Assembly: GCF_027604915.1 (NCBI RefSeq)
Contig: NZ_JAJAQC010000026.1
Span: 1 to 64,000, forward strand
DNA from: Streptomonospora mangrovi
GTDB lineage: Bacteria; Actinomycetota; Actinomycetes; Streptosporangiales; Streptosporangiaceae
Direction: 5' to 3'
DNA: 64,000 nucleotides
Shown: positions 1 through 64,000 of the stretch, piece by piece
Layout: every line of letters begins with the position of its first letter
Numbering within the stretch: position 1 is the first letter of the stretch
The notes under the pieces: model-generated
The model's input: only the letters and a program-made list of their open reading frames with translations
Told to the model about the DNA's origin: nothing
Database searches by the model: none
Translations under genes and position numbers: made by a program

Positions 1-218
1 AGGATCGCGCCCGCGGCCTAGCCGCGCTCCGGAGGGTTCGCATGCACGCGACGCAGCCACCGCACAACCGGTCGCACCGGTACGTGAACGCAATCACAAG
101 CGGGTCCCCCCCCCCCCCCCCCCCCCCCCCGGCCCGGGCCCCCCCCCCCCCCCCCCGGGCGGGCCCCCCCGGGGGTCGCCCCCCCCCCGCCGGGGCGCCG
201 CCCGGACCCTGACCCGGG
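1..218. other. Contig-edge artefact: duplicated 104 bases plus poly-C tracts
   Basis: Bases 1-104 are identical to 5061-5164 (end of menJ and the start of the menJ-nuoA gap). The match ends at 105, where uninterrupted C runs begin (106-130, 139-156, with further C/G runs to about 189). Real coding sequence starts only at the stop codon of the next gene at 219. An exact repeat ending in homopolymer is typical of a low-quality read joined at a contig end. I infer an assembly artefact and call no gene here. Confidence 0.8.
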
Positions 219-1529
219 TCACTCCAGCGGGAACATGCCGATCCGGCCCTTGTACTCGCCGCCCAGGCGGGTGGTGTCGCTGCCGACGTACAGGCCGTCG
301 GCGGTCGCCAGCAGCGCCTCGGCCCCGTGGCCCCGCTCGCGGCCGGGGTTCCAGGGCAGGGCCTTGCCGGTGCGCGGGTCGATCGCCCCGATGCCCTCGC
401 GTGCGACGGAACCGGGACCGGGGTGGTGGTCGCCGTGGGGGTTGTCCATCCACCGCTGGTGGCCGCCCACGTACACCGCCGCGCCGGTGACCGCCACCGA
501 GTACACCGCGTCACCGCCCGTGTGGTTCACCCACGTCGGCCGGGCACCCGCCGGGCCGCTGGTCTCCCAGCGGGCCACGGTCTTGCACAGGCCGTCCTTC
601 TTGTCGGGGCCGCCCGCCGTGGCCACCGCGAAGTAGGACCCGTCCGGCGCGAAGTCGATCTGGCGCAGGTAGGTGTGCATGTGCTCGAAGTCGCAAGGCT
701 TGCTGTACTCCTCCGTGGACCAGTTGCTCAGCCGCGCCGGGTTGGAGCCGGTGTCGATCATGGCGATCTGGTAGCGACGCTTGCCCTCGACCTTGGTGAA
801 GTTGCCCGCGATGACCAGCCGGTCGCCGTCCGGGCTGACGGCCAGCTCCTCCACCCGCAGGTCGCCGCGCCGGGACTCGGCGATGGTGATGTCCAGCGCC
901 TTGTCGAGCTTGCCGGTGTCGGCGTCGAACCGCGCGACACCGGTGCGCTCGGTGCCGTCGACGGAGGTGAACGAGCCGCCCGCGTAGAGCTGCCCGCCGT
1001 TCACGGCCAGGCGGTACACCGACCCGTTCTCGATCCCGGCGGAGAAGCCGTCCACCGGCTCGCCGTCGGCGGTCGACACCAGCGCGATGCCCCGGTGCAA
1101 CTCACCGCTCACGCGGTCGAACCGGCCGCCGATGAACACGGTGTCGCCGGGGCCGGGGACCACGCTCGTGATCGTGCCGTTGACGTCGGGCCGGAAGTCG
1201 GAGCTGATCTCGCCGGTGCCCGGCTCGAAGGCGAAGATGCGGTCGCGGTCCAGGGTGGTGCTGCCTTCGGGGTCGGACACCTCGGTGAAGTCGCCGGCGG
1301 CGACGATGAGGCCGCCCGCCTCGGCGATGGTGGTGACCGAGCCGTCGAGCACGTGCGGGGTCCAGTTGACCGGATTCTCGCTGACCACCCCGCTGTGCCG
1401 GGCACCCGCGTAGGCGGGCGGCGCCACCGCGACGGCCGAGGCCGAGGCGAGGGCGAGGCCGCTCAGCGCGGCCGCCAGCGCGAACGGAAGGCGCGGACGG
1501 GGTGAATGGTCGGTACGGACGGTGGCCAC
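219..1529 (-). CDS. Secreted beta-propeller-like repeat protein
   Basis: The protein is about 436 aa and exported. The GTG at 1529 is chosen because GGAGG lies 6 nt upstream. Residues 1-40 form a signal peptide: basic N-terminus, a hydrophobic Ala/Leu core, and a likely cleavage after AYA. The rest is built from repeats of the form V(F/Y)(I/V)GG.F..V.G followed by a short aspartate-containing strand, for example VFIGGRFDRVSG and LYAGGSFTSVDG, which is the pattern of a beta-propeller. Similar uncharacterised extracellular proteins are common in actinobacteria. No catalytic motif is visible and the ligand is unknown. It is transcribed away from the CRISPR array towards the contig edge, and its 3' flank is unreliable sequence. 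Confidence 0.75.
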   Translation of the reverse strand: MATVRTDHSPRPRLPFALAAALSGLALASASAVAVAPPAYAGARHSGVVSENPVNWTPHVLDGSVTTIAEAGGLIVAAGDFTEVSDPEGSTTLDRDRIFAFEPGTGEISSDFRPDVNGTITSVVPGPGDTVFIGGRFDRVSGELHRGIALVSTADGEPVDGFSAGIENGSVYRLAVNGGQLYAGGSFTSVDGTERTGVARFDADTGKLDKALDITIAESRRGDLRVEELAVSPDGDRLVIAGNFTKVEGKRRYQIAMIDTGSNPARLSNWSTEEYSKPCDFEHMHTYLRQIDFAPDGSYFAVATAGGPDKKDGLCKTVARWETSGPAGARPTWVNHTGGDAVYSVAVTGAAVYVGGHQRWMDNPHGDHHPGPGSVAREGIGAIDPRTGKALPWNPGRERGHGAEALLATADGLYVGSDTTRLGGEYKGRIGMFPLE

Positions 1530-1839
1530 GGGCTGCCTCCAGGTCGACGTAGAGCCGGTGTCAAGGCGCGCCACCGAGCACCCGGCCGCAGGAGGCACGG
1601 GCACGAACCACCGCGCCGCCGTTGAGCCGGGCGGCCGGGGAGCGCGATCTTGCGATCACACAGAGTAACGTTTTAGGGGGTTCTGAGTTACCGAAAAGCC
1701 GATGTGGGCACGGGCGTGTCGCAGATACGGTCAACCGAGTGGGAGCCGAACCGGCCCACCCTCTTCCGTAGCCGGACCGAGCGGGATAGAAGTAAACGAA
1801 AACCCGCCATGGGCGGGGCAACACCGCAGGTGCTTCAGG
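1530..1839. other. Upstream region of the propeller gene and probable CRISPR leader
   Basis: No gene is supported here. On the minus strand a TACTCT hexamer (1662-1667) could be the -10 element of the propeller gene, leaving a leader of roughly 125 nt. The last 60 bases before the first CRISPR repeat, including an A-rich stretch near 1790-1803 and a small CCCGCC/GGCGGG hairpin (about 1803-1817), sit where a type I-E leader would be. Confidence 0.4.
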
Positions 1840-1990
1840 GTGCTCCCCGCGCATGCGGGGATGGTCCCTCCAGCTCCAGCGCGAACCTCTTGGAGATGTC
1901 GTGCTCCCCGCGCATGCGGGGATGGTCCCGTGGTTGCGCACAAGTGCCTCAACCGCCTGCGGTGCTCCCCGCGCATGCGTGGATGGGGAG
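1840..1990 (+). CRISPR. Two-spacer type I-E style CRISPR mini-array, no cas genes
   Basis: There are three 29-nt repeats: 1840-1868 and 1901-1929 are identical, and 1962-1990 is degenerate. Two 32-nt spacers lie at 1869-1900 and 1930-1961. The repeat begins GTGCTCCCCGCGCATGCGGG and ends GATGGTCCC. The inner CCCCGC/GCGGGG palindrome, the 29-nt length and the 32-nt spacers are all typical of actinobacterial type I-E arrays. The third repeat differs at position 19 and over its last four bases, which marks it as the trailer end, so the leader lies to the left. No cas gene is visible in this window, so processing would depend on Cas proteins encoded elsewhere. Confidence 0.9.
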
Positions 1991-2049
1991 TTTTGGAACT
2001 GGGGAGCGGCGGACCGTCATGCCGTGTCCGGCTTTGGGGCGGGCGGGCC

Positions 2050-2055
2050 TAAAGT
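2050..2055 (+). promoter_or_regulatory. -10 element TAAAGT of menG, leaderless arrangement
   Basis: TAAAGT is followed by only 6 nt and then the menG ATG, and no ribosome-binding site is present. This spacing (TAnnnT, 6-8 nt, start codon) is the usual signature of leaderless actinobacterial transcripts. Confidence 0.6.
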
Positions 2056-2061
2056 GGACGC

Positions 2062-2772
2062 ATGACCCGCGCTGAGCTTGACAAGCGGCCTGCTGACGTC
2101 GCGACCATGTTCGACTCCATCGCCGACCGCTACGACCTCGCCAACGACGTCCTCTCCTTGGGACAGGACCGGCTGTGGCGGCGTGCCACCGTGCGGGCGG
2201 TCGAGGCGTACAGCGGGGAACTGGTCCTCGATCTCGCCGCCGGTACGGGCACCTCCTCGGAGTCCTTCACGGGCAAGGGCGCGCGGGTCATCGCGTGCGA
2301 CTTCTCCCAGGGCATGCTGCGCGTGGGCGCCGAGCGGCGGGGCGGGGCCTCCCGGCGCGGGGTCACCTTCGTGGCCGGCGACGCCCTGGCGCTGCCCTTC
2401 AACGACGAGACCTTCGACGCCGTCACCATCTCCTTCGGCCTGCGCAACGTCCACGACGTCGACCAGGCGCTGCGCGAGCTGCACCGCGTCACCAAGGTCG
2501 GCGGCCGCGTGGTGATCTGCGAGTTCAGCCACATCCCCTTCGGCGCGCTCGACAAGGTCTACTCCACCTACCTCATGGGCGCGCTGCCGCGCGTGGCCCG
2601 GCTGATCACCTCCGACTCGGCGGCCTACGAGTACCTGTCGGAGTCGATCATTGACTGGCCCGACCAGCCGGCGCTGGCCGCCCACATGCAGGAGGCGGGC
2701 TGGAAGCGCGTCGCCTGGCGCAACCTCACCTTCGGTGTCGTCGCCCTCCACCGGGGTTTCCGCGCCCAGTAG
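2062..2772 (+). CDS. menG: Demethylmenaquinone methyltransferase
   Basis: MenG/UbiE is an S-adenosylmethionine-dependent C-methyltransferase that performs the ring methylation of menaquinone synthesis. The 236-aa length is normal. The N-terminal [20 protein letters not shown] is the family signature (residues about 13-32). The SAM-binding motif I is [11 protein letters not shown] (about 57-67), and the C-terminal GVVALHRG is also typical. The ATG lies 6 nt after a TAAAGT box, so the mRNA is probably leaderless. Downstream lie the menaquinone reductase gene, the NADH dehydrogenase operon and a polyprenyl synthase, which agrees with a role in quinone supply. Confidence 0.93.
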
Positions 2773-3467
2773 CGACCGGGACGGCCTGAGGGGCTGACGT
2801 CCCGACCCGATCGCTCTCCTCCGCTCTCTGCTGATTCCTGCTGACCGTGCCGCCGCCCGCTTCGCTCCGGCGCACGGGTGTTTGGCGTGCCTTCGTGCCT
2901 TCCAGCCTTCCGCGCGCGGATCTCCTCGGCCCTACCACATGGCGCGGTGTGCTCGGGACGGTAGTGGTCTGTCCGGAACCTTGGCTTCGGGTGGACCGAA
3001 ACCCCGCCACCTGCAATTCCCATTTTCCTGGTGGAAATTCAGGATTCCGTTCCGGATTGTTATCGCGCGCTCCTCCGCGCCTTTTCCGCGCCTCTTCCGC
3101 CACCCCTGGTGCGCGCCGTCCAGCCGGCTTCCGTTCCCTCCCCGCCCGGTCCCCTCCTCGCCTGCGCGCGGCCTTCCGGCGATCGGCGGGCCGCCTTCCC
3201 GACCCCGGTCTCCGCCTCCCCGCTTCCGGCGGAGACGGTCGGCCGTGCTCCCTCGATCGCCCGCGCCGACGGATCGGCACTCCCTGACCTGCGGCGTCGC
3301 TGCGATCCTCGCCGCTCCCACGCGCCCCGGGTCGTTCCACCCCGCTGCTCCGCGCCGCCGCCCCCGCGTTTCCGGCCCGCCGACCGACGCGTCCAGGATC
3401 CCGCATCGCGGAATACTCTCATTTGTCGCGATAACCCATAAATCAGGCAAGGAACCGGCAAATCAAT
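2773..3467. other. Non-coding region downstream of menG
   Basis: No convincing gene is seen. All open frames here are Arg/Pro-rich read-through of C- and G-rich DNA without ribosome-binding sites. Composition falls noticeably around 3000-3070 and again from about 3410, leading into the regulatory segment that controls menJ. No strong terminator hairpin was found directly after menG. Confidence 0.5.
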
Positions 3468-3486
3468 TTAGGTTTGCCTAACTTTA
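3468..3486. promoter_or_regulatory. DtxR/IdeR/DmdR-type iron box
   Basis: TTAGGTTTGCCTAACTTTA matches the actinobacterial iron-box consensus TTAGGTTAGSCTAACCTAA at 16 of 19 positions, including the TTAGG and CCTAA half-sites. It lies about 285 nt upstream of menJ in a locally AT-rich segment. Known family members bind such boxes as Fe(II)-loaded repressors or activators. Which promoter it controls is an inference; the only gene downstream on the plus strand is menJ with the nuo operon. Confidence 0.6.
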
Positions 3487-3578
3487 CCAACAAATTGACT
3501 CGGCGTCCCGTTTGTCGCCGAAAACGCCTCAAGGCGATGAATGCACCCCTGGGGGTCGCTCCGCGAACCGGAAAGGTC

Positions 3579-3584
3579 TAGACT
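3579..3584 (+). promoter_or_regulatory. Probable -10 element TAGACT of the menJ-nuo transcript
   Basis: TAGACT fits the TAnnnT consensus. It ends 15 nt before the Rex operator, so the predicted transcription start (about 3591) would place the operator just downstream of +1. No good -35 hexamer is visible at the expected distance. Confidence 0.5.
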
Positions 3585-3599
3585 GCGAACCGAGCATCC

Positions 3600-3617
3600 T
3601 TGTGAAGGACTTCACAA
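3600..3617. promoter_or_regulatory. Perfect Rex operator upstream of menJ-nuo
   Basis: TTGTGAAGGACTTCACAA is an exact match to the TTGTGAAnnnnTTCACAA operator bound by the NADH/NAD+-sensing repressor Rex. The palindrome extends one base pair on each side (C3599, G3618). In Streptomyces coelicolor Rex is known to control nuo, cyd and other respiratory genes. Here the site sits at the likely start of the menJ transcript, about 150 nt before its start codon. Confidence 0.85.
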
Positions 3618-3770
3618 GCGTACGAGTCGCAGATAACAGCACATCAGCCACCGAACAGCCACCCGCCCACCACCGGAGCACCCCGCAGCACCGCAGTCCG
3701 CCCGCACAAGCGCCGACACCGGGCGCACCCCCGAGCGCCACGCCGCGCACCGCACGTCAAGGACCAACTC

Positions 3771-5081
3771 GTGAGCGAGACAGCACCCGCCCTCCAGTCT
3801 GTCCCGGGCCGCCGCACCGCCGGTGAGTCCGCCGACGTCATCGTCGTCGGCGCCGGACCCTCCGGGTCCACCGTCGCCTACTACCTGGCGCAGGCCGGAC
3901 TGGACGTCCTCCTCCTGGAGAAGACCGCCTTCCCCCGCGAGAAGGTCTGCGGCGACGGCCTCACCCCCCGCGCGGTCAAGCAGCTCACCGCCATGGGCGT
4001 CTCCCTCGACGACAAGGCGTGGATCCGCAACCACGGCCTGCGCATCATCGGCGGCGGCGTCCGCATCGAGCTGCCCTGGCCCGAACTCGGCGAGTTCCCC
4101 GACTTCGGCCTGGTCCGCACCCGCCACGACTTCGACCAGATCCTGGCCGAGCGCGCCGTCTCCGCCGGCGCCCGCCTGCTCCAGCGCACCAACGTCACCG
4201 GCCCGGTCGTCGACCCCCGCAGCAACCGCATCGTCGGCGTCAACGCCAAGGACCCCGACGGCGAGCCGGTCACCTACCGCGCCCCCCTGGTCGTCGCCGC
4301 CGACGGCAACTCCTCCCGGCTGTCGGTCGCCATGGGCATCCGCAAGCGCGACGACCGCCCGATGGGCGTCGCCGTGCGCACCTACTTCACCAGCCCCCGC
4401 CACGACGACGACTACCTGGAGTCCTGGCTGGAGCTGTGGGACCGCAGCGACGGCCGCGACGTCCTGCTGCCCGGCTACGGCTGGGTCTTCGGCGTCGGCG
4501 ACGGCACCAGCAACATCGGCCTGGGCATCCTCAACTCCACGGCGTCCTTCCGCGAGGTCGACTACCGCGCCCTGCTGCGCCGCTGGACCGACAGCATGCC
4601 TGCCGAGTGGGGCTTCACCCAGGACAACCAGCAGGGGCCCATCCGCGGCGCCGCCCTCCCCATGGGCTTCAACCGCACGCCGCACTACACCCGCGGCCTG
4701 CTGCTGGTCGGCGACGCCGGAGGCATGATCAACCCCTTCAACGGCGAGGGCATCGCCTACGCCATGGAGGCCGGCCACATCGCCGCCGACGTCATCGTGC
4801 AGGCCCACGCCCGGCCCACCCAGCAGACCCGCGAGCGGACCCTGCTGCGCTACCCGCGGATCCTCTCCGAGACCTACGGCGGCTACTACACGCTGGGCCG
4901 CTACTTCGTGAAGATGCTCGGCCAGCCGGAGTTCATGAAGTACGCCACCAAGTACGGCCTGCCCCAGCGCACCCTCATGCGGTTCACGCTGAAGATGCTG
5001 GCCAACCTGACCGAGCCCACCCGCGGCGACGCCATGGACCGCGTCATCAACGGGCTGAGCAGGATCGCGCCCGCGGCCTAG
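3771..5081 (+). CDS. menJ: Menaquinone reductase / geranylgeranyl reductase family flavoprotein
   Basis: This FAD-dependent enzyme saturates isoprene units of polyprenyl chains. Beside the complex I genes it most likely makes the partly hydrogenated menaquinone tail, as MenJ does in mycobacteria. The length is 436 aa. The dinucleotide-binding motif VIVVGAGPSGSTVAYYLAQ is at residues about 24-42, and KVCGDGLTPRAV (about 59-70) is the family's conserved Cys-Gly-Asp segment. GDAGGMINPFNGEGI (about 314-328) is the second FAD motif. The GTG start has AAGGA about 8 nt upstream. The gene is followed by nuoA after 157 nt and is preceded by Rex and iron-box sites. Confidence 0.87.
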   Translation: MSETAPALQSVPGRRTAGESADVIVVGAGPSGSTVAYYLAQAGLDVLLLEKTAFPREKVCGDGLTPRAVKQLTAMGVSLDDKAWIRNHGLRIIGGGVRIELPWPELGEFPDFGLVRTRHDFDQILAERAVSAGARLLQRTNVTGPVVDPRSNRIVGVNAKDPDGEPVTYRAPLVVAADGNSSRLSVAMGIRKRDDRPMGVAVRTYFTSPRHDDDYLESWLELWDRSDGRDVLLPGYGWVFGVGDGTSNIGLGILNSTASFREVDYRALLRRWTDSMPAEWGFTQDNQQGPIRGAALPMGFNRTPHYTRGLLLVGDAGGMINPFNGEGIAYAMEAGHIAADVIVQAHARPTQQTRERTLLRYPRILSETYGGYYTLGRYFVKMLGQPEFMKYATKYGLPQRTLMRFTLKMLANLTEPTRGDAMDRVINGLSRIAPAA

Positions 5082-5141
5082 CCGCGCTCCGGAGGGTTCG
5101 CATGCACGCGACGCAGCCACCGCACAACCGGTCGCACCGGT

Positions 5142-5159
5142 ACGTGAACGCAATCACAA
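5142..5159. promoter_or_regulatory. Second, imperfect Rex-like operator upstream of nuoA
   Basis: ACGTGAACGCAATCACAA matches 11 of the 14 defined positions of TTGTGAAnnnnTTCACAA. The central GTGAACGC resembles natural Streptomyces Rex sites. It lies in the 157-nt gap between menJ and nuoA, about 80 nt before the nuoA start, next to a second palindrome (ACCGG-5-CCGGT, 5127-5141). A separate Rex-controlled nuoA promoter is inferred. Confidence 0.5.
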
Positions 5160-5238
5160 GCGGGACCCGCCCGCCCCGCCCGCACGCCAGGCCGCGGCGC
5201 CCGACCGCCGCGCCGATTCTTGAGGGGAACGGCTAGCC

Positions 5239-5598
5239 ATGGAGCTGTACGCACCGATCTTCGTCCTCGCCGCGATCGGCGCCGCGTTCGTCGTCGTCTC
5301 GATGGTCGTGGGCTCCATCGCCGGACCCAAGCGCTACAACCGCGCCAAGCTCCAGGCATACGAGTGCGGCATCGAACCCACCCCGCAGCCCGCGGGCGGC
5401 GGCCGGTTCACGATCAAGTACTACCTCACGGCGATGCTCTTCATCGTCTTCGACATCGAGATCATCTTCCTCTACCCCTGGGCGGTCCACTTCGACGAAC
5501 TCGGGGTCTTCGGCCTGATCGCGATGGTCCTGTTCCTGGTGAACGTGTCGATCGCCTACGCCTACGAGTGGCGCCGCGGCGGCCTGGAGTGGGAGTGA
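5239..5598 (+). CDS. nuoA: NADH-quinone oxidoreductase subunit A
   Basis: NuoA is a small membrane subunit at the junction of the membrane arm and the hydrophilic arm of complex I. It has 119 aa with three predicted transmembrane helices (about residues 4-26, 58-80 and 85-107). The conserved loop YECGIEP lies between helices 1 and 2, and [11 protein letters not shown] is in helix 2. The ATG has GAGGGG about 12 nt upstream. It is the first of fourteen nuo genes in the canonical order A to N; most later junctions overlap by 1-4 nt, so a single polycistronic mRNA is likely. Confidence 0.96.
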
Positions 5599-5686
5599 GC
5601 GCCACCACCGACGCCGCCGGCGCCCCGGGCGCCCGAGCAACCCGGAAACCGCAAACCCAGCAACCGCAGGAAAGGGGGTTCGCCGG

Positions 5687-6262
5687 ATGGGGATCGAGGA
5701 GAAGCTGCCCAGCGGAATCCTGCTGACGACCGTCGAGCAGATCGCCGGCCTGGTGCGCAAGAGTTCCATGTGGCCGGCCACGTTCGGCCTGGCGTGCTGC
5801 GCCATCGAGATGATGTCGGCGGGCGGACCGCACTACGACATCGCCAGGTACGGCATGGAGAAGTTCGGCGCCACGCCGCGCCAGGCCGACCTGATGATCG
5901 TCGCGGGCCGGGTGAGCCAGAAGATGGCCCCCGTCCTGCGCCAGATCTACGACCAGATGCCCGAGCCCAAGTGGGTCATCGCCATGGGCGTCTGCGCCTC
6001 CAGCGGCGGCATGTTCAACAACTACGCCATCGTGCAGGGCGTCGACCACATCGTGCCGGTCGACATGTACCTGCCCGGCTGCCCGCCGCGCCCGGAGATG
6101 CTGTTCGACGCGGTCCTCAAGCTGCACGACAAGGTGCAGAACACCAAGCTCGGCGCGCACCGCAGGCGCGAGATCGAGGAAGAGGAGGAGCGCAAGCTGC
6201 GCCGCCAGCTCCCCTACCCGGTCTACGCCGCCACCGAGCACAGCGAGGGGGTGGGCCGGTGA
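5687..6262 (+). CDS. nuoB: NADH-quinone oxidoreductase subunit B
   Basis: NuoB (PSST) carries the terminal [4Fe-4S] cluster N2, which hands electrons to menaquinone. It has 191 aa. The ligand motif [10 protein letters not shown], with tandem cysteines, lies at about residues 35-44; further ligands are the Cys of VCASSGGMF and of LPGCPPRPE. The C-terminal tail after residue 155 is charged and probably disordered, as in other actinobacterial NuoB. The ATG at 5687 is preceded by AAAGGGGG. An 88-nt gap separates it from nuoA and it overlaps nuoC by 4 nt. Confidence 0.96.
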
Positions 6263-7035
6263 GCCTCAACGGCAACGGGTCGGCCCCCGCTCCCGGCGAG
6301 GAGGGCGAGGAGCGCGTGGACGAGAACCTGCCCGCGCGCGCCGGCCGCGAACGGCTCAACGCCGACATCGACCGCTCGGGCATGTTCGGCGCCAAGACCA
6401 CCGGCGACACCTCCGGCTACGGCCGGCTGCTGGTGCGCCGCCAGCCGCCGCTGGCCTCCGAGCGGCCCTACACCCACCCCGACGACCCGCGCACCTCGTC
6501 CTTCGACGCGGTCGCCGACGCGCTGGAGCGGGCGCTGGGCAAGTCGCCGGTCGCCTACGGCCAGGCCGTGGAGCGCGTGGTGGTCGACCGCGGCGAGATC
6601 ACCTTCCACGTGCGCCGCGAGCACCTGGTCGAGGTCGCCCGCCGCCTGCGCGACGACCCCGACCTGCGGTTCGAGCTGTGCCTGGGCGTGACCGGCGTGC
6701 ACTACCCGCACGACACCGGCCGCGAGCTGCACGCCGTCTACCTGATGCGCTCCATCACGCACAACACCGAGATCCGCGTCGAGACGTCCTGCCCCGACGC
6801 CGACCCCCACATCCCCTCGATCGTGGCGGTCTACCCCACCAACGACTGGCACGAGCGCGAGGCGTGGGACTTCTTCGGCATCGTCTTCGACGGCCACCCC
6901 GCCCTGACCCGCATCGAGATGCCCGACGACTGGCACGGCCACCCCCAGCGCAAGGACTACCCGCTGGGCGGCATCCCGGTGGAGTACCGGGGCGCCACCA
7001 TCCCGCCGCCCGACGAGCGGAGGTCTTACCAATGA
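6259..7035 (+). CDS. nuoC: NADH-quinone oxidoreductase subunit C
   Basis: NuoC is the 30-kDa hydrophilic connecting subunit, which packs against NuoD. It has 258 aa starting at the GTG that overlaps the nuoB stop (GTGA). The 30-kDa family signature [18 protein letters not shown] is at about residues 196-213, and RKDYPLGG near the C-terminus is also conserved. Residues 1-60 form an acidic and Arg-rich extension. NuoC and NuoD are separate genes here, not the fused NuoCD of enterobacteria. Confidence 0.95.
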
Positions 7036-8330
7036 CGAACGTCACCGAGGACTACATCGACGCCTCCGGCGGCGACTGGGACGAGGTCATCGCCGCCGCG
7101 CAGGCCAGCAGCGCCGAGCGCCTGGTGGTCAACATGGGCCCCCAGCACCCCTCCACCCACGGCGTGCTGCGGCTCATCCTCACCCTCGACGGCGAGACCT
7201 GCACCGAGGCCCGCGTCGGCATCGGCTACCTGCACACCGGCATCGAGAAGAACATGGAGTACCGGACGTGGACGCAGGGCACCACGTTCGTGACCCGCAT
7301 GGACTACCTCACGCCGATCTTCAACGAGACGGCGTACTGCCTGTCGGTGGAGAAGCTGCTGGGGATCACCGACCGCATCCCCGAGCGGGCCAACGTCATC
7401 CGGGTGCTCATGATGGAACTGAACCGGATGTCGTCGCACTTCGTGGCCATGGCGACCTTCGGCATGGAGCTGGGCGCCACCACGATCATGACCAACGGGT
7501 TCCGTGAGCGCGAGCTGGTGCTGGACATCTTCGAGCTGGTCACCGGCCTGCGGATGAACCACGCCTACATCCGCCCCGGCGGTGTGGCCCAGGACCTGCC
7601 GCCCGAGGCCGAGGGCAAGATCCGCGAACTCCTCAAGGAGATGCCCAAGCGCGTCACCATCATGCGCAAGATGCTCGACGCCAACCCGCTGTACCTGGCC
7701 CGCACCCGCGACGTCGCCCACCTCGACCTGGCCGGCTGCATGGCGCTGGGCGTGACCGGCCCGCTGCTGCGCGCCTCCGGCCTGGCCTGGGACCTGCGCA
7801 AGGCCAAGCCCTACTGCGGCTACGAGAACTACGAGTTCGACATCCCCGTGGCCGAGGCCGGCGACGTCTACGCCCGCTACCGGGTGCGCCTGGCCGAGAT
7901 CGAGCAGAGCCTGCGCATCATCGAGCAGTGCCTGGACCGGCTGCGCCCCGGCCCGGTCATGATCGACGACGCCAAGATCGGCTGGCCCGCCAAGCTGGAG
8001 CTGGGCGCCGACGGCCTGGGCAACTCCCCCGAGCACATCGCCCACATCATGGGCGGGTCCATGGAGGCCCTGATCCACCACTTCAAGCTGGTCACCGAGG
8101 GCTTCCGGGTCCCCGCCGGCCAGGCCTACGCCGCGGTCGAGAGCGCCAAGGGCGAACTCGGCAGCCACGTGGTCAGCGACGGCGGCACCCGCCCCTACCG
8201 CGTGCACTTCCGCGACCCCTCGTTCACCCACCTCCAGTCGGTGGCCGCCATGTGCGAGGGCGGCACCGTGGCCGACGTGATCGCCGCGGTCGCCAGTATC
8301 GACCCCGTGATGGGAGGGGTGGACAGGTGA
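7032..8330 (+). CDS. nuoD: NADH-quinone oxidoreductase subunit D
   Basis: NuoD is the 49-kDa subunit that forms the quinone-binding cavity together with NuoB. It has 432 aa; the ATG overlaps the nuoC stop codon (ATGA). Conserved family segments include [13 protein letters not shown] (about residues 37-49), the [15 protein letters not shown] stretch, and [18 protein letters not shown] near the C-terminus. It is evolutionarily related to the large subunit of [NiFe] hydrogenases but lacks the metal-binding cysteine pairs, as expected for complex I. Confidence 0.96.
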
Positions 8331-9043
8331 GCACCACGTTCCCCGAAGACGTCCGCGCGCGCCTGGAGGTCGACGCCAAGGAGATCATCGGCCGCTACCC
8401 GCGCCAGCGCTCGGCGCTGCTGCCGCTGCTGCACCTGGTGCAGGCCGAGGAGGGCTACGTCAGCGCCGCCGGGATCCGGTTCTGCGCCGACCAGCTCGGG
8501 CTGACGACCGCCGAGGTCACCGCCGTGGCGACCTTCTACACCATGTACAAGCGCCGGCCCACCGGCGACTACCACGTCGGGGTGTGCACCAACACGCTGT
8601 GCGCGGTGATGGGCGGCGACGAGATCTTCGCCGCCCTCAAGGAGCACCTGGGCGTGGGCAACGACGAGGCCACCGAGGACGGCCGCGTCTCGGTGGAGCA
8701 CATCGAGTGCAACGCCGCCTGCGACTTCGCGCCGGTCGTGATGGTCAACTGGGAGTTCTTCGACAACCAGACCCCCGAGTCCGCCCGCCGACTGGTCGAC
8801 GACCTGCGGCTGGGCAAGGACGTCCGGCCCACCCGCGGCCCCGACCGGCTGTGCACCTGGAAGGAGGCCAGCCGGATCCTCGCCGGGTTCGGCGACGGCC
8901 GCGGCACCGAGGGCGTGCAGGCCGGCGGCCCCTCCCTGGAGGGCCTGCGGCTGGCCCGCGAGCGCGGCTGGGCCGCGCCCGACCCCGCCGCCACCCGCAC
9001 CGCCCCCGCCGAGGGCGACGGCGACGAAGGGAGCGCGAAGTGA
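8327..9043 (+). CDS. nuoE: NADH-quinone oxidoreductase subunit E
   Basis: NuoE (24 kDa) is a thioredoxin-fold subunit of the NADH-input module and binds one [2Fe-2S] cluster (N1a). It has 238 aa from the GTG overlapping nuoD. Cluster cysteines are in CTNTLC (about residues 87-92) and in [10 protein letters not shown] (about 127-136). It is longer than E. coli NuoE because of a C-terminal extension of some 70 residues rich in Gly, Ala and Pro, a common actinobacterial feature. The next gene, nuoF, overlaps by 4 nt. Confidence 0.95.
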
Positions 9044-10371
9044 CCACCCTGACCCCCGTGCTGTCGGCCAACTGGGACCGCGCCGACTCCTTCACCCTGG
9101 AGGGCTACCGGGCCACCGGCGGCTACCAGGCGCTGCGCACCGCCCTGGGCATGGCCCCCGACACCCTGGTCGACCTGGTCAAGGCGTCGGGCCTGCGCGG
9201 CCGCGGCGGCGCCGGGTTCCCCACCGGGATGAAGTGGGGCTTCCTGCCCAAGGACAACCCCAACCCGCGCTACCTGGTGGTCAACGCCGACGAGTCCGAG
9301 CCGGGCACCTGCAAGGACGTCCCGCTGCTGCTGGCCAACCCGCACGTCCTGGTCGAGGGCGTGATCATCTCGGCCTACGCCATCCGCAGCTCCCAGGCGT
9401 TCATCTACGTGCGCGGCGAGGTGCTGCACGTCATCCGCCGGCTGCGGCACGCGGTCGAGGAGGCGCGCGCCGCCGGCCTGATCGGCACCGACATCCTCGG
9501 CAGCGGGTTCGACCTCGACGTGGTCGTGCACGCCGGCGCCGGCGCCTACATCTGCGGCGAGGAGACCGCGCTGCTGGACTCCCTGGAGGGCTACCGGGGC
9601 CAGCCCCGGCTCAAGCCGCCGTTCCCCGCCGTGGCCGGGCTCTACGCCTCGCCCACGGTGGTCAACAACGTGGAGTCCATCGCCAGCGTCCCCGCGATCG
9701 TCGCCAACGGCGCCGAGTGGTTCACCGCCATGGGCACCGAGAAGTCCGCCGGCTTCGGGTTCTTCTCGCTGTCGGGCCACGTCACCCGGCCCGGCCAGTA
9801 CGAGGCGCCGCTGGGCATCACCCTGCGCGAACTCCTCGACATGGCCGGCGGGATCCGCGCCGGCCACCGGCTGAAGTTCTGGACGCCGGGCGGGTCCTCC
9901 ACCCCGATCTTCACCGAGGAGCACCTCGACACCCCGCTGGACTTCGAGTCCGTGGGCGCCGCCGGGTCCATGCTGGGCACCCGGGCGCTCCAGATCTTCG
10001 ACGAGACCACCTGCGTGGTGCGGGCCGTGGGCCGCTGGATCGAGTTCTACGCCCACGAGTCCTGCGGCAAGTGCACACCCTGCCGCGAGGGCAACTACTG
10101 GATGGTGCAGGTCCTGGACCGGCTGGAGCACGGGCAGGGCACCGAGGCCGACCTCGACAAGCTGCTGGACATCTGCGACAACCTGCTGGGCCGCTCCTTC
10201 TGCGCGCTCGGCGACGGCGCCGCCAGCCCGGTCATGTCCTCCATCAAGCACTTCCGCCAGGAGTACATCGACCACGTCGCCCAGGGCGGGTGCCCGTTCG
10301 ACCACCGCAAGTCGACGGTGTGGGCCGACCGCGCCCCCGCCGGCGCCCAGGCAGGAGAGGAGGAGCGGTGA
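9040..10371 (+). CDS. nuoF: NADH-quinone oxidoreductase subunit F
   Basis: NuoF (51 kDa) binds NADH, FMN and cluster N3 and starts the electron chain. It has 443 aa from the GTG in [19 protein letters not shown] (about residues 55-69) is the FMN/NADH glycine-rich motif. [19 protein letters not shown] (about 166-184) is the second nucleotide motif, and [11 protein letters not shown] (about 342-352) carries three of the four [4Fe-4S] ligands. A later Cys in [10 protein letters not shown] is the fourth. Confidence 0.96.
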
Positions 10372-12875
10372 CCGTCACGACCAACAGCACCGCGGGCGGC
10401 GCACCGGCCGTCCCGCCCGAGGACCTCGTCACCGTCACCATCGACGGCTTCCAGATCCAGGTCCCCAAGGGCACCCTGGTCATCCGGGCCGCCGAGCTGC
10501 TGGGCATCCAGATCCCGCGCTTCTGCGACCACCCGCTGCTGGACCCGGTGGGCGCCTGCCGCCAGTGCCTGGTCGAGATCCCCGACGCCGGCAACGGCCG
10601 CCCCATGCCCAAGCCGCAGGCGTCCTGCACGATCACCGTCATGGAGGGCATGGTCGTCAAGACCCAGCTCACCTCGGCGGTGGCCGAGAAGGCCCAGCGC
10701 GGGATCATGGAGTTCCTGCTGATCAACCACCCGCTGGACTGCCCGGTCTGCGACAAGGGCGGCGAGTGCCCCCTCCAGAACCAGGCGATGTCCAACGGGC
10801 AGGGCGAGACCCGGTTCGTCGACGTCAAGCGCACCTTCCCCAAGCCGGTGCCGCTGTCGACCCAGGTCCTGCTGGACCGCGAGCGCTGCATCCAGTGCGC
10901 CCGCTGCACCCGGTTCTCCGCCCAGATCGCCGGCGACCCCTTCATCGAACTGCTGGAGCGCGGCGCCTCCGAGCAGGTCGGGATCGCCGAGGGCGAGCCG
11001 TTCCAGTCCTACTTCTCCGGCAACACCGTGCAGATCTGCCCGGTGGGCGCCCTCACCGGCGCCGCCTACCGGTTCCGCTCCCGCCCCTTCGACCTGGTCA
11101 GCACGCCCAGTGTGTGCGAGCACTGCGCCTCGGGCTGCGCCCAGCGCACCGACCACCGGCGCGGCACGGTCATGCGGCGGCTGGCCGGCGACGACCCCGA
11201 GGTCAACGAGGAGTGGAACTGCGACAAGGGCCGGTGGGCGTTCAAGTACGCCACCCAGCCCGACCGCATTACCCGCCCGCTGGTGCGCGACGAGGAGACC
11301 CGCGCGCTGGAGGTCGCCTCCTGGCCCGAGGCGGTGTCCACCGCCGCCGCCGGCCTGGCCCGCGCCCGCGACCGCGGCGGCCGGGTCGGGGTGATCACCG
11401 GCGGGCGCCTCACCCTTGAGGACTCCTACGCCTACGCCAAGTTCGCCCGGCTGGCGCTGCGCACCAACAGCGTCGACATGCGCGCCCGCCCGCACTCCGA
11501 CGAGGAGGCCGACTTCCTGGCCGCCCGGGTCGCCGGCACCGGCCTGGGCGTCACCTACGCCGACATCGACGCCGCCCCGGCGGTGCTGCTGGCCGGGTTC
11601 GACCCCGAGGACGAGTCGCCGGTGGTGTTCCTGCGGCTGCGCAAGGCGCACCGCAAGAACCGGCTGCGGGTCTTCTCGGTGGCCTCCCACGCCGCGCGCG
11701 GCCTGGACAAGACCGGCGGCACGCTGATCCCCGCCGCGCCCGGCGACGAGTCCCGGGTGCTGGACGCCGTCAGCGACCTGGCGCCCGAAGCCGTCGAGGC
11801 GCTGCGCGAGCGCGGCGCCCTCATCCTCGCCGGCGAGCGGCTGGCCCAGGTGCCCGGCGCGCTGTCGTCGGTGGCCCGCCTGGCCGACCGCACCGGCGCC
11901 CGCCTGGCCTGGATCCCGCGCCGGGCCGGGGAGCGCGGCGCGATCGAGGCGGGCGCGCTGCCCAACCTGCTGCCCGGCGGGCGGCCGGTCTCCGACGCCA
12001 CCGCCCGCGCCGAGGTCGCCCGCGCCTGGGGCGTGGCCGCGCTGCCCGAGCGCGAGGGGCGGGGCACCGCCGAGATCCTCGCGGCGGCGGCCGAGGGCGA
12101 ACTGGAGGCGCTGCTGATCGCCGGCGTCGAGCTGGCCGACCTGCCCGACCCCGAACTGGCCCGCGCCGCCCTGGCGCGGGTGCCGTTCGTGGTCAGCGTC
12201 GAGATGCGCGCCGGCGACATCACCGACCGCGCCGACGTGGTGCTGCCGGTGGCCGCCGTCGCCGAGAAGAGCGGCACGTTCCTCGACTGGGAGGGCCGCC
12301 CGCGCCCCTTCGGCACCGCGCTGAAGAAGCCGGGCCTGCTGTCGGACCTGCGGGTGCTGGCCGCGCTCGCCGACGAGATGGACGTCCACCTGGGCCTGCC
12401 CGACGACGCCGCCGCGCGCGCCGAGCTGGAGTCCCTGGGCGCCTGGACCGGCGAGCGGGTCCCCGACCCGCTGAGCCGCCCCGCGCCGCTGCCCGAGCCG
12501 GGCCGCGGCGAGGCGCTGCTGTCCACCTGGCGCCAGTTGCTGGGCCGCGGACCCATGCAGGACGGCGAGCCCTACCTGGCCGGCACCGCGCGCCCGGCCG
12601 TGGCGCGGGTCTCGGCCGCCACCGCCGCCGAGATCGGCCTGGCCGACGGCGGGCGGCTGCGCGTCACCGGCCCGCTGGGCGCGGTGAGCGTACCGGCGCT
12701 GGTGGTGCCCATGCCCGACCGCGTGGTGTGGCTGCCGGCCAACGCCCGCGACTGCGACGTCCGCCGCGACCTGGGCGCCGACGCCGGCGCGGTGGTGCGC
12801 CTGGAGGCCGACCGGGGCGCGGGCTTCGAGGTCGAAGCCCGGCCGACCGCGACGAGTGCTGGGAGCGACCAGTGA
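10368..12875 (+). CDS. nuoG: NADH-quinone oxidoreductase subunit G
   Basis: NuoG is the large iron-sulfur subunit of the hydrophilic arm. It has 835 aa from the GTG overlapping nuoF. An N-terminal ferredoxin-like domain holds a [2Fe-2S] cluster ([15 protein letters not shown], about residues 47-61). It is followed by the His-Cys3 motif [17 protein letters not shown] and the CIQCARC plus CPVGAL [4Fe-4S] motifs. CEHCASGC then starts the molybdopterin-oxidoreductase-like domain, so the additional N7-type cluster is probably present. The C-terminal 400 residues are the usual Ala-rich catalytically inactive domain. Confidence 0.95.
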
Positions 12876-14215
12876 TGACCCTCGCCCAAGGCGCCGAGCC
12901 CGGGCTCGGCGCGTTCGGCACCGACCCCTGGTGGATCACCCTCATCAAGGCGCTGGTGATCTTCGTCTTCCTGATGGTCTGCGTGCTGATGATGATCATG
13001 GCCGACCGCAAGGTCATGGGCCGCATGCAGCAGCGCCACGGCCCCAACCGGTTCGGCCCGCTGGGCCTGCTCCAGTCCCTGGCCGACGGCGTGAAGCTGT
13101 CGCTGAAGGAGGACGTGATCCCGCGCGGGGTGGACCGGGTGGTCTACATCGCCGCGCCGATGATCGCGGCGGTCCCGGCGTTCATCGCCTTCTCGGTGAT
13201 CCCGGTGGGGCCCGAGGTCACCATGTTCGGGGTCCAGACCCCGCTCCAGCTCACCGACCTGCCGATCGCCGCGCTGGTGGTGCTGGCCACCGCCGCCATC
13301 GGCGTCTACGGGATCGTGCTGGGCGGCTGGGCCTCCCAGTCGCCCTACGCGCTGCTGGGCGGGCTGCGGGCCTCGGCCCAGGTCATCAGCTACGAGATCG
13401 CCATGGGCCTGTCGTTCGTGGCGGTGTTCATGTACTCGGGGACGCTGACCACCTCGGGGATCGTGGAGGCGCAGCGGCCGCTGTGGTTCGCGGTGATCCT
13501 GCTGCCGTCCTTCCTCATCTACCTGGTCACCATGATCGGCGAGACCAACCGGCTGCCGTTCGACCTGGCCGAGGGCGAGGGCGAGATCGTCGGCGGGTTC
13601 ATGACCGAGTACGGCTCGATGAAGTTCACCATGTTCTTCCTCGCCGAGTACGTGAACATGGTGACCGTCGCCGCGGTGTCGGTGACCTTCTTCCTCGGCG
13701 GCTGGCTCGCGCCCCCGCCCATCACGTCGTTCTGGGCGGGCGCCAACGAGGGCTACTGGCCCATCCTGTGGTGGCTGGTGAAGTTCCTCGCCGTGATGTT
13801 CCTGTTCATCTGGGTGCGGGGCTCCCTGCCGCGCATCCGCTACGACCAGCTCATGCAGCTCGGCTGGAAGATCCTCATCCCGGTGCAGCTCGTGTGGATC
13901 ACCGCGGTGGCCGTGGTGCGGATCCTCCTCAACGAGGGGGCGCCCATCGGCGCGGTCGCGGCCGTGGTCGCGGGCTTCGCGCTGGTGGTGGTCGCGGCCG
14001 TCTACGGCTTCGCCCGCTCGGCGCGGCGCCGGCGCGCCGCCGAGGCCGCCGAGCGCCAGGAGGAGCTGCGGCTCATGCGCGACGACCCCGCCTACGGAGG
14101 CTTCCCGGTGCCACCGCAGAACGCACCCCACTACGGCAGCAGCGTGCCGGCCGAGGGACCCCGCTCCGGTGCGCGGGTCCCCCACGACAAGCGTGAGGAG
14201 GTTACCGGTGCTTGA
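12875..14215 (+). CDS. nuoH: NADH-quinone oxidoreductase subunit H
   Basis: NuoH (ND1) is the membrane subunit that lines the quinone chamber. It has 446 aa with about eight transmembrane helices. [20 protein letters not shown] is the conserved cytoplasmic loop near residue 50, and [20 protein letters not shown] holds the acidic residues of the quinone-site loop. The ATG at 12875 overlaps the nuoG stop by one base (TGATG); a GTG lies one codon earlier. The C-terminal 75 residues, after the last helix, are charged and Pro-rich and longer than in E. coli. Confidence 0.95.
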
Positions 14216-14762
14216 CTGGCTCAACCCCGTCAAGGGGTTCGGCGTCACCTTCCACACCATGTTCAAGAAGGTGCCGACCGTCAACTACCCCGAGGAGGTG
14301 CGGCCGACCGCGCCGCGCTTCCACGGCCGCCACCAGCTCAACCGCTGGCCCGACGGGCTGGAGAAGTGCATCGGCTGCGAGCTGTGCGCCTGGGCCTGCC
14401 CGGCCGACGCGATCTACGTGGAGGGCGGCGACAACACCGAGGACTCCCGGTTCTCGCCCGGCGAGCGCTACGGCCGCGTCTACCAAATCAACTACCTGCG
14501 GTGCATCCTGTGCGGCCTGTGCGTGGAGGCGTGCCCCACCCGGGCGCTCACCATGACCAACGAGTACGAGATCGCCGACGACGAGCGCGAGAGCCTGATC
14601 TGGACCAAGGAGCAGCTCCTGGCCCCGCTGCTGGAGGGCATGGAGGCGCCGCCGCACCCCATGCGCCTGGGCGAGACCGAGGAGGACTACTACCGCCAGG
14701 GCCCCGCCTTCGCCAGGTCCGCCCCGGGCGGCACCGGCGCCGACGGTAAGGCGGACCGGTGA
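14208..14762 (+). CDS. nuoI: NADH-quinone oxidoreductase subunit I
   Basis: NuoI is the ferredoxin-like subunit with two [4Fe-4S] clusters (N6a and N6b) that pass electrons towards NuoB. It has 184 aa starting at a GTG preceded by GAGGAGG. The two cluster motifs [12 protein letters not shown] (about residues 54-65) and [12 protein letters not shown] (about 101-112) are intact. The start overlaps the end of nuoH by 8 nt. Confidence 0.96.
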
Positions 14763-15721
14763 TGCGGGGCGCGTTCGCGGCCGCCGCGGCGGCCCCCATC
14801 GGCGGCCTGGAGACCACCGCCTTCTACGTCATCGGCGCCGTGGTGGTCCTCGCCGCCATCGGCGTGGTCTTCAGCCGCAAGGCGGTCCACTCGGCCGTGC
14901 TCATGGCCACGGTCATGCTCGGCCTGGCCGTGTTCTACGGCATGAACCAGGCGCCGTTCCTGATGGTCGTGCAGATCGTCGTCTACACCGGCGCGGTCCT
15001 CATGCTGTTCCTGTTCGTGCTGATGCTGGTCGGCGTCAGCTCGGCGGACTCCCTGGTGGAGACCCTGCGCGGGCAGCGCCTGCTCACCGCCGTGGTGGCG
15101 GCGTGCTTCCTGGGCGCGCTCGCGCTGGGCCTGACCCGCATCACCGCCGGCGACCCCGCCGGGCTGGGCGCGGGCACCGCCGCCGCCGGGGGCAGCGTCC
15201 CCTGGATCGCCGGCGAGGTCATCTACCGCTACATCATCGCCTTCGAGGCCACCGGCGCGCTGCTGATCACCGCCGTGCTGGGCGCCCTGGTGCTGGCGCA
15301 CGTCACCCGCATCAAGAAGCGCCGCAGCCAGCGGGAGATGGCCCGCGACCGCGTCCGCGGCGACCACCCCACCCCGCTGCCCGGCCCCGGCACCTACGCC
15401 CGGCACAACGCCATCGACATGCCGGCGCTGCTGCCCGACGGCTCGGTGTCGGAGCTGTCGCTCAACCCGGTCCTCACCGCTCGCGACCCCGCCCTCCAGT
15501 CGGAGGTCCCCCGCGACATCCGGCCGGGGGTCATCCCCCAGCCCGGCGGCGCCTCGGACTCCGCCTGGTCCAAGGAGGGCCACGCCGCCGGCGAGCGCGA
15601 CCCCGAGGCGGTCGGCTCCGCCGGGGAGCCCGGCGCCGGCGGCGCGGAGGACGGCGACGACGACCGACGCGGCAACGGCGACGCCAACGGACAGGAGGCC
15701 GAGCGCTCATGGACCCGATGA
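14762..15721 (+). CDS. nuoJ: NADH-quinone oxidoreductase subunit J
   Basis: NuoJ (ND6) is a membrane subunit of the proton-pumping arm. It has about 319 aa. Five transmembrane helices occupy the first 200 residues; [20 protein letters not shown] is the conserved helix 3 that contains the pi-bulge in known structures. The last 120 residues form a hydrophilic tail that becomes rich in Gly, Asp and Glu, seen in actinobacterial NuoJ and of unknown role. ATG 14762 overlaps the nuoI stop by one base; a GTG one codon upstream is an alternative. Confidence 0.94.
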
Positions 15722-16008
15722 ACTACATCGTGCTCGCCGCGATCGTGTTCACGATCGGCGCCGTGGGGGTGCTGGTACGGCGCAACGCCATCATCGTGTT
15801 CATGTGCGTGGAGCTGATGCTCAACGCCTGCAACCTGGCGTTCGTCGCCTTCGCCCGGATGCTCGGCGACATCGAGGGCCAGGTCATCGCGTTCTTCGTG
15901 ATGATCGTGGCCGCGGCCGAGGTCGTGGTGGGCCTGGCGATCATCATGCAGATCTTTAGGACCCGCAGGTCGGCGTCGCTGGACGACGCCAACCTGCTCA
16001 AGCACTAG
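15709..16008 (+). CDS. nuoK: NADH-quinone oxidoreductase subunit K
   Basis: NuoK (ND4L) is a small membrane subunit with three helices carrying two conserved glutamates of the proton path. It has 99 aa. One glutamate is in [15 protein letters not shown] (about residues 30-44), the other in the third helix ([11 protein letters not shown]). The ATG at 15709 is chosen because AGGAGG lies 11 nt upstream; the next ATG (15718) would be 20 nt away. The gene overlaps the end of nuoJ by 13 nt. Confidence 0.95.
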
Positions 16009-16016
16009 AAGGCGAC

Positions 16017-17978
16017 GTGGCTGTGTCTGAACTAACCCTCGCCGCCGAGCAGCACGCGCACGCCGTCACCACCGAGGCCAGCGGGGCGGTCCTGGAGAAC
16101 TCCTGGCTGCTGATCGCGCTTCCGCTGGTGGGCGCCGCGATCCTGCTGCTGGGCGGGCGCCGGACCAACTCCTGGGGCCACTGGCTCGCGGTGGCGCTGC
16201 CGCTCGCGAGCTTCGGGTGGGCCGTGGCGGCGCTGCTGCACATGCTGGGCGCCCCGCCCGAGGAGCGCAGCTACGCGGTCCCGGTCTACACCTGGTTCTC
16301 CGTCGGCGGGTTCGACGCCGAGGTGAGCCTGCTGCTGGACCCGCTGTCCATCAGCTTCGCGCTGCTGATCACCGGCGTCGGCTCGCTGATCCACATCTAC
16401 TCGGTGGGCTACATGGCCCACGACGACCGGCGCCGCCGGTTCTTCGCCTACCTGAACCTGTTCGTGGCGGCGATGCTGGTCCTGGTCCTCGCCGACAACT
16501 ACGCCCTGCTGTTCCTGGGCTGGGAGGGCGTGGGCCTGGCGTCCTACCTGCTGATCGGCTTCTGGCAGCACAAGGACTCCGCGGCGGTCGCCGCCAAGAA
16601 GGCGTTCCTGGTCAACCGCGTCGGCGACATGGGCCTGCTCATCGCGATCATGCTCATGTTCACCACGTTCGGCACGGTCGCCTTCCACGACGTGTTCGGG
16701 GCGGCCGGCGAGGCCGGGCAGGGGCTGATGACCGCCATCGGCCTGCTGCTGCTCCTGGGCGCCTGCGGCAAGTCGGCCCAGTTGCCGCTCCAGTCCTGGC
16801 TGCTGGACGCCATGGAGGGCCCCACGCCGGTCTCGGCGCTGATCCACGCGGCCACCATGGTCACCGCCGGCGTCTACCTGATCGTGCGCTCGGGCGCGGT
16901 GTTCGAGGCCGCGCCCGCCGCCCAGCTCACCGTCGCGATCGTGGGCGCGGCCACACTGCTGGCCGGCGCCATCATCGGGTGCGCCAAGGACGACATCAAG
17001 AAGGCACTGGCCGGCTCCACCATGAGCCAGATCGGCTACATGACCATGGCCGCCGGGCTGGGGCCCATCGGCTACGCCGCCGCCATCGCCCACCTGATCA
17101 CCCACGGCTTCTTCAAGGCCGGGCTGTTCCTGGGCGCCGGCTCGGTCATGCACGGCATGAACGACGAGGTCGACATGCGCCGCTACGGCGGCCTGCGCGG
17201 CGCCATGCCCGTCACCTTCGCCACCTTCGGCCTGGGCTACCTCGCCATCATCGGGTTCCCGCTGCTGTCGGGGTGGTGGACCAAGGAGGGCATCATCGCC
17301 GCGGCCTTCGAGAGCGGTGGCGCCGCCGGCATGGTCTTCGGCGCGGCGGCGCTGCTGGGCGCCGGGCTGACCGCGTTCTACATGACCCGCGTCATGATCA
17401 TGACGTTCTTCGGCAAGCGCCGCTGGGCCGACGACGCCCACCCCCACGAGTCGCCGGCGTCGATGACGGTGCCGATGATCGTGCTGGCGGTGGGCTCGGT
17501 GGCGCTGGGCGCCGCCCTGGTGTTCGGCTACCGGTTCGCGGCGTTCCTGGAGCCCGCCATCGGCGCGCCCGAGCACCACCACGCGTTCAGCATGGCCACC
17601 ATGCTCACCAGTTGGCCGAGCCTGGCCGCGCTGGGCCTGATGGTCTTGGGCGTGGCCACCGCCTGGTTCATGTACGGCCGGCGGGAGGTGGCGCGCACCG
17701 CGCCGCGCGCGGGCCTGGTCACCGCCGCCGCGCGCAACGAGCTGTACGGAAACGCCATCAACGAGGGGCTGCTGATGCGGCCCGGCCAACAGGTCGCCCG
17801 TGCGCTGGCGGCCTTCGACACGTCGGTGGTCGACGGCCTGGTCAACGGGATCGGCACGAGCGTGCGCGACAGCTCGCGCGGGCTGCGCGGCGCGCAGACC
17901 GGGTTCGCCCGCACCTACGCGCTGACGATGCTGTTCGGCGCCGCCATCGTCGTCGCAACGCTGGCTGTGAGGATCTGA
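16017..17978 (+). CDS. nuoL: NADH-quinone oxidoreductase subunit L
   Basis: NuoL (ND5) is the most distal antiporter-like proton-pumping subunit, with the long lateral helix that spans the membrane arm. It has 653 aa and about 16 transmembrane helices. The conserved antiporter core [15 protein letters not shown] and [20 protein letters not shown] are present, as is [13 protein letters not shown]. The GTG start is only 8 nt after the nuoK stop, with GAAGG close upstream. Confidence 0.96.
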
Positions 17979-19540
17979 TGACCGACATCCCCTGGCTCAC
18001 CCTCGCCATCGCGCTGCCCGCCCTGGGCGGCCTCGCGGTGGCCCTGCTGCCGCGCGAGCGCGTCCTGGCCGCCAAGTGGACGGCCCTGGGCGTCAGCGGG
18101 GCCGTCCTGGTGCTGGTCGCGGTGATGGCCGCGCGGTTCGCCCCCACCGGCGGCGAGCGCCTCCAGTTCGCCGAGGTCTACCCGTGGATCCCCCGGTTCG
18201 GGGTGAACTACGCGGTGGGGGTCGACGGCATCGCGCTGGTGCTGATCCTGATGTCGGCGGTGCTGGTGCCGCTGGTCGTGCTCGCGGCCTGGCACGAGAA
18301 CGACGACGCCGACGACCGCGGCAAGGGCTACTTCGCGCTCATCCTGGTCCTCGAGGCGATGATGATCGGGGTCTTCGCGGCCACCGACGTCTTCCTGTTC
18401 TACGTGTTCTTCGAGGCCATGCTGATCCCGGTCTACTTCATGATCGGGCGCTACGGGCGCGGCCCCCAGCGCCGCGCGGCCGCGGTGAAGTTCCTGCTCT
18501 ACAGCCTCCTGGGCGGCCTGCTGATGCTGGTCGCGGTGATCGGGGTCTACGTCTACGGCGGCACGTTCCTGTGGAGCGAGCTGGTGGGCCCCGGCGGCGC
18601 GCTCGCCGGAGTCGACACCACCGCGGCGCGCTGGCTGTTCCTCGGCTTCTTCGTGGCCTTCGCGATCAAGGCGCCGATGTGGCCGGTGCACACCTGGCTG
18701 CCCACGGCGGCCGGGGCGTCGCGGCCGGGCACCGCCGTGCTGCTGGTGGGCGTGCTGGACAAGGTCGGCACCTACGGCATGCTGCGCTACTGCCTGGAGA
18801 TGTTCCCCGAGGCGTCGCGCTGGTTCGTGTGGCCGGTCGTGGTGCTCAGCCTGGTCAGCATCGTCTACGGCGCCGTCCTGGCCATCGCGCAGAGCGACAT
18901 GATGCGGCTGATCGCCTACACCTCGGTGTCGCACTTCGGGTTCATCACCCTGGGCATCTTCGCGATGACCTCCCAGGGGCAGTCGGGCGCGGCGCTGTAC
19001 ATGGTCAACCACGGGTTCGCCACCGGCGCGCTGTTCCTGGTCGTCGGGTTCCTCATCGCCCGCCGGGAGTCCTCGGCGATCGGCGACTACCGGGGCGTGC
19101 AGAAGAGCGCGCCGGTGCTGGCCGGGGTGTTCCTGGTCGCCGGCCTCGCCGGGCTGGCGCTGCCCGGGCTCTCGCCGTTCGTCAGCGAGTTCCTGGTCTT
19201 CATCGGCACCTACGCGTTCCACCCGGTGCCCGCGATCATCGCCTCGGTGGGCGTGGTCCTGGCCGCGCTCTACATCCTGTGGATGTACCAGCGCACCATG
19301 ACCGGCCCGGCGCCCGAGGGGTCCGCGCGGCTGCGCGACCTCTCCCGCCGCGAGACCTGGGCCGTGGCACCGCTGATCGCACTGCTGATCATCTTCGGCG
19401 TGTACCCGCAGCCGCTGCTGGACGCCATCAACCCGGCGGTCGAGGCGACCATGCGGCAGGTCGATGTCACCGACCCCGCACCGGCGCTCGGCGACGCCGA
19501 CACCACCGCGAGCGGGCAGGAAGAAGGGGACCACGAGTGA
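17978..19540 (+). CDS. nuoM: NADH-quinone oxidoreductase subunit M
   Basis: NuoM (ND4) is an antiporter-like proton-pumping membrane subunit. It has 520 aa and about 14 transmembrane helices. FFEAMLIPVYFMIG contains the conserved acidic residue of helix 5. KAPMWPVHTWLPTA is followed by a family-typical loop, although AGASRPGTAVLLVGVLDKVG differs slightly from the common AHTEAPTAGSVILAG. YTSVSHFGFITLGIF is conserved. The ATG overlaps the nuoL stop by one base. Confidence 0.96.
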   Translation: MTDIPWLTLAIALPALGGLAVALLPRERVLAAKWTALGVSGAVLVLVAVMAARFAPTGGERLQFAEVYPWIPRFGVNYAVGVDGIALVLILMSAVLVPLVVLAAWHENDDADDRGKGYFALILVLEAMMIGVFAATDVFLFYVFFEAMLIPVYFMIGRYGRGPQRRAAAVKFLLYSLLGGLLMLVAVIGVYVYGGTFLWSELVGPGGALAGVDTTAARWLFLGFFVAFAIKAPMWPVHTWLPTAAGASRPGTAVLLVGVLDKVGTYGMLRYCLEMFPEASRWFVWPVVVLSLVSIVYGAVLAIAQSDMMRLIAYTSVSHFGFITLGIFAMTSQGQSGAALYMVNHGFATGALFLVVGFLIARRESSAIGDYRGVQKSAPVLAGVFLVAGLAGLALPGLSPFVSEFLVFIGTYAFHPVPAIIASVGVVLAALYILWMYQRTMTGPAPEGSARLRDLSRRETWAVAPLIALLIIFGVYPQPLLDAINPAVEATMRQVDVTDPAPALGDADTTASGQEEGDHE

Positions 19541-21183
19541 GTACACCGTTGCTCGTGACGGCGGCGCCGACCATCACGGAGAACCCGCCGCAGATCGACT
19601 ACTGGCTGCTGTCGCCGATGCTGGTGGTGTTCGGCGCCGCCGTCATCGGCGTGCTGGTCGAGGCGTTCGTGCCCGCCGCGCGGCGCCGGGCCGTCCAGCT
19701 CGGCCTGGCACTGGCGGCGGTGGCCGCCGCCTTCGTGCTGAGCATCCTCATCGTGGGCGCGCTGCCCGCCGACGGCCCCGGCGAGACCCTGGCCTTCGGC
19801 AGCGTCGCGGTGGACCGGGTCTCGGTCTTCCTCCAGGGCTCGGTGCTGGTGCTCGGGTTCGTCAGCCTGCTGCTGATCGCGGAGAACCGCCGGGGCGAGA
19901 GCGCGTTCGCCGCGCAGGCCGCGGCGGTGCCCGGCAGCGAGGAGGAGCGCGAGCACGTGATGGCGGGCTCCCAGCACACCGAGGTCTACCCGCTGGTGCT
20001 GTTCGCGCTGCTGGGCATGCAGCTCTTCCCGGCGGCCAACGACTTCCTCACCATGTTCGTCGCGCTGGAGGTCATGAGCCTGCCGCTGTACCTGCTGTGC
20101 GGGCTGGCCCGGCGGCGCCGGCTGTTCTCCCAGGAGGCGGCCGTCAAGTACTTCCTGCTGGGCGCGTTCTCCTCGGCGTTCTTCCTGTTCGGCATCGCCA
20201 TGGTCTACGGCTACGCGGGGTCGGTGAACTTCGCCGAGGTCGCGGCGGCGGTGCGCGAGGGCGGCGGCCCGCTGTTCGCCGACGGCGGAGGCCGGCCGCT
20301 GCTGCTGCTCGGCATCGGCCTGATCGCGGTGGGCCTGCTGTTCAAGGTCGGCGCGGTGCCCTTCCACAACTGGAAGCCCGACGTCTACCAGGGCGCGCCC
20401 ACCCCCATCACGGCGCTGATGGCCTCCTGCACCCTGGTGGCCGCCTTCGGCGCGCTGCTGCGGGTGTTCTACGTGCCCTTCGGCGGCTCGGCCGCCGACT
20501 GGGCGCCGATGCTGTGGGTGGTGGCGATCCTGACCATGGTGCTGGCCGCCGTGGTCGCGGTGACCCAGCGCGACATCAAGCGGCTGCTGGCCTACTCCTC
20601 GGTGGTGCACGCCGGGTTCGTGCTGACGGCGGTGGTGGCCGCCAGCCCCGAGGGCCTGGCCGGGGCCATGTTCTACCTCGCCGCCTACGGGTTCACCACC
20701 ATCGGGGCGTTCGCCGTGGTCACCCTGGTGCGCACGCACGAGAACGGCCCCGAGGCCGGGGAGCTGTCGCAGTGGGCCGGGCTGGGGCGCACCTCGCCGC
20801 TGCTGGCGGGCGCGCTCGCGCTGTTCCTCCTCGCCTTCGCCGGGATCCCGCTGACCAGCGGGTTCATCGGCAAGTTCGCGGTGTTCGAGGCGGCCATGGC
20901 GGCGGGCGCGGCCCCGCTCGTGGTGGTGGGCGTGCTCAGCAGCGCGGTGACGGCGTTCTTCTACGTGCGGATCATCGTGCTGATGTTCTTCGCCGACCCG
21001 GCCGAGACCGGCCCCACGGTGGTGCGCGCGGGGCTGTTCACCGGTTCGGCCATCGCGATCGGCGTCGCCGCGACGTTCCTGCTCGGCGTCTACCCGACTC
21101 CGGTGCTGGACCACCTGCTGCCCCAGCCGGGCACTGAACAGGGGGAGTCGCTGGTGGCCACGGCCGAGGGCTCCGCAGGGTAG
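19537..21183 (+). CDS. nuoN: NADH-quinone oxidoreductase subunit N
   Basis: NuoN (ND2) is the third antiporter-like subunit and the last gene of the operon. It has 548 aa with about 14 transmembrane helices, starting at the GTG in GTGA. MFVALEVMSLPLYLLCGLAR carries the helix-5 glutamate. FKVGAVPFHNWKPDVYQGAP and the helix with LLAYSSVVHAGFVL are conserved proton-channel elements. The operon ends here; the next gene starts 135 nt downstream and is also on the plus strand. Confidence 0.96.
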   Translation: MSTPLLVTAAPTITENPPQIDYWLLSPMLVVFGAAVIGVLVEAFVPAARRRAVQLGLALAAVAAAFVLSILIVGALPADGPGETLAFGSVAVDRVSVFLQGSVLVLGFVSLLLIAENRRGESAFAAQAAAVPGSEEEREHVMAGSQHTEVYPLVLFALLGMQLFPAANDFLTMFVALEVMSLPLYLLCGLARRRRLFSQEAAVKYFLLGAFSSAFFLFGIAMVYGYAGSVNFAEVAAAVREGGGPLFADGGGRPLLLLGIGLIAVGLLFKVGAVPFHNWKPDVYQGAPTPITALMASCTLVAAFGALLRVFYVPFGGSAADWAPMLWVVAILTMVLAAVVAVTQRDIKRLLAYSSVVHAGFVLTAVVAASPEGLAGAMFYLAAYGFTTIGAFAVVTLVRTHENGPEAGELSQWAGLGRTSPLLAGALALFLLAFAGIPLTSGFIGKFAVFEAAMAAGAAPLVVVGVLSSAVTAFFYVRIIVLMFFADPAETGPTVVRAGLFTGSAIAIGVAATFLLGVYPTPVLDHLLPQPGTEQGESLVATAEGSAG

Positions 21184-21262
21184 CCGCCGCGACCCGGTGG
21201 GTGGCTTTGGCACCGCTATCCGGGTCAGATAACTTGGCTAGTCGGTTTTGTTCATCCCGAGA

Positions 21263-21297
21263 GCGCGCGATATGCCCGATTAGGGGGTATCGCGCGC
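21263..21297. promoter_or_regulatory. Perfect 10-bp inverted repeat between nuoN and the prenyl synthase
   Basis: GCGCGCGATA (21263-21272) and TATCGCGCGC (21288-21297) are exact complements separated by 15 nt. The arms are not followed by a T tract. The repeat ends 21 nt before the polyprenyl synthase start. It could be a terminator for nuo, an operator, or an mRNA hairpin close to the ribosome-binding site. The sequence does not decide between these. Confidence 0.5.
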
Positions 21298-21318
21298 CCG
21301 TTGACATGTGGAGCCCAG

Positions 21319-22332
21319 GTGAGCGGTGCTGTCCCGAGCGATTTCCTCGCTCTGCCGAGTATCGACGCTGGCCTCGCCAAGGAGGTCCAGGAGGCTCTGG
21401 ACCAGGTCGAGAAGCTGCTGCGGGAGTCCGTCGCGGCCAGCGACCCCCTGCTCACCGAGGCCGCCTCGCACCTGCTGTCGGCCGGCGGCAAGCGCTTCCG
21501 CGCCACCCTGGTGCTCCTGGCGTCGCACTTCGGCGACCCCACGGTGCCCGACCTCACGCGCGCGGCCGCGGTGGTGGAGCTGACCCACGTCGCCACGCTG
21601 TACCACGACGACGTGATGGACGAGGCGGAGTTGCGGCGCGGCGAGCCCAGCGCCAACCAGCGCTGGGGCAACAGCGTGGCCATCCTCACCGGCGACTACG
21701 TGTTCGCGCGCGCCTCGGAGATCCTGGCCGACCTGGGCACCGAGGCGGTGCGGATGCAGGCGCGCACCTTCGGCCGGCTGGTCCAGGGCCAGATCCTGGA
21801 GACCTCGGGGCCGCGCGAGGGCACCGACCCGCTGGAGCACTACCTGCGGGTGATCTCCGACAAGACCGCCTCGCTCATCGCGTCCTCGGCGGAGTTCGGC
21901 GCCACGTTCGCCGGCGCCGGACCCGAGATCACCGGCACCATCACCCGCGCCTGCGACGCGCTGGGCATGGCCTTCCAGCTCGCCGACGACATCCTCGACG
22001 TCGCCGGCGACCCCAGCGAGTCGGGCAAGGTCCCCGGCACCGACCTGCGCGAGGGCGTCCTCACGCTGCCGATGCTCTACGCCCGCCGCGCCGCCCGGGC
22101 CGGCGACACCGGCAGCGCCCGGCTGGACTCCCTGCTGGGCCGCCCGCTCAGCGACGCAGAGACCGAGGAGGCCCTGGGGCTGCTGCGCGCGCACCCGGCC
22201 ATGGACGACGCGCGGGCCACCACCCGCGAGTGGGCCGAGCGCGCCCGCGCCGAACTCGCCGGCCTTCCCGAGGGCGCCCCGCGCGACGCGTTCGAGGCGC
22301 TGTGCGACTACGTGGTGCGGCGCTCGGGCTGA
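21319..22332 (+). CDS. Polyprenyl diphosphate synthase (menaquinone side chain)
   Basis: This is a trans-prenyltransferase of the IspA/IspB/HepT family, which condenses isopentenyl diphosphate units into the C35-C50 chain used by MenA. It has 337 aa. The first aspartate-rich motif is LYHDDVMDEAELRRG (about residues 95-109) and the second is QLADDILDVAGD (about 220-231). GGKRFRATLVLL near residue 56 is the usual allylic-site segment. The GTG at 21319 is favoured by GGAG 6 nt upstream; an in-frame TTG at 21301 has no such site. The location directly after nuoN and near menG/menJ suggests a menaquinone role. Chain length cannot be read with confidence. Confidence 0.88.
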   Translation: MSGAVPSDFLALPSIDAGLAKEVQEALDQVEKLLRESVAASDPLLTEAASHLLSAGGKRFRATLVLLASHFGDPTVPDLTRAAAVVELTHVATLYHDDVMDEAELRRGEPSANQRWGNSVAILTGDYVFARASEILADLGTEAVRMQARTFGRLVQGQILETSGPREGTDPLEHYLRVISDKTASLIASSAEFGATFAGAGPEITGTITRACDALGMAFQLADDILDVAGDPSESGKVPGTDLREGVLTLPMLYARRAARAGDTGSARLDSLLGRPLSDAETEEALGLLRAHPAMDDARATTREWAERARAELAGLPEGAPRDAFEALCDYVVRRSG

Positions 22333-22352
22333 GACCCGCCCGCGCCGCCTCC

Positions 22353-22383
22353 GGCCCCGTCCCGCGATGCGCGGGGCGGGGCC
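22353..22383. terminator. Hairpin terminator after the prenyl synthase
   Basis: A 14-bp stem with one G-T wobble (22353-22366 with 22370-22383) closes a 3-nt ATG loop. No T tract follows. Such GC-only hairpins are the usual terminators in this kind of genome. Confidence 0.65.
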
Positions 22384-22573
22384 GCCGCCGTTGGAGGGGC
22401 GGAGGTGGGAGCGCGGGTAACGCGCCGGTCCGGACTCGGTCATAGCCGGGCAAACCCGGCATGACCCCGCCCACCTGCGGGAATCCGCTCACTGGCGGAC
22501 CGGCGCCGCGGGGTGTCGTGCGCCGCGCGCTCCGCCGTCGACGTTGGGGCACAACGGGGGGATGTGAGTCGCC

Positions 22574-23311
22574 GTGGCGGCGCAGATGGGAACACAGCGG
22601 TTGATCGGGCACCGGCTCGTGGACAGGGACGGCGCGGCGGTCGGCAAGATCGGCCAGGTCTACTACGACGACCAGACCGACGAGGCCAAGTGGATCACCG
22701 TGCGGACCGGCCTGTTCGGGTCGCGGGAGAACCTGGTGCCGCTGCTGGGGGCGGAACTGGTCTACGACGCCCTCCAGGTGCCGTGGTCCAAGAGCGAGAT
22801 CAAGTCCGCGCCCAGCTTCGACATCGACCAGCACATCTCGGTGGAGCAGGAGGACCGGGTCTACGAGCACTACGGCCTCACCCCCGAGATCCCGGGGCAG
22901 CGCCCGGCCGAGCCGATCGGGCGCCCGCGCGGCCGGCACGCCCGCGCCGAGCAGCGCCCCGAGGACCGGCCCGAGCAGCCGGAGTACCTGGAGCGCTCGG
23001 AGGCCCCGCCCCGGCAGGCCCCGCGCCAGCGCACCGAAAGCCCCGGCGGCCCGGGCGCGCGCCAGGAGCAGCAGGGGAGGGCAGGTCGGCCGGGGCAGCC
23101 CGGTCAGGCGGCGCCGCAGGCCCGCCAGGGCGGCGCGCCGCGCCGCGCGGAGTCCTCGGCCGACCCGGGACCGCGCCCGGCCGGGCCGGGGTGGACCGGC
23201 CCCACGGCCCCGCAGGTCCGCCCGAGCACCCCTGACTCCGGGCGCGCGGGGGAGTGGTCCCGCACCTGGCCCCCGCCCCACCGCCCACCCGCCCGCCCCG
23301 GCCAGCCCTAG
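22574..23311 (+). CDS. PRC-barrel domain protein with long disordered tail
   Basis: The protein has 245 aa. The first 115 residues are a PRC-barrel-like domain: LIGHRLVDRDGAAVGKIGQV followed by YYDDQTDEAKWITVRTGLFG, the strand pattern seen in RimM-type and photosynthetic reaction-centre H-type barrels. Residues 116-245 are low complexity, rich in Arg, Pro, Gly and Gln, and probably disordered. PRC-barrel proteins of this size are common in actinobacteria and often linked to stress, but no specific function can be named. The GTG start at 22574 has weak ribosome-binding support; ATG 22586 is an alternative. Confidence 0.75.
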   Translation: MAAQMGTQRLIGHRLVDRDGAAVGKIGQVYYDDQTDEAKWITVRTGLFGSRENLVPLLGAELVYDALQVPWSKSEIKSAPSFDIDQHISVEQEDRVYEHYGLTPEIPGQRPAEPIGRPRGRHARAEQRPEDRPEQPEYLERSEAPPRQAPRQRTESPGGPGARQEQQGRAGRPGQPGQAAPQARQGGAPRRAESSADPGPRPAGPGWTGPTAPQVRPSTPDSGRAGEWSRTWPPPHRPPARPGQP

Positions 23312-23323
23312 GGACGCCGCTCC

Positions 23324-23370
23324 ACGACGGGGGGCGGCGGACGCGCCACGCGTCCGCCGCCCCCCGTCGT
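23324..23370. terminator. Bidirectional terminator, 22-bp perfect stem
   Basis: Bases 23324-23345 are the exact complement of 23349-23370, with a 3-nt CCA loop. It lies between the converging PRC-barrel and rarD genes and would serve both. Confidence 0.85.
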
Positions 23371-23377
23371 CGTGCGG

Positions 23378-24316
23378 TCAGGCGGTCGTGTCAGCGGAGG
23401 GATCGGGGTCGCGTCGCCGCCCCGGCTCGGTGCCGCGCGGCGTCCGGGCGGTGGCGCGCAGCATGTCCGCCACGAACACCACCAGGGCCAACCACACCAC
23501 CCCGAACCCGATCCACCGGCTCAGCGGCATCGCCTCGTCGAACACCAGCCAGGCGAACAGGAACTGCATGACCGGCACCACGAACTGGAGCAGCCCGAGC
23601 ATGCTCAGCGGCACCAGGCGCGCCGCCATGCCGAAGCACAACAGCGGCAGCGCCGTGACCACCCCCGACCCCACCAGCGCCCAGGTGTGCGCGGTGGAGA
23701 CCCCGGTGAAGGTGCCCGCGCCGGTGGCCTGGAGGAACCCCAGGTAGGCGGCGGCGGGCAGGAACAGCAGCAGCGTCTCGACCGCCAGGCTCTCCACGCC
23801 GTCCAGCCGGACCGTCTTCTTCAGCGCGCCGTAGGTGGCGAAGGAGAACGCCATGCCCAGCGACAGCCAGGGGACCCCGCCGTAGGCGAGGCTGAGCACG
23901 GCCACCGCCACCGCGCCCAGCGCCACGGCCGCCACCTGCGCCCGGCGCAGCCGCTCGGCGAAGAACACCACGCCCACCAGCACGCTGACCAGCGGGTTGA
24001 TGAAGTAGCCGAGGGCGGCCTGGCTGGTCTGCCCGCTGTTGACGGTGTAGATGAACAGGCCCCAGTTGACCGTGATGAAGGCTGCGGCCAGGGTGAGCAC
24101 CGCGAGCTGGCGCGGGTTGCCCAGCACGTCGAGCAGGAAGCGCCAGTGCCGGCGGAGCGCCAGGACGGCCAGGACGGTCAGCAGCGACCACACCATGCGG
24201 TGGGCGATGACCTCGGTGGCGCCGGCGGCCGAGACGAGCGGCCAGTAGAGGGTGGAGACACCCCACAGGACGTAGGCGCTGGCCCCGAAGAGCACGCCGC
24301 GGTTGGAATCGGACAC
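23378..24316 (-). CDS. rarD: RarD-type EamA (DMT superfamily) permease
   Basis: This is an inner-membrane transporter of the drug/metabolite superfamily, RarD subgroup. It has 312 aa and about ten transmembrane helices in two EamA repeats. The N-terminus GVLFGASAYVLWGVSTLYWP and the segment NWGLFIYTVNSGQTSQAALG (about 92-111) are RarD hallmarks. The substrate is not known for most members. The C-terminal 25 residues are charged. The GTG start lies 7 nt after a TACGCT hexamer on the minus strand, so the transcript is probably leaderless. Confidence 0.88.
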   Translation of the reverse strand: MSDSNRGVLFGASAYVLWGVSTLYWPLVSAAGATEVIAHRMVWSLLTVLAVLALRRHWRFLLDVLGNPRQLAVLTLAAAFITVNWGLFIYTVNSGQTSQAALGYFINPLVSVLVGVVFFAERLRRAQVAAVALGAVAVAVLSLAYGGVPWLSLGMAFSFATYGALKKTVRLDGVESLAVETLLLFLPAAAYLGFLQATGAGTFTGVSTAHTWALVGSGVVTALPLLCFGMAARLVPLSMLGLLQFVVPVMQFLFAWLVFDEAMPLSRWIGFGVVWLALVVFVADMLRATARTPRGTEPGRRRDPDPSADTTA

Positions 24317-24323
24317 GCGGGCC

Positions 24324-24329
24324 AGCGTA
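24324..24329 (-). promoter_or_regulatory. -10 element TACGCT of rarD, leaderless arrangement
   Basis: On the minus strand TACGCT is followed by 7 nt and the rarD GTG. No Shine-Dalgarno sequence is present. Confidence 0.5.
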
Positions 24330-24501
24330 AGCCAAAATTCATCCCATGAGTATGTGAATCAGCAGGCACCGCCCTGAACCCGCCCGATCGCCGCACACAG
24401 GACGGGCGGCCCGATCGGGGTCGGACGGGGGCCGGAGGATCCCGCGGCTGCGGGGGGCGTGTGGGGGTCAGGCCGTACGGGGCTCGCCTGGACCGGCCGG
24501 G

Positions 24502-24507
24502 TAGCCT
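24502..24507 (+). promoter_or_regulatory. -10 element TAGCCT of msrA, leaderless arrangement
   Basis: TAGCCT is followed by 6 nt and the msrA ATG. The spacing leaves no room for a leader, as at menG. Confidence 0.6.
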
Positions 24508-24513
24508 GAAGAC

Positions 24514-25179
24514 ATGTTCGGCAAGCAGATGACCATGGTTACCCCGGAGCAGGCACTGCCCGGCCGCGACACCCCCATCACCGTGCCCTCCCGCCACGAG
24601 GTGCTGGGCACCCCGCTGGCGCCGCCCTACCCCGAGGGCACCGAGATCGCCGAGTTCGGCATGGGCTGCTTCTGGGGCGCCGAACGCGTGTTCTGGGAAC
24701 TGGGTGCCGCCAACGGCATCGTGACCACCGCCGTGGGCTACGCGGGCGGCTACACCGCCAACCCCACCTACGAGGAGGTCTGCACCGGCCGCACCGGCCA
24801 CACCGAGGCCGTGCGCGTGGTGTTCGACCCCCGGGTGATCTCCTACACCGACCTGCTGAAGGTGTTCTGGGAGAACCACGACCCCACGCAGGGCATGCGC
24901 CAGGGCAACGACCTCGGCACCCAGTACCGGTCGGCGATCCTCTACCACTCCGACACCCAGAGGGCCGCCGCCGAGTCCTCGCGCGACGCCTTCCAGCAGG
25001 TCCTCACCCGCGACGGCCTCGGCACGATCACCACCGAGATCACCCCCGCCGGCCCGTTCTACTTCGCCGAGGACTACCACCAGCAGTACCTGTCGGCCGC
25101 CAAGAACCCCAACGGCTACTGCGGCCTCGGCGGCACCGGCTCCACCTGCCCCGTAGGAGTGGCCCGCACCCCGGCCTGA
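24514..25179 (+). CDS. msrA: Peptide methionine-S-sulfoxide reductase
   Basis: MsrA reduces the S-epimer of methionine sulfoxide in proteins and free methionine, repairing oxidative damage. It has 221 aa. The catalytic cysteine is in [13 protein letters not shown] (about residues 49-61). [24 protein letters not shown] is the conserved substrate loop (given here only as a family landmark starting near residue 75). AEDYHQQYL is conserved, and resolving cysteines are probably in the [15 protein letters not shown] tail. It appears monocistronic, with a leaderless-type promoter. Confidence 0.95.
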
Positions 25180-25194
25180 CCGGCCGGCCGCGCG

Positions 25195-25791
25195 CTACTC
25201 GCCGCCGAGGCGCTCCGTCCAGGACTCGTCGTCGGCGGTCAGCCAGTACGGGACGAGCCGCAGTTCAAGAGGGCTGGTCGTCGCGAAAACCGATTCCCCG
25301 AAGACCTGCTGCACCTCGTGGTAGGTCCCGTCCTGCAACCGGAACTCCATGATCCCCGTCTTGTCGGGCGCGGGATTGATGATCCAGTAGGACTCGATGC
25401 CGAACTCGGCGTACTCCCGGCGCTTGGTGTGGTTGTCCCGGAACACGCTTTCAGGTGACATGATCTCAATCGCGAGCACCGGGGGGCGGGTGAGATAGGG
25501 GCTTTCGCAGTCTTGACGTCGGATCACGGCGAGATCGGGGATCCGGTGATGCGTGCGGTCGGCGTTGAGGTTGATACCCGGTGCGGAGATCGGCATGTAG
25601 CCCTTCGGAACCTGATTCACCAGGTGCCAGGTGAGCCGGGTGTCCACAACGCTGTGCGGGAAGACGGGCGCGGGAGACACGTCAAGCCGCCCGTCGACCA
25701 GTTCGTAGCGGCGCCCGTCGTCGGGCATGCGCGCCAGGTCGTCGACGGTCAACGGACGCGGGTCGGTCCTGCCGATGCTCATGACAGCCAT
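25195..25791 (-). CDS. Uma2 family putative restriction endonuclease-like protein (paralogue 1)
   Basis: The protein has 198 aa and a Uma2/DUF820 fold, a PD-(D/E)XK nuclease-like family that is very expanded in actinobacteria and cyanobacteria and of unknown biological role. Visible family segments are the N-terminal LARMPDDGRRYELVDGRLDV, HHRIPDLAVIR with the candidate catalytic Asp, PPVLAIEIMSPESVFRD with the E-x-[VI] catalytic pair, and FGIESYWIINP. The ATG at 25791 has GAGGAGG 7 nt upstream. Two close paralogues lie 3 kb away. Confidence 0.85.
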   Translation of the reverse strand: MAVMSIGRTDPRPLTVDDLARMPDDGRRYELVDGRLDVSPAPVFPHSVVDTRLTWHLVNQVPKGYMPISAPGINLNADRTHHRIPDLAVIRRQDCESPYLTRPPVLAIEIMSPESVFRDNHTKRREYAEFGIESYWIINPAPDKTGIMEFRLQDGTYHEVQQVFGESVFATTSPLELRLVPYWLTADDESWTERLGGE

Positions 25792-25815
25792 ACTGCCTCC
25801 TCACGTGCATGAGAG

Positions 25816-25822
25816 CCAGTAT
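25816..25822 (-). promoter_or_regulatory. Conserved upstream element shared by Uma2 paralogues 1 and 3
   Basis: On the minus strand ATACTGG lies about 25 nt upstream of the start of Uma2 paralogue 1. The same heptamer with similar flanks, including a CATG a few bases on and the GGAGGCAGT ribosome-binding site, occurs upstream of paralogue 3 (29558-29564). ATACTGG may form part of the -10 region. Confidence 0.4.
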
Positions 25823-26008
25823 CCCAACAGGTGTTCGAGTGCGGGCGGGAATCCGTGAACACACCGAAAAGAGCGGGCGCCCCGGCGCCTTCCCGCCGCA
25901 CGTGGGAAACCGCTGCGCCCCGCCGTGTCGGTGCGTAGCCTCGAGGCGCCGGCCCCTCCCAGGCGGAGACCGGGCGGCATGGGTACCAGGCCGGAGACAA
26001 GGAGAACG

Positions 26009-26164
26009 ATGACCACGCACCCCTCGGACCCCGGGGACGCGGCTCCGGAACGGGTGGAGCACTGCGAGGACCTGATCGACGGCGCCGCGATCGACCGCGT
26101 GAAGGGCGACATCCGCGCCGGACGCGACGAAATGGTTCCGTTCCGGGTGGCGGACTACGAGTGA
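26009..26164 (+). CDS. Small acidic hypothetical protein (51 aa)
   Basis: A 51-aa reading frame starts at an ATG with a good AAGGAG 5 nt upstream and ends just before a strong terminator, so it looks like an expressed gene. The product is acidic and hydrophilic, with no signal peptide or membrane segment, and one Cys at position 19 (VEHCEDLIDG). I do not recognise the family. A TAGCCT hexamer at about 25936-25941 is a possible -10 element, leaving a leader of roughly 65 nt. Confidence 0.6.
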   Translation: MTTHPSDPGDAAPERVEHCEDLIDGAAIDRVKGDIRAGRDEMVPFRVADYE

Positions 26165-26180
26165 GGCGGCACAACGCACC

Positions 26181-26218
26181 GAAGAGCGGGCAGCCCGAGG
26201 TTCGGGCGCCCGCTCTTT
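26181..26218. terminator. Two-tier hairpin terminator
   Basis: An outer stem pairs GAAGAGCGGGC with GCCCGCTCTTT and encloses an inner GCCCGA/TCGGGC hairpin. The 3' end reads CTCTTT. It lies between the small plus-strand gene and the converging serine hydrolase gene. Confidence 0.75.
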
Positions 26219-26233
26219 CCGGTGGGGGTGGGG

Positions 26234-28183
26234 CTACACCGGCGGGGTCCAGACGAGGCCGTAGGTGGCGGCGACGTTGAGGAAGACGGTGAGGGACGCG
26301 GCGACCAGGGTGAAGTGGATCCGGCCCGCGACCGTCCACCAGCGGCGGATCCACGCGGCGGCCACTCCCACCAGCACCGGGACCGTCACGACGGCCGCCA
26401 CCGCCAGCGGCACGGTGAGCATCGGCGAGCCGGTGAACATCGCCCACGTGAAGGCGTAGTTGCTGCTGAGCAGGTAGACCAGGTAGCCGGCGAACGCGAC
26501 CACCACCAGCACCGCGAGCCCGGCGGCGGCGCTCGCGGCCCGCGCGGCGGCCGTGGTGGGGCGGGTGCGGCCGCGCAGGCGGCGGACCAGGGCGGTCACC
26601 GGCCAGGCCAGGACGGTCAGCATGACGACCAGGGCGGCCCCGGCGGCGGCGAAGTGCGGCGTGGGCGCCTCGTACCAGGCGCGGCGCTCGTAGTCCTGCG
26701 AGGGGATTGCGTCCAAGCCCAGGCCGATGACCTCGCCGCCGTCCTCGGCGAACGCCAACTGCTCGCCCTCAGCCGACCGGAAGACGCCGTCCCCCACAGG
26801 CGTCCACGTCTGCTCGCCGAAGATCGCGTTGACCGTCCGCAGGCGGCCGTCGCCGGTGACCGACACCGACATCTGGTCCATCACCACCATGGCGGCGCTG
26901 GGTTCGCTCGTGCTGGTGCGGGTGGTGGTGTAGGTGCCCGCGTAGCGGTCCAGGTCGACTTCGGCGGCGGCCGCCGGCTCCGGCGCGCCGGTGGTGCCGG
27001 CGAACTCGGTCAGCACCGCGTCGATGATCCGGGCGCGGGCGTCCTTCAGCGGGTTCTCGGCCAGGCCGTCGCCGTTGACGACCGCGTACACCCCCAGGTC
27101 CAGCTCGGGCACCAGGGCGTACTCGCTGTGGGCGCCGTCGAGGTCGCCGCTGTGGCCCACCACGCGGGGGCCGTTCCAGAACCGGTCCCAGGTGCCGTAG
27201 CCCGCGCCGGTCAGCTCGGGGTGGAGGTCCGCCTGGTGGGCCAGCATCGCCTCGGTGGACTCCGCGGAGAGGACGCGCTCGCCGTCCAGTTCGCCGCCGT
27301 TGAGCAGGGCGAGCATGAAGCGGGACATGTCGGCCGCGGTGGCCCAGCCCTCGCCCGCCGGCCCCTGGTTGACGTACATCGGCGCGGCGGTGGTCTCGGG
27401 GGAGTCCGCGTACAGCGTCGGGGTGGTGAACGCCTGTGCGGCTTCGTCGGGGGCGGCGAACCCGCTTCGGCTCATGCCCAGCGGCTCGAAGACGTTGCGC
27501 GCGAGGTAGTCGTTGAAAGGCGTGCCCGACACCTCCTGCACGGCCAGGCCGGCCAGGGTGGTGCCGTAGTTGGAGTAGGCGATGAACCGGCCGGGCGGGT
27601 AGACGCGGGCGGGCTGGTACCGGCTGGCGTAGTCGGCGAGCGGCAGCAGGCCCTCCCGCGACGGCGCGGCCATGCCCTCGATGCTGTCCTCGAACCCGGC
27701 CGTGTGGGTCAGCAGGTGGTGGAGGGTGATGGGCTCGCCGGGGTAGGTGTCGGGCACCCGGGCGTCCTCGGGCAGGTACTCGTTGACGTCGGCGTGCAGG
27801 TCCAGCCTGCCCTCGTCCACCAGCTGGAGCACCGCCGTGGCGGTGAAGGACTTGCTGACCGAGGCCATCGGGAACGACGTGCCCTCGGGGTCGACCGGGG
27901 TGCCCTCGGCGACGTCGGCCTCGCCGTAGCCCCCGGCGTGGACCTGCTCGCCGTCGGCTACCACCGCGACCGCCGCACCGGGCACCTGGTGCTCCGCCAG
28001 GATCTCGGGGACGCGCTCGTCCAGGAACCGGCGCACGTTCTCGGCCGTGGGCGCGGCGGCCTCGTGCGCCTCGGCGCCGGGCGCGTCGTCGGCCGAGGCG
28101 GCGCCGGCGGGCAGCACGGCCAGCCCGGCGGCGAAGGCCGCCGCCGCGCAGAAGGCGAATGCGGATCGGATGCGTGGCGACAC
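26234..28183 (-). CDS. Membrane-anchored beta-lactamase-related serine hydrolase
   Basis: The 649-aa protein belongs to the class C beta-lactamase/penicillin-binding-protein-like family, which hydrolyses or transfers peptide-like or ester substrates outside the cell. A signal peptide (about residues 1-31, AASA|D) is followed by the catalytic domain. MASVSKSFTA (about 105-114) is the SxxK nucleophile motif, AYSNYGT (about 208-214) the Y-x-N motif, and VGHSGDLDG (about 335-343) the HxG-type third motif. A lipocalin-like domain follows, and the last 180 residues contain about five transmembrane helices, so the enzyme faces outward. The GTG start has GAGGAGA upstream. The substrate is unknown. 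Confidence 0.85.
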   Translation of the reverse strand: MSPRIRSAFAFCAAAAFAAGLAVLPAGAASADDAPGAEAHEAAAPTAENVRRFLDERVPEILAEHQVPGAAVAVVADGEQVHAGGYGEADVAEGTPVDPEGTSFPMASVSKSFTATAVLQLVDEGRLDLHADVNEYLPEDARVPDTYPGEPITLHHLLTHTAGFEDSIEGMAAPSREGLLPLADYASRYQPARVYPPGRFIAYSNYGTTLAGLAVQEVSGTPFNDYLARNVFEPLGMSRSGFAAPDEAAQAFTTPTLYADSPETTAAPMYVNQGPAGEGWATAADMSRFMLALLNGGELDGERVLSAESTEAMLAHQADLHPELTGAGYGTWDRFWNGPRVVGHSGDLDGAHSEYALVPELDLGVYAVVNGDGLAENPLKDARARIIDAVLTEFAGTTGAPEPAAAAEVDLDRYAGTYTTTRTSTSEPSAAMVVMDQMSVSVTGDGRLRTVNAIFGEQTWTPVGDGVFRSAEGEQLAFAEDGGEVIGLGLDAIPSQDYERRAWYEAPTPHFAAAGAALVVMLTVLAWPVTALVRRLRGRTRPTTAAARAASAAAGLAVLVVVAFAGYLVYLLSSNYAFTWAMFTGSPMLTVPLAVAAVVTVPVLVGVAAAWIRRWWTVAGRIHFTLVAASLTVFLNVAATYGLVWTPPV

Positions 28184-28347
28184 GGCGCCGTCTCCTCTGA
28201 CTCGGGGACCGGGGGGTGGTCCGTTCAGAAGGAAACGCTATTGACGAAAAAGCCGCAGATCAGCGGAGCCGCCACCCGTCTCCGCGCACCGGCGGGCGCC
28301 ACCCCGGAGGTGTAGCCAGCTCCACCCCCGAGCCACCGACCGAGGGT

Positions 28348-28950
28348 TCACCCGCCACCGACGCGCTGCTTCCAGGTGGCGTCGTCGGCCGTGAGCCAGT
28401 GGGGCACCACCCGAACCGGGAACGGGACGTCGGTGCTGAGTACGTCGAAGTTTAGGGCGTCGGCGACTCCCCGGTACTCGCCGCCGTCGAGCCGGAACTC
28501 GGTGATGCCGGGGGTCACCGGATCCGGGGTCACGATCCAGTAGGAGCCGATGCCGAAGGCGGCGTACTCGCGCAGCTTGGTGTGGTGGTCGCGGAACCGG
28601 CTCTCCGGCGACACCACCTCGACCGCCAGCACGGGCGGATCCTCGAAATACCCGCTCGCGGGCAGCTTGTGGTCGGCGAAGACCGACAGGTCGGGGATCC
28701 GGTGGTGCGTGCGCCGGGCGTTGAGGTCGATCCCGGCACCGCGGAAGACCTTGAAGCCGGGCGGACACACCGACTCCAGGTGGCACGCCAGGCGGTGCTC
28801 CACCCGCGCGTGCCCCGGCTTGGGCGCGGGCGACACGTCAAGCCGCCCGTCGACCAGTTCGTAGCGCCGGCCGTCGTCGGGCATGCGCTCCAGGTCATCA
28901 ACGGTCACGGCGGAGGCACCCATCGGCGGCCGGACGGGATCAGTCGCCAC
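28348..28950 (-). CDS. Uma2 family putative endonuclease-like protein (paralogue 2)
   Basis: This 200-aa Uma2/DUF820 protein shares LERMPDDGRRYELVDGRLDV, HHRIPDLSVF, PPVLAVEVVSPESRFRDHHT and the FGIGSYWIV segment with its neighbours. The GTG at 28950 overlaps the 3' end of paralogue 3 by 11 nt, so translation is probably coupled. An internal ATG at 28923 is an alternative. No own ribosome-binding site is evident. The tandem arrangement with paralogue 3 indicates local duplication. Confidence 0.83.
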   Translation of the reverse strand: MATDPVRPPMGASAVTVDDLERMPDDGRRYELVDGRLDVSPAPKPGHARVEHRLACHLESVCPPGFKVFRGAGIDLNARRTHHRIPDLSVFADHKLPASGYFEDPPVLAVEVVSPESRFRDHHTKLREYAAFGIGSYWIVTPDPVTPGITEFRLDGGEYRGVADALNFDVLSTDVPFPVRVVPHWLTADDATWKQRVGGG

Positions 28951-29533
28951 CGATGCGGTCGATCCACATGCCCGGGGCGATGAGCCAGTGGGGGACGATG
29001 CGCAGGGGGAAGGGGGCGTCGGTTTCGAGGACGTCCTCGCCGAAGACCTGGGCGGTCTCGCGGTAGACGCCTTCCCTGAGGCGGAGTTCGGTGATTCCGG
29101 GCTTGTCGAGCGCGGGGGTGACGATCCAGTAGGAGTCGATGCCGAACTCGGCGTACTCCCGCCGCTTGGTGTGCAGGTCGCGCAGCCGGCTCTCCGGTGA
29201 CACGACCTCGACGGCCAGCACGGGGGGAGTCGTCAGGTACGGGTGCTCCACCTGGCCCGCGCGGACCACGGCCACGTCGGGGATGCGGTGGTGGGTGCCC
29301 TCGGCGTTGAGGGTGATCCCCGCGCCCGGGTACGCCTCGAACCGGCCCCGGGCCGCGATGTTCAGGTAGGTGACGAGCCGCCCCTCGCACTGGGAGTGCA
29401 CGGAGACAGGCGCGGGCGACACGTCAAGCCGCCCGTCGACCAGTTCGTAGCGCCGGCCGTCGTCGGGCATGCGCTCCAGGTCGGCGACGGTCAGGGGCCG
29501 CGGGTCGGACCGGCCGATGCTCATGATGGCCAT
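28940..29533 (-). CDS. Uma2 family putative endonuclease-like protein (paralogue 3)
   Basis: This 197-aa Uma2/DUF820 protein is closest in sequence to paralogue 1: the N-terminus MSIGR.DPRPLTV and the upstream region are conserved between them. Candidate catalytic residues are the Asp of HHRIPDVAV and the Glu of VLAVEVVSPES. A good GGAGG precedes the ATG. It is the promoter-proximal gene of a two-gene operon with paralogue 2. Its function in the cell is unknown. Confidence 0.85.
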   Translation of the reverse strand: MAIMSIGRSDPRPLTVADLERMPDDGRRYELVDGRLDVSPAPVSVHSQCEGRLVTYLNIAARGRFEAYPGAGITLNAEGTHHRIPDVAVVRAGQVEHPYLTTPPVLAVEVVSPESRLRDLHTKRREYAEFGIDSYWIVTPALDKPGITELRLREGVYRETAQVFGEDVLETDAPFPLRIVPHWLIAPGMWIDRIGGD

Positions 29534-29646
29534 ACTGCCTCCTTGAGTCCATGCGAACCAGTATTCGCACGCGCGTTCGGCCGCGCGGGGGAATCGGAGA
29601 ACTCGTCACGGGCGGTCACCGGCCGCCGCGGCCCCACTTCGGCGGG

Positions 29647-30177
29647 CTACGCCTCCTTCAGCACCTTGTCGGGATCCGCGCAGTAGGCGACCATCCAATG
29701 CGGCTCGATGCGGTAGTAGACGACATCGCCCCAGGTCATGGGGTTGCTCCCGTAGTGGCGCGTGAGGTGGTCCAGGACCTCGGGCCACTGCGGGTCGTCG
29801 GCGTCCGGCGGGGCGATCGGGACCGCGCGGCCGTGGGTGAACACCCCCAGTTCCTCGCCGCGCAGGTGGGCGACGCTCACGGCGGGCCGGGCGGCCAGGT
29901 GGCGGGCCTTCGCCGCGCCGCGGTCGGTGCCCACGATCCAGCGGCCGTGCAGGAAGTGGCCGTCGATCCCGCTGATCCGGGGCTCGCCGTTGGCCGTGAC
30001 CGTGGAGATCGCCAGCGTGCACATGCCGGTCAGGGCGCGGGCGAGTTGGTCGGCGCTCAGCGTGTTGGGCGAGGCGCCCTCGGGGGCGACGATGGACCGC
30101 AGGTGGGCGGTGGAGCCGCGCAGCGAGGCGTCCAGCAGCCCCTGGAGGTCGGCGAGTTCGGTGGGTGACTCATACAT
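29647..30177 (-). CDS. Pyridoxamine 5'-phosphate oxidase-like split-barrel protein
   Basis: The protein has about 176 aa and a flavin-binding split beta-barrel of the PNPOx/FDOR superfamily. The core strands TLAISTVTANGEPRISGIDG, FLHGRWIVGTDRGAAKARHL and AVSVAHLRGEELGVFTHGRA correspond to the cofactor-binding sheet. These proteins use FMN, F420 or sometimes haem; the cofactor cannot be told apart here. The ATG at 30177 is preferred over the longer start at 30207, which lacks a ribosome-binding site and lies inside a palindrome. It is divergent from the VOC gene. Confidence 0.7.
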   Translation of the reverse strand: MYESPTELADLQGLLDASLRGSTAHLRSIVAPEGASPNTLSADQLARALTGMCTLAISTVTANGEPRISGIDGHFLHGRWIVGTDRGAAKARHLAARPAVSVAHLRGEELGVFTHGRAVPIAPPDADDPQWPEVLDHLTRHYGSNPMTWGDVVYYRIEPHWMVAYCADPDKVLKEA

Positions 30178-30200
30178 GGCGGCGATTCTCCCGCCCGTAC

Positions 30201-30217
30201 CTGACATCCTGTGTCAG
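30201..30217. promoter_or_regulatory. Palindromic operator candidate CTGACA-5-TGTCAG
   Basis: CTGACATCCTGTGTCAG is a 6-bp inverted repeat with a 5-nt spacer, centred in the gap between the two divergent genes. TGACAnnnnnTGTCA is the size and symmetry of a dimeric repressor site. The regulator is not identifiable. Confidence 0.45.
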
Positions 30218-30269
30218 TCGGCGTGCCGGGGCGCCGGGGAGTGTCGGTGGTGCGTGCCACACTCGGCGC

Positions 30270-30644
30270 ATGATCGATCACCTCTCGCTCCAGGTCGCCG
30301 ACGTGGCCGCCAGCGCCGCGTTCTACGACTCCGTCCTGGCCCCGCTGGGCGGTCGGCGGCTGATGGAGGTCGGCGAGGGCGCGGTGGTCGCGTTCGGCGC
30401 CGACCGGCCGGTCCTGTGGCTGGGCCGCGCCGTGGGCGGCGGGGCGGGGCGCGAGGTCCATCTGGCGTTGGGCGCTCCCGACCGGGCCGCCGTCGACGCC
30501 TTCCACGCCGCGGCTGCGGCGGCCGGCACCGAGGTCCTGCACGCCCCGCGGGTGTGGCCGGATTACCACCCGGACTACTACGCCGCCTTCGTCCGCGACC
30601 CTGACGGCAACAACCTCGAAGCCGTCTGCCACGCCCCCGCCTAG
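30270..30644 (+). CDS. VOC (glyoxalase/bleomycin-resistance fold) protein
   Basis: A single-domain 124-aa vicinal-oxygen-chelate protein. MIDHLSLQVADVAASAAFYD is the typical first beta-alpha-beta unit (His 4 is a likely metal ligand), and FVRDPDGNNLEAVCH is the last strand with the conserved D-P-D-G-N and a metal-ligand Glu. The ATG is 6 nt after CACACT, a weak leaderless-type -10. Such proteins act as isomerases, dioxygenases or binding proteins; the substrate is not predictable. Confidence 0.82.
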   Translation: MIDHLSLQVADVAASAAFYDSVLAPLGGRRLMEVGEGAVVAFGADRPVLWLGRAVGGGAGREVHLALGAPDRAAVDAFHAAAAAAGTEVLHAPRVWPDYHPDYYAAFVRDPDGNNLEAVCHAPA

Positions 30645-30677
30645 CCCCGGTCTGCTCACCGCCCACCACACACACGG

Positions 30678-30713
30678 CGGCAGGCCCGAGCGGGCGCCCG
30701 CTCGGGCCTGCCG
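30678..30713. terminator. Bidirectional terminator, perfect 36-nt palindrome
   Basis: Bases 30678-30713 are a perfect palindrome (18 bp per arm), located between the converging VOC and chaplin-like genes. Confidence 0.8.
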
Positions 30714-30729
30714 GAGAAGCTCAGGCCGG

Positions 30730-30948
30730 TCAGGCGATGCCAACGCCCTTCTCGTGCTCGATGTCCACAACGTTGCAGCCGTCGCCGCCGAACACGCCGC
30801 TGCCCTGGAGGATGCCGGCGTCCAGGCAGATCGGAATGGTGACGTTCTGCACCTCGGCGTTGTTGTCGGCGGCGGCGGTGCCGGTCATGGCACCCAGGGC
30901 GAGGGCGGTGGCGGCGATGAGACCGGAGACCGTGGCGATGCGCTTCAT
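30730..30948 (-). CDS. Small secreted chaplin-like protein (orphan copy)
   Basis: A 72-aa precursor. The ATG at 30948 is preceded by AGAGGA 8 nt upstream. Residues 1-27 are a signal peptide ending in TAAA. The mature part has about 45 residues with two cysteines 17 positions apart, inside VTIPICLDAGILQGSGVFGG and DGCN. Cysteine spacing and the FG near the second Cys recall the chaplin domain, whose usual spacing is 18 positions, but the LLNPAFGN core is absent. The pattern P-I-x-C also links it to the four tandem genes at 43472-44637. A surface-active or cell-wall role is an inference. Confidence 0.6.
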   Translation of the reverse strand: MKRIATVSGLIAATALALGAMTGTAAADNNAEVQNVTIPICLDAGILQGSGVFGGDGCNVVDIEHEKGVGIA

Positions 30949-31013
30949 AGTCGATCCTCTCGGAGAAAGCTCGGCAAGCTTGGGCCGGGGCGGCAAGACC
31001 GCCCGCGCCAAGT

Positions 31014-31042
31014 AACCTAACGTAGTCACCACGGTGCGTCAC
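31014..31042 (-). promoter_or_regulatory. Promoter of the orphan chaplin-like gene
   Basis: On the minus strand GTGACG (31037-31042) and TAGGTT (31014-31019) are separated by 17 nt, a good actinobacterial -35/-10 pair. The predicted leader to the ATG at 30948 is about 60 nt. The remaining bases up to 31200 hold no gene. Confidence 0.5.
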
Positions 31043-31201
31043 GTTATTACGGGCGAAAGCCGGGAGTTTGTTTTGGCGCTGACCTGCGGAGACCTGGCGC
31101 TTCTACGCAGATCGGGGCGGATGGCACGGCCTCCGCGGCGCCCTCAGGGCCCCTCCAGCGCCCCTCCGCCGCCCCGCCCGGCCGTCACGGAGCGCGCACG
31201 C

Positions 31202-31234
31202 CGACGGCCCGCGCGCGGTGCGCGCGGGCCGTCG
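31202..31234. terminator. Terminator downstream of the Y/Q/G repeat gene
   Basis: A 15-bp perfect stem (31202-31216 with 31220-31234) with a 3-nt loop, placed 60 nt beyond the stop codon of the minus-strand gene at 31294. Confidence 0.7.
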
Positions 31235-31293
31235 CGGTGTGCTGCGGCTCCTGCCGCGCGCCCCTCGGGCGGGCGCGGCGGAAGCGGCGAAGG

Positions 31294-31842
31294 TTACCAG
31301 CCCTGCTGGCCGTAGCCGGGGTACTGCTGCCCATAGCCCGGCTGCTGCTGACCGTAACCGGGCTGCTGCTGTTGACCGTAACCGGGGTACTGCTGCTGTT
31401 GCTGGCTGTAGCCCGGGTACTGCTGTTGCTGCTGGTAGCCCTGACTGTACTGCTGGCCGGTCTGGTACTGGTAGCCGGCGTAGGGGTCCTGCTGGGGCTG
31501 GCCGCCGGTGTTGGTCGGCTGCGCCGGCGCCTGCGCGGACTGGTCCTTGGCCTCCTGGCCGGAGCCCGACGCCGAGCCCTCGGCCGCCTCGGGGTCGGGG
31601 CGGAAGATGAACAGCCGGGCGGCCTCGCCCTCGGCGCCGGTGCTGGGCGCGGTCTGGTCCAGCCGCCAGCCGGCGTCCTCGATGCCCTCCAGGATGCGGG
31701 TCAGGCCGGGCCGGACCTTGCTCGACGCCTCGTCATAGGCGTTGACGTCCAACTGCACGATGAACATCCTGCGCTTCTGCTGCGCCGCGACCTTCGCGTG
31801 CTCGACGACGGTGCTGTCCCTCACGACCTGCGTGACGCTCAT
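31294..31842 (-). CDS. Actinobacterial protein with prion-like Tyr/Gln/Gly repeat tail
   Basis: The protein has 182 aa. Residues 1-75 form a compact domain (RRMFIVQLDVNAYDEASSKV, ILEGIEDAGWRLDQ, ARLFIFRP) resembling small hypothetical actinobacterial proteins. Residues 76-110 are a polar linker. Residues 111-182 are almost only Tyr, Gln, Gly and Pro in repeats of the type YPGYGQQQ. That composition is like the FUS-type low-complexity domains that phase-separate or form amyloid. No signal peptide is visible, so it should be cytoplasmic. Function unknown. Confidence 0.8.
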   Translation of the reverse strand: MSVTQVVRDSTVVEHAKVAAQQKRRMFIVQLDVNAYDEASSKVRPGLTRILEGIEDAGWRLDQTAPSTGAEGEAARLFIFRPDPEAAEGSASGSGQEAKDQSAQAPAQPTNTGGQPQQDPYAGYQYQTGQQYSQGYQQQQQYPGYSQQQQQYPGYGQQQQPGYGQQQPGYGQQYPGYGQQGW

Positions 31843-31996
31843 GTGTCAACCGTACCTATCTGCTCTCTGCGGCGCTCGCCTGCCCGTTGAGCGTTGCCCC
31901 ACCATCCACGTCCGTCGAGGAGTTGGCCCGCCGGGCCGTTCGCACCCATGATGCACTGTATGGGGCCTACTAGCCAGAAGACCCCGTGAACGGCTA

Positions 31997-32659
31997 CTAC
32001 GCTCCGACGGCCCGCACCGCCTCGGCGACCGGTGTGGTCCCGCCGACCAACTCCAGGACCCGCCCGATGGTGGCGGGCTCGTCGAGCAGGGCGACGATGA
32101 CCGCGGCGACGTCGTCCCGTGTGACGTCCCCCCGCTCTACCTTGGGCGCGAGCCAGACCTCTCCGGTTCCCGGATCATCGGTCAGCCGTCCCGGGCGCAG
32201 GATGGTCCAGTCCATCTCCAGGCTGCGCTCGCGGAGGTCGTCGTCGGCGGCCCGCTTGGCCTCGACGTAGGCCGCCCACACCGGCTCGGAGCCGGGCGGC
32301 GGGCCGTCGTCCACCCCGATCGCCGAGACCATGATGTAGCGGCGCACCCCCGCCAGGGAGGCGGCGTCGGCCAGCAGCCGGGCGGCGTCGCGGTCGACGG
32401 TCGCCTTGCGCTCCGCCCCGCTGCCCGGCCCCGCGCCCGCCGCGAACACCACGGCGTCGGCGCCCATCACCTTCTCGGTGAGCTGGGTGACGGTGGTGTT
32501 CTCCAGGTCGATCACCACGGGCTCGGCCCCGGCCGCCTCAAGGTCGGCGGCGTGGTCGGGGTTGCGGATCAGGCCGACGGGTGTGTCGTTGCGCGCGGCC
32601 AGCAGCCGTTCCAGCCGCAGCGCGATCTTGCCGTGTCCTCCGGCGATGACAATACGCAT
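31997..32659 (-). CDS. NAD(P)-binding Rossmann-fold protein (NmrA/SDR-like)
   Basis: The 220-aa atypical short-chain dehydrogenase-like protein begins MRIVIAGGHGKIALRLERLL, whose GGHGKIA is the dinucleotide-binding loop. MVSAIGVDD and the following Tyr-x3-Lys-like YVEAKRAADD (about 142-151) resemble the active-site segment of atypical SDRs. WTILRPGRLTDDPGTG is the conserved substrate loop of this family. The ATG lies 6 nt after a TAGCCT box on the minus strand, so the transcript is probably leaderless. Substrate unknown. Confidence 0.82.
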   Translation of the reverse strand: MRIVIAGGHGKIALRLERLLAARNDTPVGLIRNPDHAADLEAAGAEPVVIDLENTTVTQLTEKVMGADAVVFAAGAGPGSGAERKATVDRDAARLLADAASLAGVRRYIMVSAIGVDDGPPPGSEPVWAAYVEAKRAADDDLRERSLEMDWTILRPGRLTDDPGTGEVWLAPKVERGDVTRDDVAAVIVALLDEPATIGRVLELVGGTTPVAEAVRAVGA

Positions 32660-32665
32660 ACCCGC

Positions 32666-32671
32666 AGGCTA
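32666..32671 (-). promoter_or_regulatory. -10 element TAGCCT of the NAD(P)-binding protein gene
   Basis: On the minus strand TAGCCT is followed by 6 nt and the ATG at 32659, matching the layout at msrA. Confidence 0.55.
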
Positions 32672-32748
32672 TGTCGTAGTGGCGGTGTTGGCGGGATTTG
32701 CCGGTATGCGACTGTTTCGCGTCGCTCACAACAGCGCCGTTCACAACG

Positions 32749-32786
32749 TCGGCACCGGCCACTCCGCGCGCTCAGTGGAACCGCTC
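32749..32786. repeat. 38-bp direct repeat, copy 1
   Basis: This copy differs at one base from 32852-32889. It contains the small inverted repeat CCACT-10-AGTGG. The second copy includes the last codons and the stop codon of the acyl-CoA ligase gene, so this one looks like a duplicated gene end. Confidence 0.8.
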
Positions 32787-32851
32787 CGGTGGTGGTCTGC
32801 TCGCGGTTCCGCTTCGCTTGCTGCGCGGCCGGTGCTGCTCGGCTGGCGCGG

Positions 32852-32889
32852 TCGGCACCGCCCACTCCGCGCGCTCAGTGGAACCGCTC
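32852..32889. repeat. 38-bp direct repeat, copy 2 (ligase 3' end)
   Basis: This copy overlaps the 3' end of the acyl-CoA ligase gene (stop at 32875). The two copies are 103 bp apart and lie in the same orientation. Each can form a short hairpin, so they may act as tandem weak terminators. Confidence 0.8.
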
Positions 32890-34413
32890 GCGGAGGACCC
32901 GCTTCAACAGCTTCCCGCTCGCGTTCTTCGGCAGCTCGTCGACCATGTGCACCCGCTTGGGGGTCTTGAATCCCGCCAGGCGGGCGCGGACGAACTCGAT
33001 CAGCTCCTCCTCCGTGGCCGCGTCCTTCAGCACCACCACGGCCGTGACCGCCTCGCCCCACCGCTCGTCGGGGACCGCGATCACCGCCGCCTCGGCCACC
33101 GCCGGGTGCTGGTAGACGACGTCCTCCACCTCCCGGGGCGCCACCAGCACGCCGCCGGTGTTGATGACGTCCTTCACCCGGTCCACGATCGTGAAGTACC
33201 CCTCGGCGTCGCGCCGCGCGATGTCGCCGGAACGGAACCAGCCGTCGCGGAACGCCTCCTTGGTCTCCTCGGGCTTGTCCCAGTACCCCTCGCACAGCTG
33301 CGGCGACCGGTACACCACCTCGCCGCGCTCACCCGGCGCGACCTCGACGCCGTGGTCGTCCACCACCCGCGCCTCCACGAACAGCACCGGCCGCCCGCAG
33401 GAGTCCATGCGCCCCTCGACGTGCTCCTCGGGCCGCAGCACCGTGGCCAGCGGGCCGATCTCGCTCTGCCCGAAGCAGTTGTAGAACCCGATCCCCGGGT
33501 GCCGCGCCCGGATCCGCTCCAGCACGGGCACCGGCATGATGGCCGCGCCGTAGTAGGCCCGGCGCAGCCCCGACAGGTCGCGCGTGGCGAAGTCGGGGTG
33601 GTTGGCCAGCGCCGCCCACACCGTCGGCGCCGCGAAGAACGACGTGATGCCGTCCGCCTCGATCCGCCGCAGCAGGTCGCCGGGCTCCGGTGCCTCCACG
33701 ATCTCGCTGTAGGCGCCCGCCGCCAGCGCCGGCATGAGGAACACGTGCATCTGCGCCGAGTGGTACAGCGGCAGCGCGTGCAGCATGCGGTCGCCCTGCC
33801 CGATGTCGAGCGCGTGCAGGCAGCTGGCGTACTCGTGCACCAGCGCGCGGTGCGTCATCATCGCGCCCTTGGGCTTGGAGGTGGTGCCCGAGGTGTAGAG
33901 CAGCTGCACCAGGTCGGTGTCGGCGACGTCGGTGATCAGGTCCTCGGGCGCGTCGGGGTCGCGCGCGACCTCCAGCACCGACTCCTCGGCGCCGCGCAGC
34001 GCCAGCACGTCGCGCGCGGGGATCTCCGCGCGGATCTCCTCGACGCGCCCGGCGAGCTTGGGGTCGGTCAGCACCACGATGCTGCCCGACTGCGCCAGCA
34101 GGTAGCTCAGCTCCGCCCCGCGCAGGCTCTGGTTGATCGGCACGTGCACCAGCCCCGCCCGGGCGCAGCCCAAAAACGCCAGCAGGTAGGCGTCGGAGTT
34201 GTGGCCGAAGCACGCCACCCGGTCGCCGCGGGTCAGGCCCAGGCCCAGCAGCCAGGCGGCCACCCGGGTGACGCCCCGGTCGAGTTCGGCGAAGGTCCAG
34301 TCGCGGTCGCCGAAGCGCAGCGCGTGCCGTCGCGGGGTGCGCGCCGCCGTGCGGCGCAGTACGCCGTCGACCGTGCTCGCCGTGGTCAGTGCAGAGTCGC
34401 CGACCGCTGCCAT
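32875..34413 (-). CDS. Acyl-CoA ligase (AMP-forming, fatty-acid type)
   Basis: This ANL-superfamily enzyme activates a carboxylic acid as acyl-AMP and transfers it to CoA. It has 512 aa. The P-loop-like motif YTSGTTSKPKGAMMTH is at about residues 168-183, YGAAIMPVPV and FGQSEIGPL form the substrate and adenylate region, GWFRSGDIARRD is the hinge Asp region, and NASGKLLKRVLRE holds the catalytic Lys near the C-terminus. Long- or medium-chain fatty acids are the most likely substrates. GGGAGG precedes the ATG. Confidence 0.88.
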   Translation of the reverse strand: MAAVGDSALTTASTVDGVLRRTAARTPRRHALRFGDRDWTFAELDRGVTRVAAWLLGLGLTRGDRVACFGHNSDAYLLAFLGCARAGLVHVPINQSLRGAELSYLLAQSGSIVVLTDPKLAGRVEEIRAEIPARDVLALRGAEESVLEVARDPDAPEDLITDVADTDLVQLLYTSGTTSKPKGAMMTHRALVHEYASCLHALDIGQGDRMLHALPLYHSAQMHVFLMPALAAGAYSEIVEAPEPGDLLRRIEADGITSFFAAPTVWAALANHPDFATRDLSGLRRAYYGAAIMPVPVLERIRARHPGIGFYNCFGQSEIGPLATVLRPEEHVEGRMDSCGRPVLFVEARVVDDHGVEVAPGERGEVVYRSPQLCEGYWDKPEETKEAFRDGWFRSGDIARRDAEGYFTIVDRVKDVINTGGVLVAPREVEDVVYQHPAVAEAAVIAVPDERWGEAVTAVVVLKDAATEEELIEFVRARLAGFKTPKRVHMVDELPKNASGKLLKRVLRERFH

Positions 34414-34717
34414 GCCGCCTCCCGCCGCCGTCGTTGGCCACCCGCCCCGCCGCTGTGACGTGGCGCACCACCAAACCTAGGGTGCGAAGGCGCCGGTAGG
34501 CCAGACGCAATCCGCGGGCGTTCGCCCAATCCCTGCTCACACCGCACGAGAAACATGAATCACATTCACCCCACGGGTGCCGGCACATCCGGCACGCCCG
34601 GCACCCCCGATGCGCCCGGCACCCCGGCCGGGCGCGGCGCGGGCGGCCCGCTCGCGCGGACCGCCCGCCGCCGGTGCCCGGCCACCCGGGAAGGGGCCGA
34701 CCGGGCGCGGGTGCGCC
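34414..34717. other. Gap between ligase and korB with korB terminator
   Basis: No gene is seen. A GCGGGCGG/CCGCCCGC hairpin (34639-34668) lies about 50 nt beyond the korB stop codon and probably ends the korAB transcript. A short A-rich stretch near 34548-34566 belongs to the upstream region of the ligase gene. No clear promoter hexamers were found. Confidence 0.45.
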
Positions 34718-35779
34718 TCAGCGCACCGTCCAGGTGTCGCCGCCGGCCAGCAGCGACGCCAGCTCCTCGGCGCCGCCGCGCGACTCGGCGCCGCCGAGCT
34801 GCTCGGCCATCAGCTCGTCGTAGGTGGGCCGGGAGGTGTCGCGGAAGACGCCGATCGGCACGTGCTCGAACGCCGGGTAGTCCATGCGCGACAGGGCGAA
34901 GGCGTAGCCGGGGTCGGCCCGGTGGGCGTCGTGGCGCACCAGCGCGTCCTCGCCCACCTCGGCGATGTCGGCCACCTTCAGCTCGCCGTAGTCGCCCATC
35001 ACCACGCCCCGGTCGGCGCCCACGCGCAGCGGCTCGCCGTGCTCCATGCGCAGCAGCCGCATGTCGCGCTCGGCCGGGTCCTTCAGCGGCTCGAACGCGT
35101 CGTCGTTGAAGATCGGGCAGTTCTGGTAGATCTCCACGAACGAGGCGCCCTCGTGGTCGGCCGCCGCCCGCAGCACGCTCGTCAGGTGCTGGCGGTCGGA
35201 GTCGATGGTGCGCGCCACGAACCCCGCCTCGGCGCCCAGCGCCAGCGACACCGGGTTGAACGGGGTGTCCAGCGAGCCCATCGGCGAGGACTTGGTGATC
35301 TTGCCGGCCTCGGAGGTGGGCGAGTACTGGCCCTTGGTCAACCCGTAGATGCGGTTGTTGAACAGCAGCACGTTGATGTTGACGTTACGGCGCAGCGCGT
35401 GGATGAGGTGGTTGCCGCCGATCGACAGGCCGTCGCCGTCACCGGTGATCACCCACACCGACAGGTCGGGGCGGCTGGCCGCCAGACCGGTCGCGATGGC
35501 CGGCGCGCGCCCGTGGATCGAGTGCATGCCGTAGGTGCTGAGGTAGTAGGGGAACCGCGAGGAGCAGCCGATGCCCGAGACGATCACGATGTTCTCGCGC
35601 GGCACCCCCAGCTCCGGCAGGAACCCCTGGAAGGCGGCCAGGATGGCGTAGTCGCCGCACCCCGGGCACCAGCGGACCTCCTGGTCGGACTTGAAGTCCT
35701 TCATCTTGTAGGTCGCCTCGGCGCGCGGGACCAGCCGCAGGCCCTTGAACCCGCTCTCGCGGCCGTTGTTCTCAGACAC
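34718..35779 (-). CDS. korB: 2-oxoacid:ferredoxin oxidoreductase, beta subunit
   Basis: KorB is the thiamine-diphosphate-binding subunit of the enzyme that oxidatively decarboxylates 2-oxoglutarate (or a related 2-oxoacid) to the acyl-CoA and reduces ferredoxin. It has 353 aa. WCPGCGDYAI (about residues 37-46) supplies iron-sulfur ligands, and GDGDGLSIGGNH (about 112-123) is the TPP-Mg motif. LLFNNRIYGLTKGQYSPTS is the usual segment of this family. The GTG start overlaps the end of korA by 8 nt, so the subunits are translationally coupled. Confidence 0.92.
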   Translation of the reverse strand: MSENNGRESGFKGLRLVPRAEATYKMKDFKSDQEVRWCPGCGDYAILAAFQGFLPELGVPRENIVIVSGIGCSSRFPYYLSTYGMHSIHGRAPAIATGLAASRPDLSVWVITGDGDGLSIGGNHLIHALRRNVNINVLLFNNRIYGLTKGQYSPTSEAGKITKSSPMGSLDTPFNPVSLALGAEAGFVARTIDSDRQHLTSVLRAAADHEGASFVEIYQNCPIFNDDAFEPLKDPAERDMRLLRMEHGEPLRVGADRGVVMGDYGELKVADIAEVGEDALVRHDAHRADPGYAFALSRMDYPAFEHVPIGVFRDTSRPTYDELMAEQLGGAESRGGAEELASLLAGGDTWTVR

Positions 35780-37622
35780 GGTCGATGACCTCCTGCACCA
35801 CGCCTGCCAGCTCTTCGGCCTTGAAGGGCAGGCCGCGGACCTTGGTGTAGCTGATGACGTCGACCAGGAACCTGCCGCGCAGCAGCAGCGCGAGCTGGCC
35901 GAGGTTGATCTCGGGCACGAGCACCCGGTCGTAGGACCCCAGCACCTCGCCCAGGTTGGCCGGGAACGGGTTGAGGTGGCGCAGGTGCGCCTGGGCGACC
36001 TTGCCGCCGGCGCGGCGCACCCGCCGCACCCCCGCGCCGATGGAGCCGTAGGTGCCGCCCCAGCCCAGGACCAGCACCCGGGCGTCGCCGGTGGGGTCGT
36101 CGACCTCCAGTTCGGGGATGTCGCGGGCGATCCCGTCGATCTTGGCCTGGCGCGAGCGCACCATCAGGTCGTGGTTGGCCGGGCTGTAGGAGATGTTGCC
36201 CGTGCCGTCGCCCTTCTCGATGCCGCCGATGCGGTGCTCCAGACCGGGCGTGCCCGGCACCGCCCAGGGGCGGGCCAGGGTCTCGGGGTCGCGCCGGTAG
36301 GGGAGGAACTCGCCGTCGTCGCCGTTGGGCTCGGTGGTGAACTCCACCGACAGGTCGGGCAGCTCGGAGACGTCGGGGATCCGCCAGGGCTCGGAGCCGT
36401 TGGCCAGGTAGCCGTCGGAGAGCACGATCACCGGGGTGCGGTACTTGGTGGCGATCCGGGTGGCCTCGATCGCGATGTCGAAGCAGTCGGAGGGCGAGCG
36501 CGGCGCCAGCACCGGCACCGGCGACTCCCCGTTGCGCCCGAACATCGCCATCAGCAGGTCGGCCTGCTCGGTCTTGGTGGGCATGCCCGTGCTGGGGCCG
36601 GCCCGCTGGACGTCGATGACCAGCAGCGGCAGCTCGGTCATGACCGCCAGGCCCAGGGTCTCGGCCTTGAGCACCATGCCCGGCCCCGAGGTGGTGGTGA
36701 CCCCCAGGGAGCCGCCGAAGGCCGCGCCCAGTGCCGCGCCCACCCCGGCGATCTCGTCCTCGGCCTGGAAGGTGCGCACGCCCATGCGCTTGTGCTTGGA
36801 CAGCTCGTGCAGGATGTCGGAGGCCGGGGTGATCGGGTAGGAGCCCAGGAACAGCGGCAGGCCCGACAGCCGCGAGCCGGCGATCAGGCCGTAGGACACC
36901 GCGAGGTTGCCGGTGATGTTGCGGTAGGTGCCCGGGGGCAGCGCGGCCGGCTTGATCTCGTAGGAGACCGCGAAGTCCTCGGTGGTCTCGCCGAAGTTCC
37001 AGCCGGCCTGGAACGCCGCCAGGTTGGCGGCCAGGATCTCGGGCTTGCCGGCGAACTTGGACTTGAGGAAGCCCAGCGTGCCCTCGGTCGGCCGGTTGTA
37101 CATCCACGACAGCAGGCCCAGGGCGAACATGTTCTTGGCGCGCTGGGCGTCCTTCTTGGAGATGTCGAAGTCGGCCAGCGCCTGCACGGTCATGGAGGTG
37201 AGCGGCACCGGGCTGACCTTGAACTCCGCCAGCGAGCCGTCGGTCAGCGGGTCGGAGTCGTAGCCGACCTTGGCCAGCGCGCGCTTGGTGAACTCGTCGG
37301 TGTTGACGATCACCGTGGCGCCGCCCGGCAGGTCGTCGACGTTGGCTTTGAGCGCGGCGGGGTTCATGGCGACCAGGACGTTGGGCGCGTCGCCCGGGGT
37401 CATGATGTCGTGGTCGGCGAAGTGGAGCTGGAAGCTCGACACCCCGGGCAGGGTGCCGGCCGGTGCGCGGATCTCGGCGGGGAAGTTGGGCAGGGTCGAC
37501 AGGTCGTTGCCGAACGACGCGGTCTCCTGGGTGAACCGGTCGCCGGTCAACTGCATGCCGTCGCCGGAGTCGCCTGCGAATCGGATGATGACGCGATCGA
37601 GTTGCTTGACCTGCTTGGTCAC
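35772..37622 (-). CDS. korA: 2-oxoacid:ferredoxin oxidoreductase, alpha (fused gamma-alpha) subunit
   Basis: This 616-aa subunit fuses the gamma domain (first 190 residues, starting IRFAGDSGDGMQLTGDRF) to the alpha domain, as in mycobacterial KorA. The alpha domain starts around GSYPITPASDILHELS; AEDEIAGVGAALGAAFGG and TTTSGPGMVLKAE are conserved. The GTG at 37622 is chosen because GAGGAGG lies about 12 nt upstream; an in-frame GTG at 37646 would put that site inside the gene. With KorB it gives a CO2-releasing, ferredoxin-linked step of an alternative TCA cycle. Confidence 0.9.
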   Translation of the reverse strand: MTKQVKQLDRVIIRFAGDSGDGMQLTGDRFTQETASFGNDLSTLPNFPAEIRAPAGTLPGVSSFQLHFADHDIMTPGDAPNVLVAMNPAALKANVDDLPGGATVIVNTDEFTKRALAKVGYDSDPLTDGSLAEFKVSPVPLTSMTVQALADFDISKKDAQRAKNMFALGLLSWMYNRPTEGTLGFLKSKFAGKPEILAANLAAFQAGWNFGETTEDFAVSYEIKPAALPPGTYRNITGNLAVSYGLIAGSRLSGLPLFLGSYPITPASDILHELSKHKRMGVRTFQAEDEIAGVGAALGAAFGGSLGVTTTSGPGMVLKAETLGLAVMTELPLLVIDVQRAGPSTGMPTKTEQADLLMAMFGRNGESPVPVLAPRSPSDCFDIAIEATRIATKYRTPVIVLSDGYLANGSEPWRIPDVSELPDLSVEFTTEPNGDDGEFLPYRRDPETLARPWAVPGTPGLEHRIGGIEKGDGTGNISYSPANHDLMVRSRQAKIDGIARDIPELEVDDPTGDARVLVLGWGGTYGSIGAGVRRVRRAGGKVAQAHLRHLNPFPANLGEVLGSYDRVLVPEINLGQLALLLRGRFLVDVISYTKVRGLPFKAEELAGVVQEVIDRV

Positions 37623-38283
37623 GGGGATCGCCGACCTCCTCGGCACGCCGCCGAATGGGGTCGGCGGCTCAGGTTGGCAGAGTCCTCACCACCACGTTCG
37701 TGCACCGGCTGGGCCGGGGGTGGCCGGACGGACTTGTTCGAGCGGGGACCTGGCCTGGCTCCGGCGGCCGAGGAACGCCGTCGCGCGCTCACGCACGCCT
37801 GGCGGGCGCCGATCCTGCGGACGGGGATCCCGGTGTCGTCCGGGCGGGGCGCGGCGGGTTGGACCGCCGGCAGAGCGCCGGACGCCGCGACGGCCGGCGG
37901 CGGGTGGTGCCGCCGGGGAGCCGTGTCTAGGGACAACAGGGCTCGCGTGCGATGCGCACGAGGTCCACGTGCCGTCGACCGGTCAGCGCTGCACCTGGTA
38001 CGACGGTCGTCGAAGGGTTAGCGGCCACTCTCGCACTATAGGTGGTCGTTGTCGCCGCTACCGAGGCGAGTGGGGGATATCACACGTGTGAGACGGGAGA
38101 CAACCGGCACCACCTGCGGGCGCGCGGTTGCGGGCGCCCGGGACGGCGGGTGTGACCGAACCGGAACACCGATGAGGGGCTGGTCACCCGGTCGATGCGG
38201 GAACGCTTGACGTGCACCCGTGCGTTTGCCTCCCAGGAGCGGCCTGGAGGGGGCCGCGGACCGGAGGGAGGCCGTGAGCCGTC
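37623..38283. other. Divergent regulatory gap between korA and the HtpX-like gene
   Basis: No supported gene. On the minus strand TATAGT (38035-38040) is the best -10 candidate for korAB and would give a leader of about 400 nt. The plus strand has a TTGACG at 38207-38212 without a good partner -10. A perfect palindrome is annotated separately at 38080-38091. The segment 37680-37930 is GC-rich, with open frames that look random. Confidence 0.4.
38080..38091. promoter_or_regulatory. Perfect 12-bp palindrome TCACACGTGTGA
   Basis: This exact dyad lies 40 bp upstream of the proposed korA -10 and in the gap to the divergent protease gene. It has the size of a dimeric transcription-factor site. The regulator is unknown. 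Confidence 0.4.
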
Positions 38284-39147
38284 GTGCAGCTCAACACGAT
38301 CCGCGCAGCCGCTCTACTGGTCGGGGTGTCCGCGTTCGTCATCGCGGCGAGCTGGGTGTGCGGTGGCGCCCAGGGGCTCCAGATCGGCATCGTCGCCGTG
38401 GTCGGGCTGAACGCGGTCGTCTACTTCTTCGGCGACACCATGGCGCTGCGGGCCATGCGGGCGCGCCCGGTCAGCGAGATCGAGCGGCCCGAGCTGTACC
38501 GGATCGTCCGCGACCTCGCCACCCAGGCGCGCCAGCCCATGCCGCGGCTGTACCTCTCGCCCACGCCCGCGCCCAACGCCTTCGCCACCGGGCGCGGCCC
38601 GCGCCGCGCCGCCATCTGCTGCACCACCGGGCTGCTGCGCCTGCTCAACGAGCGCGAGCTGCGCGGGGTCATCGCCCACGAACTCGCCCACATCCGCAGT
38701 CGCGACACCGTGGTGTGCTCGGTGGCCGCCGCCGTGGCCGCGGCCATCACCTCGCTCACGGCGCTGGCGCTGCTGCTGCCCCTGGGCGACTCCGAGGACG
38801 AGGACGTCCCCAGCGTGCTGGGCGCGCTGCTGTTCCTGGTGCTGGGCCCGCTGGCCGCCGGGGTGATCCGGGTGGGGGTGGGGCGCTCGCGCGAGTACTC
38901 CGCCGACCGCGCCGCCGCCGAGCTGACCGGCGACCCCCTGGGGCTGGCCAACGCGCTGCGCAAGATCGACGTCGGCGCGCGCATCCACCCGCTGCCGGCC
39001 GAGCGCCCGCTGCTGACCGCCGGGCACCTCATGATCGCCCACCCGTTCCCGCTGCGCGGGGTCAACCGGCTGTTCGCCGTGCACCCGCCCATCGCCGAGC
39101 GCATCCGCCGCCTCCAGCGCCTCGCCGACACCTGGGGCGCCCGCTAG
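38284..39147 (+). CDS. HtpX-like M48 family zinc metalloprotease
   Basis: A membrane-bound zinc protease of 287 aa. Two N-terminal hydrophobic segments (about residues 7-28 and 34-52) are followed by the catalytic HELAH motif in VIAHELAHIRSRDTVV (about 132-147). A pair of hydrophobic helices (about 150-172 and 182-202) comes next, and the third zinc ligand is the Glu of SREYSADRAAAEL. The family degrades misfolded membrane proteins under stress. The GTG start has GGGAGG about 14 nt upstream, which is long. The 3' end overlaps the converging LysR gene by 4 nt. Confidence 0.88.
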   Translation: MQLNTIRAAALLVGVSAFVIAASWVCGGAQGLQIGIVAVVGLNAVVYFFGDTMALRAMRARPVSEIERPELYRIVRDLATQARQPMPRLYLSPTPAPNAFATGRGPRRAAICCTTGLLRLLNERELRGVIAHELAHIRSRDTVVCSVAAAVAAAITSLTALALLLPLGDSEDEDVPSVLGALLFLVLGPLAAGVIRVGVGRSREYSADRAAAELTGDPLGLANALRKIDVGARIHPLPAERPLLTAGHLMIAHPFPLRGVNRLFAVHPPIAERIRRLQRLADTWGAR

Positions 39148-40214
39148 TCGATCCCGGCCGCCGGCGCCGCCTCCGGGTCACCGGGAGGCCCCTCGGGCGG
39201 ACCGGAGGGCGGTCCGGAGGGCGGAGGCGGAGTGTCGGGCGGAGTGTCGAGCGGACCGCCCGGAGCGGAGCCCGAACCGCTCCCGGCGCGGCGCGGGCCG
39301 TGGCGGCGCGGCACCTCGTGCGCCAGTTCCGGCGCCCGCAGCTCGCGCACCACCGCCGCGAAGTCCGGCAGCAGCGGGTGGGCGCACTCCAGGGTCCAGC
39401 CCAGCGCGATCCGCAGCGGCTCCACGCCCGCCAGCGGCCGCCACACCAGGTCGGGGCGCCGGTAGTACCGCGAGATCGACCGCGAGACGATGCACACCCC
39501 CGATCCGCCCGCCACGTTCTCCAGCAGCTCCTCGGCGTTGTCGTTGGCAGGCCCCCACCTGGGCCGCGAGCCGTCGGGGCGGGGCACCACCGCCCACCAC
39601 TCCACCCACTCGCGCGGCGCGCTGCGCGCCCACGGCAGCGGCTCGTCGCGCAGGTCCTCGATGGTGAGCACCTCCTTGGCCGCCAGCGGGTGGTCGGCCC
39701 GCATGCCCACCGCGCGCGGCTCCTCGGCGACCACCTCGGTGGTCAGGCCCGACAGGTCGTTGGGCAGCCAGATGAACGCCGCGTCCACGAGGCCCTCGTG
39801 CAGCGCCGCGACCTCGCCGCCCCAGTTGAAGCGGTGCGGCTCGATCGCGGCGTCGGGGTGGCGCTCGCGGAAGCGCATCCGCGCGCGGGTGGTCAGGTCG
39901 GCCGCGCCGGTGGCCTCGAAGCCCAGCCGCAGCACCCGCTGGGCCGCGGCGCGGGCGGTGCGCGCCGCGCGCTGGCCCGCGGCCCAGTCCTCGATCATCC
40001 GCCGGGCCACCGGCAGCAGCGCCTCGCCGGCGGGCGTGAGCCGCACCCCGCGGGTGGAGCGCTCGAACAGGGTGACGCGCAGGTCGCGTTCGAGCTGGCG
40101 GATCTGCCGGCTCAGCGCGGGCTGGGAGACGTAGAGGCGCTCGGCGGCGCGGGTGAAGTGGAGGTCCTCGGCCACGGCCGTGAAGTAGCGCAGCAGCCGG
40201 GTGTCGACGTCCAA
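39144..40214 (-). CDS. LysR-family transcriptional regulator
   Basis: The 356-aa regulator has an N-terminal winged helix (LLRYFTAVAEDLHFTRAAER, LYVSQPALSRQIRQLERDL) and a periplasmic-binding-protein-like effector domain (about 90-300). The last 55 residues are a Pro/Gly-rich tail not usual in the family. The start is TTG with GGAGG 8 nt upstream. It is divergent from the aldo/keto reductase gene, the classic arrangement for LysR control of the neighbour. The inducer is unknown. Confidence 0.88.
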   Translation of the reverse strand: MDVDTRLLRYFTAVAEDLHFTRAAERLYVSQPALSRQIRQLERDLRVTLFERSTRGVRLTPAGEALLPVARRMIEDWAAGQRAARTARAAAQRVLRLGFEATGAADLTTRARMRFRERHPDAAIEPHRFNWGGEVAALHEGLVDAAFIWLPNDLSGLTTEVVAEEPRAVGMRADHPLAAKEVLTIEDLRDEPLPWARSAPREWVEWWAVVPRPDGSRPRWGPANDNAEELLENVAGGSGVCIVSRSISRYYRRPDLVWRPLAGVEPLRIALGWTLECAHPLLPDFAAVVRELRAPELAHEVPRRHGPRRAGSGSGSAPGGPLDTPPDTPPPPSGPPSGPPEGPPGDPEAAPAAGID

Positions 40215-40412
40215 GCGGCGAGCCTCCTTCGGCCCGGTGCGCGCGGCCGAACCCCTGGTACCGCCGCTATTCCCGGCAATGCGGACCTATTGATGCAGGC
40301 AGGTTATAAGAGCGGGTCTTGGACGCGCAGGGGCTTTTCGCGATCGGGTGGAGAAGCCGCTCCCGCCGACGGGGGCGGCGACACGCGAAACACCCATGGA
40401 GAGACACACGCG

Positions 40413-41462
40413 ATGCGATACACCCTGTTCGGCCGCACCGGCCTGCGCGTCTCCGAGCTGGCGCTGGGCGCGATGACGTTCGGCGACGACTGGGGGTGGG
40501 GCGCCTCCGAAGCCGAGTCCGCCCGCTTGTTCGAGACCTTCGCCGAGGCCGGGGGCACCTTCGTCGACACCGCCGACCAGTACACCGACGGCACCTCCGA
40601 ACGGATCCTGGGCCGGCTGCTCAAGGGCCGCCGCGACGCGTTCGTGGTGGCCACCAAGTACACGTGCAGCTCCTCGGCCACCGACCTCAACGCCGGGGGC
40701 AGCCACCGCAAGAACCTGGTGAACTCGCTGGAGGGCAGCCTGCGCCGGCTGGACACCGACCACGTCGACATCCTCTACGTGCACGCCCGCGACGTGCTCA
40801 CCCCGGTGGAGGAGACCATGCGGGCGCTGGACGACCAGGTCCGCGCGGGCAAGGTGCTCTACGTCGCGGTGTCGGACTGGCCGGCGTGGGAGATCGCGCA
40901 GGCCGACACGCTGGCGCGGCTGCGGGGCTGGACCCCGTTCGCCGGGGTGCAGTTGCGGCTCAACCTGCTGGAGCGCACGCCCGAGCGGGAGCTGCTGCCC
41001 ATGGCCGCCGCGCTCGACCTGGGCGTGGTCGCGTTCGGCGCACTGGCCGAGGGGCGGCTCACCGGCAAGTACCTGCGGGGCGAGGCCGGGCGGCTCGACA
41101 CGTTCGACTGGGGCGGCGGCCACGACCGCACGGCCGAGATCTACGCCGAGGTCGCGGCGGTCGCCGAGGAGGGCGGCTGGAGCCCGGCCCAGGTGGCGAT
41201 CACGTGGCTGCGCACCCGGCCGGGCACGGTGGTCCCGCTGATCGGCGCCCGCACGGCGGAGCAGTTGCGCACCAACCTCGCCGCCCTGGAGGTGGACCTC
41301 GACCCGGACCAGGTGCGCCGCCTCGACGAGGTCAGCCGCATCGACCTCGGCTTCCCGCACGACTTCCTGGCGGCCCCGGTCGTGCGGGAGTCGGTCTACG
41401 GCCCCCGCTGGCAGGAGATCACCGACCACCGCACCACGGCCCGCCCGCCGTTCACCACCTGA
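40413..41462 (+). CDS. Aldo/keto reductase
   Basis: An NADPH-dependent aldo/keto reductase of 349 aa. The catalytic tetrad is visible as Asp and Tyr in FVDTADQYTDG (about residues 49-59), Lys in VVATKYTCSS, and His in DILYVHARD. The cofactor-binding segment near the C-terminus is VVPLIGARTAEQL. GRTGLRVSELALGAMTFG at the N-terminus is typical of the AKR11/12-like bacterial group. It is divergent from the LysR gene, which probably regulates it. The natural substrate is unknown. Confidence 0.9.
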   Translation: MRYTLFGRTGLRVSELALGAMTFGDDWGWGASEAESARLFETFAEAGGTFVDTADQYTDGTSERILGRLLKGRRDAFVVATKYTCSSSATDLNAGGSHRKNLVNSLEGSLRRLDTDHVDILYVHARDVLTPVEETMRALDDQVRAGKVLYVAVSDWPAWEIAQADTLARLRGWTPFAGVQLRLNLLERTPERELLPMAAALDLGVVAFGALAEGRLTGKYLRGEAGRLDTFDWGGGHDRTAEIYAEVAAVAEEGGWSPAQVAITWLRTRPGTVVPLIGARTAEQLRTNLAALEVDLDPDQVRRLDEVSRIDLGFPHDFLAAPVVRESVYGPRWQEITDHRTTARPPFTT

Positions 41463-41464
41463 AA

Positions 41465-41506
41465 AGGAGGCGGGAGAGGCGGGGCGCCGCCTCTCCCGCC
41501 TCCTTC
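41465..41506. terminator. Bidirectional terminator, 19-bp perfect stem
   Basis: Bases 41465-41483 pair exactly with 41488-41506 around a 4-nt loop. The stem starts AAGGAGG and ends CCTCCTT. It sits between the converging aldo/keto reductase and yajQ genes. Confidence 0.88.
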
Positions 41507-41515
41507 GCCGCCCGG

Positions 41516-42013
41516 CTAGCGGTAGTTCACGAACTGGAGGGCGACGTCGAGGTCCTTCTCCTTCAGCAGCGTCTGGACCGCCTGGAGGTCGTCCTTCTTC
41601 TTGGAGCTGACCCGAAGCTCGTCGCCCTGGATCTGCGCCTTGACGCCCTTGGGGCCCTCGTCGCGGATGATCTTGGAGATCTTCTTGCCGTCCTCGGTCG
41701 AGATCCCCTCTTTCAGGGAGATGGCCAGCCGGTACTCCTTGCCCGACACCTTCGGCTCCTCGTCGGAGTCGAGGACCTTCAGCGAGACGCCGCGCTTGAC
41801 CAGCTTCTCCTTGAAGACGTCGAGGGCTGCCTTGACGCGCTCCTCGGAGTTGGCGCGGATCTCCACGCCCTGCTCGCCCTGCCAGTTGATGGCGGCGCCG
41901 GTCCCCTTGAAGTCGAAACGCTGGGAAAGCTCTTTGGCCGCCTGGTTCAGCGCGTTGTCGACCTCTTGCCGGTCGAGCTTGGAGACGACGTCGAAACTGG
42001 ATTCAGCGGCCAC
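41516..42013 (-). CDS. yajQ: YajQ family nucleotide-binding protein
   Basis: YajQ/UPF0234 proteins bind nucleotides; some members bind cyclic di-GMP. The 165-aa length is standard. [20 protein letters not shown] at the N-terminus and [16 protein letters not shown] are the family signature, and the C-terminus [11 protein letters not shown] is diagnostic. The GTG start lies about 250 nt from tRNA-Tyr, which is transcribed in the opposite direction. In Streptomyces a yajQ homologue also neighbours a tRNA-Tyr gene (recalled, not checked). Confidence 0.93.
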
Positions 42014-42203
42014 GTGCGCTCACACCTTCAGCGGTTCGGATCCACGGGCCGCGCCGTTTGCGACCCGAGCTTGCCTGTCGCGCGCCCCGCCCGCCTTGGC
42101 GGCGGCCCCTGGTCGCGACAGCCCCCGAGCTTAGCCGTGCCCACCCCACCCACGCGCGACGCGCCGCCCGCCCACGCCCCCGCACCCCGCCACGCGAAAC
42201 CGA

Positions 42204-42234
42204 TTTCGTGTCCGCACCGCATGTCCGCTATCCT
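42204..42234 (+). promoter_or_regulatory. Promoter of tRNA-Tyr
   Basis: TTTCGT (42204-42209) and TATCCT (42229-42234) with a 19-nt spacer precede the tRNA by 36 nt. Confidence 0.45.
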
Positions 42235-42270
42235 CACTGGTGCGCCGCGACGAACAGTCGCCGCACTCCA

Positions 42271-42352
42271 GGCAGGTTGCCCGAGTGGCCAAAGGGAGCG
42301 GTCTGTAAAACCGCCGGCTCAGCCTACGCAGGTTCGAACCCTGCACCTGCCA
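42271..42352 (+). tRNA. tRNA-Tyr (anticodon GTA)
   Basis: The acceptor GGCAGGT pairs with ACCTGCC, the anticodon loop CTGTAAA carries GTA, a long variable arm is present as in class II tRNAs, and the T loop is GGTTCGAACC. The discriminator is A, and CCA is not encoded. This tRNA species is the chromosomal integration site of the Streptomyces element SLP1. Confidence 0.95.
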
Positions 42353-42877
42353 CCCACGGAGAACCTCCGTACGACCAGCACAGATGTGCGATCTGCGGGG
42401 GTTTTCGCTTTCCCCGCTGTGCAGCGGTAGGCACCTTTGAGCACCTCCACGACGGCGTCCGTCCAACATGCGTCCAACGGATTGGGCGGCGTATGCCCAG
42501 GTCGCCCTAGTACCCGAAGTACTGGGCACGCTGGGCCGGGTGCGGACGCGAGAGACCATGCAGTCCCGCCTCCTGCCGGTGGCGCCGGTATGAGTGTCAG
42601 GAGATGCCTGCGGCGGGTGTGCGGCGAGGTTCCGCCCGGCTCGATCCTCACAGTCCCGGCGTATCCGCAGTAGCAGTTGGCGTATGGACTCTCCGGTGAT
42701 CGCCGCCTCTTCGGGCCGGGCGTCCGCAGTTCGCGGAGTCGACCGCCGAGTCCGTGAAGACGTTCGTCGCCCATGCTCGACGGTTCTACCGGACTGCCCG
42801 GTGCCACTGCCCGGTGCCTATGGGCGGGAGCGATTGGTTTTCCCCCTTTGGTGGGGCGAGTTTGGGGATATCGCTGT

Positions 42878-42901
42878 GGGCTGGAGGGCTGTGGGCTAGG
42901 G
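42878..42901 (+). other. Candidate G-quadruplex
   Basis: Four GGG runs are separated by loops of 5, 4 and 3 nt, followed at once by GGGG. This fits the canonical G3N1-7 quadruplex pattern and lies in the G/T-skewed interval. Confidence 0.4.
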
Positions 42902-43365
42902 TCGGGGTGGTTGCGCGGCGGCGTTTGGCCGTGGTGTGGGGTGGGGTCGGCTGGGATTTCTCCTCCGGTTGGAGCCCGCCGGTGTGCCCCTGGTGGGGGC
43001 GAGCATCCTGGGGTGGGTTTTCCCCTTCTTTTTCTTCTTCTGTGGCGCGCTCGGCGTGATGGCGGGTGCGGGTTTCGTCATGGCCGGAACGGGTGAGCGG
43101 CCGTCTGGGTGCGCGTGCGGGGTTTCCGCCGGTGCCCCCTCTTCCTGTGGGCCGGTGGGGCCGCGCGGCGCGTGTCGGGGGATGGCGGCGGGGCTATGCC
43201 CGGAATGCCAAGGGCAAAGCTGTCGCCAGCGGAGATAGCGGTGCGCAACGGACATGCAAAGCGATTGGGAAGAACGGGGAAATTAAATTTCCGCGTTTTC
43301 TGTCATTTTCGAGTCAATTGCTCACTGTGGACTAAACGGACATATTGCTTTCGCGGTTTTTGGCG

Positions 43366-43395
43366 TTGACAAAATCCTTTTGCGGGGTCGATGAT
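43366..43395 (+). promoter_or_regulatory. Promoter candidate for the chaplin-like cluster
   Basis: TTGACA (43366-43371) is a consensus -35 and GATGAT (43390-43395) an acceptable -10 at 18 nt. The start codon of the first gene is 77 nt further on. The region is AT-rich compared with the genome. Confidence 0.5.
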
Positions 43396-43471
43396 TGCTC
43401 CAGTCCACCACGACATCGGGCGCCTTGCCGCGCCTTCTCCAATCAACCTCGTTTGAATTACCGGGGGAATC

Positions 43472-43717
43472 GTGCTGAAGAAGTTTGCCGCCGCGGGTCT
43501 GATCGCCGGTGCCGCGATGGGCGCTGTGCTTATGGCCGGCCCTGCCCAGGCCGCCACCGGTTCGGGTGACCAGCAGTTCAACCAGAACCTCCAGTTGGTG
43601 CCGATCCAGCTGTGCAACACCAACATCGCCGTGCTGGGTGCGAACGTGCCGGTCCTGTCGCCGCAGACCACCGGCGACTGCATCAACGGCCCCGTCGGCG
43701 CCAACGCCGCCAAGTAG
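43472..43717 (+). CDS. Chaplin/rodlin-like small secreted protein 1
   Basis: An 81-aa precursor with a signal peptide of 27 residues (ending GPAQA). The mature part of about 54 residues contains DQQFNQNLQLVPIQLCNTNI followed by NVPVLSPQTTGDC. The two cysteines are 22 residues apart. Alternating hydrophobic strands and the Cys pair recall chaplins, and the LSPQ segment recalls the C-terminal part of rodlins, but neither hallmark core is present. The GTG start follows a GGGGG. It is the first of four tandem paralogues; a role in surface or aerial-growth layers is inferred. Confidence 0.65.
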   Translation: MLKKFAAAGLIAGAAMGAVLMAGPAQAATGSGDQQFNQNLQLVPIQLCNTNIAVLGANVPVLSPQTTGDCINGPVGANAAK

Positions 43718-43817
43718 CTCCGGTCCGCGACGCCGTGACAATCGCGCCCGCGCGGCGCGCCCGCACGGCAAGCGGTCCATCGACCTCACTGACTTTTCCA
43801 GCAGAAAGGAATTCTCG

Positions 43818-44075
43818 ATGCTGCGCAAGCTCGGAATCAGCACCCTGATCGCCGGTGCGGCCCTGGGCGCCGTTGTGGCCGCCTCGCCCGCCTCCGCCGC
43901 CACCAACTCGGGTGACCAGCAGTACAACCAGAACCTGCAGGGCATTCCCGTCCAGGTCTGCAACGCCAACATCGGCGCCGTCATCGGCGTCAACGTGCCG
44001 ATCCTGTCGCCGCAGACCACGGGCGACTGCACCAACGGCTCGGTCGGCGCCAACGTCGAGTCCGGCAAGAAGTAA
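43818..44075 (+). CDS. Chaplin/rodlin-like small secreted protein 2
   Basis: An 85-aa precursor. Its N-terminus MLRKLGISTLIAGAALGAV is nearly identical to that of the next gene, showing recent duplication. The signal peptide ends SPASA. The mature core has NQNLQGIPVQVCNANI and NVPILSPQTTGDC; the cysteines are 23 apart because of one extra residue. AAAGGA lies about 8 nt upstream of the ATG. The gap to gene 1 is 100 nt and to gene 3 is 17 nt. Confidence 0.65.
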   Translation: MLRKLGISTLIAGAALGAVVAASPASAATNSGDQQYNQNLQGIPVQVCNANIGAVIGVNVPILSPQTTGDCTNGSVGANVESGKK

Positions 44076-44092
44076 GAGGAGAGGGAGCACAC

Positions 44093-44338
44093 ATGCTGCG
44101 CAAGCTCGGAATCAGCACCCTGATCGCCGGTGCGGCCCTGGGTGCCGTCCTCGCCGCCTCGCCCGCGTCCGCGGCGACCGGCTCCGGTGACCAGCAGTAC
44201 AACCAGAACCTCCAGCTCGTCCCGATCCAGGCGTGCAACGCCAACATCGCCGTGCTGGGTCTGAACGTGCCGGTCCTGTCGCCGCAGACCACCGGCGACT
44301 GCACCAACGGCTCCGTCGGCACCAACGTCGGGCGCTAG
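44093..44338 (+). CDS. Chaplin/rodlin-like small secreted protein 3
   Basis: An 81-aa precursor, nearly identical to gene 2 in the signal peptide and to gene 1 in the mature core (NLQLVPIQACNANIAVLG, NVPVLSPQTTGDC). GAGGGAG precedes the ATG. The mix of identities suggests duplication with gene conversion. The protein is expected to be exported, and the single Cys pair probably forms a disulfide. Confidence 0.65.
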   Translation: MLRKLGISTLIAGAALGAVLAASPASAATGSGDQQYNQNLQLVPIQACNANIAVLGLNVPVLSPQTTGDCTNGSVGTNVGR

Positions 44339-44346
44339 GGGTCTCG

Positions 44347-44637
44347 ATGCCGCGCAAGGTGACCGTCGCCGGTCTGCTCGCCGGTGCCGCCATGGGCCTC
44401 CTGCTCCTGGCCGGTCCGGCGCAGGCCGAGGACCACGACGCCGATCAGCAGTTCAACCAGAACCTTCAGGTGCTGCCGATCGAGTTGTGCAACGTGAACG
44501 CCGCCGTTCTCGGCGCCAACGTTCCGGTGCTGTCCCCGCAGACCACGGGGGACTGCGTCAACGGGCCGTCCCTGACCAACCTCAGCTCGCAGGACGCGTA
44601 CAACGCGATCCCCGAGCCCCGGGGGGACGGCCGCTGA
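44347..44637 (+). CDS. Chaplin/rodlin-like small secreted protein 4
   Basis: A 96-aa precursor, the most divergent copy. The signal peptide ends GPAQA. The core is DQQFNQNLQVLPIELCNVNA plus NVPVLSPQTTGDC. It has a 20-residue hydrophilic C-terminal extension lacking in the others. It starts 8 nt after gene 3 with GGGG nearby, so genes 3 and 4 are coupled. A strong hairpin follows. Confidence 0.65.
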   Translation: MPRKVTVAGLLAGAAMGLLLLAGPAQAEDHDADQQFNQNLQVLPIELCNVNAAVLGANVPVLSPQTTGDCVNGPSLTNLSSQDAYNAIPEPRGDGR

Positions 44638-44672
44638 TCACGCGGCACCGCGCCGCATGACAGCCCGGGCCT

Positions 44673-44702
44673 CCCGGTGCCCCGCCTCGCGCGGGCACCG
44701 GG
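44673..44702. terminator. Terminator of the chaplin-like cluster
   Basis: CCCGGTGCCC and GGGCACCGGG form a 10-bp perfect stem with a 10-nt loop, 35 nt after the last stop codon. A second, shorter CTCCGGCG hairpin follows near 44706-44725. The rest of the gap up to 44964 holds no gene and no remnant of an upstream extension of the next gene in any frame. Confidence 0.7.
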
Positions 44703-44964
44703 GGGCCTCCGGCGTTTCCGCCGGAGCTTCCCGCCGCCGCCTTCCGGGCGGCCTCCGGGGCACCCGCGCGCCCCCTCCAGCGCGCCCTCCAGGGCGCCCT
44801 CCGCCATCCCCTGCGGGCGGCCCGCCGCGGCGCCCCGCGGCGGGGGTCCTCGACACCGCCCGAAGAAATACGAATGACCGGAAATCGCAGGTCACCGCTG
44901 GGAAATCCGGCCGCTCGACCCCCCCGATGGGGGCGTTCGGGCCGCGTCGGTGGCCGGGGGTCTT

Positions 44965-44970
44965 TAGTCT
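44965..44970 (+). promoter_or_regulatory. -10 element TAGTCT of the Wadjet-like locus
   Basis: TAGTCT is followed by 8 nt and the GTG start of the first gene, a leaderless arrangement. It supports the view that the short first gene is transcribed as it stands. Confidence 0.5.
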
Positions 44971-44978
44971 GCTGAGTT

Positions 44979-45746
44979 GTGGGTGACTCAGCGGATCGGG
45001 TGAGGACGGTGGGCGCCGGTGGCAGTGCCGCCGACGCCTGGGAGCGGCTGCGCGCGACGGCCGGCACGCCGGCCGACGGCCCCGTGCCCCGGCACGGCCG
45101 CGCGGCCCTGCTGCGCCTGGCCGCGTGGTTCGAGGGCGCCGACGCCGACACCGCGCACCGCATCTACACCGCCGCCTTCGCCGCGCACGGCGCCACGCAC
45201 CTGGGCGGCGCGGGCGAGGAGTCCGTGGCCGCCACCACGAGCTGGTGGCAGGCGCCCCTGGCCGACATCGCCGCCGCCCGGCTGACCAGCGCGCTGCCCG
45301 CCGACCCCGTGCGCGACCACACCGAGCAGCGCGCCCGGCTGCGCGACGCCGCCGAGTCCTCCGCGCACTGGCGCCGCTCGGCCGCCCAGGAGGTCCACCG
45401 CGTGCTGGCCGAGGCCACCGGCCGCGACTCCCGCATCCGCCTGTCCAGCGCGGCCATGGGCGTGCTGATGGAGCTGCTGACCGCCGCGCTGGGCTCGGGC
45501 GACGCCACGCGCGGCCCGGTCTCGGCCGGCGACCTCGAACTTGGCATCCGGCTGCACGTGCGCCACGACCCCGACTCCGCCCTCACCCTGCGCGGGTCCG
45601 GCGGCGACCTCGCGCTCGACGGCCTGCGGCTGGTCGTCACCCCCTTCGCCGCCGCCGACGACCCCTTCGACCCCGAGGCGGACGACCCCCACCGCCGCCC
45701 CACGCCCGCGGCGGGAACCGGCCTGCCGCTGGCCCGCCAGGCATGA
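44979..45746 (+). CDS. DUF2397-family (TIGR02677, JetA/kleisin-like) protein, N-terminally truncated
   Basis: The product has 255 aa; full-length members of this family have nearly 500 aa (from memory). What remains is the C-terminal half: LLRLAAWFEGADADTAHRIY, the PLADIAAARL linker, RRSAAQEVHRVL and a final beta-rich segment ending VVTPF. In Wadjet/Ept systems this subunit is the MukF-like kleisin bridging the SMC heads, and its N-terminal winged-helix half normally dimerises. That half is missing here, and no remnant is found upstream. It is followed by the DUF2398 gene after 81 nt. It may be a degraded or a minimal variant. Confidence 0.7.
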   Translation: MGDSADRVRTVGAGGSAADAWERLRATAGTPADGPVPRHGRAALLRLAAWFEGADADTAHRIYTAAFAAHGATHLGGAGEESVAATTSWWQAPLADIAAARLTSALPADPVRDHTEQRARLRDAAESSAHWRRSAAQEVHRVLAEATGRDSRIRLSSAAMGVLMELLTAALGSGDATRGPVSAGDLELGIRLHVRHDPDSALTLRGSGGDLALDGLRLVVTPFAAADDPFDPEADDPHRRPTPAAGTGLPLARQA

Positions 45747-45827
45747 CAGCGCACCGGCGGCCCCGCACCGCCGGAACCGCCCGCGACCGCCCAGGCGACC
45801 CAGCGACGTAAGGAGGTGGCGACCACC

Positions 45828-47096
45828 GTGACGGCAACGGACGACATCGCCCTGATCGGCGAGCGCCAGGCCGCCGCCCGGCGGCTGCTCGCCGACCCCA
45901 TAGTCACCGCCCGCACCCACCCCGACGACTTCGCGGTCATCCGCTCCCACTCCGACTGGCTCATCCAGCGCTTCCGCCGCGTCCTGGGCTATGAGCTGAA
46001 GGTTGCCGCCGACCACGCGCGGCTGGTCAAGACCGGGCTGGTGAGCGGCACCACCCGTCCGCTGACCCGCCCCAGCGGCGCCTACTTCTCCCCGCGCACC
46101 TACAGCTACCTCGCGCTGAGCCTGGCCGTGCTGGTCGAGGCGCCCGCCCGCCTCACCGCCGCCGGCCTGGCCGCCGACGTCAGCGCCGCCGCCGCCGAGG
46201 CCGGCCTCGACCTCGACCCGCGCCGCCGCATGGGCGAGCGCCGCGCCTTCGCCGCCGCGCTGCGCCGCCTCGCCGACTGGGGCGCCCTCAGCGAGGAGCA
46301 GGGCCGGCTGCCCGCCTACGCCGCCGACTCCTCCCACGAGGTCCACCTGGCCGTGCACCACGACGTCGTGCGCCGCGTGGTGGCCCACCCGCCGCACGCC
46401 ACCGACGACCCCGCCGCGTTCGTCGCCGACATGGACGCCACCGACCCCGCCGGCGAGGACGCCGGAGAGGTGGCCCTGCGCCGCGCGCTCGCCGAGACCG
46501 CCGTGGTCTACCGCGCCGACCTCTCCGAGCGCCAGCGCCGCCGCCTGGCCGCCCACCAGTGGCGGGCCGTCGCCGAACTCGGCGACCTGCTGGGCTGCGA
46601 CGCCGAGATCCGCGCCGAGGGCGTGGCCCTGATCATGCCGGGCGACACCGGCGCCGACGCCGTCGCGGCCTTCCCCAGCGCCGGGCCGGTGGGCCAGGCC
46701 GCGCTGCTGCTCGTGGAGCGCCTGGTGGCCCGGTTGCGGCCCGCCGCCCCCCAGACCCGGGTCGAGGTACCCGCCGACGTGCTGGAGGAGGAGTTGGCGC
46801 GCGTCACCGCCGCCCAGACCGCCGGCGGGGGCGAGCGCACCGCGCTGCGCCACGAGCCCGACCCCGCCACCCTGGCCGCCCGCGTGCTGCGGCTGCTGTG
46901 CGACACCCGGCTCATGCACCACCCCCGCCCCGACGCCGGCGACCGCTCGGGGTGGTGGCTGCTGGCCGCCGCCGCGCGCTACGGCGGCCGCCCCTCCGCC
47001 GCCCCCGCCCCCGACGGCCCCCCGGGCGCGTCCGCCGACGACACCGGGCGCCACCGCCGCCCCGCGCCGCAGGCCGCCCCCGGAAGCGCCCTGTGA
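45828..47096 (+). CDS. DUF2398-family (TIGR02678, JetB-like) protein
   Basis: This 422-aa protein corresponds to the MukE-like subunit of Wadjet-type SMC complexes. Family features include the early RRLLADPIVTARTHPDDFAV, FRRVLGYELKVAADHARLVK and TRPSGAYFSPRTYSYLALSL, and the C-terminal DTRLMHHPRP. It looks full length. The GTG at 45828 is preferred because AAGGAGG ends 11 nt upstream; an in-frame GTG at 45816 overlaps that site. A 157-nt gap holding a short CG palindrome (47106-47121) separates it from the SMC gene. Confidence 0.82.
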   Translation: MTATDDIALIGERQAAARRLLADPIVTARTHPDDFAVIRSHSDWLIQRFRRVLGYELKVAADHARLVKTGLVSGTTRPLTRPSGAYFSPRTYSYLALSLAVLVEAPARLTAAGLAADVSAAAAEAGLDLDPRRRMGERRAFAAALRRLADWGALSEEQGRLPAYAADSSHEVHLAVHHDVVRRVVAHPPHATDDPAAFVADMDATDPAGEDAGEVALRRALAETAVVYRADLSERQRRRLAAHQWRAVAELGDLLGCDAEIRAEGVALIMPGDTGADAVAAFPSAGPVGQAALLLVERLVARLRPAAPQTRVEVPADVLEEELARVTAAQTAGGGERTALRHEPDPATLAARVLRLLCDTRLMHHPRPDAGDRSGWWLLAAAARYGGRPSAAPAPDGPPGASADDTGRHRRPAPQAAPGSAL

Positions 47097-47253
47097 CCCC
47101 GCACACCCCCGCGCGCGGGGGAGCCCACGAGGACCACTCGCGGCATCCGGAACAATGGCAGGGTCCGCGCGGTCCCCAGCCGCGCCGGGTCTTCGCGGCC
47201 CCGGACCGCCCCGGTGGCGCGACCCCACACGGCACAGAGCGAAAGGACGGGCG

Positions 47254-50200
47254 ATGACCGCCGCCAACGCGAACGGGCGAGCCGAACCGCCGCCCCTGGG
47301 CGGCGACGGCGACCCGCTGGGCGCCCCCGGCGCCCCGGCGGCCGAGGCCGACGCGGCGGCGCGCGCCGAGGCCCGGCGCCGCGCCTCCATCGCCGACGCC
47401 CTGCGTCCCGGCGACCTGCTCGGCGCCCAGCAGCCGCCCACCGCCGCACCGGCCGAGCCCGACCCCCGGCCCGAGCCGCCGGCCGAGGACCTGACCGACA
47501 CCGAGCGCCGCCGCCCCGGCCGCTACCGCCTCAACCGCGCCGGCATCCAGAACGTCTGGCACTACGACGACCACGTCTTCGACTTCGCCCAGGGCCGGCT
47601 GCTGCTGCGCGGCCGCAACGGCGCCGGCAAGTCCAAGGCGCTGGAGATGCTGCTGCCGTTCCTGCTCGACGGCGACGCCCGCCGCCTCGACACCACCGGC
47701 AGCAGCCGCACCAGCCTGCGCTGGCTGCTGCTGGAGGGCCGCGAGCCCGCCCGCGCGGCCGAGGACCCCGACGGCACCGAGGGCGAGGGCGCCCCCGCCG
47801 CCTCCACCCTGGGCTATCTGTGGGTGGAGTTCACCCGGGGCGCCGCCGCCGATGACCCCGACACCCCCGAGGCCGCCCAGCCCGCCCGCGTCACCCTGGG
47901 CGCGGCCGTCACCGCCTCGCCCGGCGCCGACGCCCGCAGCGTGTTCTTCGTCACCGAGCGCGAACTCGGCGCCGACCTGAAGCTGATCGCCGACGGCCGC
48001 CCCATGCCCATCGACCGGCTGCGCACCGAGGTCGGCCCCGACAACTGCTACGACAGCCCGGTGCCCTACCGCGCCCGGGTGATGCGCGAGTTGTTCGGCA
48101 TCGACGACCCCGTGCGCTACCGCAACCTCATCCACCTGCTCTACCGGCTGCGCCGCCCCACCATCGGCGAGCGCCTGGAGGCCGGCGAGCTGGTGTCGGT
48201 GCTGGCCGAGGCGTTGCCGCCCATGGACCAGGGAGTCCTGGACGAGATGGCGCGCAACATCACCGACCTCGAACAGGCCCGCGCCCGCCTGGAGGCGCTG
48301 CGCACCGCGCGCGAGCAGGTCGCCGGGTTCCTCACCGACTACCGGGGCTACCTGCACCGCACGCTGCGCACCCAGACCCGCGCCGCCCGCGAGCAGGTCC
48401 GCGCCCACGCCCGCCGCGACGCCGAGGTCGACCGCCTCACCGACGAACTCGAACGCCTGGTCACCGCCGAGAGCGCCGTGCAGGAGGAGCGCGACCGGCT
48501 GCGCCGCACCCGCGACACCGCCGCCTCCGACGCCGCCACCCTCACCGCCGCCGGGGGCACCGCCGCCGGGTCCACCGACTTCGAGCAGCAGGCCCGCGAC
48601 GCCGCCGTCTCCGCCTACATCCGCGCCGCCGAGGCCGCCTCGGCCGCCGCCGCCTACGCCATCACCAACGAGGAGCACGCCAAGCGGCGCATGGCCGCCG
48701 ACACCGCCGCCATCGACCGCGCGCTGGAGGGGCTGCGCGCCCTGCACGCCCAGGCGGCCGAGACCGCGCGCGCCGCCGGGGCCGACCCCGCCGGCCTGGG
48801 CCAGGTGCCCCACCCGGTGGCCACCACCCTGGCCCCCCGCGAGAGCGTCACCCGGGTCAACCTGGAGGGGCTGGAGCAGGCGGTCGAGCGCGAGCCCGTG
48901 CCCGGCCTGGACGTCGGCGACCTGCGCGACCGCCTGGCCGAGCTGCACGACCGCTACGCCGCCGCCGACACCGCCGCCGCCGAGCGCGCCGCCGTGGTGG
49001 CCGACCTCATCGTGCGCGCCGCCGAGCGCGCCGCCGCCGACGAGCGCGAGGCGGCGCTGGCGAGCGAGGCCGAGGCCGCCGAGGCCGCCCTGGAGCGCGC
49101 CCGCGAGCGCGAGCAGGCCGCCATCGACGCCGTTCGCGCCGCCAGCGCCGGCTACGCCGGCCGGGTGCGCGAGTGGAGCACCGCGCTGCGCGCCACCGCC
49201 GCCGACACCGACCTGGGCGCCTCGCTGGCCGAGCTGGAGTCGCTGGTCGAACTGCCCCTGGAGGACACCCTGCGGGTGCTCGACGCCGACGTGGGCGAGC
49301 GGGTGGCCCGCCACGCCCACGGCATCGTCGACCCGCTGCTGCGCGAGCTGCGCACCCGCCGCGACACCGCCGTGGGCGAGGAGCGGGAGCTGTCGGCCGA
49401 GCTGGACGAGCTGTCGGAGCGCCGCGACGCCGCCTCGGGCGAGGCCGCCCCCGAGCGTCCCGCGTGGGCCACCGCCGCGCGCGACGACTCCGCCGGGGCC
49501 CCCTTCCACCTGGCCGTGGACTTCGCCTCGGGCCTGCACGCCGCCGAGCGCGCCAACCTGGAGGCCGCGCTGGAGGCGTCCGGCCTGCTGGCCGCCTGGA
49601 TCTCCGCTGACGGCGCCCTCACCGACCCCGCCACCCGCGACGTGGTGCTGGTGCCCGGCCGCCCGGTCAAGGGCCGCAGCCTGCGCGAGGCGCTGGTGCC
49701 GGCCGAGCCGCTGCCGCCGGGCACCACCGCCGGCGCGGTCTCGGCCCTGCTCGACTCCATCGGCCTGCTGCCCGCGCCGGGCGAGGAGGAGCCCGAGCCC
49801 CGCCACCGCCGCGACAGCCCGCCCCCCGTGGCCACCGCCGTCGCCCTCGACGGCCGCTGGCGCCTGGGCGCGGCCGCCGGCTCCCACACCAAGACCGCCG
49901 CCGAGTACATCGGCAAGGAGGCCCGCGCCGAGGCGGGCGACCGCCAGCGCGCCAACGCCGAGCGCCGGATCGCCATCGCCGAGGCGCTGCTGGCCGAGGC
50001 CGGCGAGCGGCGCGGCGACATCGAGCGCCTGCACGCCGCCCTCGTGGAGACCGACCGCGCCCTGCCCGACTCCGCCGACCTCCAGGCGGCCTGGGCCGGG
50101 CTCGACAACGCCCGCACCTGGCTGGCCCAGACCCAGCGCGCCTACAACGCCGCCCGCGAGGACCTCGCCGAGGCCCGCGCCACAGCGCTGGAGCTGCGCG

Positions 50201-51909
50201 CCCGCCTGGCCGCGCCGGCCGCCGACCTCGACCTGCCCACCGGCGTCGAGGACCTGCGCGCCACCCGCGCCGCGCTGGAGCGGCTGCGCGCCCAACTCGC
50301 CGACGGCCACCGCGACCTGGCGGCCCTGGCGGTGCTGCTGGAGGACTACCAGGCCGACATCGCCGCCTGGGAGGAGGCCCGCTCGGGCCGCGTGATCGCC
50401 GAGGACGCCCGCACCGGCGCCATCAGCGACATGATCACCGTGCGGCGCGAGATCGAGCTGACCGACCGCGCCCGCGCCGCCGCGCCCGAGCAGATCGCCG
50501 CCGCCGTCGACCAGGTCCGCGAGCGCATGGACGAGGCCGCCGCGCGGCTGCCCGAGGTGGAGCGCGAGGCCCAGCGCGCCCGCGACGAGCGCGTGGCCGC
50601 CGAGACACGGCTGGAGACCGCCGTGCTGGAGCGCGCCGAGCAGGCGCGCCGGGCGCTGGCGGCCGGCGACGTGCTGCGCGCCATGATCACCCGGCCCGAC
50701 GGCGTCCCCGACACCGCGCTGCTGGCGGCGGCCGGGCTGGAGTCCGCCGCGCCGCTGGCCGCCGAGACCGCGCCGGCTGCGCCCGCCGACACCGCGTCGG
50801 CGGCCCCCGCCGATCCGGCCGGCGACGCCGCGCCGCCCGAGGAGCCCGCCGCCGACCACGACGCCCTGGCCCGCCGCGTCGCCGCGCTCGACGCCCTGCT
50901 GACCGCCCTGGAGAAGGAGTTGGGCGAGCCCGCCGAGGGCGAGCTGGACGACAGCGGCATCCTGCGCCGCCGCGAGGAGCTGCACCGCCACCTGGCCGGC
51001 AGCGACGCCGTGGGCGCCCGCACCGAGCTGACCGAGCCCGCCGGCGTCAAGCGGCTCACCGTCCACGGCGACGACGGCAGCCACGACATCACCGCCTACG
51101 CCGACCGCCTCGACAAGGCCGTGGCCACCGCCGAGGAGGCCGCCCTGCTGCGCGAGGAGGACGCCTTCGAGCGCCACCTGCTCGGCGAGCTGGCCGGCCA
51201 CCTCTCCCGCCAGATCGACGAGGCGCGCGCGCTGATCTCGACCATGAACGACGTGCTGGGCGACGTCACCACCTCCCAGGGCCTGGGCGTGCGCCTGGAC
51301 TGGCAGTTGGCCCCCGACGCCGACGAGGACGTCCGGGCGGTGGTGCCGCTGCTGGCCAGACCCGCCGAGCAGCGCACCCGGGTCGAGACCACCCGGCTGC
51401 GCGACGCCCTGCGCCGCTGCATCGAGGCCATCCGCCGCCTCGACCCCACCGCCACCGGCGGCGCCCAGTTGCGCGCCGCCCTGGACTACCGCTCCTGGTT
51501 CGCGTTCACCGTCTACGTCACCGACGCCGCCCACCCCGACCGCGAGCGTCGCCTCACCCACCGCACCGCCCTCAGCCAGGGCGAGCAGCGCGTGGTGGCC
51601 TACCTGGTGCTGTTCGCCGCGGCGGCGGCCCAGTTCGGCTCCCTGGCCGCCCACGCGCCCGCCGCGCCCCGCCTGATCCTGCTGGACGACGCGTTCGCCA
51701 AGGTGGACGAGCCCACCCACGGCCGCCTGCTCGGCCTGCTGGTCGAGCTGGACCTGGACTTCGTGCTCACCTCCGAGCGCGTCTGGGGGTGCTTCCCGAG
51801 TGTGCCGAGCCTGGACATCTACGAGTGCCTGCGCGACCCCGCCGTGCCCGGGATCGCGACCCTGCACTTCACCTGGGACGGCAGCCGCCGCAAGCTCGTG
51901 GGGGTGTGA
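47254..51909 (+). CDS. SMC-like ATPase of Wadjet/Ept type (TIGR02680, JetC-like)
   Basis: A 1551-aa MukB/SMC-like ATPase. The Walker A motif GRNGAGKSKALEMLLPF starts at about residue 120, after a disordered N-terminal 80 residues. Long Ala/Glu/Arg-rich coiled coils fill most of 370-1300, with a globular hinge-like part around 750-900. The signature LSQGEQRVVAYLV is at about 1440 and Walker B LILLDDAFAKVDE at about 1474. AAAGGA precedes the ATG by 6 nt. In related systems (Wadjet; EptABCD in Mycobacterium smegmatis) this motor extrudes plasmid DNA and needs a separate nuclease. All ATPase motifs are intact. Confidence 0.85.
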   Translation: MTAANANGRAEPPPLGGDGDPLGAPGAPAAEADAAARAEARRRASIADALRPGDLLGAQQPPTAAPAEPDPRPEPPAEDLTDTERRRPGRYRLNRAGIQNVWHYDDHVFDFAQGRLLLRGRNGAGKSKALEMLLPFLLDGDARRLDTTGSSRTSLRWLLLEGREPARAAEDPDGTEGEGAPAASTLGYLWVEFTRGAAADDPDTPEAAQPARVTLGAAVTASPGADARSVFFVTERELGADLKLIADGRPMPIDRLRTEVGPDNCYDSPVPYRARVMRELFGIDDPVRYRNLIHLLYRLRRPTIGERLEAGELVSVLAEALPPMDQGVLDEMARNITDLEQARARLEALRTAREQVAGFLTDYRGYLHRTLRTQTRAAREQVRAHARRDAEVDRLTDELERLVTAESAVQEERDRLRRTRDTAASDAATLTAAGGTAAGSTDFEQQARDAAVSAYIRAAEAASAAAAYAITNEEHAKRRMAADTAAIDRALEGLRALHAQAAETARAAGADPAGLGQVPHPVATTLAPRESVTRVNLEGLEQAVEREPVPGLDVGDLRDRLAELHDRYAAADTAAAERAAVVADLIVRAAERAAADEREAALASEAEAAEAALERAREREQAAIDAVRAASAGYAGRVREWSTALRATAADTDLGASLAELESLVELPLEDTLRVLDADVGERVARHAHGIVDPLLRELRTRRDTAVGEERELSAELDELSERRDAASGEAAPERPAWATAARDDSAGAPFHLAVDFASGLHAAERANLEAALEASGLLAAWISADGALTDPATRDVVLVPGRPVKGRSLREALVPAEPLPPGTTAGAVSALLDSIGLLPAPGEEEPEPRHRRDSPPPVATAVALDGRWRLGAAAGSHTKTAAEYIGKEARAEAGDRQRANAERRIAIAEALLAEAGERRGDIERLHAALVETDRALPDSADLQAAWAGLDNARTWLAQTQRAYNAAREDLAEARATALELRARLAAPAADLDLPTGVEDLRATRAALERLRAQLADGHRDLAALAVLLEDYQADIAAWEEARSGRVIAEDARTGAISDMITVRREIELTDRARAAAPEQIAAAVDQVRERMDEAAARLPEVEREAQRARDERVAAETRLETAVLERAEQARRALAAGDVLRAMITRPDGVPDTALLAAAGLESAAPLAAETAPAAPADTASAAPADPAGDAAPPEEPAADHDALARRVAALDALLTALEKELGEPAEGELDDSGILRRREELHRHLAGSDAVGARTELTEPAGVKRLTVHGDDGSHDITAYADRLDKAVATAEEAALLREEDAFERHLLGELAGHLSRQIDEARALISTMNDVLGDVTTSQGLGVRLDWQLAPDADEDVRAVVPLLARPAEQRTRVETTRLRDALRRCIEAIRRLDPTATGGAQLRAALDYRSWFAFTVYVTDAAHPDRERRLTHRTALSQGEQRVVAYLVLFAAAAAQFGSLAAHAPAAPRLILLDDAFAKVDEPTHGRLLGLLVELDLDFVLTSERVWGCFPSVPSLDIYECLRDPAVPGIATLHFTWDGSRRKLVGV

Positions 51910-52002
51910 CCGGGGCCGCCCGCGCCGCCCGCCCCGACCTACTGCTTTCGCCCGACCTTGTCCTACTCTGACGTGCAAGGCCAACAATCGAGCGGGTGTG
52001 TG

Positions 52003-54207
52003 GTGACGACAGTGACGACAGGGCCTGCGACCTCCACCGGGGCTGCCCCGCGCCGGTACGACAGCAGTGCGGTGGCCGCACGCTCCCTCCTCGACCGCCT
52101 CGCCGACTCCGGCCTGGACCCCGCCGCCCGGCGCTGGGTGCTGGCCGCCCTGCACGGCGACGACGCCGTGGACGCCTGCGCCCGCGGCGAGGACATCCCC
52201 TGGCCGGTCCTGGACCAGGCCGAGGACCCCCGCCGGCTCCCGCCCCCCGGGCAGGCGCGCCGCGCGTTCCTGCGCCGCATCGAGGTCCAGGGCTTCCGCG
52301 GCATCGGCCGCCCCGCCGCCCTGGAGTTCGCCCCGGGCCCCGGCCTCACCGTGATCGTCGGCCGCAACGGTTCGGGCAAGTCCAGCTTCGCCGAGGCCGC
52401 CGAGGCCGCGCTGACCGGCCGCAACCTGCGCTGGGACGCCATGCCCGCCGGCTGGCGCGACGGCTGGCGCAACCTGCACTTCGACGAGCGCACCGAGATC
52501 ACCGTCGAACTCCAGCTCGCCGGCGAGCGCGGCCCCACCCGCGTCACCCGGGTCTGGGGCGGCGACAGCGTCCGCTCGGCCCGCGGCGAGGTGGTCGGCC
52601 CCGACGGCGCCGCCGTGCCGCTGCGCAGCATGGGCTGGGACCCCGAGCTGTCCCGCTACCGGCCGTTCCTGTCCTACGACGAACTCGGCCGCGCCGTCAC
52701 CGGGCGCGCCGCCGAGCTGTACGACACCCTCACCGCGCTGCTGGGCCTGACCGACCTCACCGAGGCCGAGCGCCGCCTGGCCCGCGCCTGCGACGGCTAC
52801 GCCAAGCGGCGCGACCGGCCCGGCCGCGAGCACGGCTACCTGCTGGAGCGGCTGCGCGCCTCCACCGACCGCCGCGCCGCGCTGGCCGCCCAGCTCCTCA
52901 CCGCGCCCGCCATCGACCTGGACCGGCTGGCCCAGATCGCCGCCGACGACGGCCCGGCCGACCCCGCACAGCACCTGGTGCTGCGCCGCCTGCGCCGGCT
53001 GTCGGTGCCCGAGCGCGCCCTGCTCACCGACGTCGTCAACGAGCTGCGCGGCGCCGCCATGGAGCTGGCCATGGCCGCCGGCACCAAGGGCGACCGCGCG
53101 CGCGGCGTGGCCGACCTGCTGCGCCGGGCGCTGGAGCACCACCGCCGCCACCCCGCCGAGACCGACTGCCCCACCTGCGGGGCCGGCGGCGCCCTGGGTG
53201 GCGACTGGGTGCGCCGCGCCGAGGCCGAGATCCGCCGCCTGGAGCCGGCGGCGGCGGGCGCGGCCGCCGCCTACGAGCGCGCCGACAGCGCCCGCGACCA
53301 GGCCCGATTCCTGATGGCCCCGATGCCGGCCTGGCTGCCGCCCGACTCCGAGCTGGGCCGGGTGTGGGCCGAGTGGGAGGCCGGCATGGAGATCACCGAC
53401 CTCACGCAGCTCGCCGAGCACATCGAGACCGTGGGGCGGCGGCTGCGCGCCACCGCCGTGGCCGCCCGCAAGGCCGCCGGGGAGCAGTTGGACGACCCCA
53501 CCGACGGCTGGTCCGACCTCGCCGACCAACTGGCGGCCTGGGTGGCGGACGCCCGCGCGGCCACGGCGGCGCGCGAGGCCCTGCGCCCGGCCGAGCAGGC
53601 GCTGGAGTGGTTCACCGGGATCGCCCGCGAGATCCGCGCCGAGCGGCTGCGCCCGCTGGCGGCCCAGGCCGAGCACGTGTGGCAGCGGCTGCGCCAGGAG
53701 CGCCGCATCGACCTGGAGGCGCTGCGCCTGGTGGGCCGGGGCGCCCGCCGCCGGGTGGCCGTGGACGTCGCCGTGGACGGCGTGGAGGGCGAGGGCACCT
53801 CGCCCGGCCTGCTCAGCCAGGGCGAGTTCCAGGCGCTGGCGCTGTCGATCTGCCTGCCGCGCACGCTGGTGCCCGACAACCCGTTCGGGTTCCTGCTGCT
53901 GGACGACCCGGTGCAGGCCATGGACACCGAGACGGTCGAGGGGCTGTCGGCGGTGCTGGCCGAGGTGGGGCGCCACCGCCAGCTCGTGGTGTTCACCCAC
54001 GACACCCGGCTGCCCGACGCCCTGCACCGGCTCGGGCTGCCCGCCGACATCCGGCGCATCCAGCGCGACGCCATGTCCAACGTGTGGGTGGCCGACACCG
54101 ACCGCACCGGCGGGGGCGCCGCCGGGTCGGGGGGACCGGCCGCGCCGCCGGGCGCGCCCGGCCCGTGGGGGGCGCCGCAGGCGGACCCGCTGCGGGGCGC
54201 CGGATGA
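52003..54207 (+). CDS. Rad50/SbcC-like ATPase with zinc hook, in the place of the expected nuclease gene
   Basis: About 734 aa. The Walker A motif is GRNGSGKSSFAEA (about residue 120), a CPTC zinc hook (about 389) sits between two short coiled coils, the signature is LLSQGEFQALALSICLP (about 604) and Walker B is FLLLDDPVQAMD (about 630). This is the layout of a compact SbcC/Rad50/RecF-type protein. The first 85 residues are helical and not part of the ATPase. No SbcD-like nuclease is adjacent. The start is uncertain: GTG 52003 is used, but GTG 51973 or TTG 51958 are possible. It follows the SMC gene by 93 nt on the same strand, where a DUF2399 nuclease would be expected. Confidence 0.7.
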   Translation: MTTVTTGPATSTGAAPRRYDSSAVAARSLLDRLADSGLDPAARRWVLAALHGDDAVDACARGEDIPWPVLDQAEDPRRLPPPGQARRAFLRRIEVQGFRGIGRPAALEFAPGPGLTVIVGRNGSGKSSFAEAAEAALTGRNLRWDAMPAGWRDGWRNLHFDERTEITVELQLAGERGPTRVTRVWGGDSVRSARGEVVGPDGAAVPLRSMGWDPELSRYRPFLSYDELGRAVTGRAAELYDTLTALLGLTDLTEAERRLARACDGYAKRRDRPGREHGYLLERLRASTDRRAALAAQLLTAPAIDLDRLAQIAADDGPADPAQHLVLRRLRRLSVPERALLTDVVNELRGAAMELAMAAGTKGDRARGVADLLRRALEHHRRHPAETDCPTCGAGGALGGDWVRRAEAEIRRLEPAAAGAAAAYERADSARDQARFLMAPMPAWLPPDSELGRVWAEWEAGMEITDLTQLAEHIETVGRRLRATAVAARKAAGEQLDDPTDGWSDLADQLAAWVADARAATAAREALRPAEQALEWFTGIAREIRAERLRPLAAQAEHVWQRLRQERRIDLEALRLVGRGARRRVAVDVAVDGVEGEGTSPGLLSQGEFQALALSICLPRTLVPDNPFGFLLLDDPVQAMDTETVEGLSAVLAEVGRHRQLVVFTHDTRLPDALHRLGLPADIRRIQRDAMSNVWVADTDRTGGGAAGSGGPAAPPGAPGPWGAPQADPLRGAG

Positions 54208-54233
54208 GCGGGCGCGGGCGCCCGGTATCCGAT

Positions 54234-54264
54234 TTGGCAGAGCACCCCCGAAGCCCTGTATAGT
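54234..54264 (+). promoter_or_regulatory. Promoter of tRNA-Thr
   Basis: TTGGCA (54234-54239) and TATAGT (54259-54264) are separated by 19 nt. The tRNA begins 53 nt further downstream. Confidence 0.6.
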
Positions 54265-54317
54265 CAACATCAACGCGAGCGGCGGAAAGCCCCCAGGGGC
54301 CGAAACCGCAGATGCGC

Positions 54318-54393
54318 GCCCCTTTAGCTCAGTCGGCAGAGCGTCTCCATGGTAAGGAGAAGGTCTACGGTTCGATTCCGTAAAGGGGCTCCA
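54318..54393 (+). tRNA. tRNA-Thr (anticodon GGT)
   Basis: The acceptor GCCCCTT pairs with AAGGGGC, the anticodon loop ATGGTAA gives GGT, the T loop is GGTTCGATTCC, and the 3' CCA (54391-54393) is encoded. Confidence 0.95.
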
Positions 54394-54433
54394 CCACTTG
54401 ATTGAGGTTCCGGACCACTCAGGTGGTATACGA

Positions 54434-54455
54434 CCGGAGAAACCTTGTTCTCCGG
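54434..54455. terminator. Terminator between tRNA-Thr and tRNA-Met
   Basis: CCGGAGAA and TTCTCCGG form an 8-bp stem with a 6-nt loop. A TACCCT hexamer (54472-54477) follows and may be the -10 element for tRNA-Met. Confidence 0.55.
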
Positions 54456-54507
54456 CCTGTCCGGGTTCCGGTACCCTGGCTTCCAGGGCCGCCCCAACCC
54501 GGTCCGC

Positions 54508-54580
54508 GGCGGAGTAGCTCAGTTGGTAGAGCAAACGGCTCATAATCGTTGTGTCGTCGGTTCGAGTCCGGCCTCCGCTA
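54508..54580 (+). tRNA. tRNA-Met (elongator, anticodon CAT)
   Basis: The acceptor GGCGGAG pairs with CTCCGCT (terminal G-T pair), the anticodon loop CTCATAA gives CAT, and the T loop is GGTTCGAGTCC. The CCA is not encoded. The standard first acceptor pair and the anticodon stem lacking three G-C pairs argue for the elongator, not the initiator. Confidence 0.9.
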
Positions 54581-54696
54581 CTGCCCACGCCTTCGGTCGT
54601 CCCGTCCTCGGGGCACCGTCCCCCCGCCCGGTCCCCGGGCGGGCGCGTGGGCGTGCAGTTGTGTCCCGTTGTTTCCCGTGAGAAAGGCACTCCGAC

Positions 54697-54861
54697 GTGG
54701 CTACCACCGACGTCAGGCCGAAGATCACCCTGGCCTGCCAGGAGTGCAAGCACCGTAACTACATCACGCGCAAGAACCGGCGGAACAACCCCGACCGCCT
54801 GGCGCTGAAGAAGTTCTGCCCGAACTGCCGTCAGCACCGCGAGCACCGCGAGACCCGCTAG
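54697..54861 (+). CDS. rpmG: 50S ribosomal protein L33
   Basis: L33 is a 54-aa zinc-ribbon-type protein of the large ribosomal subunit. The cysteine pairs CQEC and CPNC are intact, so this is the zinc-binding (C+) form, not the Zur-repressed C- paralogue. The GTG start has GAAAGG upstream. The order tRNA-Thr, tRNA-Met, rpmG, hadA, hadB is a conserved actinobacterial backbone. Confidence 0.95.
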
Positions 54862-54933
54862 CAGGCCGCGCCGTCCCCGGCGCCCCGCGGGTCCGGTGCC
54901 CGGGCGCGAGGCCGCACCGGCGCGTGGTCCCCA

Positions 54934-54961
54934 GCCCAGTGAGCGATCCGGCTCGCTGGGC
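54934..54961. terminator. Terminator after rpmG
   Basis: GCCCAGTGAGC and GCTCGCTGGGC form an 11-bp stem with one G-T wobble and a 6-nt loop, 72 nt after the rpmG stop. Confidence 0.6.
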
Positions 54962-54964
54962 CAC

Positions 54965-54970
54965 TAGTGT
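54965..54970 (+). promoter_or_regulatory. -10 element TAGTGT for hadA-hadB-murB
   Basis: TAGTGT lies 49 nt before the hadA start, directly after the terminator. No clear -35 is visible. Confidence 0.4.
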
Positions 54971-55019
54971 GTGACTCGCCCGCGGCACGCGGCCGGACAA
55001 CGCAGGTGAGAGGGAGCCG

Positions 55020-55517
55020 ATGGCGATCAACCGCGACCTGGTGGGCCGGGAGTACCGGTCCCCGCAGCCCTATGAGGTGACCCGGGGCAAGATCCGGGAG
55101 TTCGCCGAGGCGATCGGCGACACCAGCCCGGTCTACACCGACGCCGACGCCGCCCGTGCCCACGGACACCCCGACGTCATCGCGCCCCCGACCTTCCCGG
55201 TCATCATGGGCATGGAGGGCATGTCGCAGGCGGTGGTCGACCCCGAACTCGGGATCGACTTCTCGATGGTGGTCCACGGCGACCAGAGCTTCGCCTACCG
55301 GCGCCCGCTGCGCGCCGGCGACGTCGTCGAGACCCTCACCCGCGTGGCCTCCGTCTCGGCCCTGGGCGGCAACGAGCTGATCACCCTCGAAAGCGAGATG
55401 CGCACCGTCGAGGGCGAGCACGTGGTGACCGCCGTCAACATGCTGGTCGTGCGCGGGGGCGCCGCCGCGGCCGCGCCGGCCGCGAGCACCGCCGCCCAGG
55501 AGGGGAGCGCCGTATGA
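55020..55517 (+). CDS. hadA: (3R)-hydroxyacyl-ACP dehydratase subunit HadA-like
   Basis: A 165-aa hot-dog-fold MaoC-like N-terminal domain protein. In mycobacteria HadA pairs with HadB in the FAS-II dehydratase; other actinomycetes carry the same pair, probably for fatty-acid or related acyl chains. AINRDLVGREYRSPQPYEVT and IREFAEAIGDTSPVY are typical, and PPTFPVIM is conserved. It lacks the catalytic Asp-His of the partner, as expected for HadA. AGAGGGAG precedes the ATG by about 5 nt. Confidence 0.88.
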   Translation: MAINRDLVGREYRSPQPYEVTRGKIREFAEAIGDTSPVYTDADAARAHGHPDVIAPPTFPVIMGMEGMSQAVVDPELGIDFSMVVHGDQSFAYRRPLRAGDVVETLTRVASVSALGGNELITLESEMRTVEGEHVVTAVNMLVVRGGAAAAAPAASTAAQEGSAV

Positions 55518-55942
55518 CCGCCGCCATCGCCTACGGCGACGTCGAGGTCGGCACCGAGATCCCCGAGCGCGCCTTCCCGGTGCGCCGGGTCGACCTCGTC
55601 CGCTACGCCGGCGCCTCCGGCGACTTCAACCCGATCCACTGGAGCGAGCGCACCGCCAAGTCGGTGGGCCTGCCCAACGTGATCGCCCACGGCATGTTCA
55701 CCATGGCCCAGGCCGGTCGCCTGGTCACCGACTGGGCCGGCGACCCCGGCGCCCTGGTCGAGTACAAGGTGCGCTTCTCGGCGCCCGTGGTGGTGCCCGA
55801 CGACGACACCGGCGCCGAGATCACCGTCAGCGGCGTCGTCAAGGAGAAGCTCGACGGCAACCTGGTGCGCGTCGCCCTGACCGCCCGCTCCGGCGGCGCC
55901 AAGGTCCTGGCCCGCTCCACCGCCGTCGTCCGCCTGGCCTGA
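55514..55942 (+). CDS. hadB: (3R)-hydroxyacyl-ACP dehydratase subunit HadB-like (MaoC)
   Basis: A 142-aa MaoC hot-dog dehydratase, the catalytic partner of HadA. The hydratase motif YAGASGDFNPIHWSERTAKS (about residues 31-50) contains the catalytic Asp and His, and VIAHGMFTMAQAGRL is the conserved following helix. The ATG overlaps the hadA stop by 4 nt, so the two are translationally coupled and probably form a heterodimer. Confidence 0.9.
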   Translation: MTAAIAYGDVEVGTEIPERAFPVRRVDLVRYAGASGDFNPIHWSERTAKSVGLPNVIAHGMFTMAQAGRLVTDWAGDPGALVEYKVRFSAPVVVPDDDTGAEITVSGVVKEKLDGNLVRVALTARSGGAKVLARSTAVVRLA

Positions 55943-56014
55943 CCGCGCGGGCCGCCGCGCGGCGCAAGCAGCCGCCCGGCGGCCCCGGCCCGGCCCCTAC
56001 CGCAGAGGTTGCCC

Positions 56015-57103
56015 GTGTCCCGTCCCGGTCCCGCCGACTCCGCGCCCGTCCTGACCGGCGTCCCGCTGGCCGACTACACCACCCTGCGCCTGGGCGGTCC
56101 GGCCGCGCGGCTGCGCGTCGCGCGCGACACCGACGAACTGGTCGCGGCGGTCGCCGAGGCCGAGTCCGCCGGCGAGCCCCTGCTCGTGCTGGGCGGCGGC
56201 AGCAACCTCGTGGTCTCCGACGACGGCTTCCCCGGCACGGTCGTGCACGCCGACTCCCAGGCCGTGGAGTTCACCGAGGCCGGCGGCGACCGCGTGCGCG
56301 TGCGCGCGGCGGCCGGCGTGCACTGGGACCCCCTGGTCCAGCGGGTCGTCGCCGAAGGGCTGAGCGGCGTGGAGTTCCTGTCGGGGATCCCCGGCCGGGT
56401 GGGCGCCACCCCCATCCAGAACGTGGGCGCCTACGGCCAGGAGGTCAGCCAGACCATCGCCGAGGTGCTGGTCTATGACCGCCGCACCGGCGAGCGCCGC
56501 ACCCTGACCAACGCCGAGTGCGGGTTCGCCTACCGCGACAGCGTCTTCAAGGGCGCCGACCGCCACGTGGTGTGCGAGGTCGTGTTCGAGCTGACCCGCT
56601 CCCCGCTGAGCCGGCCCATCCGCTACGCCGAGGTCGCCCGCGCGCTCGGCACCGAGGCGGGCGCCCGGGTGCCGCTGGCCGAGGCGCGCGCGACGGTGCT
56701 GGAGCTGCGGCGGGGCAAGGGCATGGTGCTCGACCCCGACGACCCCGACACCCGCAGCGCGGGATCGTTCTTCACCAACCCGGTGCTGGACCCCGAGGAC
56801 TACGCCGAGTTCACCCGGCGCGCCGCCGACCTGCTCGGCCCCGACGTCCAGCCGCCCGCGCACCCCGGCCCCGACGGCCGCGTGAAGCTGTCGGCGGCCT
56901 GGCTAATCGACCGCGCCGGGTTCGCCCGCGGCCACGGCTCGCCCGCCCGCATCTCCACCAAGCACACCCTGGCCCTCACCAACCCCGGCGGCGCCACCAC
57001 CGCCGACCTGCTCAGCCTGGCCCGCGAGGTCCGCGCCGGGGTGGCCAAGGCGTTCGGGGTGACCCTGGTCAACGAGCCGGTCATGGTGGGCGTGTCGCTG
57101 TAG
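56015..57103 (+). CDS. murB: UDP-N-acetylmuramate dehydrogenase
   Basis: MurB reduces UDP-GlcNAc-enolpyruvate to UDP-MurNAc in peptidoglycan synthesis and contains FAD. It has 362 aa. LADYTTLRLGGPAARLRVAR, VLGGGSNLVVSDDGFPG and GIPGRVGATPIQNVGAYGQE are FAD-binding landmarks; FAYRDSVFK and RSAGSFFTNPV (with the catalytic Ser) follow. It is MurB type I. The GTG at 56015 is preceded by AGAGG at 6 nt; an in-frame TTG at 56009 is less likely. It lies 72 nt after hadB on the same strand. Confidence 0.94.
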   Translation: MSRPGPADSAPVLTGVPLADYTTLRLGGPAARLRVARDTDELVAAVAEAESAGEPLLVLGGGSNLVVSDDGFPGTVVHADSQAVEFTEAGGDRVRVRAAAGVHWDPLVQRVVAEGLSGVEFLSGIPGRVGATPIQNVGAYGQEVSQTIAEVLVYDRRTGERRTLTNAECGFAYRDSVFKGADRHVVCEVVFELTRSPLSRPIRYAEVARALGTEAGARVPLAEARATVLELRRGKGMVLDPDDPDTRSAGSFFTNPVLDPEDYAEFTRRAADLLGPDVQPPAHPGPDGRVKLSAAWLIDRAGFARGHGSPARISTKHTLALTNPGGATTADLLSLAREVRAGVAKAFGVTLVNEPVMVGVSL

Positions 57104-57472
57104 GCCGCTTTCAGCGCCGGCGCCGACTGAGGCAGCCGGTTCCGGCGGTCGGCCCGGTGCCTGGCCGCGCCCTGCTCCGGTGCGCGCGGGCTCCCGGGTC
57201 TCGCGCTCGTCCCCTGGCGGTGCCGCGCTCCCGCGCTTGCGGGACCACCTGCCCCCGCCCGGCCCGGCGCCCGCCTGTTTCGCGTCCGGTCGCCCGCCCG
57301 GCGGCGCCGCCGCGCGCGCCCGCCCCCACCGCCGCCCCGGATGCTCCTCCGCGCCCGGCGAACCCGCCCGAATCCGGGCGCCGCGCCCCCAGAGAATGCC
57401 GACCTTTTTTCTTCGGCGCGCCGAACTCCGTTATTCGCCGCGCGTCGGCAAACACATCGGATCGCCCAGGAA
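57104..57472. other. Gap after murB
   Basis: No gene is seen. The stretch is very C/G-rich up to about 57390 and then falls in GC content as it approaches the riboswitch promoter. No clear terminator for murB could be defined. Confidence 0.4.
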
Positions 57473-57500
57473 TTGCGTCTGGAAATTGCGCTGCTAATAT
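57473..57500 (+). promoter_or_regulatory. Promoter of the manganese riboswitch transcript
   Basis: TTGCGT (57473-57478) and TAATAT (57495-57500) have a 16-nt spacer. The predicted start lies a few bases before the riboswitch core. Confidence 0.6.
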
Positions 57501-57508
57501 CGAATTCG

Positions 57509-57620
57509 TCGAGGGGGAGTAGTCCCCGATCCACGCGGTCGACACACTGGCGGTGCCCTCCACCTGCCCGGTCGCGTGAGCCGACGCCCCCGGGCGAGGC
57601 GGACGAGACCTTCGGCCTGG
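57509..57620 (+). promoter_or_regulatory. yybP-ykoY manganese riboswitch
   Basis: The hallmark GGGGGAGTAGTCCCC (about 57513-57527) is followed by GGTCGACACACTGG and, after a variable arm, by GACGAGACCTTCGGCC (57603-57618). These correspond to the conserved L1, P1/P2 and L3 parts of the Mn2+-sensing yybP-ykoY aptamer. The next gene is a UPF0016/GDT1 protein, one of the best-known targets of this class. The expression platform lies between 57620 and the ribosome-binding site GGAGA at about 57671. Confidence 0.85.
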
Positions 57621-57679
57621 CAGTCGTATTCGTCCGGGCCGGAGCCGTATCCGCCTGGTTTCACGCAGACGGAGACCCC

Positions 57680-58270
57680 ATGGGATTCCTTTCCGCCGCC
57701 GCGATCAGCGCCGCCGCCGTATTCATCGCCGAAATGGGGGACAAGACCCAACTCGTCGCGATGTCGCTGGCGAGCCGCTACCGCGCCGCCACCGTCCTCC
57801 TCGGCATCACCATCGCCACCTTCGCCGTGCACGGCCTCAGCGTGTTCATCGCCGAGGTGCTCGGCCTGGCCCTGCCCACCGACTGGCTGACCCTCATCGC
57901 GGGCGTCGCGTTCGTCGTGTTCGGCGTATGGACCCTCATCGGCGACGAGCTGACCGACAAGGACGAGGCGCGCGCCGCCTCCCGGCGCATCCGCTCCGGG
58001 CTGATCACCGTGGCGGCGGTGTTCTTCGTGGCCGAACTGGGCGACAAGACCATGCTCGCCACCATCACCGTGGGCACCCAGTACGACTGGCTGCCGGTGT
58101 GGATCGGCTCGACGGCCGGGATGGTCGCCGCCGACGCGCTCGCCATCGCGCTGGCGGCCGTGGTGGGCAAGCGGCTGCCCGAGCGCGCCATCAAGATCGG
58201 CGCGGCCGTGCTGTTCTTCCTGGCCGGCGGCGCCATGCTGGTCCAGGGCGTGCTCGCGGTGACCGGCTGA
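57680..58270 (+). CDS. GDT1/UPF0016 family manganese exporter
   Basis: A 196-aa membrane protein with six transmembrane helices in two repeats. Each repeat carries the cation-binding signature E-x-G-D-K-T: AEMGDKTQLVAMSL (about residues 17-30) and AELGDKTMLATITV (about 117-130). Bacterial members export Mn2+. The upstream Mn riboswitch strongly supports manganese efflux here. GGAGA lies 4 nt before the ATG. It converges with the deaminase gene. Confidence 0.92.
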   Translation: MGFLSAAAISAAAVFIAEMGDKTQLVAMSLASRYRAATVLLGITIATFAVHGLSVFIAEVLGLALPTDWLTLIAGVAFVVFGVWTLIGDELTDKDEARAASRRIRSGLITVAAVFFVAELGDKTMLATITVGTQYDWLPVWIGSTAGMVAADALAIALAAVVGKRLPERAIKIGAAVLFFLAGGAMLVQGVLAVTG

Positions 58271-58298
58271 TCCGGGCCGCCCCGCGCGCGGCGCCCGC

Positions 58299-59387
58299 TC
58301 AGGCCGGCGCCGCGCCGCCCCCGCCGGCCTCGTCCGCCCCGCCGCAGCCGCCCGTGCCGCCGGCGTCCTCGGGCGGGGCCGCCAGCCACGCGTCCACGCC
58401 GCCCAGCAGCTCCTTCTTCAGCCAGTCCGGCGCGCCCGACCCGCGGATCGACATCCGCGCCAGCTCCGCCAGCTCGGGGTCGGTGAACCCGAACACCTCG
58501 CGCGCGATCCGGTACTGCTCGGCCAGGCGCGGCCCGAACAGCAGGGGGTCGTCGGTGCCCAGCGCGATCGGCGCGCCCGCGTCGAACAGCCGGCGCAGCG
58601 GCACCTGCTCCAGGCGGTCCACCACCCCCAGACCCACGTTGGAGGTGGGGCACACCTCCAGCGTCACGCCCTGGGTGGCGATCCGCTCCACCAGGTAGGG
58701 GTCCTCCACCGCCCGCACGCCGTGGCCCACGCGGTCGGCGGCCAGCTCGTCCAGGCACTCGCGCACGCTGCGCGGCCCCTGGAGTTCGCCGCCGTGCGGG
58801 GTGGACAGCAGCCCGGCCCGCCGGGCGATCCGGAACGCGCCCTCGAACTCCAGCGCGCGGCCGCGCCGCTCGTCGTTGCTCAGCCCGAAGGACACCACGC
58901 CACGACCCGCGAACTGGGCGGCCAGCCGCGCCAGCGCGCGGGCGTCCATGGGGTGGCGGGTGCGGTTGGCCGCGACCATCACGCCCATGCGCAGTCCGGT
59001 GGCGCGCTCGGCCGCGCGCACGGCGTCCAGGACCAGCTCCAGGGTGGCGGTCAGGCCGTCGAAGTGGCCGGCGTAGCCGCTGGGGTCCACCTGGATCTCC
59101 GTCCAGCCGGCGCCCGCCGCGCGGTCGTCCTCGGCCGCCTCGCGCACCAGCCGGTGGATGCTCTCCGGGGTGCGCAGCACCGAGCGGGCGATGTCGTAGA
59201 GCCGCTGGAAGCGGAACCACCCCCGCTCGTCGGTGGCTCTCAGCCGCGGCGGCCAGTCGGTGACCAGCGCGTTGGGCAGGTGCGTCCCGGTGCTCTCGGC
59301 GAGGTCGACCAGGGTGGGATGCCGCATGGAACCCGTGAAGTGCAGGTGCAGGTGGGCCTTGGGCAGACGGGATATCGGACGTTCCAT
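58299..59387 (-). CDS. Adenosine deaminase family protein
   Basis: A metal-dependent purine deaminase of 362 aa. The zinc-binding HLHLHFTGS motif (about residues 12-20), STPHGGELQGPRSV (His/Glu pair), RVGHGVRAVEDP and LEVCPTSNVGLGVV, plus GTDDPLLFG with the metal-binding Asp pair, are all present. Adenosine or adenine is the likely substrate, but the family also includes other deaminases. The ATG at 59387 is preferred to a longer start at 59405 because the family usually begins just before the HxH motif. A Gly-rich tail ends the protein. Confidence 0.88.
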   Translation of the reverse strand: MERPISRLPKAHLHLHFTGSMRHPTLVDLAESTGTHLPNALVTDWPPRLRATDERGWFRFQRLYDIARSVLRTPESIHRLVREAAEDDRAAGAGWTEIQVDPSGYAGHFDGLTATLELVLDAVRAAERATGLRMGVMVAANRTRHPMDARALARLAAQFAGRGVVSFGLSNDERRGRALEFEGAFRIARRAGLLSTPHGGELQGPRSVRECLDELAADRVGHGVRAVEDPYLVERIATQGVTLEVCPTSNVGLGVVDRLEQVPLRRLFDAGAPIALGTDDPLLFGPRLAEQYRIAREVFGFTDPELAELARMSIRGSGAPDWLKKELLGGVDAWLAAPPEDAGGTGGCGGADEAGGGGAAPA

Positions 59388-59512
59388 GTCCCAAGGGTGC
59401 CTCACCTGCCCCCGCGCCGCCCGGACCTCCCCCGAAAACCCTTGTGGCGCGGGGCACGCGGCGATCCCCGGGCGCCCGCCGGCGCGCGCGGCGCGGCCCC
59501 CACGACGCCGAA

Positions 59513-59535
59513 GGGGCGCCCGGTCCGGGCGCCCC
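59513..59535. terminator. Terminator of the aminotransferase gene
   Basis: GGGGCGCCCGG and CCGGGCGCCCC are exact complements around a single T, giving a stem with a short effective loop, 54 nt beyond the stop codon of the minus-strand aminotransferase. Confidence 0.65.
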
Positions 59536-59588
59536 TGGGGGTGCGAAGATGCCGCCTGGCGGCAGCGGCGGCGGTCGGCCGCCGCGCG

Positions 59589-60797
59589 CTACTCGGCCTC
59601 GGTGATCAGCTTGTGGATGCGGCCCACGCCCTCGGCGAGGTCGGAGTCGCCCAGCGCGTAGGACAGCCGCAAGTAGCCGGGGGTGCCGAACGCCTCGCCG
59701 GGCACCACCGCCACCTCGGCCTGCTCCAGGATCAGATCGGCCAGCTCGGCGGAGGTCTGCGGGCGGCGGCCGCGGATCTCCCGGCCCAGCAGGTCCTTGA
59801 CCGAGGGGTAGGCGTAGAACGCGCCCTGGGGCTCGGGGCACAGCACGCCGGGGATCTCGTTGAGCATGCGCACGATGGTCTGCCGGCGCCGGTCGAAGGC
59901 GGCGCGCATCTCGGCCACGGCCGCCAGGTCGCCCGAGACCGCCGCCAGCGCCGCCGCCTGCGACACGTTGGCGACGTTGGAGGTGGCGTGCGACTGGAGG
60001 TTGCCGGCCGCCTTGACGACGTCCTTGGGGCCCACGATCCATCCCACGCGCCAGCCGGTCATGGCGTAGGTCTTGGCGACGCCGTTGACGATCACCGTGC
60101 GGTCGGCGATCTCGGGCACCTCCACCGGCAGCGAGCTGAACCGCGCCTCGCCGTAGACCAGGTGCTCGTAGATCTCGTCGGTGAGCACCCACAGGCCGTG
60201 CTCGGCGGCCCACCGGCCGACCTCGCGGACCTGCTCGGGGGTGTAGACCGCGCCCGTGGGGTTGGACGGCGAGACGAACACCAGCAGCTTGGTGCGCTCG
60301 GTGCGCGCCGCCTCCAGGTCGGCGACCGAGGCCAGGTAGCCGGTGGACTCGTCGGTGACCACGTAGCGCGGCACCCCGCCGGCCAGCTTGATGGACTCCG
60401 GGTAGGTGGTCCAGTACGGGGCGATGACGATGACCTCGTCACCCGGGTCCAGCAGTGTGGCGAAGGTCTCGTAGATCGCCTGCTTGCCGCCGTTGGTGAC
60501 CAGGATCTGGGCGGGCTCCACGCGGTAGCCGGAGTCGCGCAGCGTCTTGGCCGCCAGCGCCTCCTTCAGCTCCGGCAGTCCGCCGGCGGGCGTGTAGCGG
60601 TGGAAGCGGGGCTCGCGGGCGGCCTTCACCGCCGCCTCGACGATGTAGTCGGGCGTGGGGAAGTCGGGCTCCCCGGCGCCGAAGCCGATCACGGGGCGCC
60701 CCGCCGCCTTCATGGCCTTGGCCTTGGCGTCGACGGCGAGGGTCGCCGACTCGGAGATGCCGCCGATACGTGCGGAGATACGAGGTCGGTCAGTCAT
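59589..60797 (-). CDS. Pyridoxal-phosphate-dependent aspartate aminotransferase
   Basis: A class I aminotransferase of about 402 aa (type Ib, as in Thermus and actinobacteria). [20 protein letters not shown] and [16 protein letters not shown] are at the N-terminus; [16 protein letters not shown] contains the conserved Asn-Pro, and [20 protein letters not shown] the PLP-binding Lys. [11 protein letters not shown]-type segments and [12 protein letters not shown] with the substrate-binding Arg follow. ATG 60797 is used; ATG 60806 is an alternative. It is divergent from tRNA-Trp-secE. Confidence 0.9.
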
Positions 60798-60870
60798 GTT
60801 CCCCATGCTTGCACGAGGGCGCCACTCCTTATCCGCGCGGGCGGCGGGCGGCGCCCCCGGTTTTTTCGGG

Positions 60871-60900
60871 TTGGTCCGGGGCCGCGATAGGGCATAGACT
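60871..60900 (+). promoter_or_regulatory. Promoter upstream of tRNA-Trp-secE-nusG
   Basis: TTGGTC (60871-60876) and TAGACT (60895-60900) are separated by 18 nt. A second -10 candidate, TAAGGT, lies at 60974-60979, closer to the tRNA. Confidence 0.55.
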
Positions 60901-61004
60901 CGTCCAGCCGATGGTCTGGACCCCAATCGCGGCACCGGCTCGCTGTGCGGTGCGCGCGGTCGCGGTCTGCGGCTAAGGTGGGGTAACCAACGCGGTACCC
61001 GCGA

Positions 61005-61077
61005 AGGGCAGTGGCTCAATTGGTAGAGCACCGGTCTCCAAAACCGGCGGTTGGGGGTTCGAGTCCCTCCTGCCCTG
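61005..61077 (+). tRNA. tRNA-Trp (anticodon CCA)
   Basis: The acceptor AGGGCAG pairs with CTGCCCT, the anticodon loop CTCCAAA gives CCA, and the T loop is GGTTCGAGTCC. The discriminator is G, and CCA is not encoded. The order tRNA-Trp, secE, nusG is conserved in actinobacteria. Confidence 0.95.
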
Positions 61078-61159
61078 CAAGGACAACTGGGTCTCACCTT
61101 CAGATCGAGGCAGTTTCCGCCGGAAGCAGGTCAGCCGAACCGACTCCTAAGGACCTCAG

Positions 61160-61426
61160 GTGACACAGACTGACGCCGACGCAAAGCCCGAGAAGGAGCG
61201 CAAGCGTCGCACGGGTCCGGTGACCTTCACCAAGGAGGTCGTCGGCGAACTCCGCAAGGTCCGCTGGCCCACGCGCCGCGAGCTGATCACCTACACGATC
61301 GTCGTCATCGTGTTCGTCCTCATCATGGTCGGTTACGTCTCGCTGCTGGACTTCGGCTTCGGTGAGGCCGTCACCTGGCTCTACGGCCAGTTCAGCCCGG
61401 ACCCCGCGGCGGGCGCCCCGCAGTAG
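61160..61426 (+). CDS. secE: Preprotein translocase subunit SecE
   Basis: SecE is an essential small subunit of the SecYEG channel. It has 88 aa with a charged N-terminus, the amphipathic helix FTKEVVGELRKVRWPTRREL (about residues 23-42), which is the diagnostic signature, and one transmembrane helix (about 43-66). The GTG start is preceded by AAGGA. Confidence 0.95.
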   Translation: MTQTDADAKPEKERKRRTGPVTFTKEVVGELRKVRWPTRRELITYTIVVIVFVLIMVGYVSLLDFGFGEAVTWLYGQFSPDPAAGAPQ

Positions 61427-61546
61427 CGGCGCGGCCCCTCGCCTGGTCCCGGCTCGTCCACCGAGCCCGTAAGCTGGCAGTAACCTGCCTCGGCGCGGCA
61501 TCCTGCCGCGCCTTGCAGCGCGTAACCGACGAGAGAAAGAGCAGCC

Positions 61547-62374
61547 GTGTCCGAGTCCCCACTGACCCCTGGCGACCTCCCCGACGAGGAGCTGGATCAG
61601 TCGTCGGAGGATGACGCCGGCCGGCGCGCCGAGTACGCGGAGTCCGCCGAGGAGCCCGAGCTCGCCCAGGCCGAGGCCGCCGAGGGCGACAAGCCCGCGG
61701 CCGGTCCCGAGGCCGAGCCCGCCGAGGGCGGCGAGCCCGAGGGCGACGCCGCCGACGCCGAGGCCGAGGAGGCGCCGCGCGTCGACCCCGTCGAGGAGTT
61801 CAAGCAGGAACTGCTGCTGCTTCCCGGCGACTGGTACGTCGTGCACACCTACGCCGGTTACGAGAACCGCGTGAAGGCCAACGTCGAGAGCCGCACCCAG
61901 TCGCTCAACATGGAGGAGTACATCTTCCAGGTCGAGGTGCCCACCCAGGAGGTCACCGAGGTCAAGAGCGGCAAGCGGCAGCAGGTCACCGAGAAGGTCC
62001 TGCCCGGCTACGTGCTGGTGCGCATGGAGCTGACCGACGAGTCCTGGGCCGCCATCCGCAACACCCCCGGGGTCACCGGGTTCGTGGGGCTGTCCAACCG
62101 GCCCGCCCCGCTGAGCCTCCAGGAGGTCGCCGGCCTGCTTGCGCCCGAGCCCGAGGAGCTGCCCGAGCAGGAGCGCAAGGAGAAGGCCGAGGCCCGCTCC
62201 GACGTCGCCTACGAGGTCGGCGAGTCCGTCACCGTCATGGAGGGCCCGTTCGCCACGCTGCCCGCCACGGTCAGCGAGATCAACCCCGACACCCAGAAGC
62301 TCAAGGTGCTGGTTTCGATCTTCGGCCGCGAGACCCCGGTCGAGCTGGCGTTCAACCAGGTCTCCAAGATCTAG
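61547..62374 (+). CDS. nusG: Transcription termination/antitermination factor NusG
   Basis: NusG binds RNA polymerase and couples transcription to translation or Rho. It has 275 aa. The first 85 residues form an acidic Ala/Glu-rich extension typical of actinobacteria. The NGN domain starts at [20 protein letters not shown], and its central part is [18 protein letters not shown]. The KOW motif domain near the C-terminus has [29 protein letters not shown] precedes the GTG. A possible -10, TAACCT, lies at 61481-61486. Confidence 0.96.
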
Positions 62375-62391
62375 CGCCCACGCGGCGCCGC

Positions 62392-62423
62392 CGGCCCCGC
62401 CGCCCGCCCGGCGGCCGGGGCCG
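62392..62423. terminator. Terminator after nusG
   Basis: CGGCCCC-GCCGCC pairs with GGCGGC-C-GGGGCCG (one bulged C) around a 5-nt loop, 17 nt after the nusG stop codon. Confidence 0.65.
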
Positions 62424-62446
62424 ACCCGCCGCCCCGTGGCGGCGCG

Positions 62447-62452
62447 TAGACT
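62447..62452 (+). promoter_or_regulatory. -10 element TAGACT of the rplK-rplA operon
   Basis: TAGACT lies directly after the nusG terminator. The predicted leader before rplK is about 185 nt, long enough to bind a regulatory ribosomal protein, although no specific leader structure could be drawn with confidence. Confidence 0.45.
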
Positions 62453-62646
62453 TGACGGGTTGGCCCGTTCGCGGAGCCGACCCGTCGCGCCCCGGCACCC
62501 GGGGCGCCCCCCACGCCTGTGCGCGGATCCCGGCGCGGGTGTGGCCCGCCTCGGCGCGGACGCCGCGCGCACCGCCCTGTTTCGGTGCGCCCCTGGCACC
62601 CACACCGGGATCCAGCACACACAGCAGATCAGGCAAAGGACCCGAT

Positions 62647-63075
62647 ATGCCTCCGAAGAAGAAGATCGCCGCCCTGGTCAAGGTGCAGCTCCCCGCCGGC
62701 CAGGCGACCCCGGCGCCGCCCGTGGGTACCGCCCTCGGTCCGCACGGCGTCAACATCATGGACTTCTGCAAGCAGTACAACGCCGCCACGGAGTCCCAGC
62801 GCGGAAGCGTCATCCCCGTCGAGATCACCATCTTCGAGGACCGCTCCTTCAGCTTCGTCACCAAGACGCCGCCGGCGCCCAAGCTGATCCTCAAGGCCGC
62901 CGGCCTGGACAAGGGCAGCACCGACCCCAGCCGCCAGGTGGCCGGCACGGTGACCATGGACCAGGTCCGCGAGATCGCGCAGACCAAGCTGCCCGACCTC
63001 AACACCGACGACATCGAGGCCGCCGCAAAGATCGTCGCCGGCACCGCCCGCTCGATGGGCATCGAGGTCAAGTAG
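62647..63075 (+). CDS. rplK: 50S ribosomal protein L11
   Basis: L11 is the 142-aa protein of the ribosomal GTPase-associated centre that binds 23S rRNA and, with the stringent factor, monitors uncharged t[23 protein letters not shown] and [19 protein letters not shown] are the N-terminal signature; the C-terminal rRNA-binding domain ends [14 protein letters not shown] lies 5 nt before the ATG. Confidence 0.97.
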
Positions 63076-63169
63076 TCCGCCGGCCGCCCGGCGGCCGTCG
63101 CAGCCATCCGAGTCAACCGTGGAAGGGCCGCGCGCTGGCCCCCACCACAGCTCTCGTCAGGAGAAGTAC

Positions 63170-63871
63170 GTGCAGCGCAGTAAGAACTACCGCAAGGCCA
63201 GCGACCTGGTCGACCGCAGCAAGCTCTACGCGCCCGTCGAGGCCGTCAAGCTCGCCAAGGAGACCAGCGTCGTGAAGTTCGACGCGACCGTCGAGGTCGC
63301 CCTGCGGCTGGGTGTCGACCCCCGCAAGGCCGACCAGATGGTCCGCGGCACCGTGAACCTGCCGCACGGCACCGGCAAGACCGCCCGGGTCCTGGTCTTC
63401 GCCACCGGTGAGCGTGCCGAGCAGGCGCGCGAGGCGGGCGCCGACTTCGTCGGCGACGACGACCTGGTCGAGGAGATCCAGAAGGGCTTCCTGGACTTCG
63501 ACGCGGTCGTGGCCACCCCCGACCTCATGGGCAAGGTCGGCCGCCTGGGCCGGGTCCTGGGCCCGCGCGGCCTCATGCCCAACCCCAAGACCGGCACCGT
63601 CACCCCCGACGTCGCCAAGGCCGTGACCGAGATCAAGGGCGGCAAGATCGAGTTCCGTGTCGACCGGCACGGCAACCTGCACTTCATCATCGGCAAGCTG
63701 TCGTTCTCCGAGGCCCAGTTGGTCGAGAACTACAGCGCCGCGCTGGACGAGGTGCTGCGCCTCAAGCCGTCCGCCGCCAAGGGCCGCTACATCAAGAAGG
63801 CCACCCTGACCACCACGATGGGCCCCGGCATCCCGGTCGACCCCAACGTCACCCGGCCCGTCGCCGCCTGA
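63170..63871 (+). CDS. rplA: 50S ribosomal protein L1
   Basis: L1 is the 233-aa protein of the L1 stalk and in many bacteria represses its own rplK-rplA operon. [33 protein letters not shown] and [15 protein letters not shown] are diagnostic. The GTG at 63170 is chosen because AGGAGAAG lies 5 nt upstream; an upstream in-frame start has no such site. It follows rplK after 94 nt. Confidence 0.97.
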
Positions 63872-63901
63872 CGGCGGTCGGCTGACGCGAACGCCCGCGC
63901 C

Positions 63902-63935
63902 CGGCGCCCCGGATCCGCTCGGATCCGGGGCGCCG
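63902..63935. terminator. Hairpin after rplA (terminator or attenuator)
   Basis: Bases 63902-63916 and 63921-63935 form a 15-bp perfect stem around a 4-nt GCTC loop, 30 nt after the rplA stop. In many bacteria the next genes are rplJ-rplL, so this may be a partial terminator that sets the L10/L12 level. Those genes are outside the window. Confidence 0.7.
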
Positions 63936-64000
63936 CGGCCGTTTCGGGGCCTCTGGGACGCGCGGGGCCGGCGGGGGCACCGGTGCGCCGGGGCGTTTCC

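Follow-up and report, generated by a model that had tools for sequence, protein, structure and literature searches.

A four-copy family of small secreted-type proteins with a dedicated promoter-like element in Streptomonospora and Nocardiopsis

The gene row and its products

The window is the 64,000-nucleotide stretch of Streptomonospora mangrovi DNA (contig NZ_JAJAQC010000026.1) whose numbering is used throughout. Its plus strand carries exactly four tandem open reading frames between 43472 and 44637, with products of 81, 85, 81 and 96 amino acids and intergenic gaps of 100, 17 and 8 nt. The row and its surroundings comprise:

42271-42354: tRNA-Tyr
43338-43342, plus strand: GGACA motif that may be an activator site, 28 nt 5' of the -35-like hexamer
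43366-43396, plus strand: promoter-like element, by resemblance only; TTGACA (43366-43371), 19 nt, ATGATT (43391-43396)
43403-43471, plus strand: conserved leader, with GTCCACC at its start and GGGGGA (43463-43468), the likely ribosome-binding site, at its end, defined in a 41-leader alignment (A3)
43472-43717, plus strand: gene 1, GTG start; 81-residue two-Cys secreted-type protein
43818-44075, plus strand: gene 2; 85-residue two-Cys secreted-type protein
44093-44338, plus strand: gene 3; 81-residue two-Cys secreted-type protein
44347-44637, plus strand: gene 4; 96-residue two-Cys secreted-type protein with a polar C-terminal tail
44979-51909, plus strand: JetA/JetB/JetC type II-like (Wadjet-type) operon adjoining the cluster
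51958-54207: SMC/RecF-like ATPase, the next open reading frame after the Jet operon

The original prediction of four tandem small secreted-type proteins is borne out in its particulars. Each N-terminus runs, by eye, from a K/R-containing stretch through a hydrophobic stretch to an AxA-type site; all four products share NQNLQ and LSPQTTGDC, their cysteines lie at 48 and at 70 or 71 (spacings of 22, 23, 22 and 22), and 42 columns of their alignment are invariant. Genes 2 and 3, which are identical over their first 50 nt, are also the closest pair in the tree, and these two facts together suggest local duplication or gene conversion. The C-terminal tail beyond the last Cys distinguishes the fourth position: its median length in 31 four-copy sources is 23 residues there and 10 at positions 1-3. 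Over all pairs of 30 four-copy loci, gene 1 differs at codon positions 1, 2 and 3 in 3914, 2200 and 7636 instances, respectively. When the window is compared with another Streptomonospora locus (L017) the third codon position again leads, gene 3 (21/14/14) being the one exception among the four.

Relative loci longer than 9 kb keep the same neighbors: YajQ, JetA-like and JetB-like genes were matched in 34 of 36 and a JetC-like gene in 33 of 36, and the four-gene cluster looks like core genome. A mobile or phage origin was rejected, the synteny being conserved and gene 1 having no match among 72,556 plasmid records or 50,697 phage records and no confirmed match among viral contigs. The adjoining Jet operon (PADLOC scores of 123 bits for JetA2, over only the C-terminal part of the model, 304 for JetB2 and 1096 for JetC2) has matches beside the cluster in 33-34 of the 36 relatives, an unusual stability for a defense system.

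An undescribed family and its kin

Judged by their sequences, the four proteins appear to be members of an undescribed family. Neither Pfam nor NCBIfam yields a credible match: the best NCBIfam E is 0.036, and Pfam has two hits, both to gene 2 (E 0.046 and E 0.23). The original prediction held that these are a separate family and not ordinary chaplins or rodlins, and this stands: for none of the four is PF03777 (chaplin, DUF320) or NF041022 (rodlin) listed at E<=10, in lists from which the HMMER filters discard most matches above about 0.1. Against PDB sequences the matches are confined to the signal region, at E 8-9. Among the papers listed, none names such a family in its title or the opening of its abstract, and a text search for the peptide VLSPQTTGDC found nothing.

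Searching the genome_contigs collection with gene 1 retrieved 44 loci, which are titled Nocardiopsis, Streptomonospora, Marinitenerispora or Nocardiopsaceae with one exception, a Glycomyces fuscus record (L048) with proteins almost the same as in one Nocardiopsis locus (L042). The window and these loci furnished 165 family proteins, selected with a pattern in which two Cys are obligatory (L059 and L060 gave none). Exactly four copies are present in 31 of 43 sources, some of the others being cut by contig ends. The Cys spacing is 22-25 in 164 of the 165 members, the remaining one coming from an apparently frameshifted locus; both Cys are invariant in 33-row and 24-row alignments, although the 165 proteins behind the 33 rows were preselected for two Cys. 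In Nocardiopsis sp. JB363 (L029, 8562-8816) the third copy is apparently frameshifted. The 124 proteins from the 31 four-copy sources give a tree with few resolved forks, in which the four positions in the row cluster (19 label changes against a shuffled mean of 67.7).

The 33-row profile finds exactly the four cluster places in the window's whole genome, with a best E of 3.9e-40. At E<=1e-8 the family turns up in all 40 genomes searched from one genus, which named loci indicate is probably Nocardiopsis, and in 6 of 6 of the window's own, by the same token Streptomonospora. A search of 297 genomes of the order, with up to 18 first-look candidates scored per genome, matched 112 at E<=0.001; for 63 of these the E value was 1e-17 or lower. 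Among 394 genomes of the class 23 matched, 22 of them from the window's family group and one weakly, over the signal region only. A 24-row profile raises this count to 35, ten of them outside the family group with a best E of 4.4e-5; two of three inspected look unrelated, and the third (L235) is another type of two-Cys secreted protein. L235 and L232 represent another kind of two-Cys secreted protein, 79-84 residues long (AAVCLQEVAVVPVLG...NCSNG and GAGLCKEALALVPWALP...ACHNR), one host being of a Nocardiopsis-like genus and the other of the genus that holds most rodlins. The weaker matches in order and class are a mixture of true relatives with other loops and proteins that share little beyond a signal peptide.

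One set of more distant proteins, found with profile A2 of the family (L117-L123 and L125), has the form CRSxDVxVIGAxIHNIL...GDCxNGS and, we presume, resembles Actinomadura proteins. HHalign joins it to the family at 98% and E 7e-14, with a score of 67.5 against a shuffled maximum of 16.4; by this profile comparison the CRSxDV type is homologous to the family.

The promoter-like element and leader

Upstream of gene 1 the interval 43338-43471, element and leader together, is strongly conserved. Alignment of 42 upstream regions yields GGCGTTGACAAAA-N-ATGATTGC-N-GTCCACCGC, and the exact arrangement TTGACA, 17-19 nt, ATGATT, 6 nt, GTCC recurs in 41 of 43 sources, the other two being one with a single mismatch (L046) and one without upstream DNA (L047). 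Of 41 upstream regions, 35 have an exact GGACA between -26 and -28 and six have none. By its sequence TTGACA resembles a housekeeping -35 hexamer rather than developmental control, and the transcript may start near GTCCACC.

The element is single-copy in the window's genome. Among the 297 genomes of the order its pattern has a single hit in each of 57, and the backward control has none; these 57 all fall within the 63 strong family genomes, with 0 of the other 234. The strong family genomes that lack it are G008, G055, G061, G079, G233 and G244. Where the positions of element and family copy are both known (53 of 57; G107, G115, G131 and G189 have no listed copy for comparison) they always share contig and strand, and in 52 of the 53 the element precedes a copy by at most about 120 nt; in G109 it is about 600 nt from the only listed one. 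A dedicated promoter-like element tied to the family, and always single, is what is new here. Divergent kin retain it in part: L099, L100, L113, L115 and L134 have the element, L114 keeps TTGACA alone, L102 and L116 lack it, and nine upstream regions of CRSxDV-type genes contain no TTGACA.

GTCCACC could, by base complementarity, pair with the GGGGGA ribosome site, and the consensus fold of the leader does pair GTCCACCG with CGGGGGA. A structured leader RNA was nevertheless rejected: none of the 8 predicted pairs is changed on both sides, so that there is no covariation, and Rfam gives no match.

SigBldN is described, in passages of two papers (PMC4125116, PMC4255298), as controlling chaplins and rodlins in Streptomyces. 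Eight short-chaplin upstream regions from six relatives (a ninth chaplin, L250, was missed by the pattern and lies outside this set) hold no TTGACA, ATGATT or GTCCACC, with GGACA in 3 of 8. The complete element is also absent before three chaplins of the window's own genome; of its two short chaplins, one is preceded by ATGATT and GGACA and the other by GTCCACC. Co-regulation with chaplins was therefore rejected. The short-chaplin upstream regions of the relatives (L244-L249) have a conserved block of another kind, a GAACAC-N5-GTGTTC palindrome in 6 of 8.

Likeness to chaplins and rodlins, and a possible role

Genuine chaplins lie elsewhere in the window's genome, two of them with an LPLTG sortase-type motif; PF03777 has 16 matches there at E<=1, none within the cluster, and is found in 113 of 121 genomes of the order. 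That the four proteins lack the chaplin hallmark LLNPAFGN was correctly predicted (they have CN instead of CGN), as was a Cys spacing longer than the chaplin 18, a value that holds for the Streptomyces-type chaplins examined, against 14 in the relatives' short chaplins. The family might even so consist of highly divergent chaplins, homologues of the short chaplins under other control, with some 8 extra residues inserted between hairpin and second Cys. HHalign of the mature parts (a wide 45-row set against short chaplins) scores 24.7 at a probability of 53%, above the maximum of 17.4 from 200 column shuffles (100 free, 100 Cys-fixed); six further HHalign chaplin tests each exceed all of 60 shuffles, and both family Cys align with those of Streptomyces-type chaplins. 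Similar gene size, an MLKK start and a C-x-N-x-x-(I/V)-A-(V/I)-L-G-like stretch point the same way. Weaker wide-profile matches supplied 16 stretches, and 8 of these contain short chaplins, the signal peptide contributing to the matches. The HHalign values stay below accepted thresholds, however: their probabilities range over 13-53% with the sets used, and over 13-25% for the narrow set against three chaplin sets. With chaplin profiles hmmsearch is near its null, only 4-10% of the 165 members rising above the 99th percentile of Cys-fixed shuffles. The chaplin CGN and GNQ/GNV segment is also not kept, and the element differs. We consider descent as divergent chaplins unlikely.

The original prediction further noted that LSPQ followed by Cys recalls rodlins, and there is such a likeness, below threshold, at the VPVLS-PQ-C tail. 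On it hmmsearch with a rodlin profile aligns 48% of the 165 members above the 99th percentile of Cys-fixed shuffles (gene 2 scores 11.0 bits). True kinship with rodlins, for which this common VPVLS(S)PQ-x-C tail argues, is nevertheless very improbable. None of the four proteins is listed at E<=10 or reaches the NF041022 cut-off of 75 bits, where a control rodlin scores 235.8 bits. HHalign stays within the shuffled null: in each mode 5 of 60 shuffles reach the observed score, and against a rodlin core profile 2 and 5 of 80 do so with the wide set, 11 and 20 of 80 with the narrow set. The first Cys is out of register, and beyond VPVLS-PQ-C nothing follows the rodlin pattern of about 130 residues with SPQ..NKxC and NQQCxEN blocks. 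Proteins of that kind are confined, among 296 class genomes, to 20 of one genus and three weak matches elsewhere. The methods thus contradict each other, HHalign placing chaplins closer and hmmsearch rodlins. Below threshold, the first half of the proteins looks chaplin-like (a hairpin around the first Cys) and the second half rodlin-like (the tail); on both counts the family is assigned to neither.

Possible amyloid formation, which together with surface activity marks the chaplins, had also been proposed, with aggregation and structure predictions as checks, and these lend it no support. The aggregation hot fraction is 0.45 for the 165 members and 0.44 for shuffles (Streptomyces-type chaplins 0.73, relatives' short chaplins 0.55, rodlins 0.40). 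A passage of one study (PMC5314377) has AGGRESCAN, TANGO and FoldAmyloid missing the true amyloid region of RdlB, so the absence of an excess is a weak test. AlphaFold returns a mean pLDDT of 50.6 with residues 24-81, the mature part, nearly all under 50 and so disordered.

The disordered model, the TTGACA with its strongly conserved leader and the absence of the element from chaplins would all suit secreted or wall-bound proteins with no part in a sheath, such as inhibitors, binding or signaling proteins or antimicrobial peptides read from a sigma-70-like promoter. The named conserved neighbors (YajQ, JetABC-like) are not immunity, processing or export genes, though, and similar paralogues kept together everywhere would fit a structural role better; we think it improbable that the proteins act in such a way.

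The reading we prefer, tentatively and at somewhat less than even confidence, is a lineage-specific family of secreted, disulfide-pinned envelope or sheath proteins that work in a chaplin- or rodlin-like manner and are perhaps a divergent offshoot of the chaplins with a longer loop. The four genes would form one operon, read from its dedicated promoter; the products would be exported through a Sec-type signal peptide and cleaved, leaving some 54-69 residues. Once exported, each probably has its two Cys joined in a single disulfide, closing off a short beta-hairpin (VPxQxCNxNxxVxGxNVPVLSPQ), and the mature proteins would probably build up a structural sheath on the wall of hyphae or spores. A structural surface role is a best guess, by analogy, from the number of copies, the presence in every genome examined of two genera, apparent export, the conserved Cys pair and the faint likeness to chaplins and rodlins; such universal occurrence (40 of 40 in one genus, 6 of 6 in the other), with tandem repetition, suits structural proteins needed in bulk. 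Against it count the lack of PF03777 and NF041022 matches, the conflict of methods, the housekeeping-like TTGACA and the low pLDDT; the element's absence at the chaplin genes examined and aggregation no higher than in shuffles weigh also against a simple chaplin-like role.

Both genera are filamentous soil-type bacteria, and little is known of surface-layer construction in mycelial actinobacteria other than Streptomyces; a four-copy secreted family with its own promoter-like element and no Pfam or NCBIfam model is a candidate for a missing component. A passage in PMC4255298 puts chaplin-like genes in Thermobifida and Nocardiopsis and obvious rodlins only in streptomycetes. Rather speculatively, the family and the CRSxDV type might constitute a third actinobacterial class of sheath proteins, a disulfide-pinned hairpin superfamily that coats hyphae or spores in lineages without obvious rodlins, under its own promoter and leader, and that retains features possibly ancestral to the hairpin of chaplins and the tail of rodlins.

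Set beside known systems, the family shares with chaplins small size, apparent export, actinobacterial hosts, multiple copies and V-P-(I/V)-x-x-C-x-N followed by V-(L/I)-G and a second Cys; it differs in its Cys spacing (22-25 against 14 or 18), in the missing LLNPAFGN and PF03777 match, in having DQQxNQNLQ in place of the GN-x-x-x-x-P segment, and in its own promoter-like element. With RdlA and RdlB it shares (D/N)-(V/I)-P-(V/I)-L-S-PQ followed by Cys, several copies per genome and a similar aggregation score, but its members have 81-96 residues instead of about 130, with the first Cys out of register and neither an NF041022 match nor the NGNGA..GN N-terminal part. The CRSxDV type has the same signal-type start and the same Q-x-x-x-(V/I)-Q-x-C ... 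G-x-C-x-N-G framework, without LSPQTT or, in the upstream regions viewed, the -35-like hexamer.
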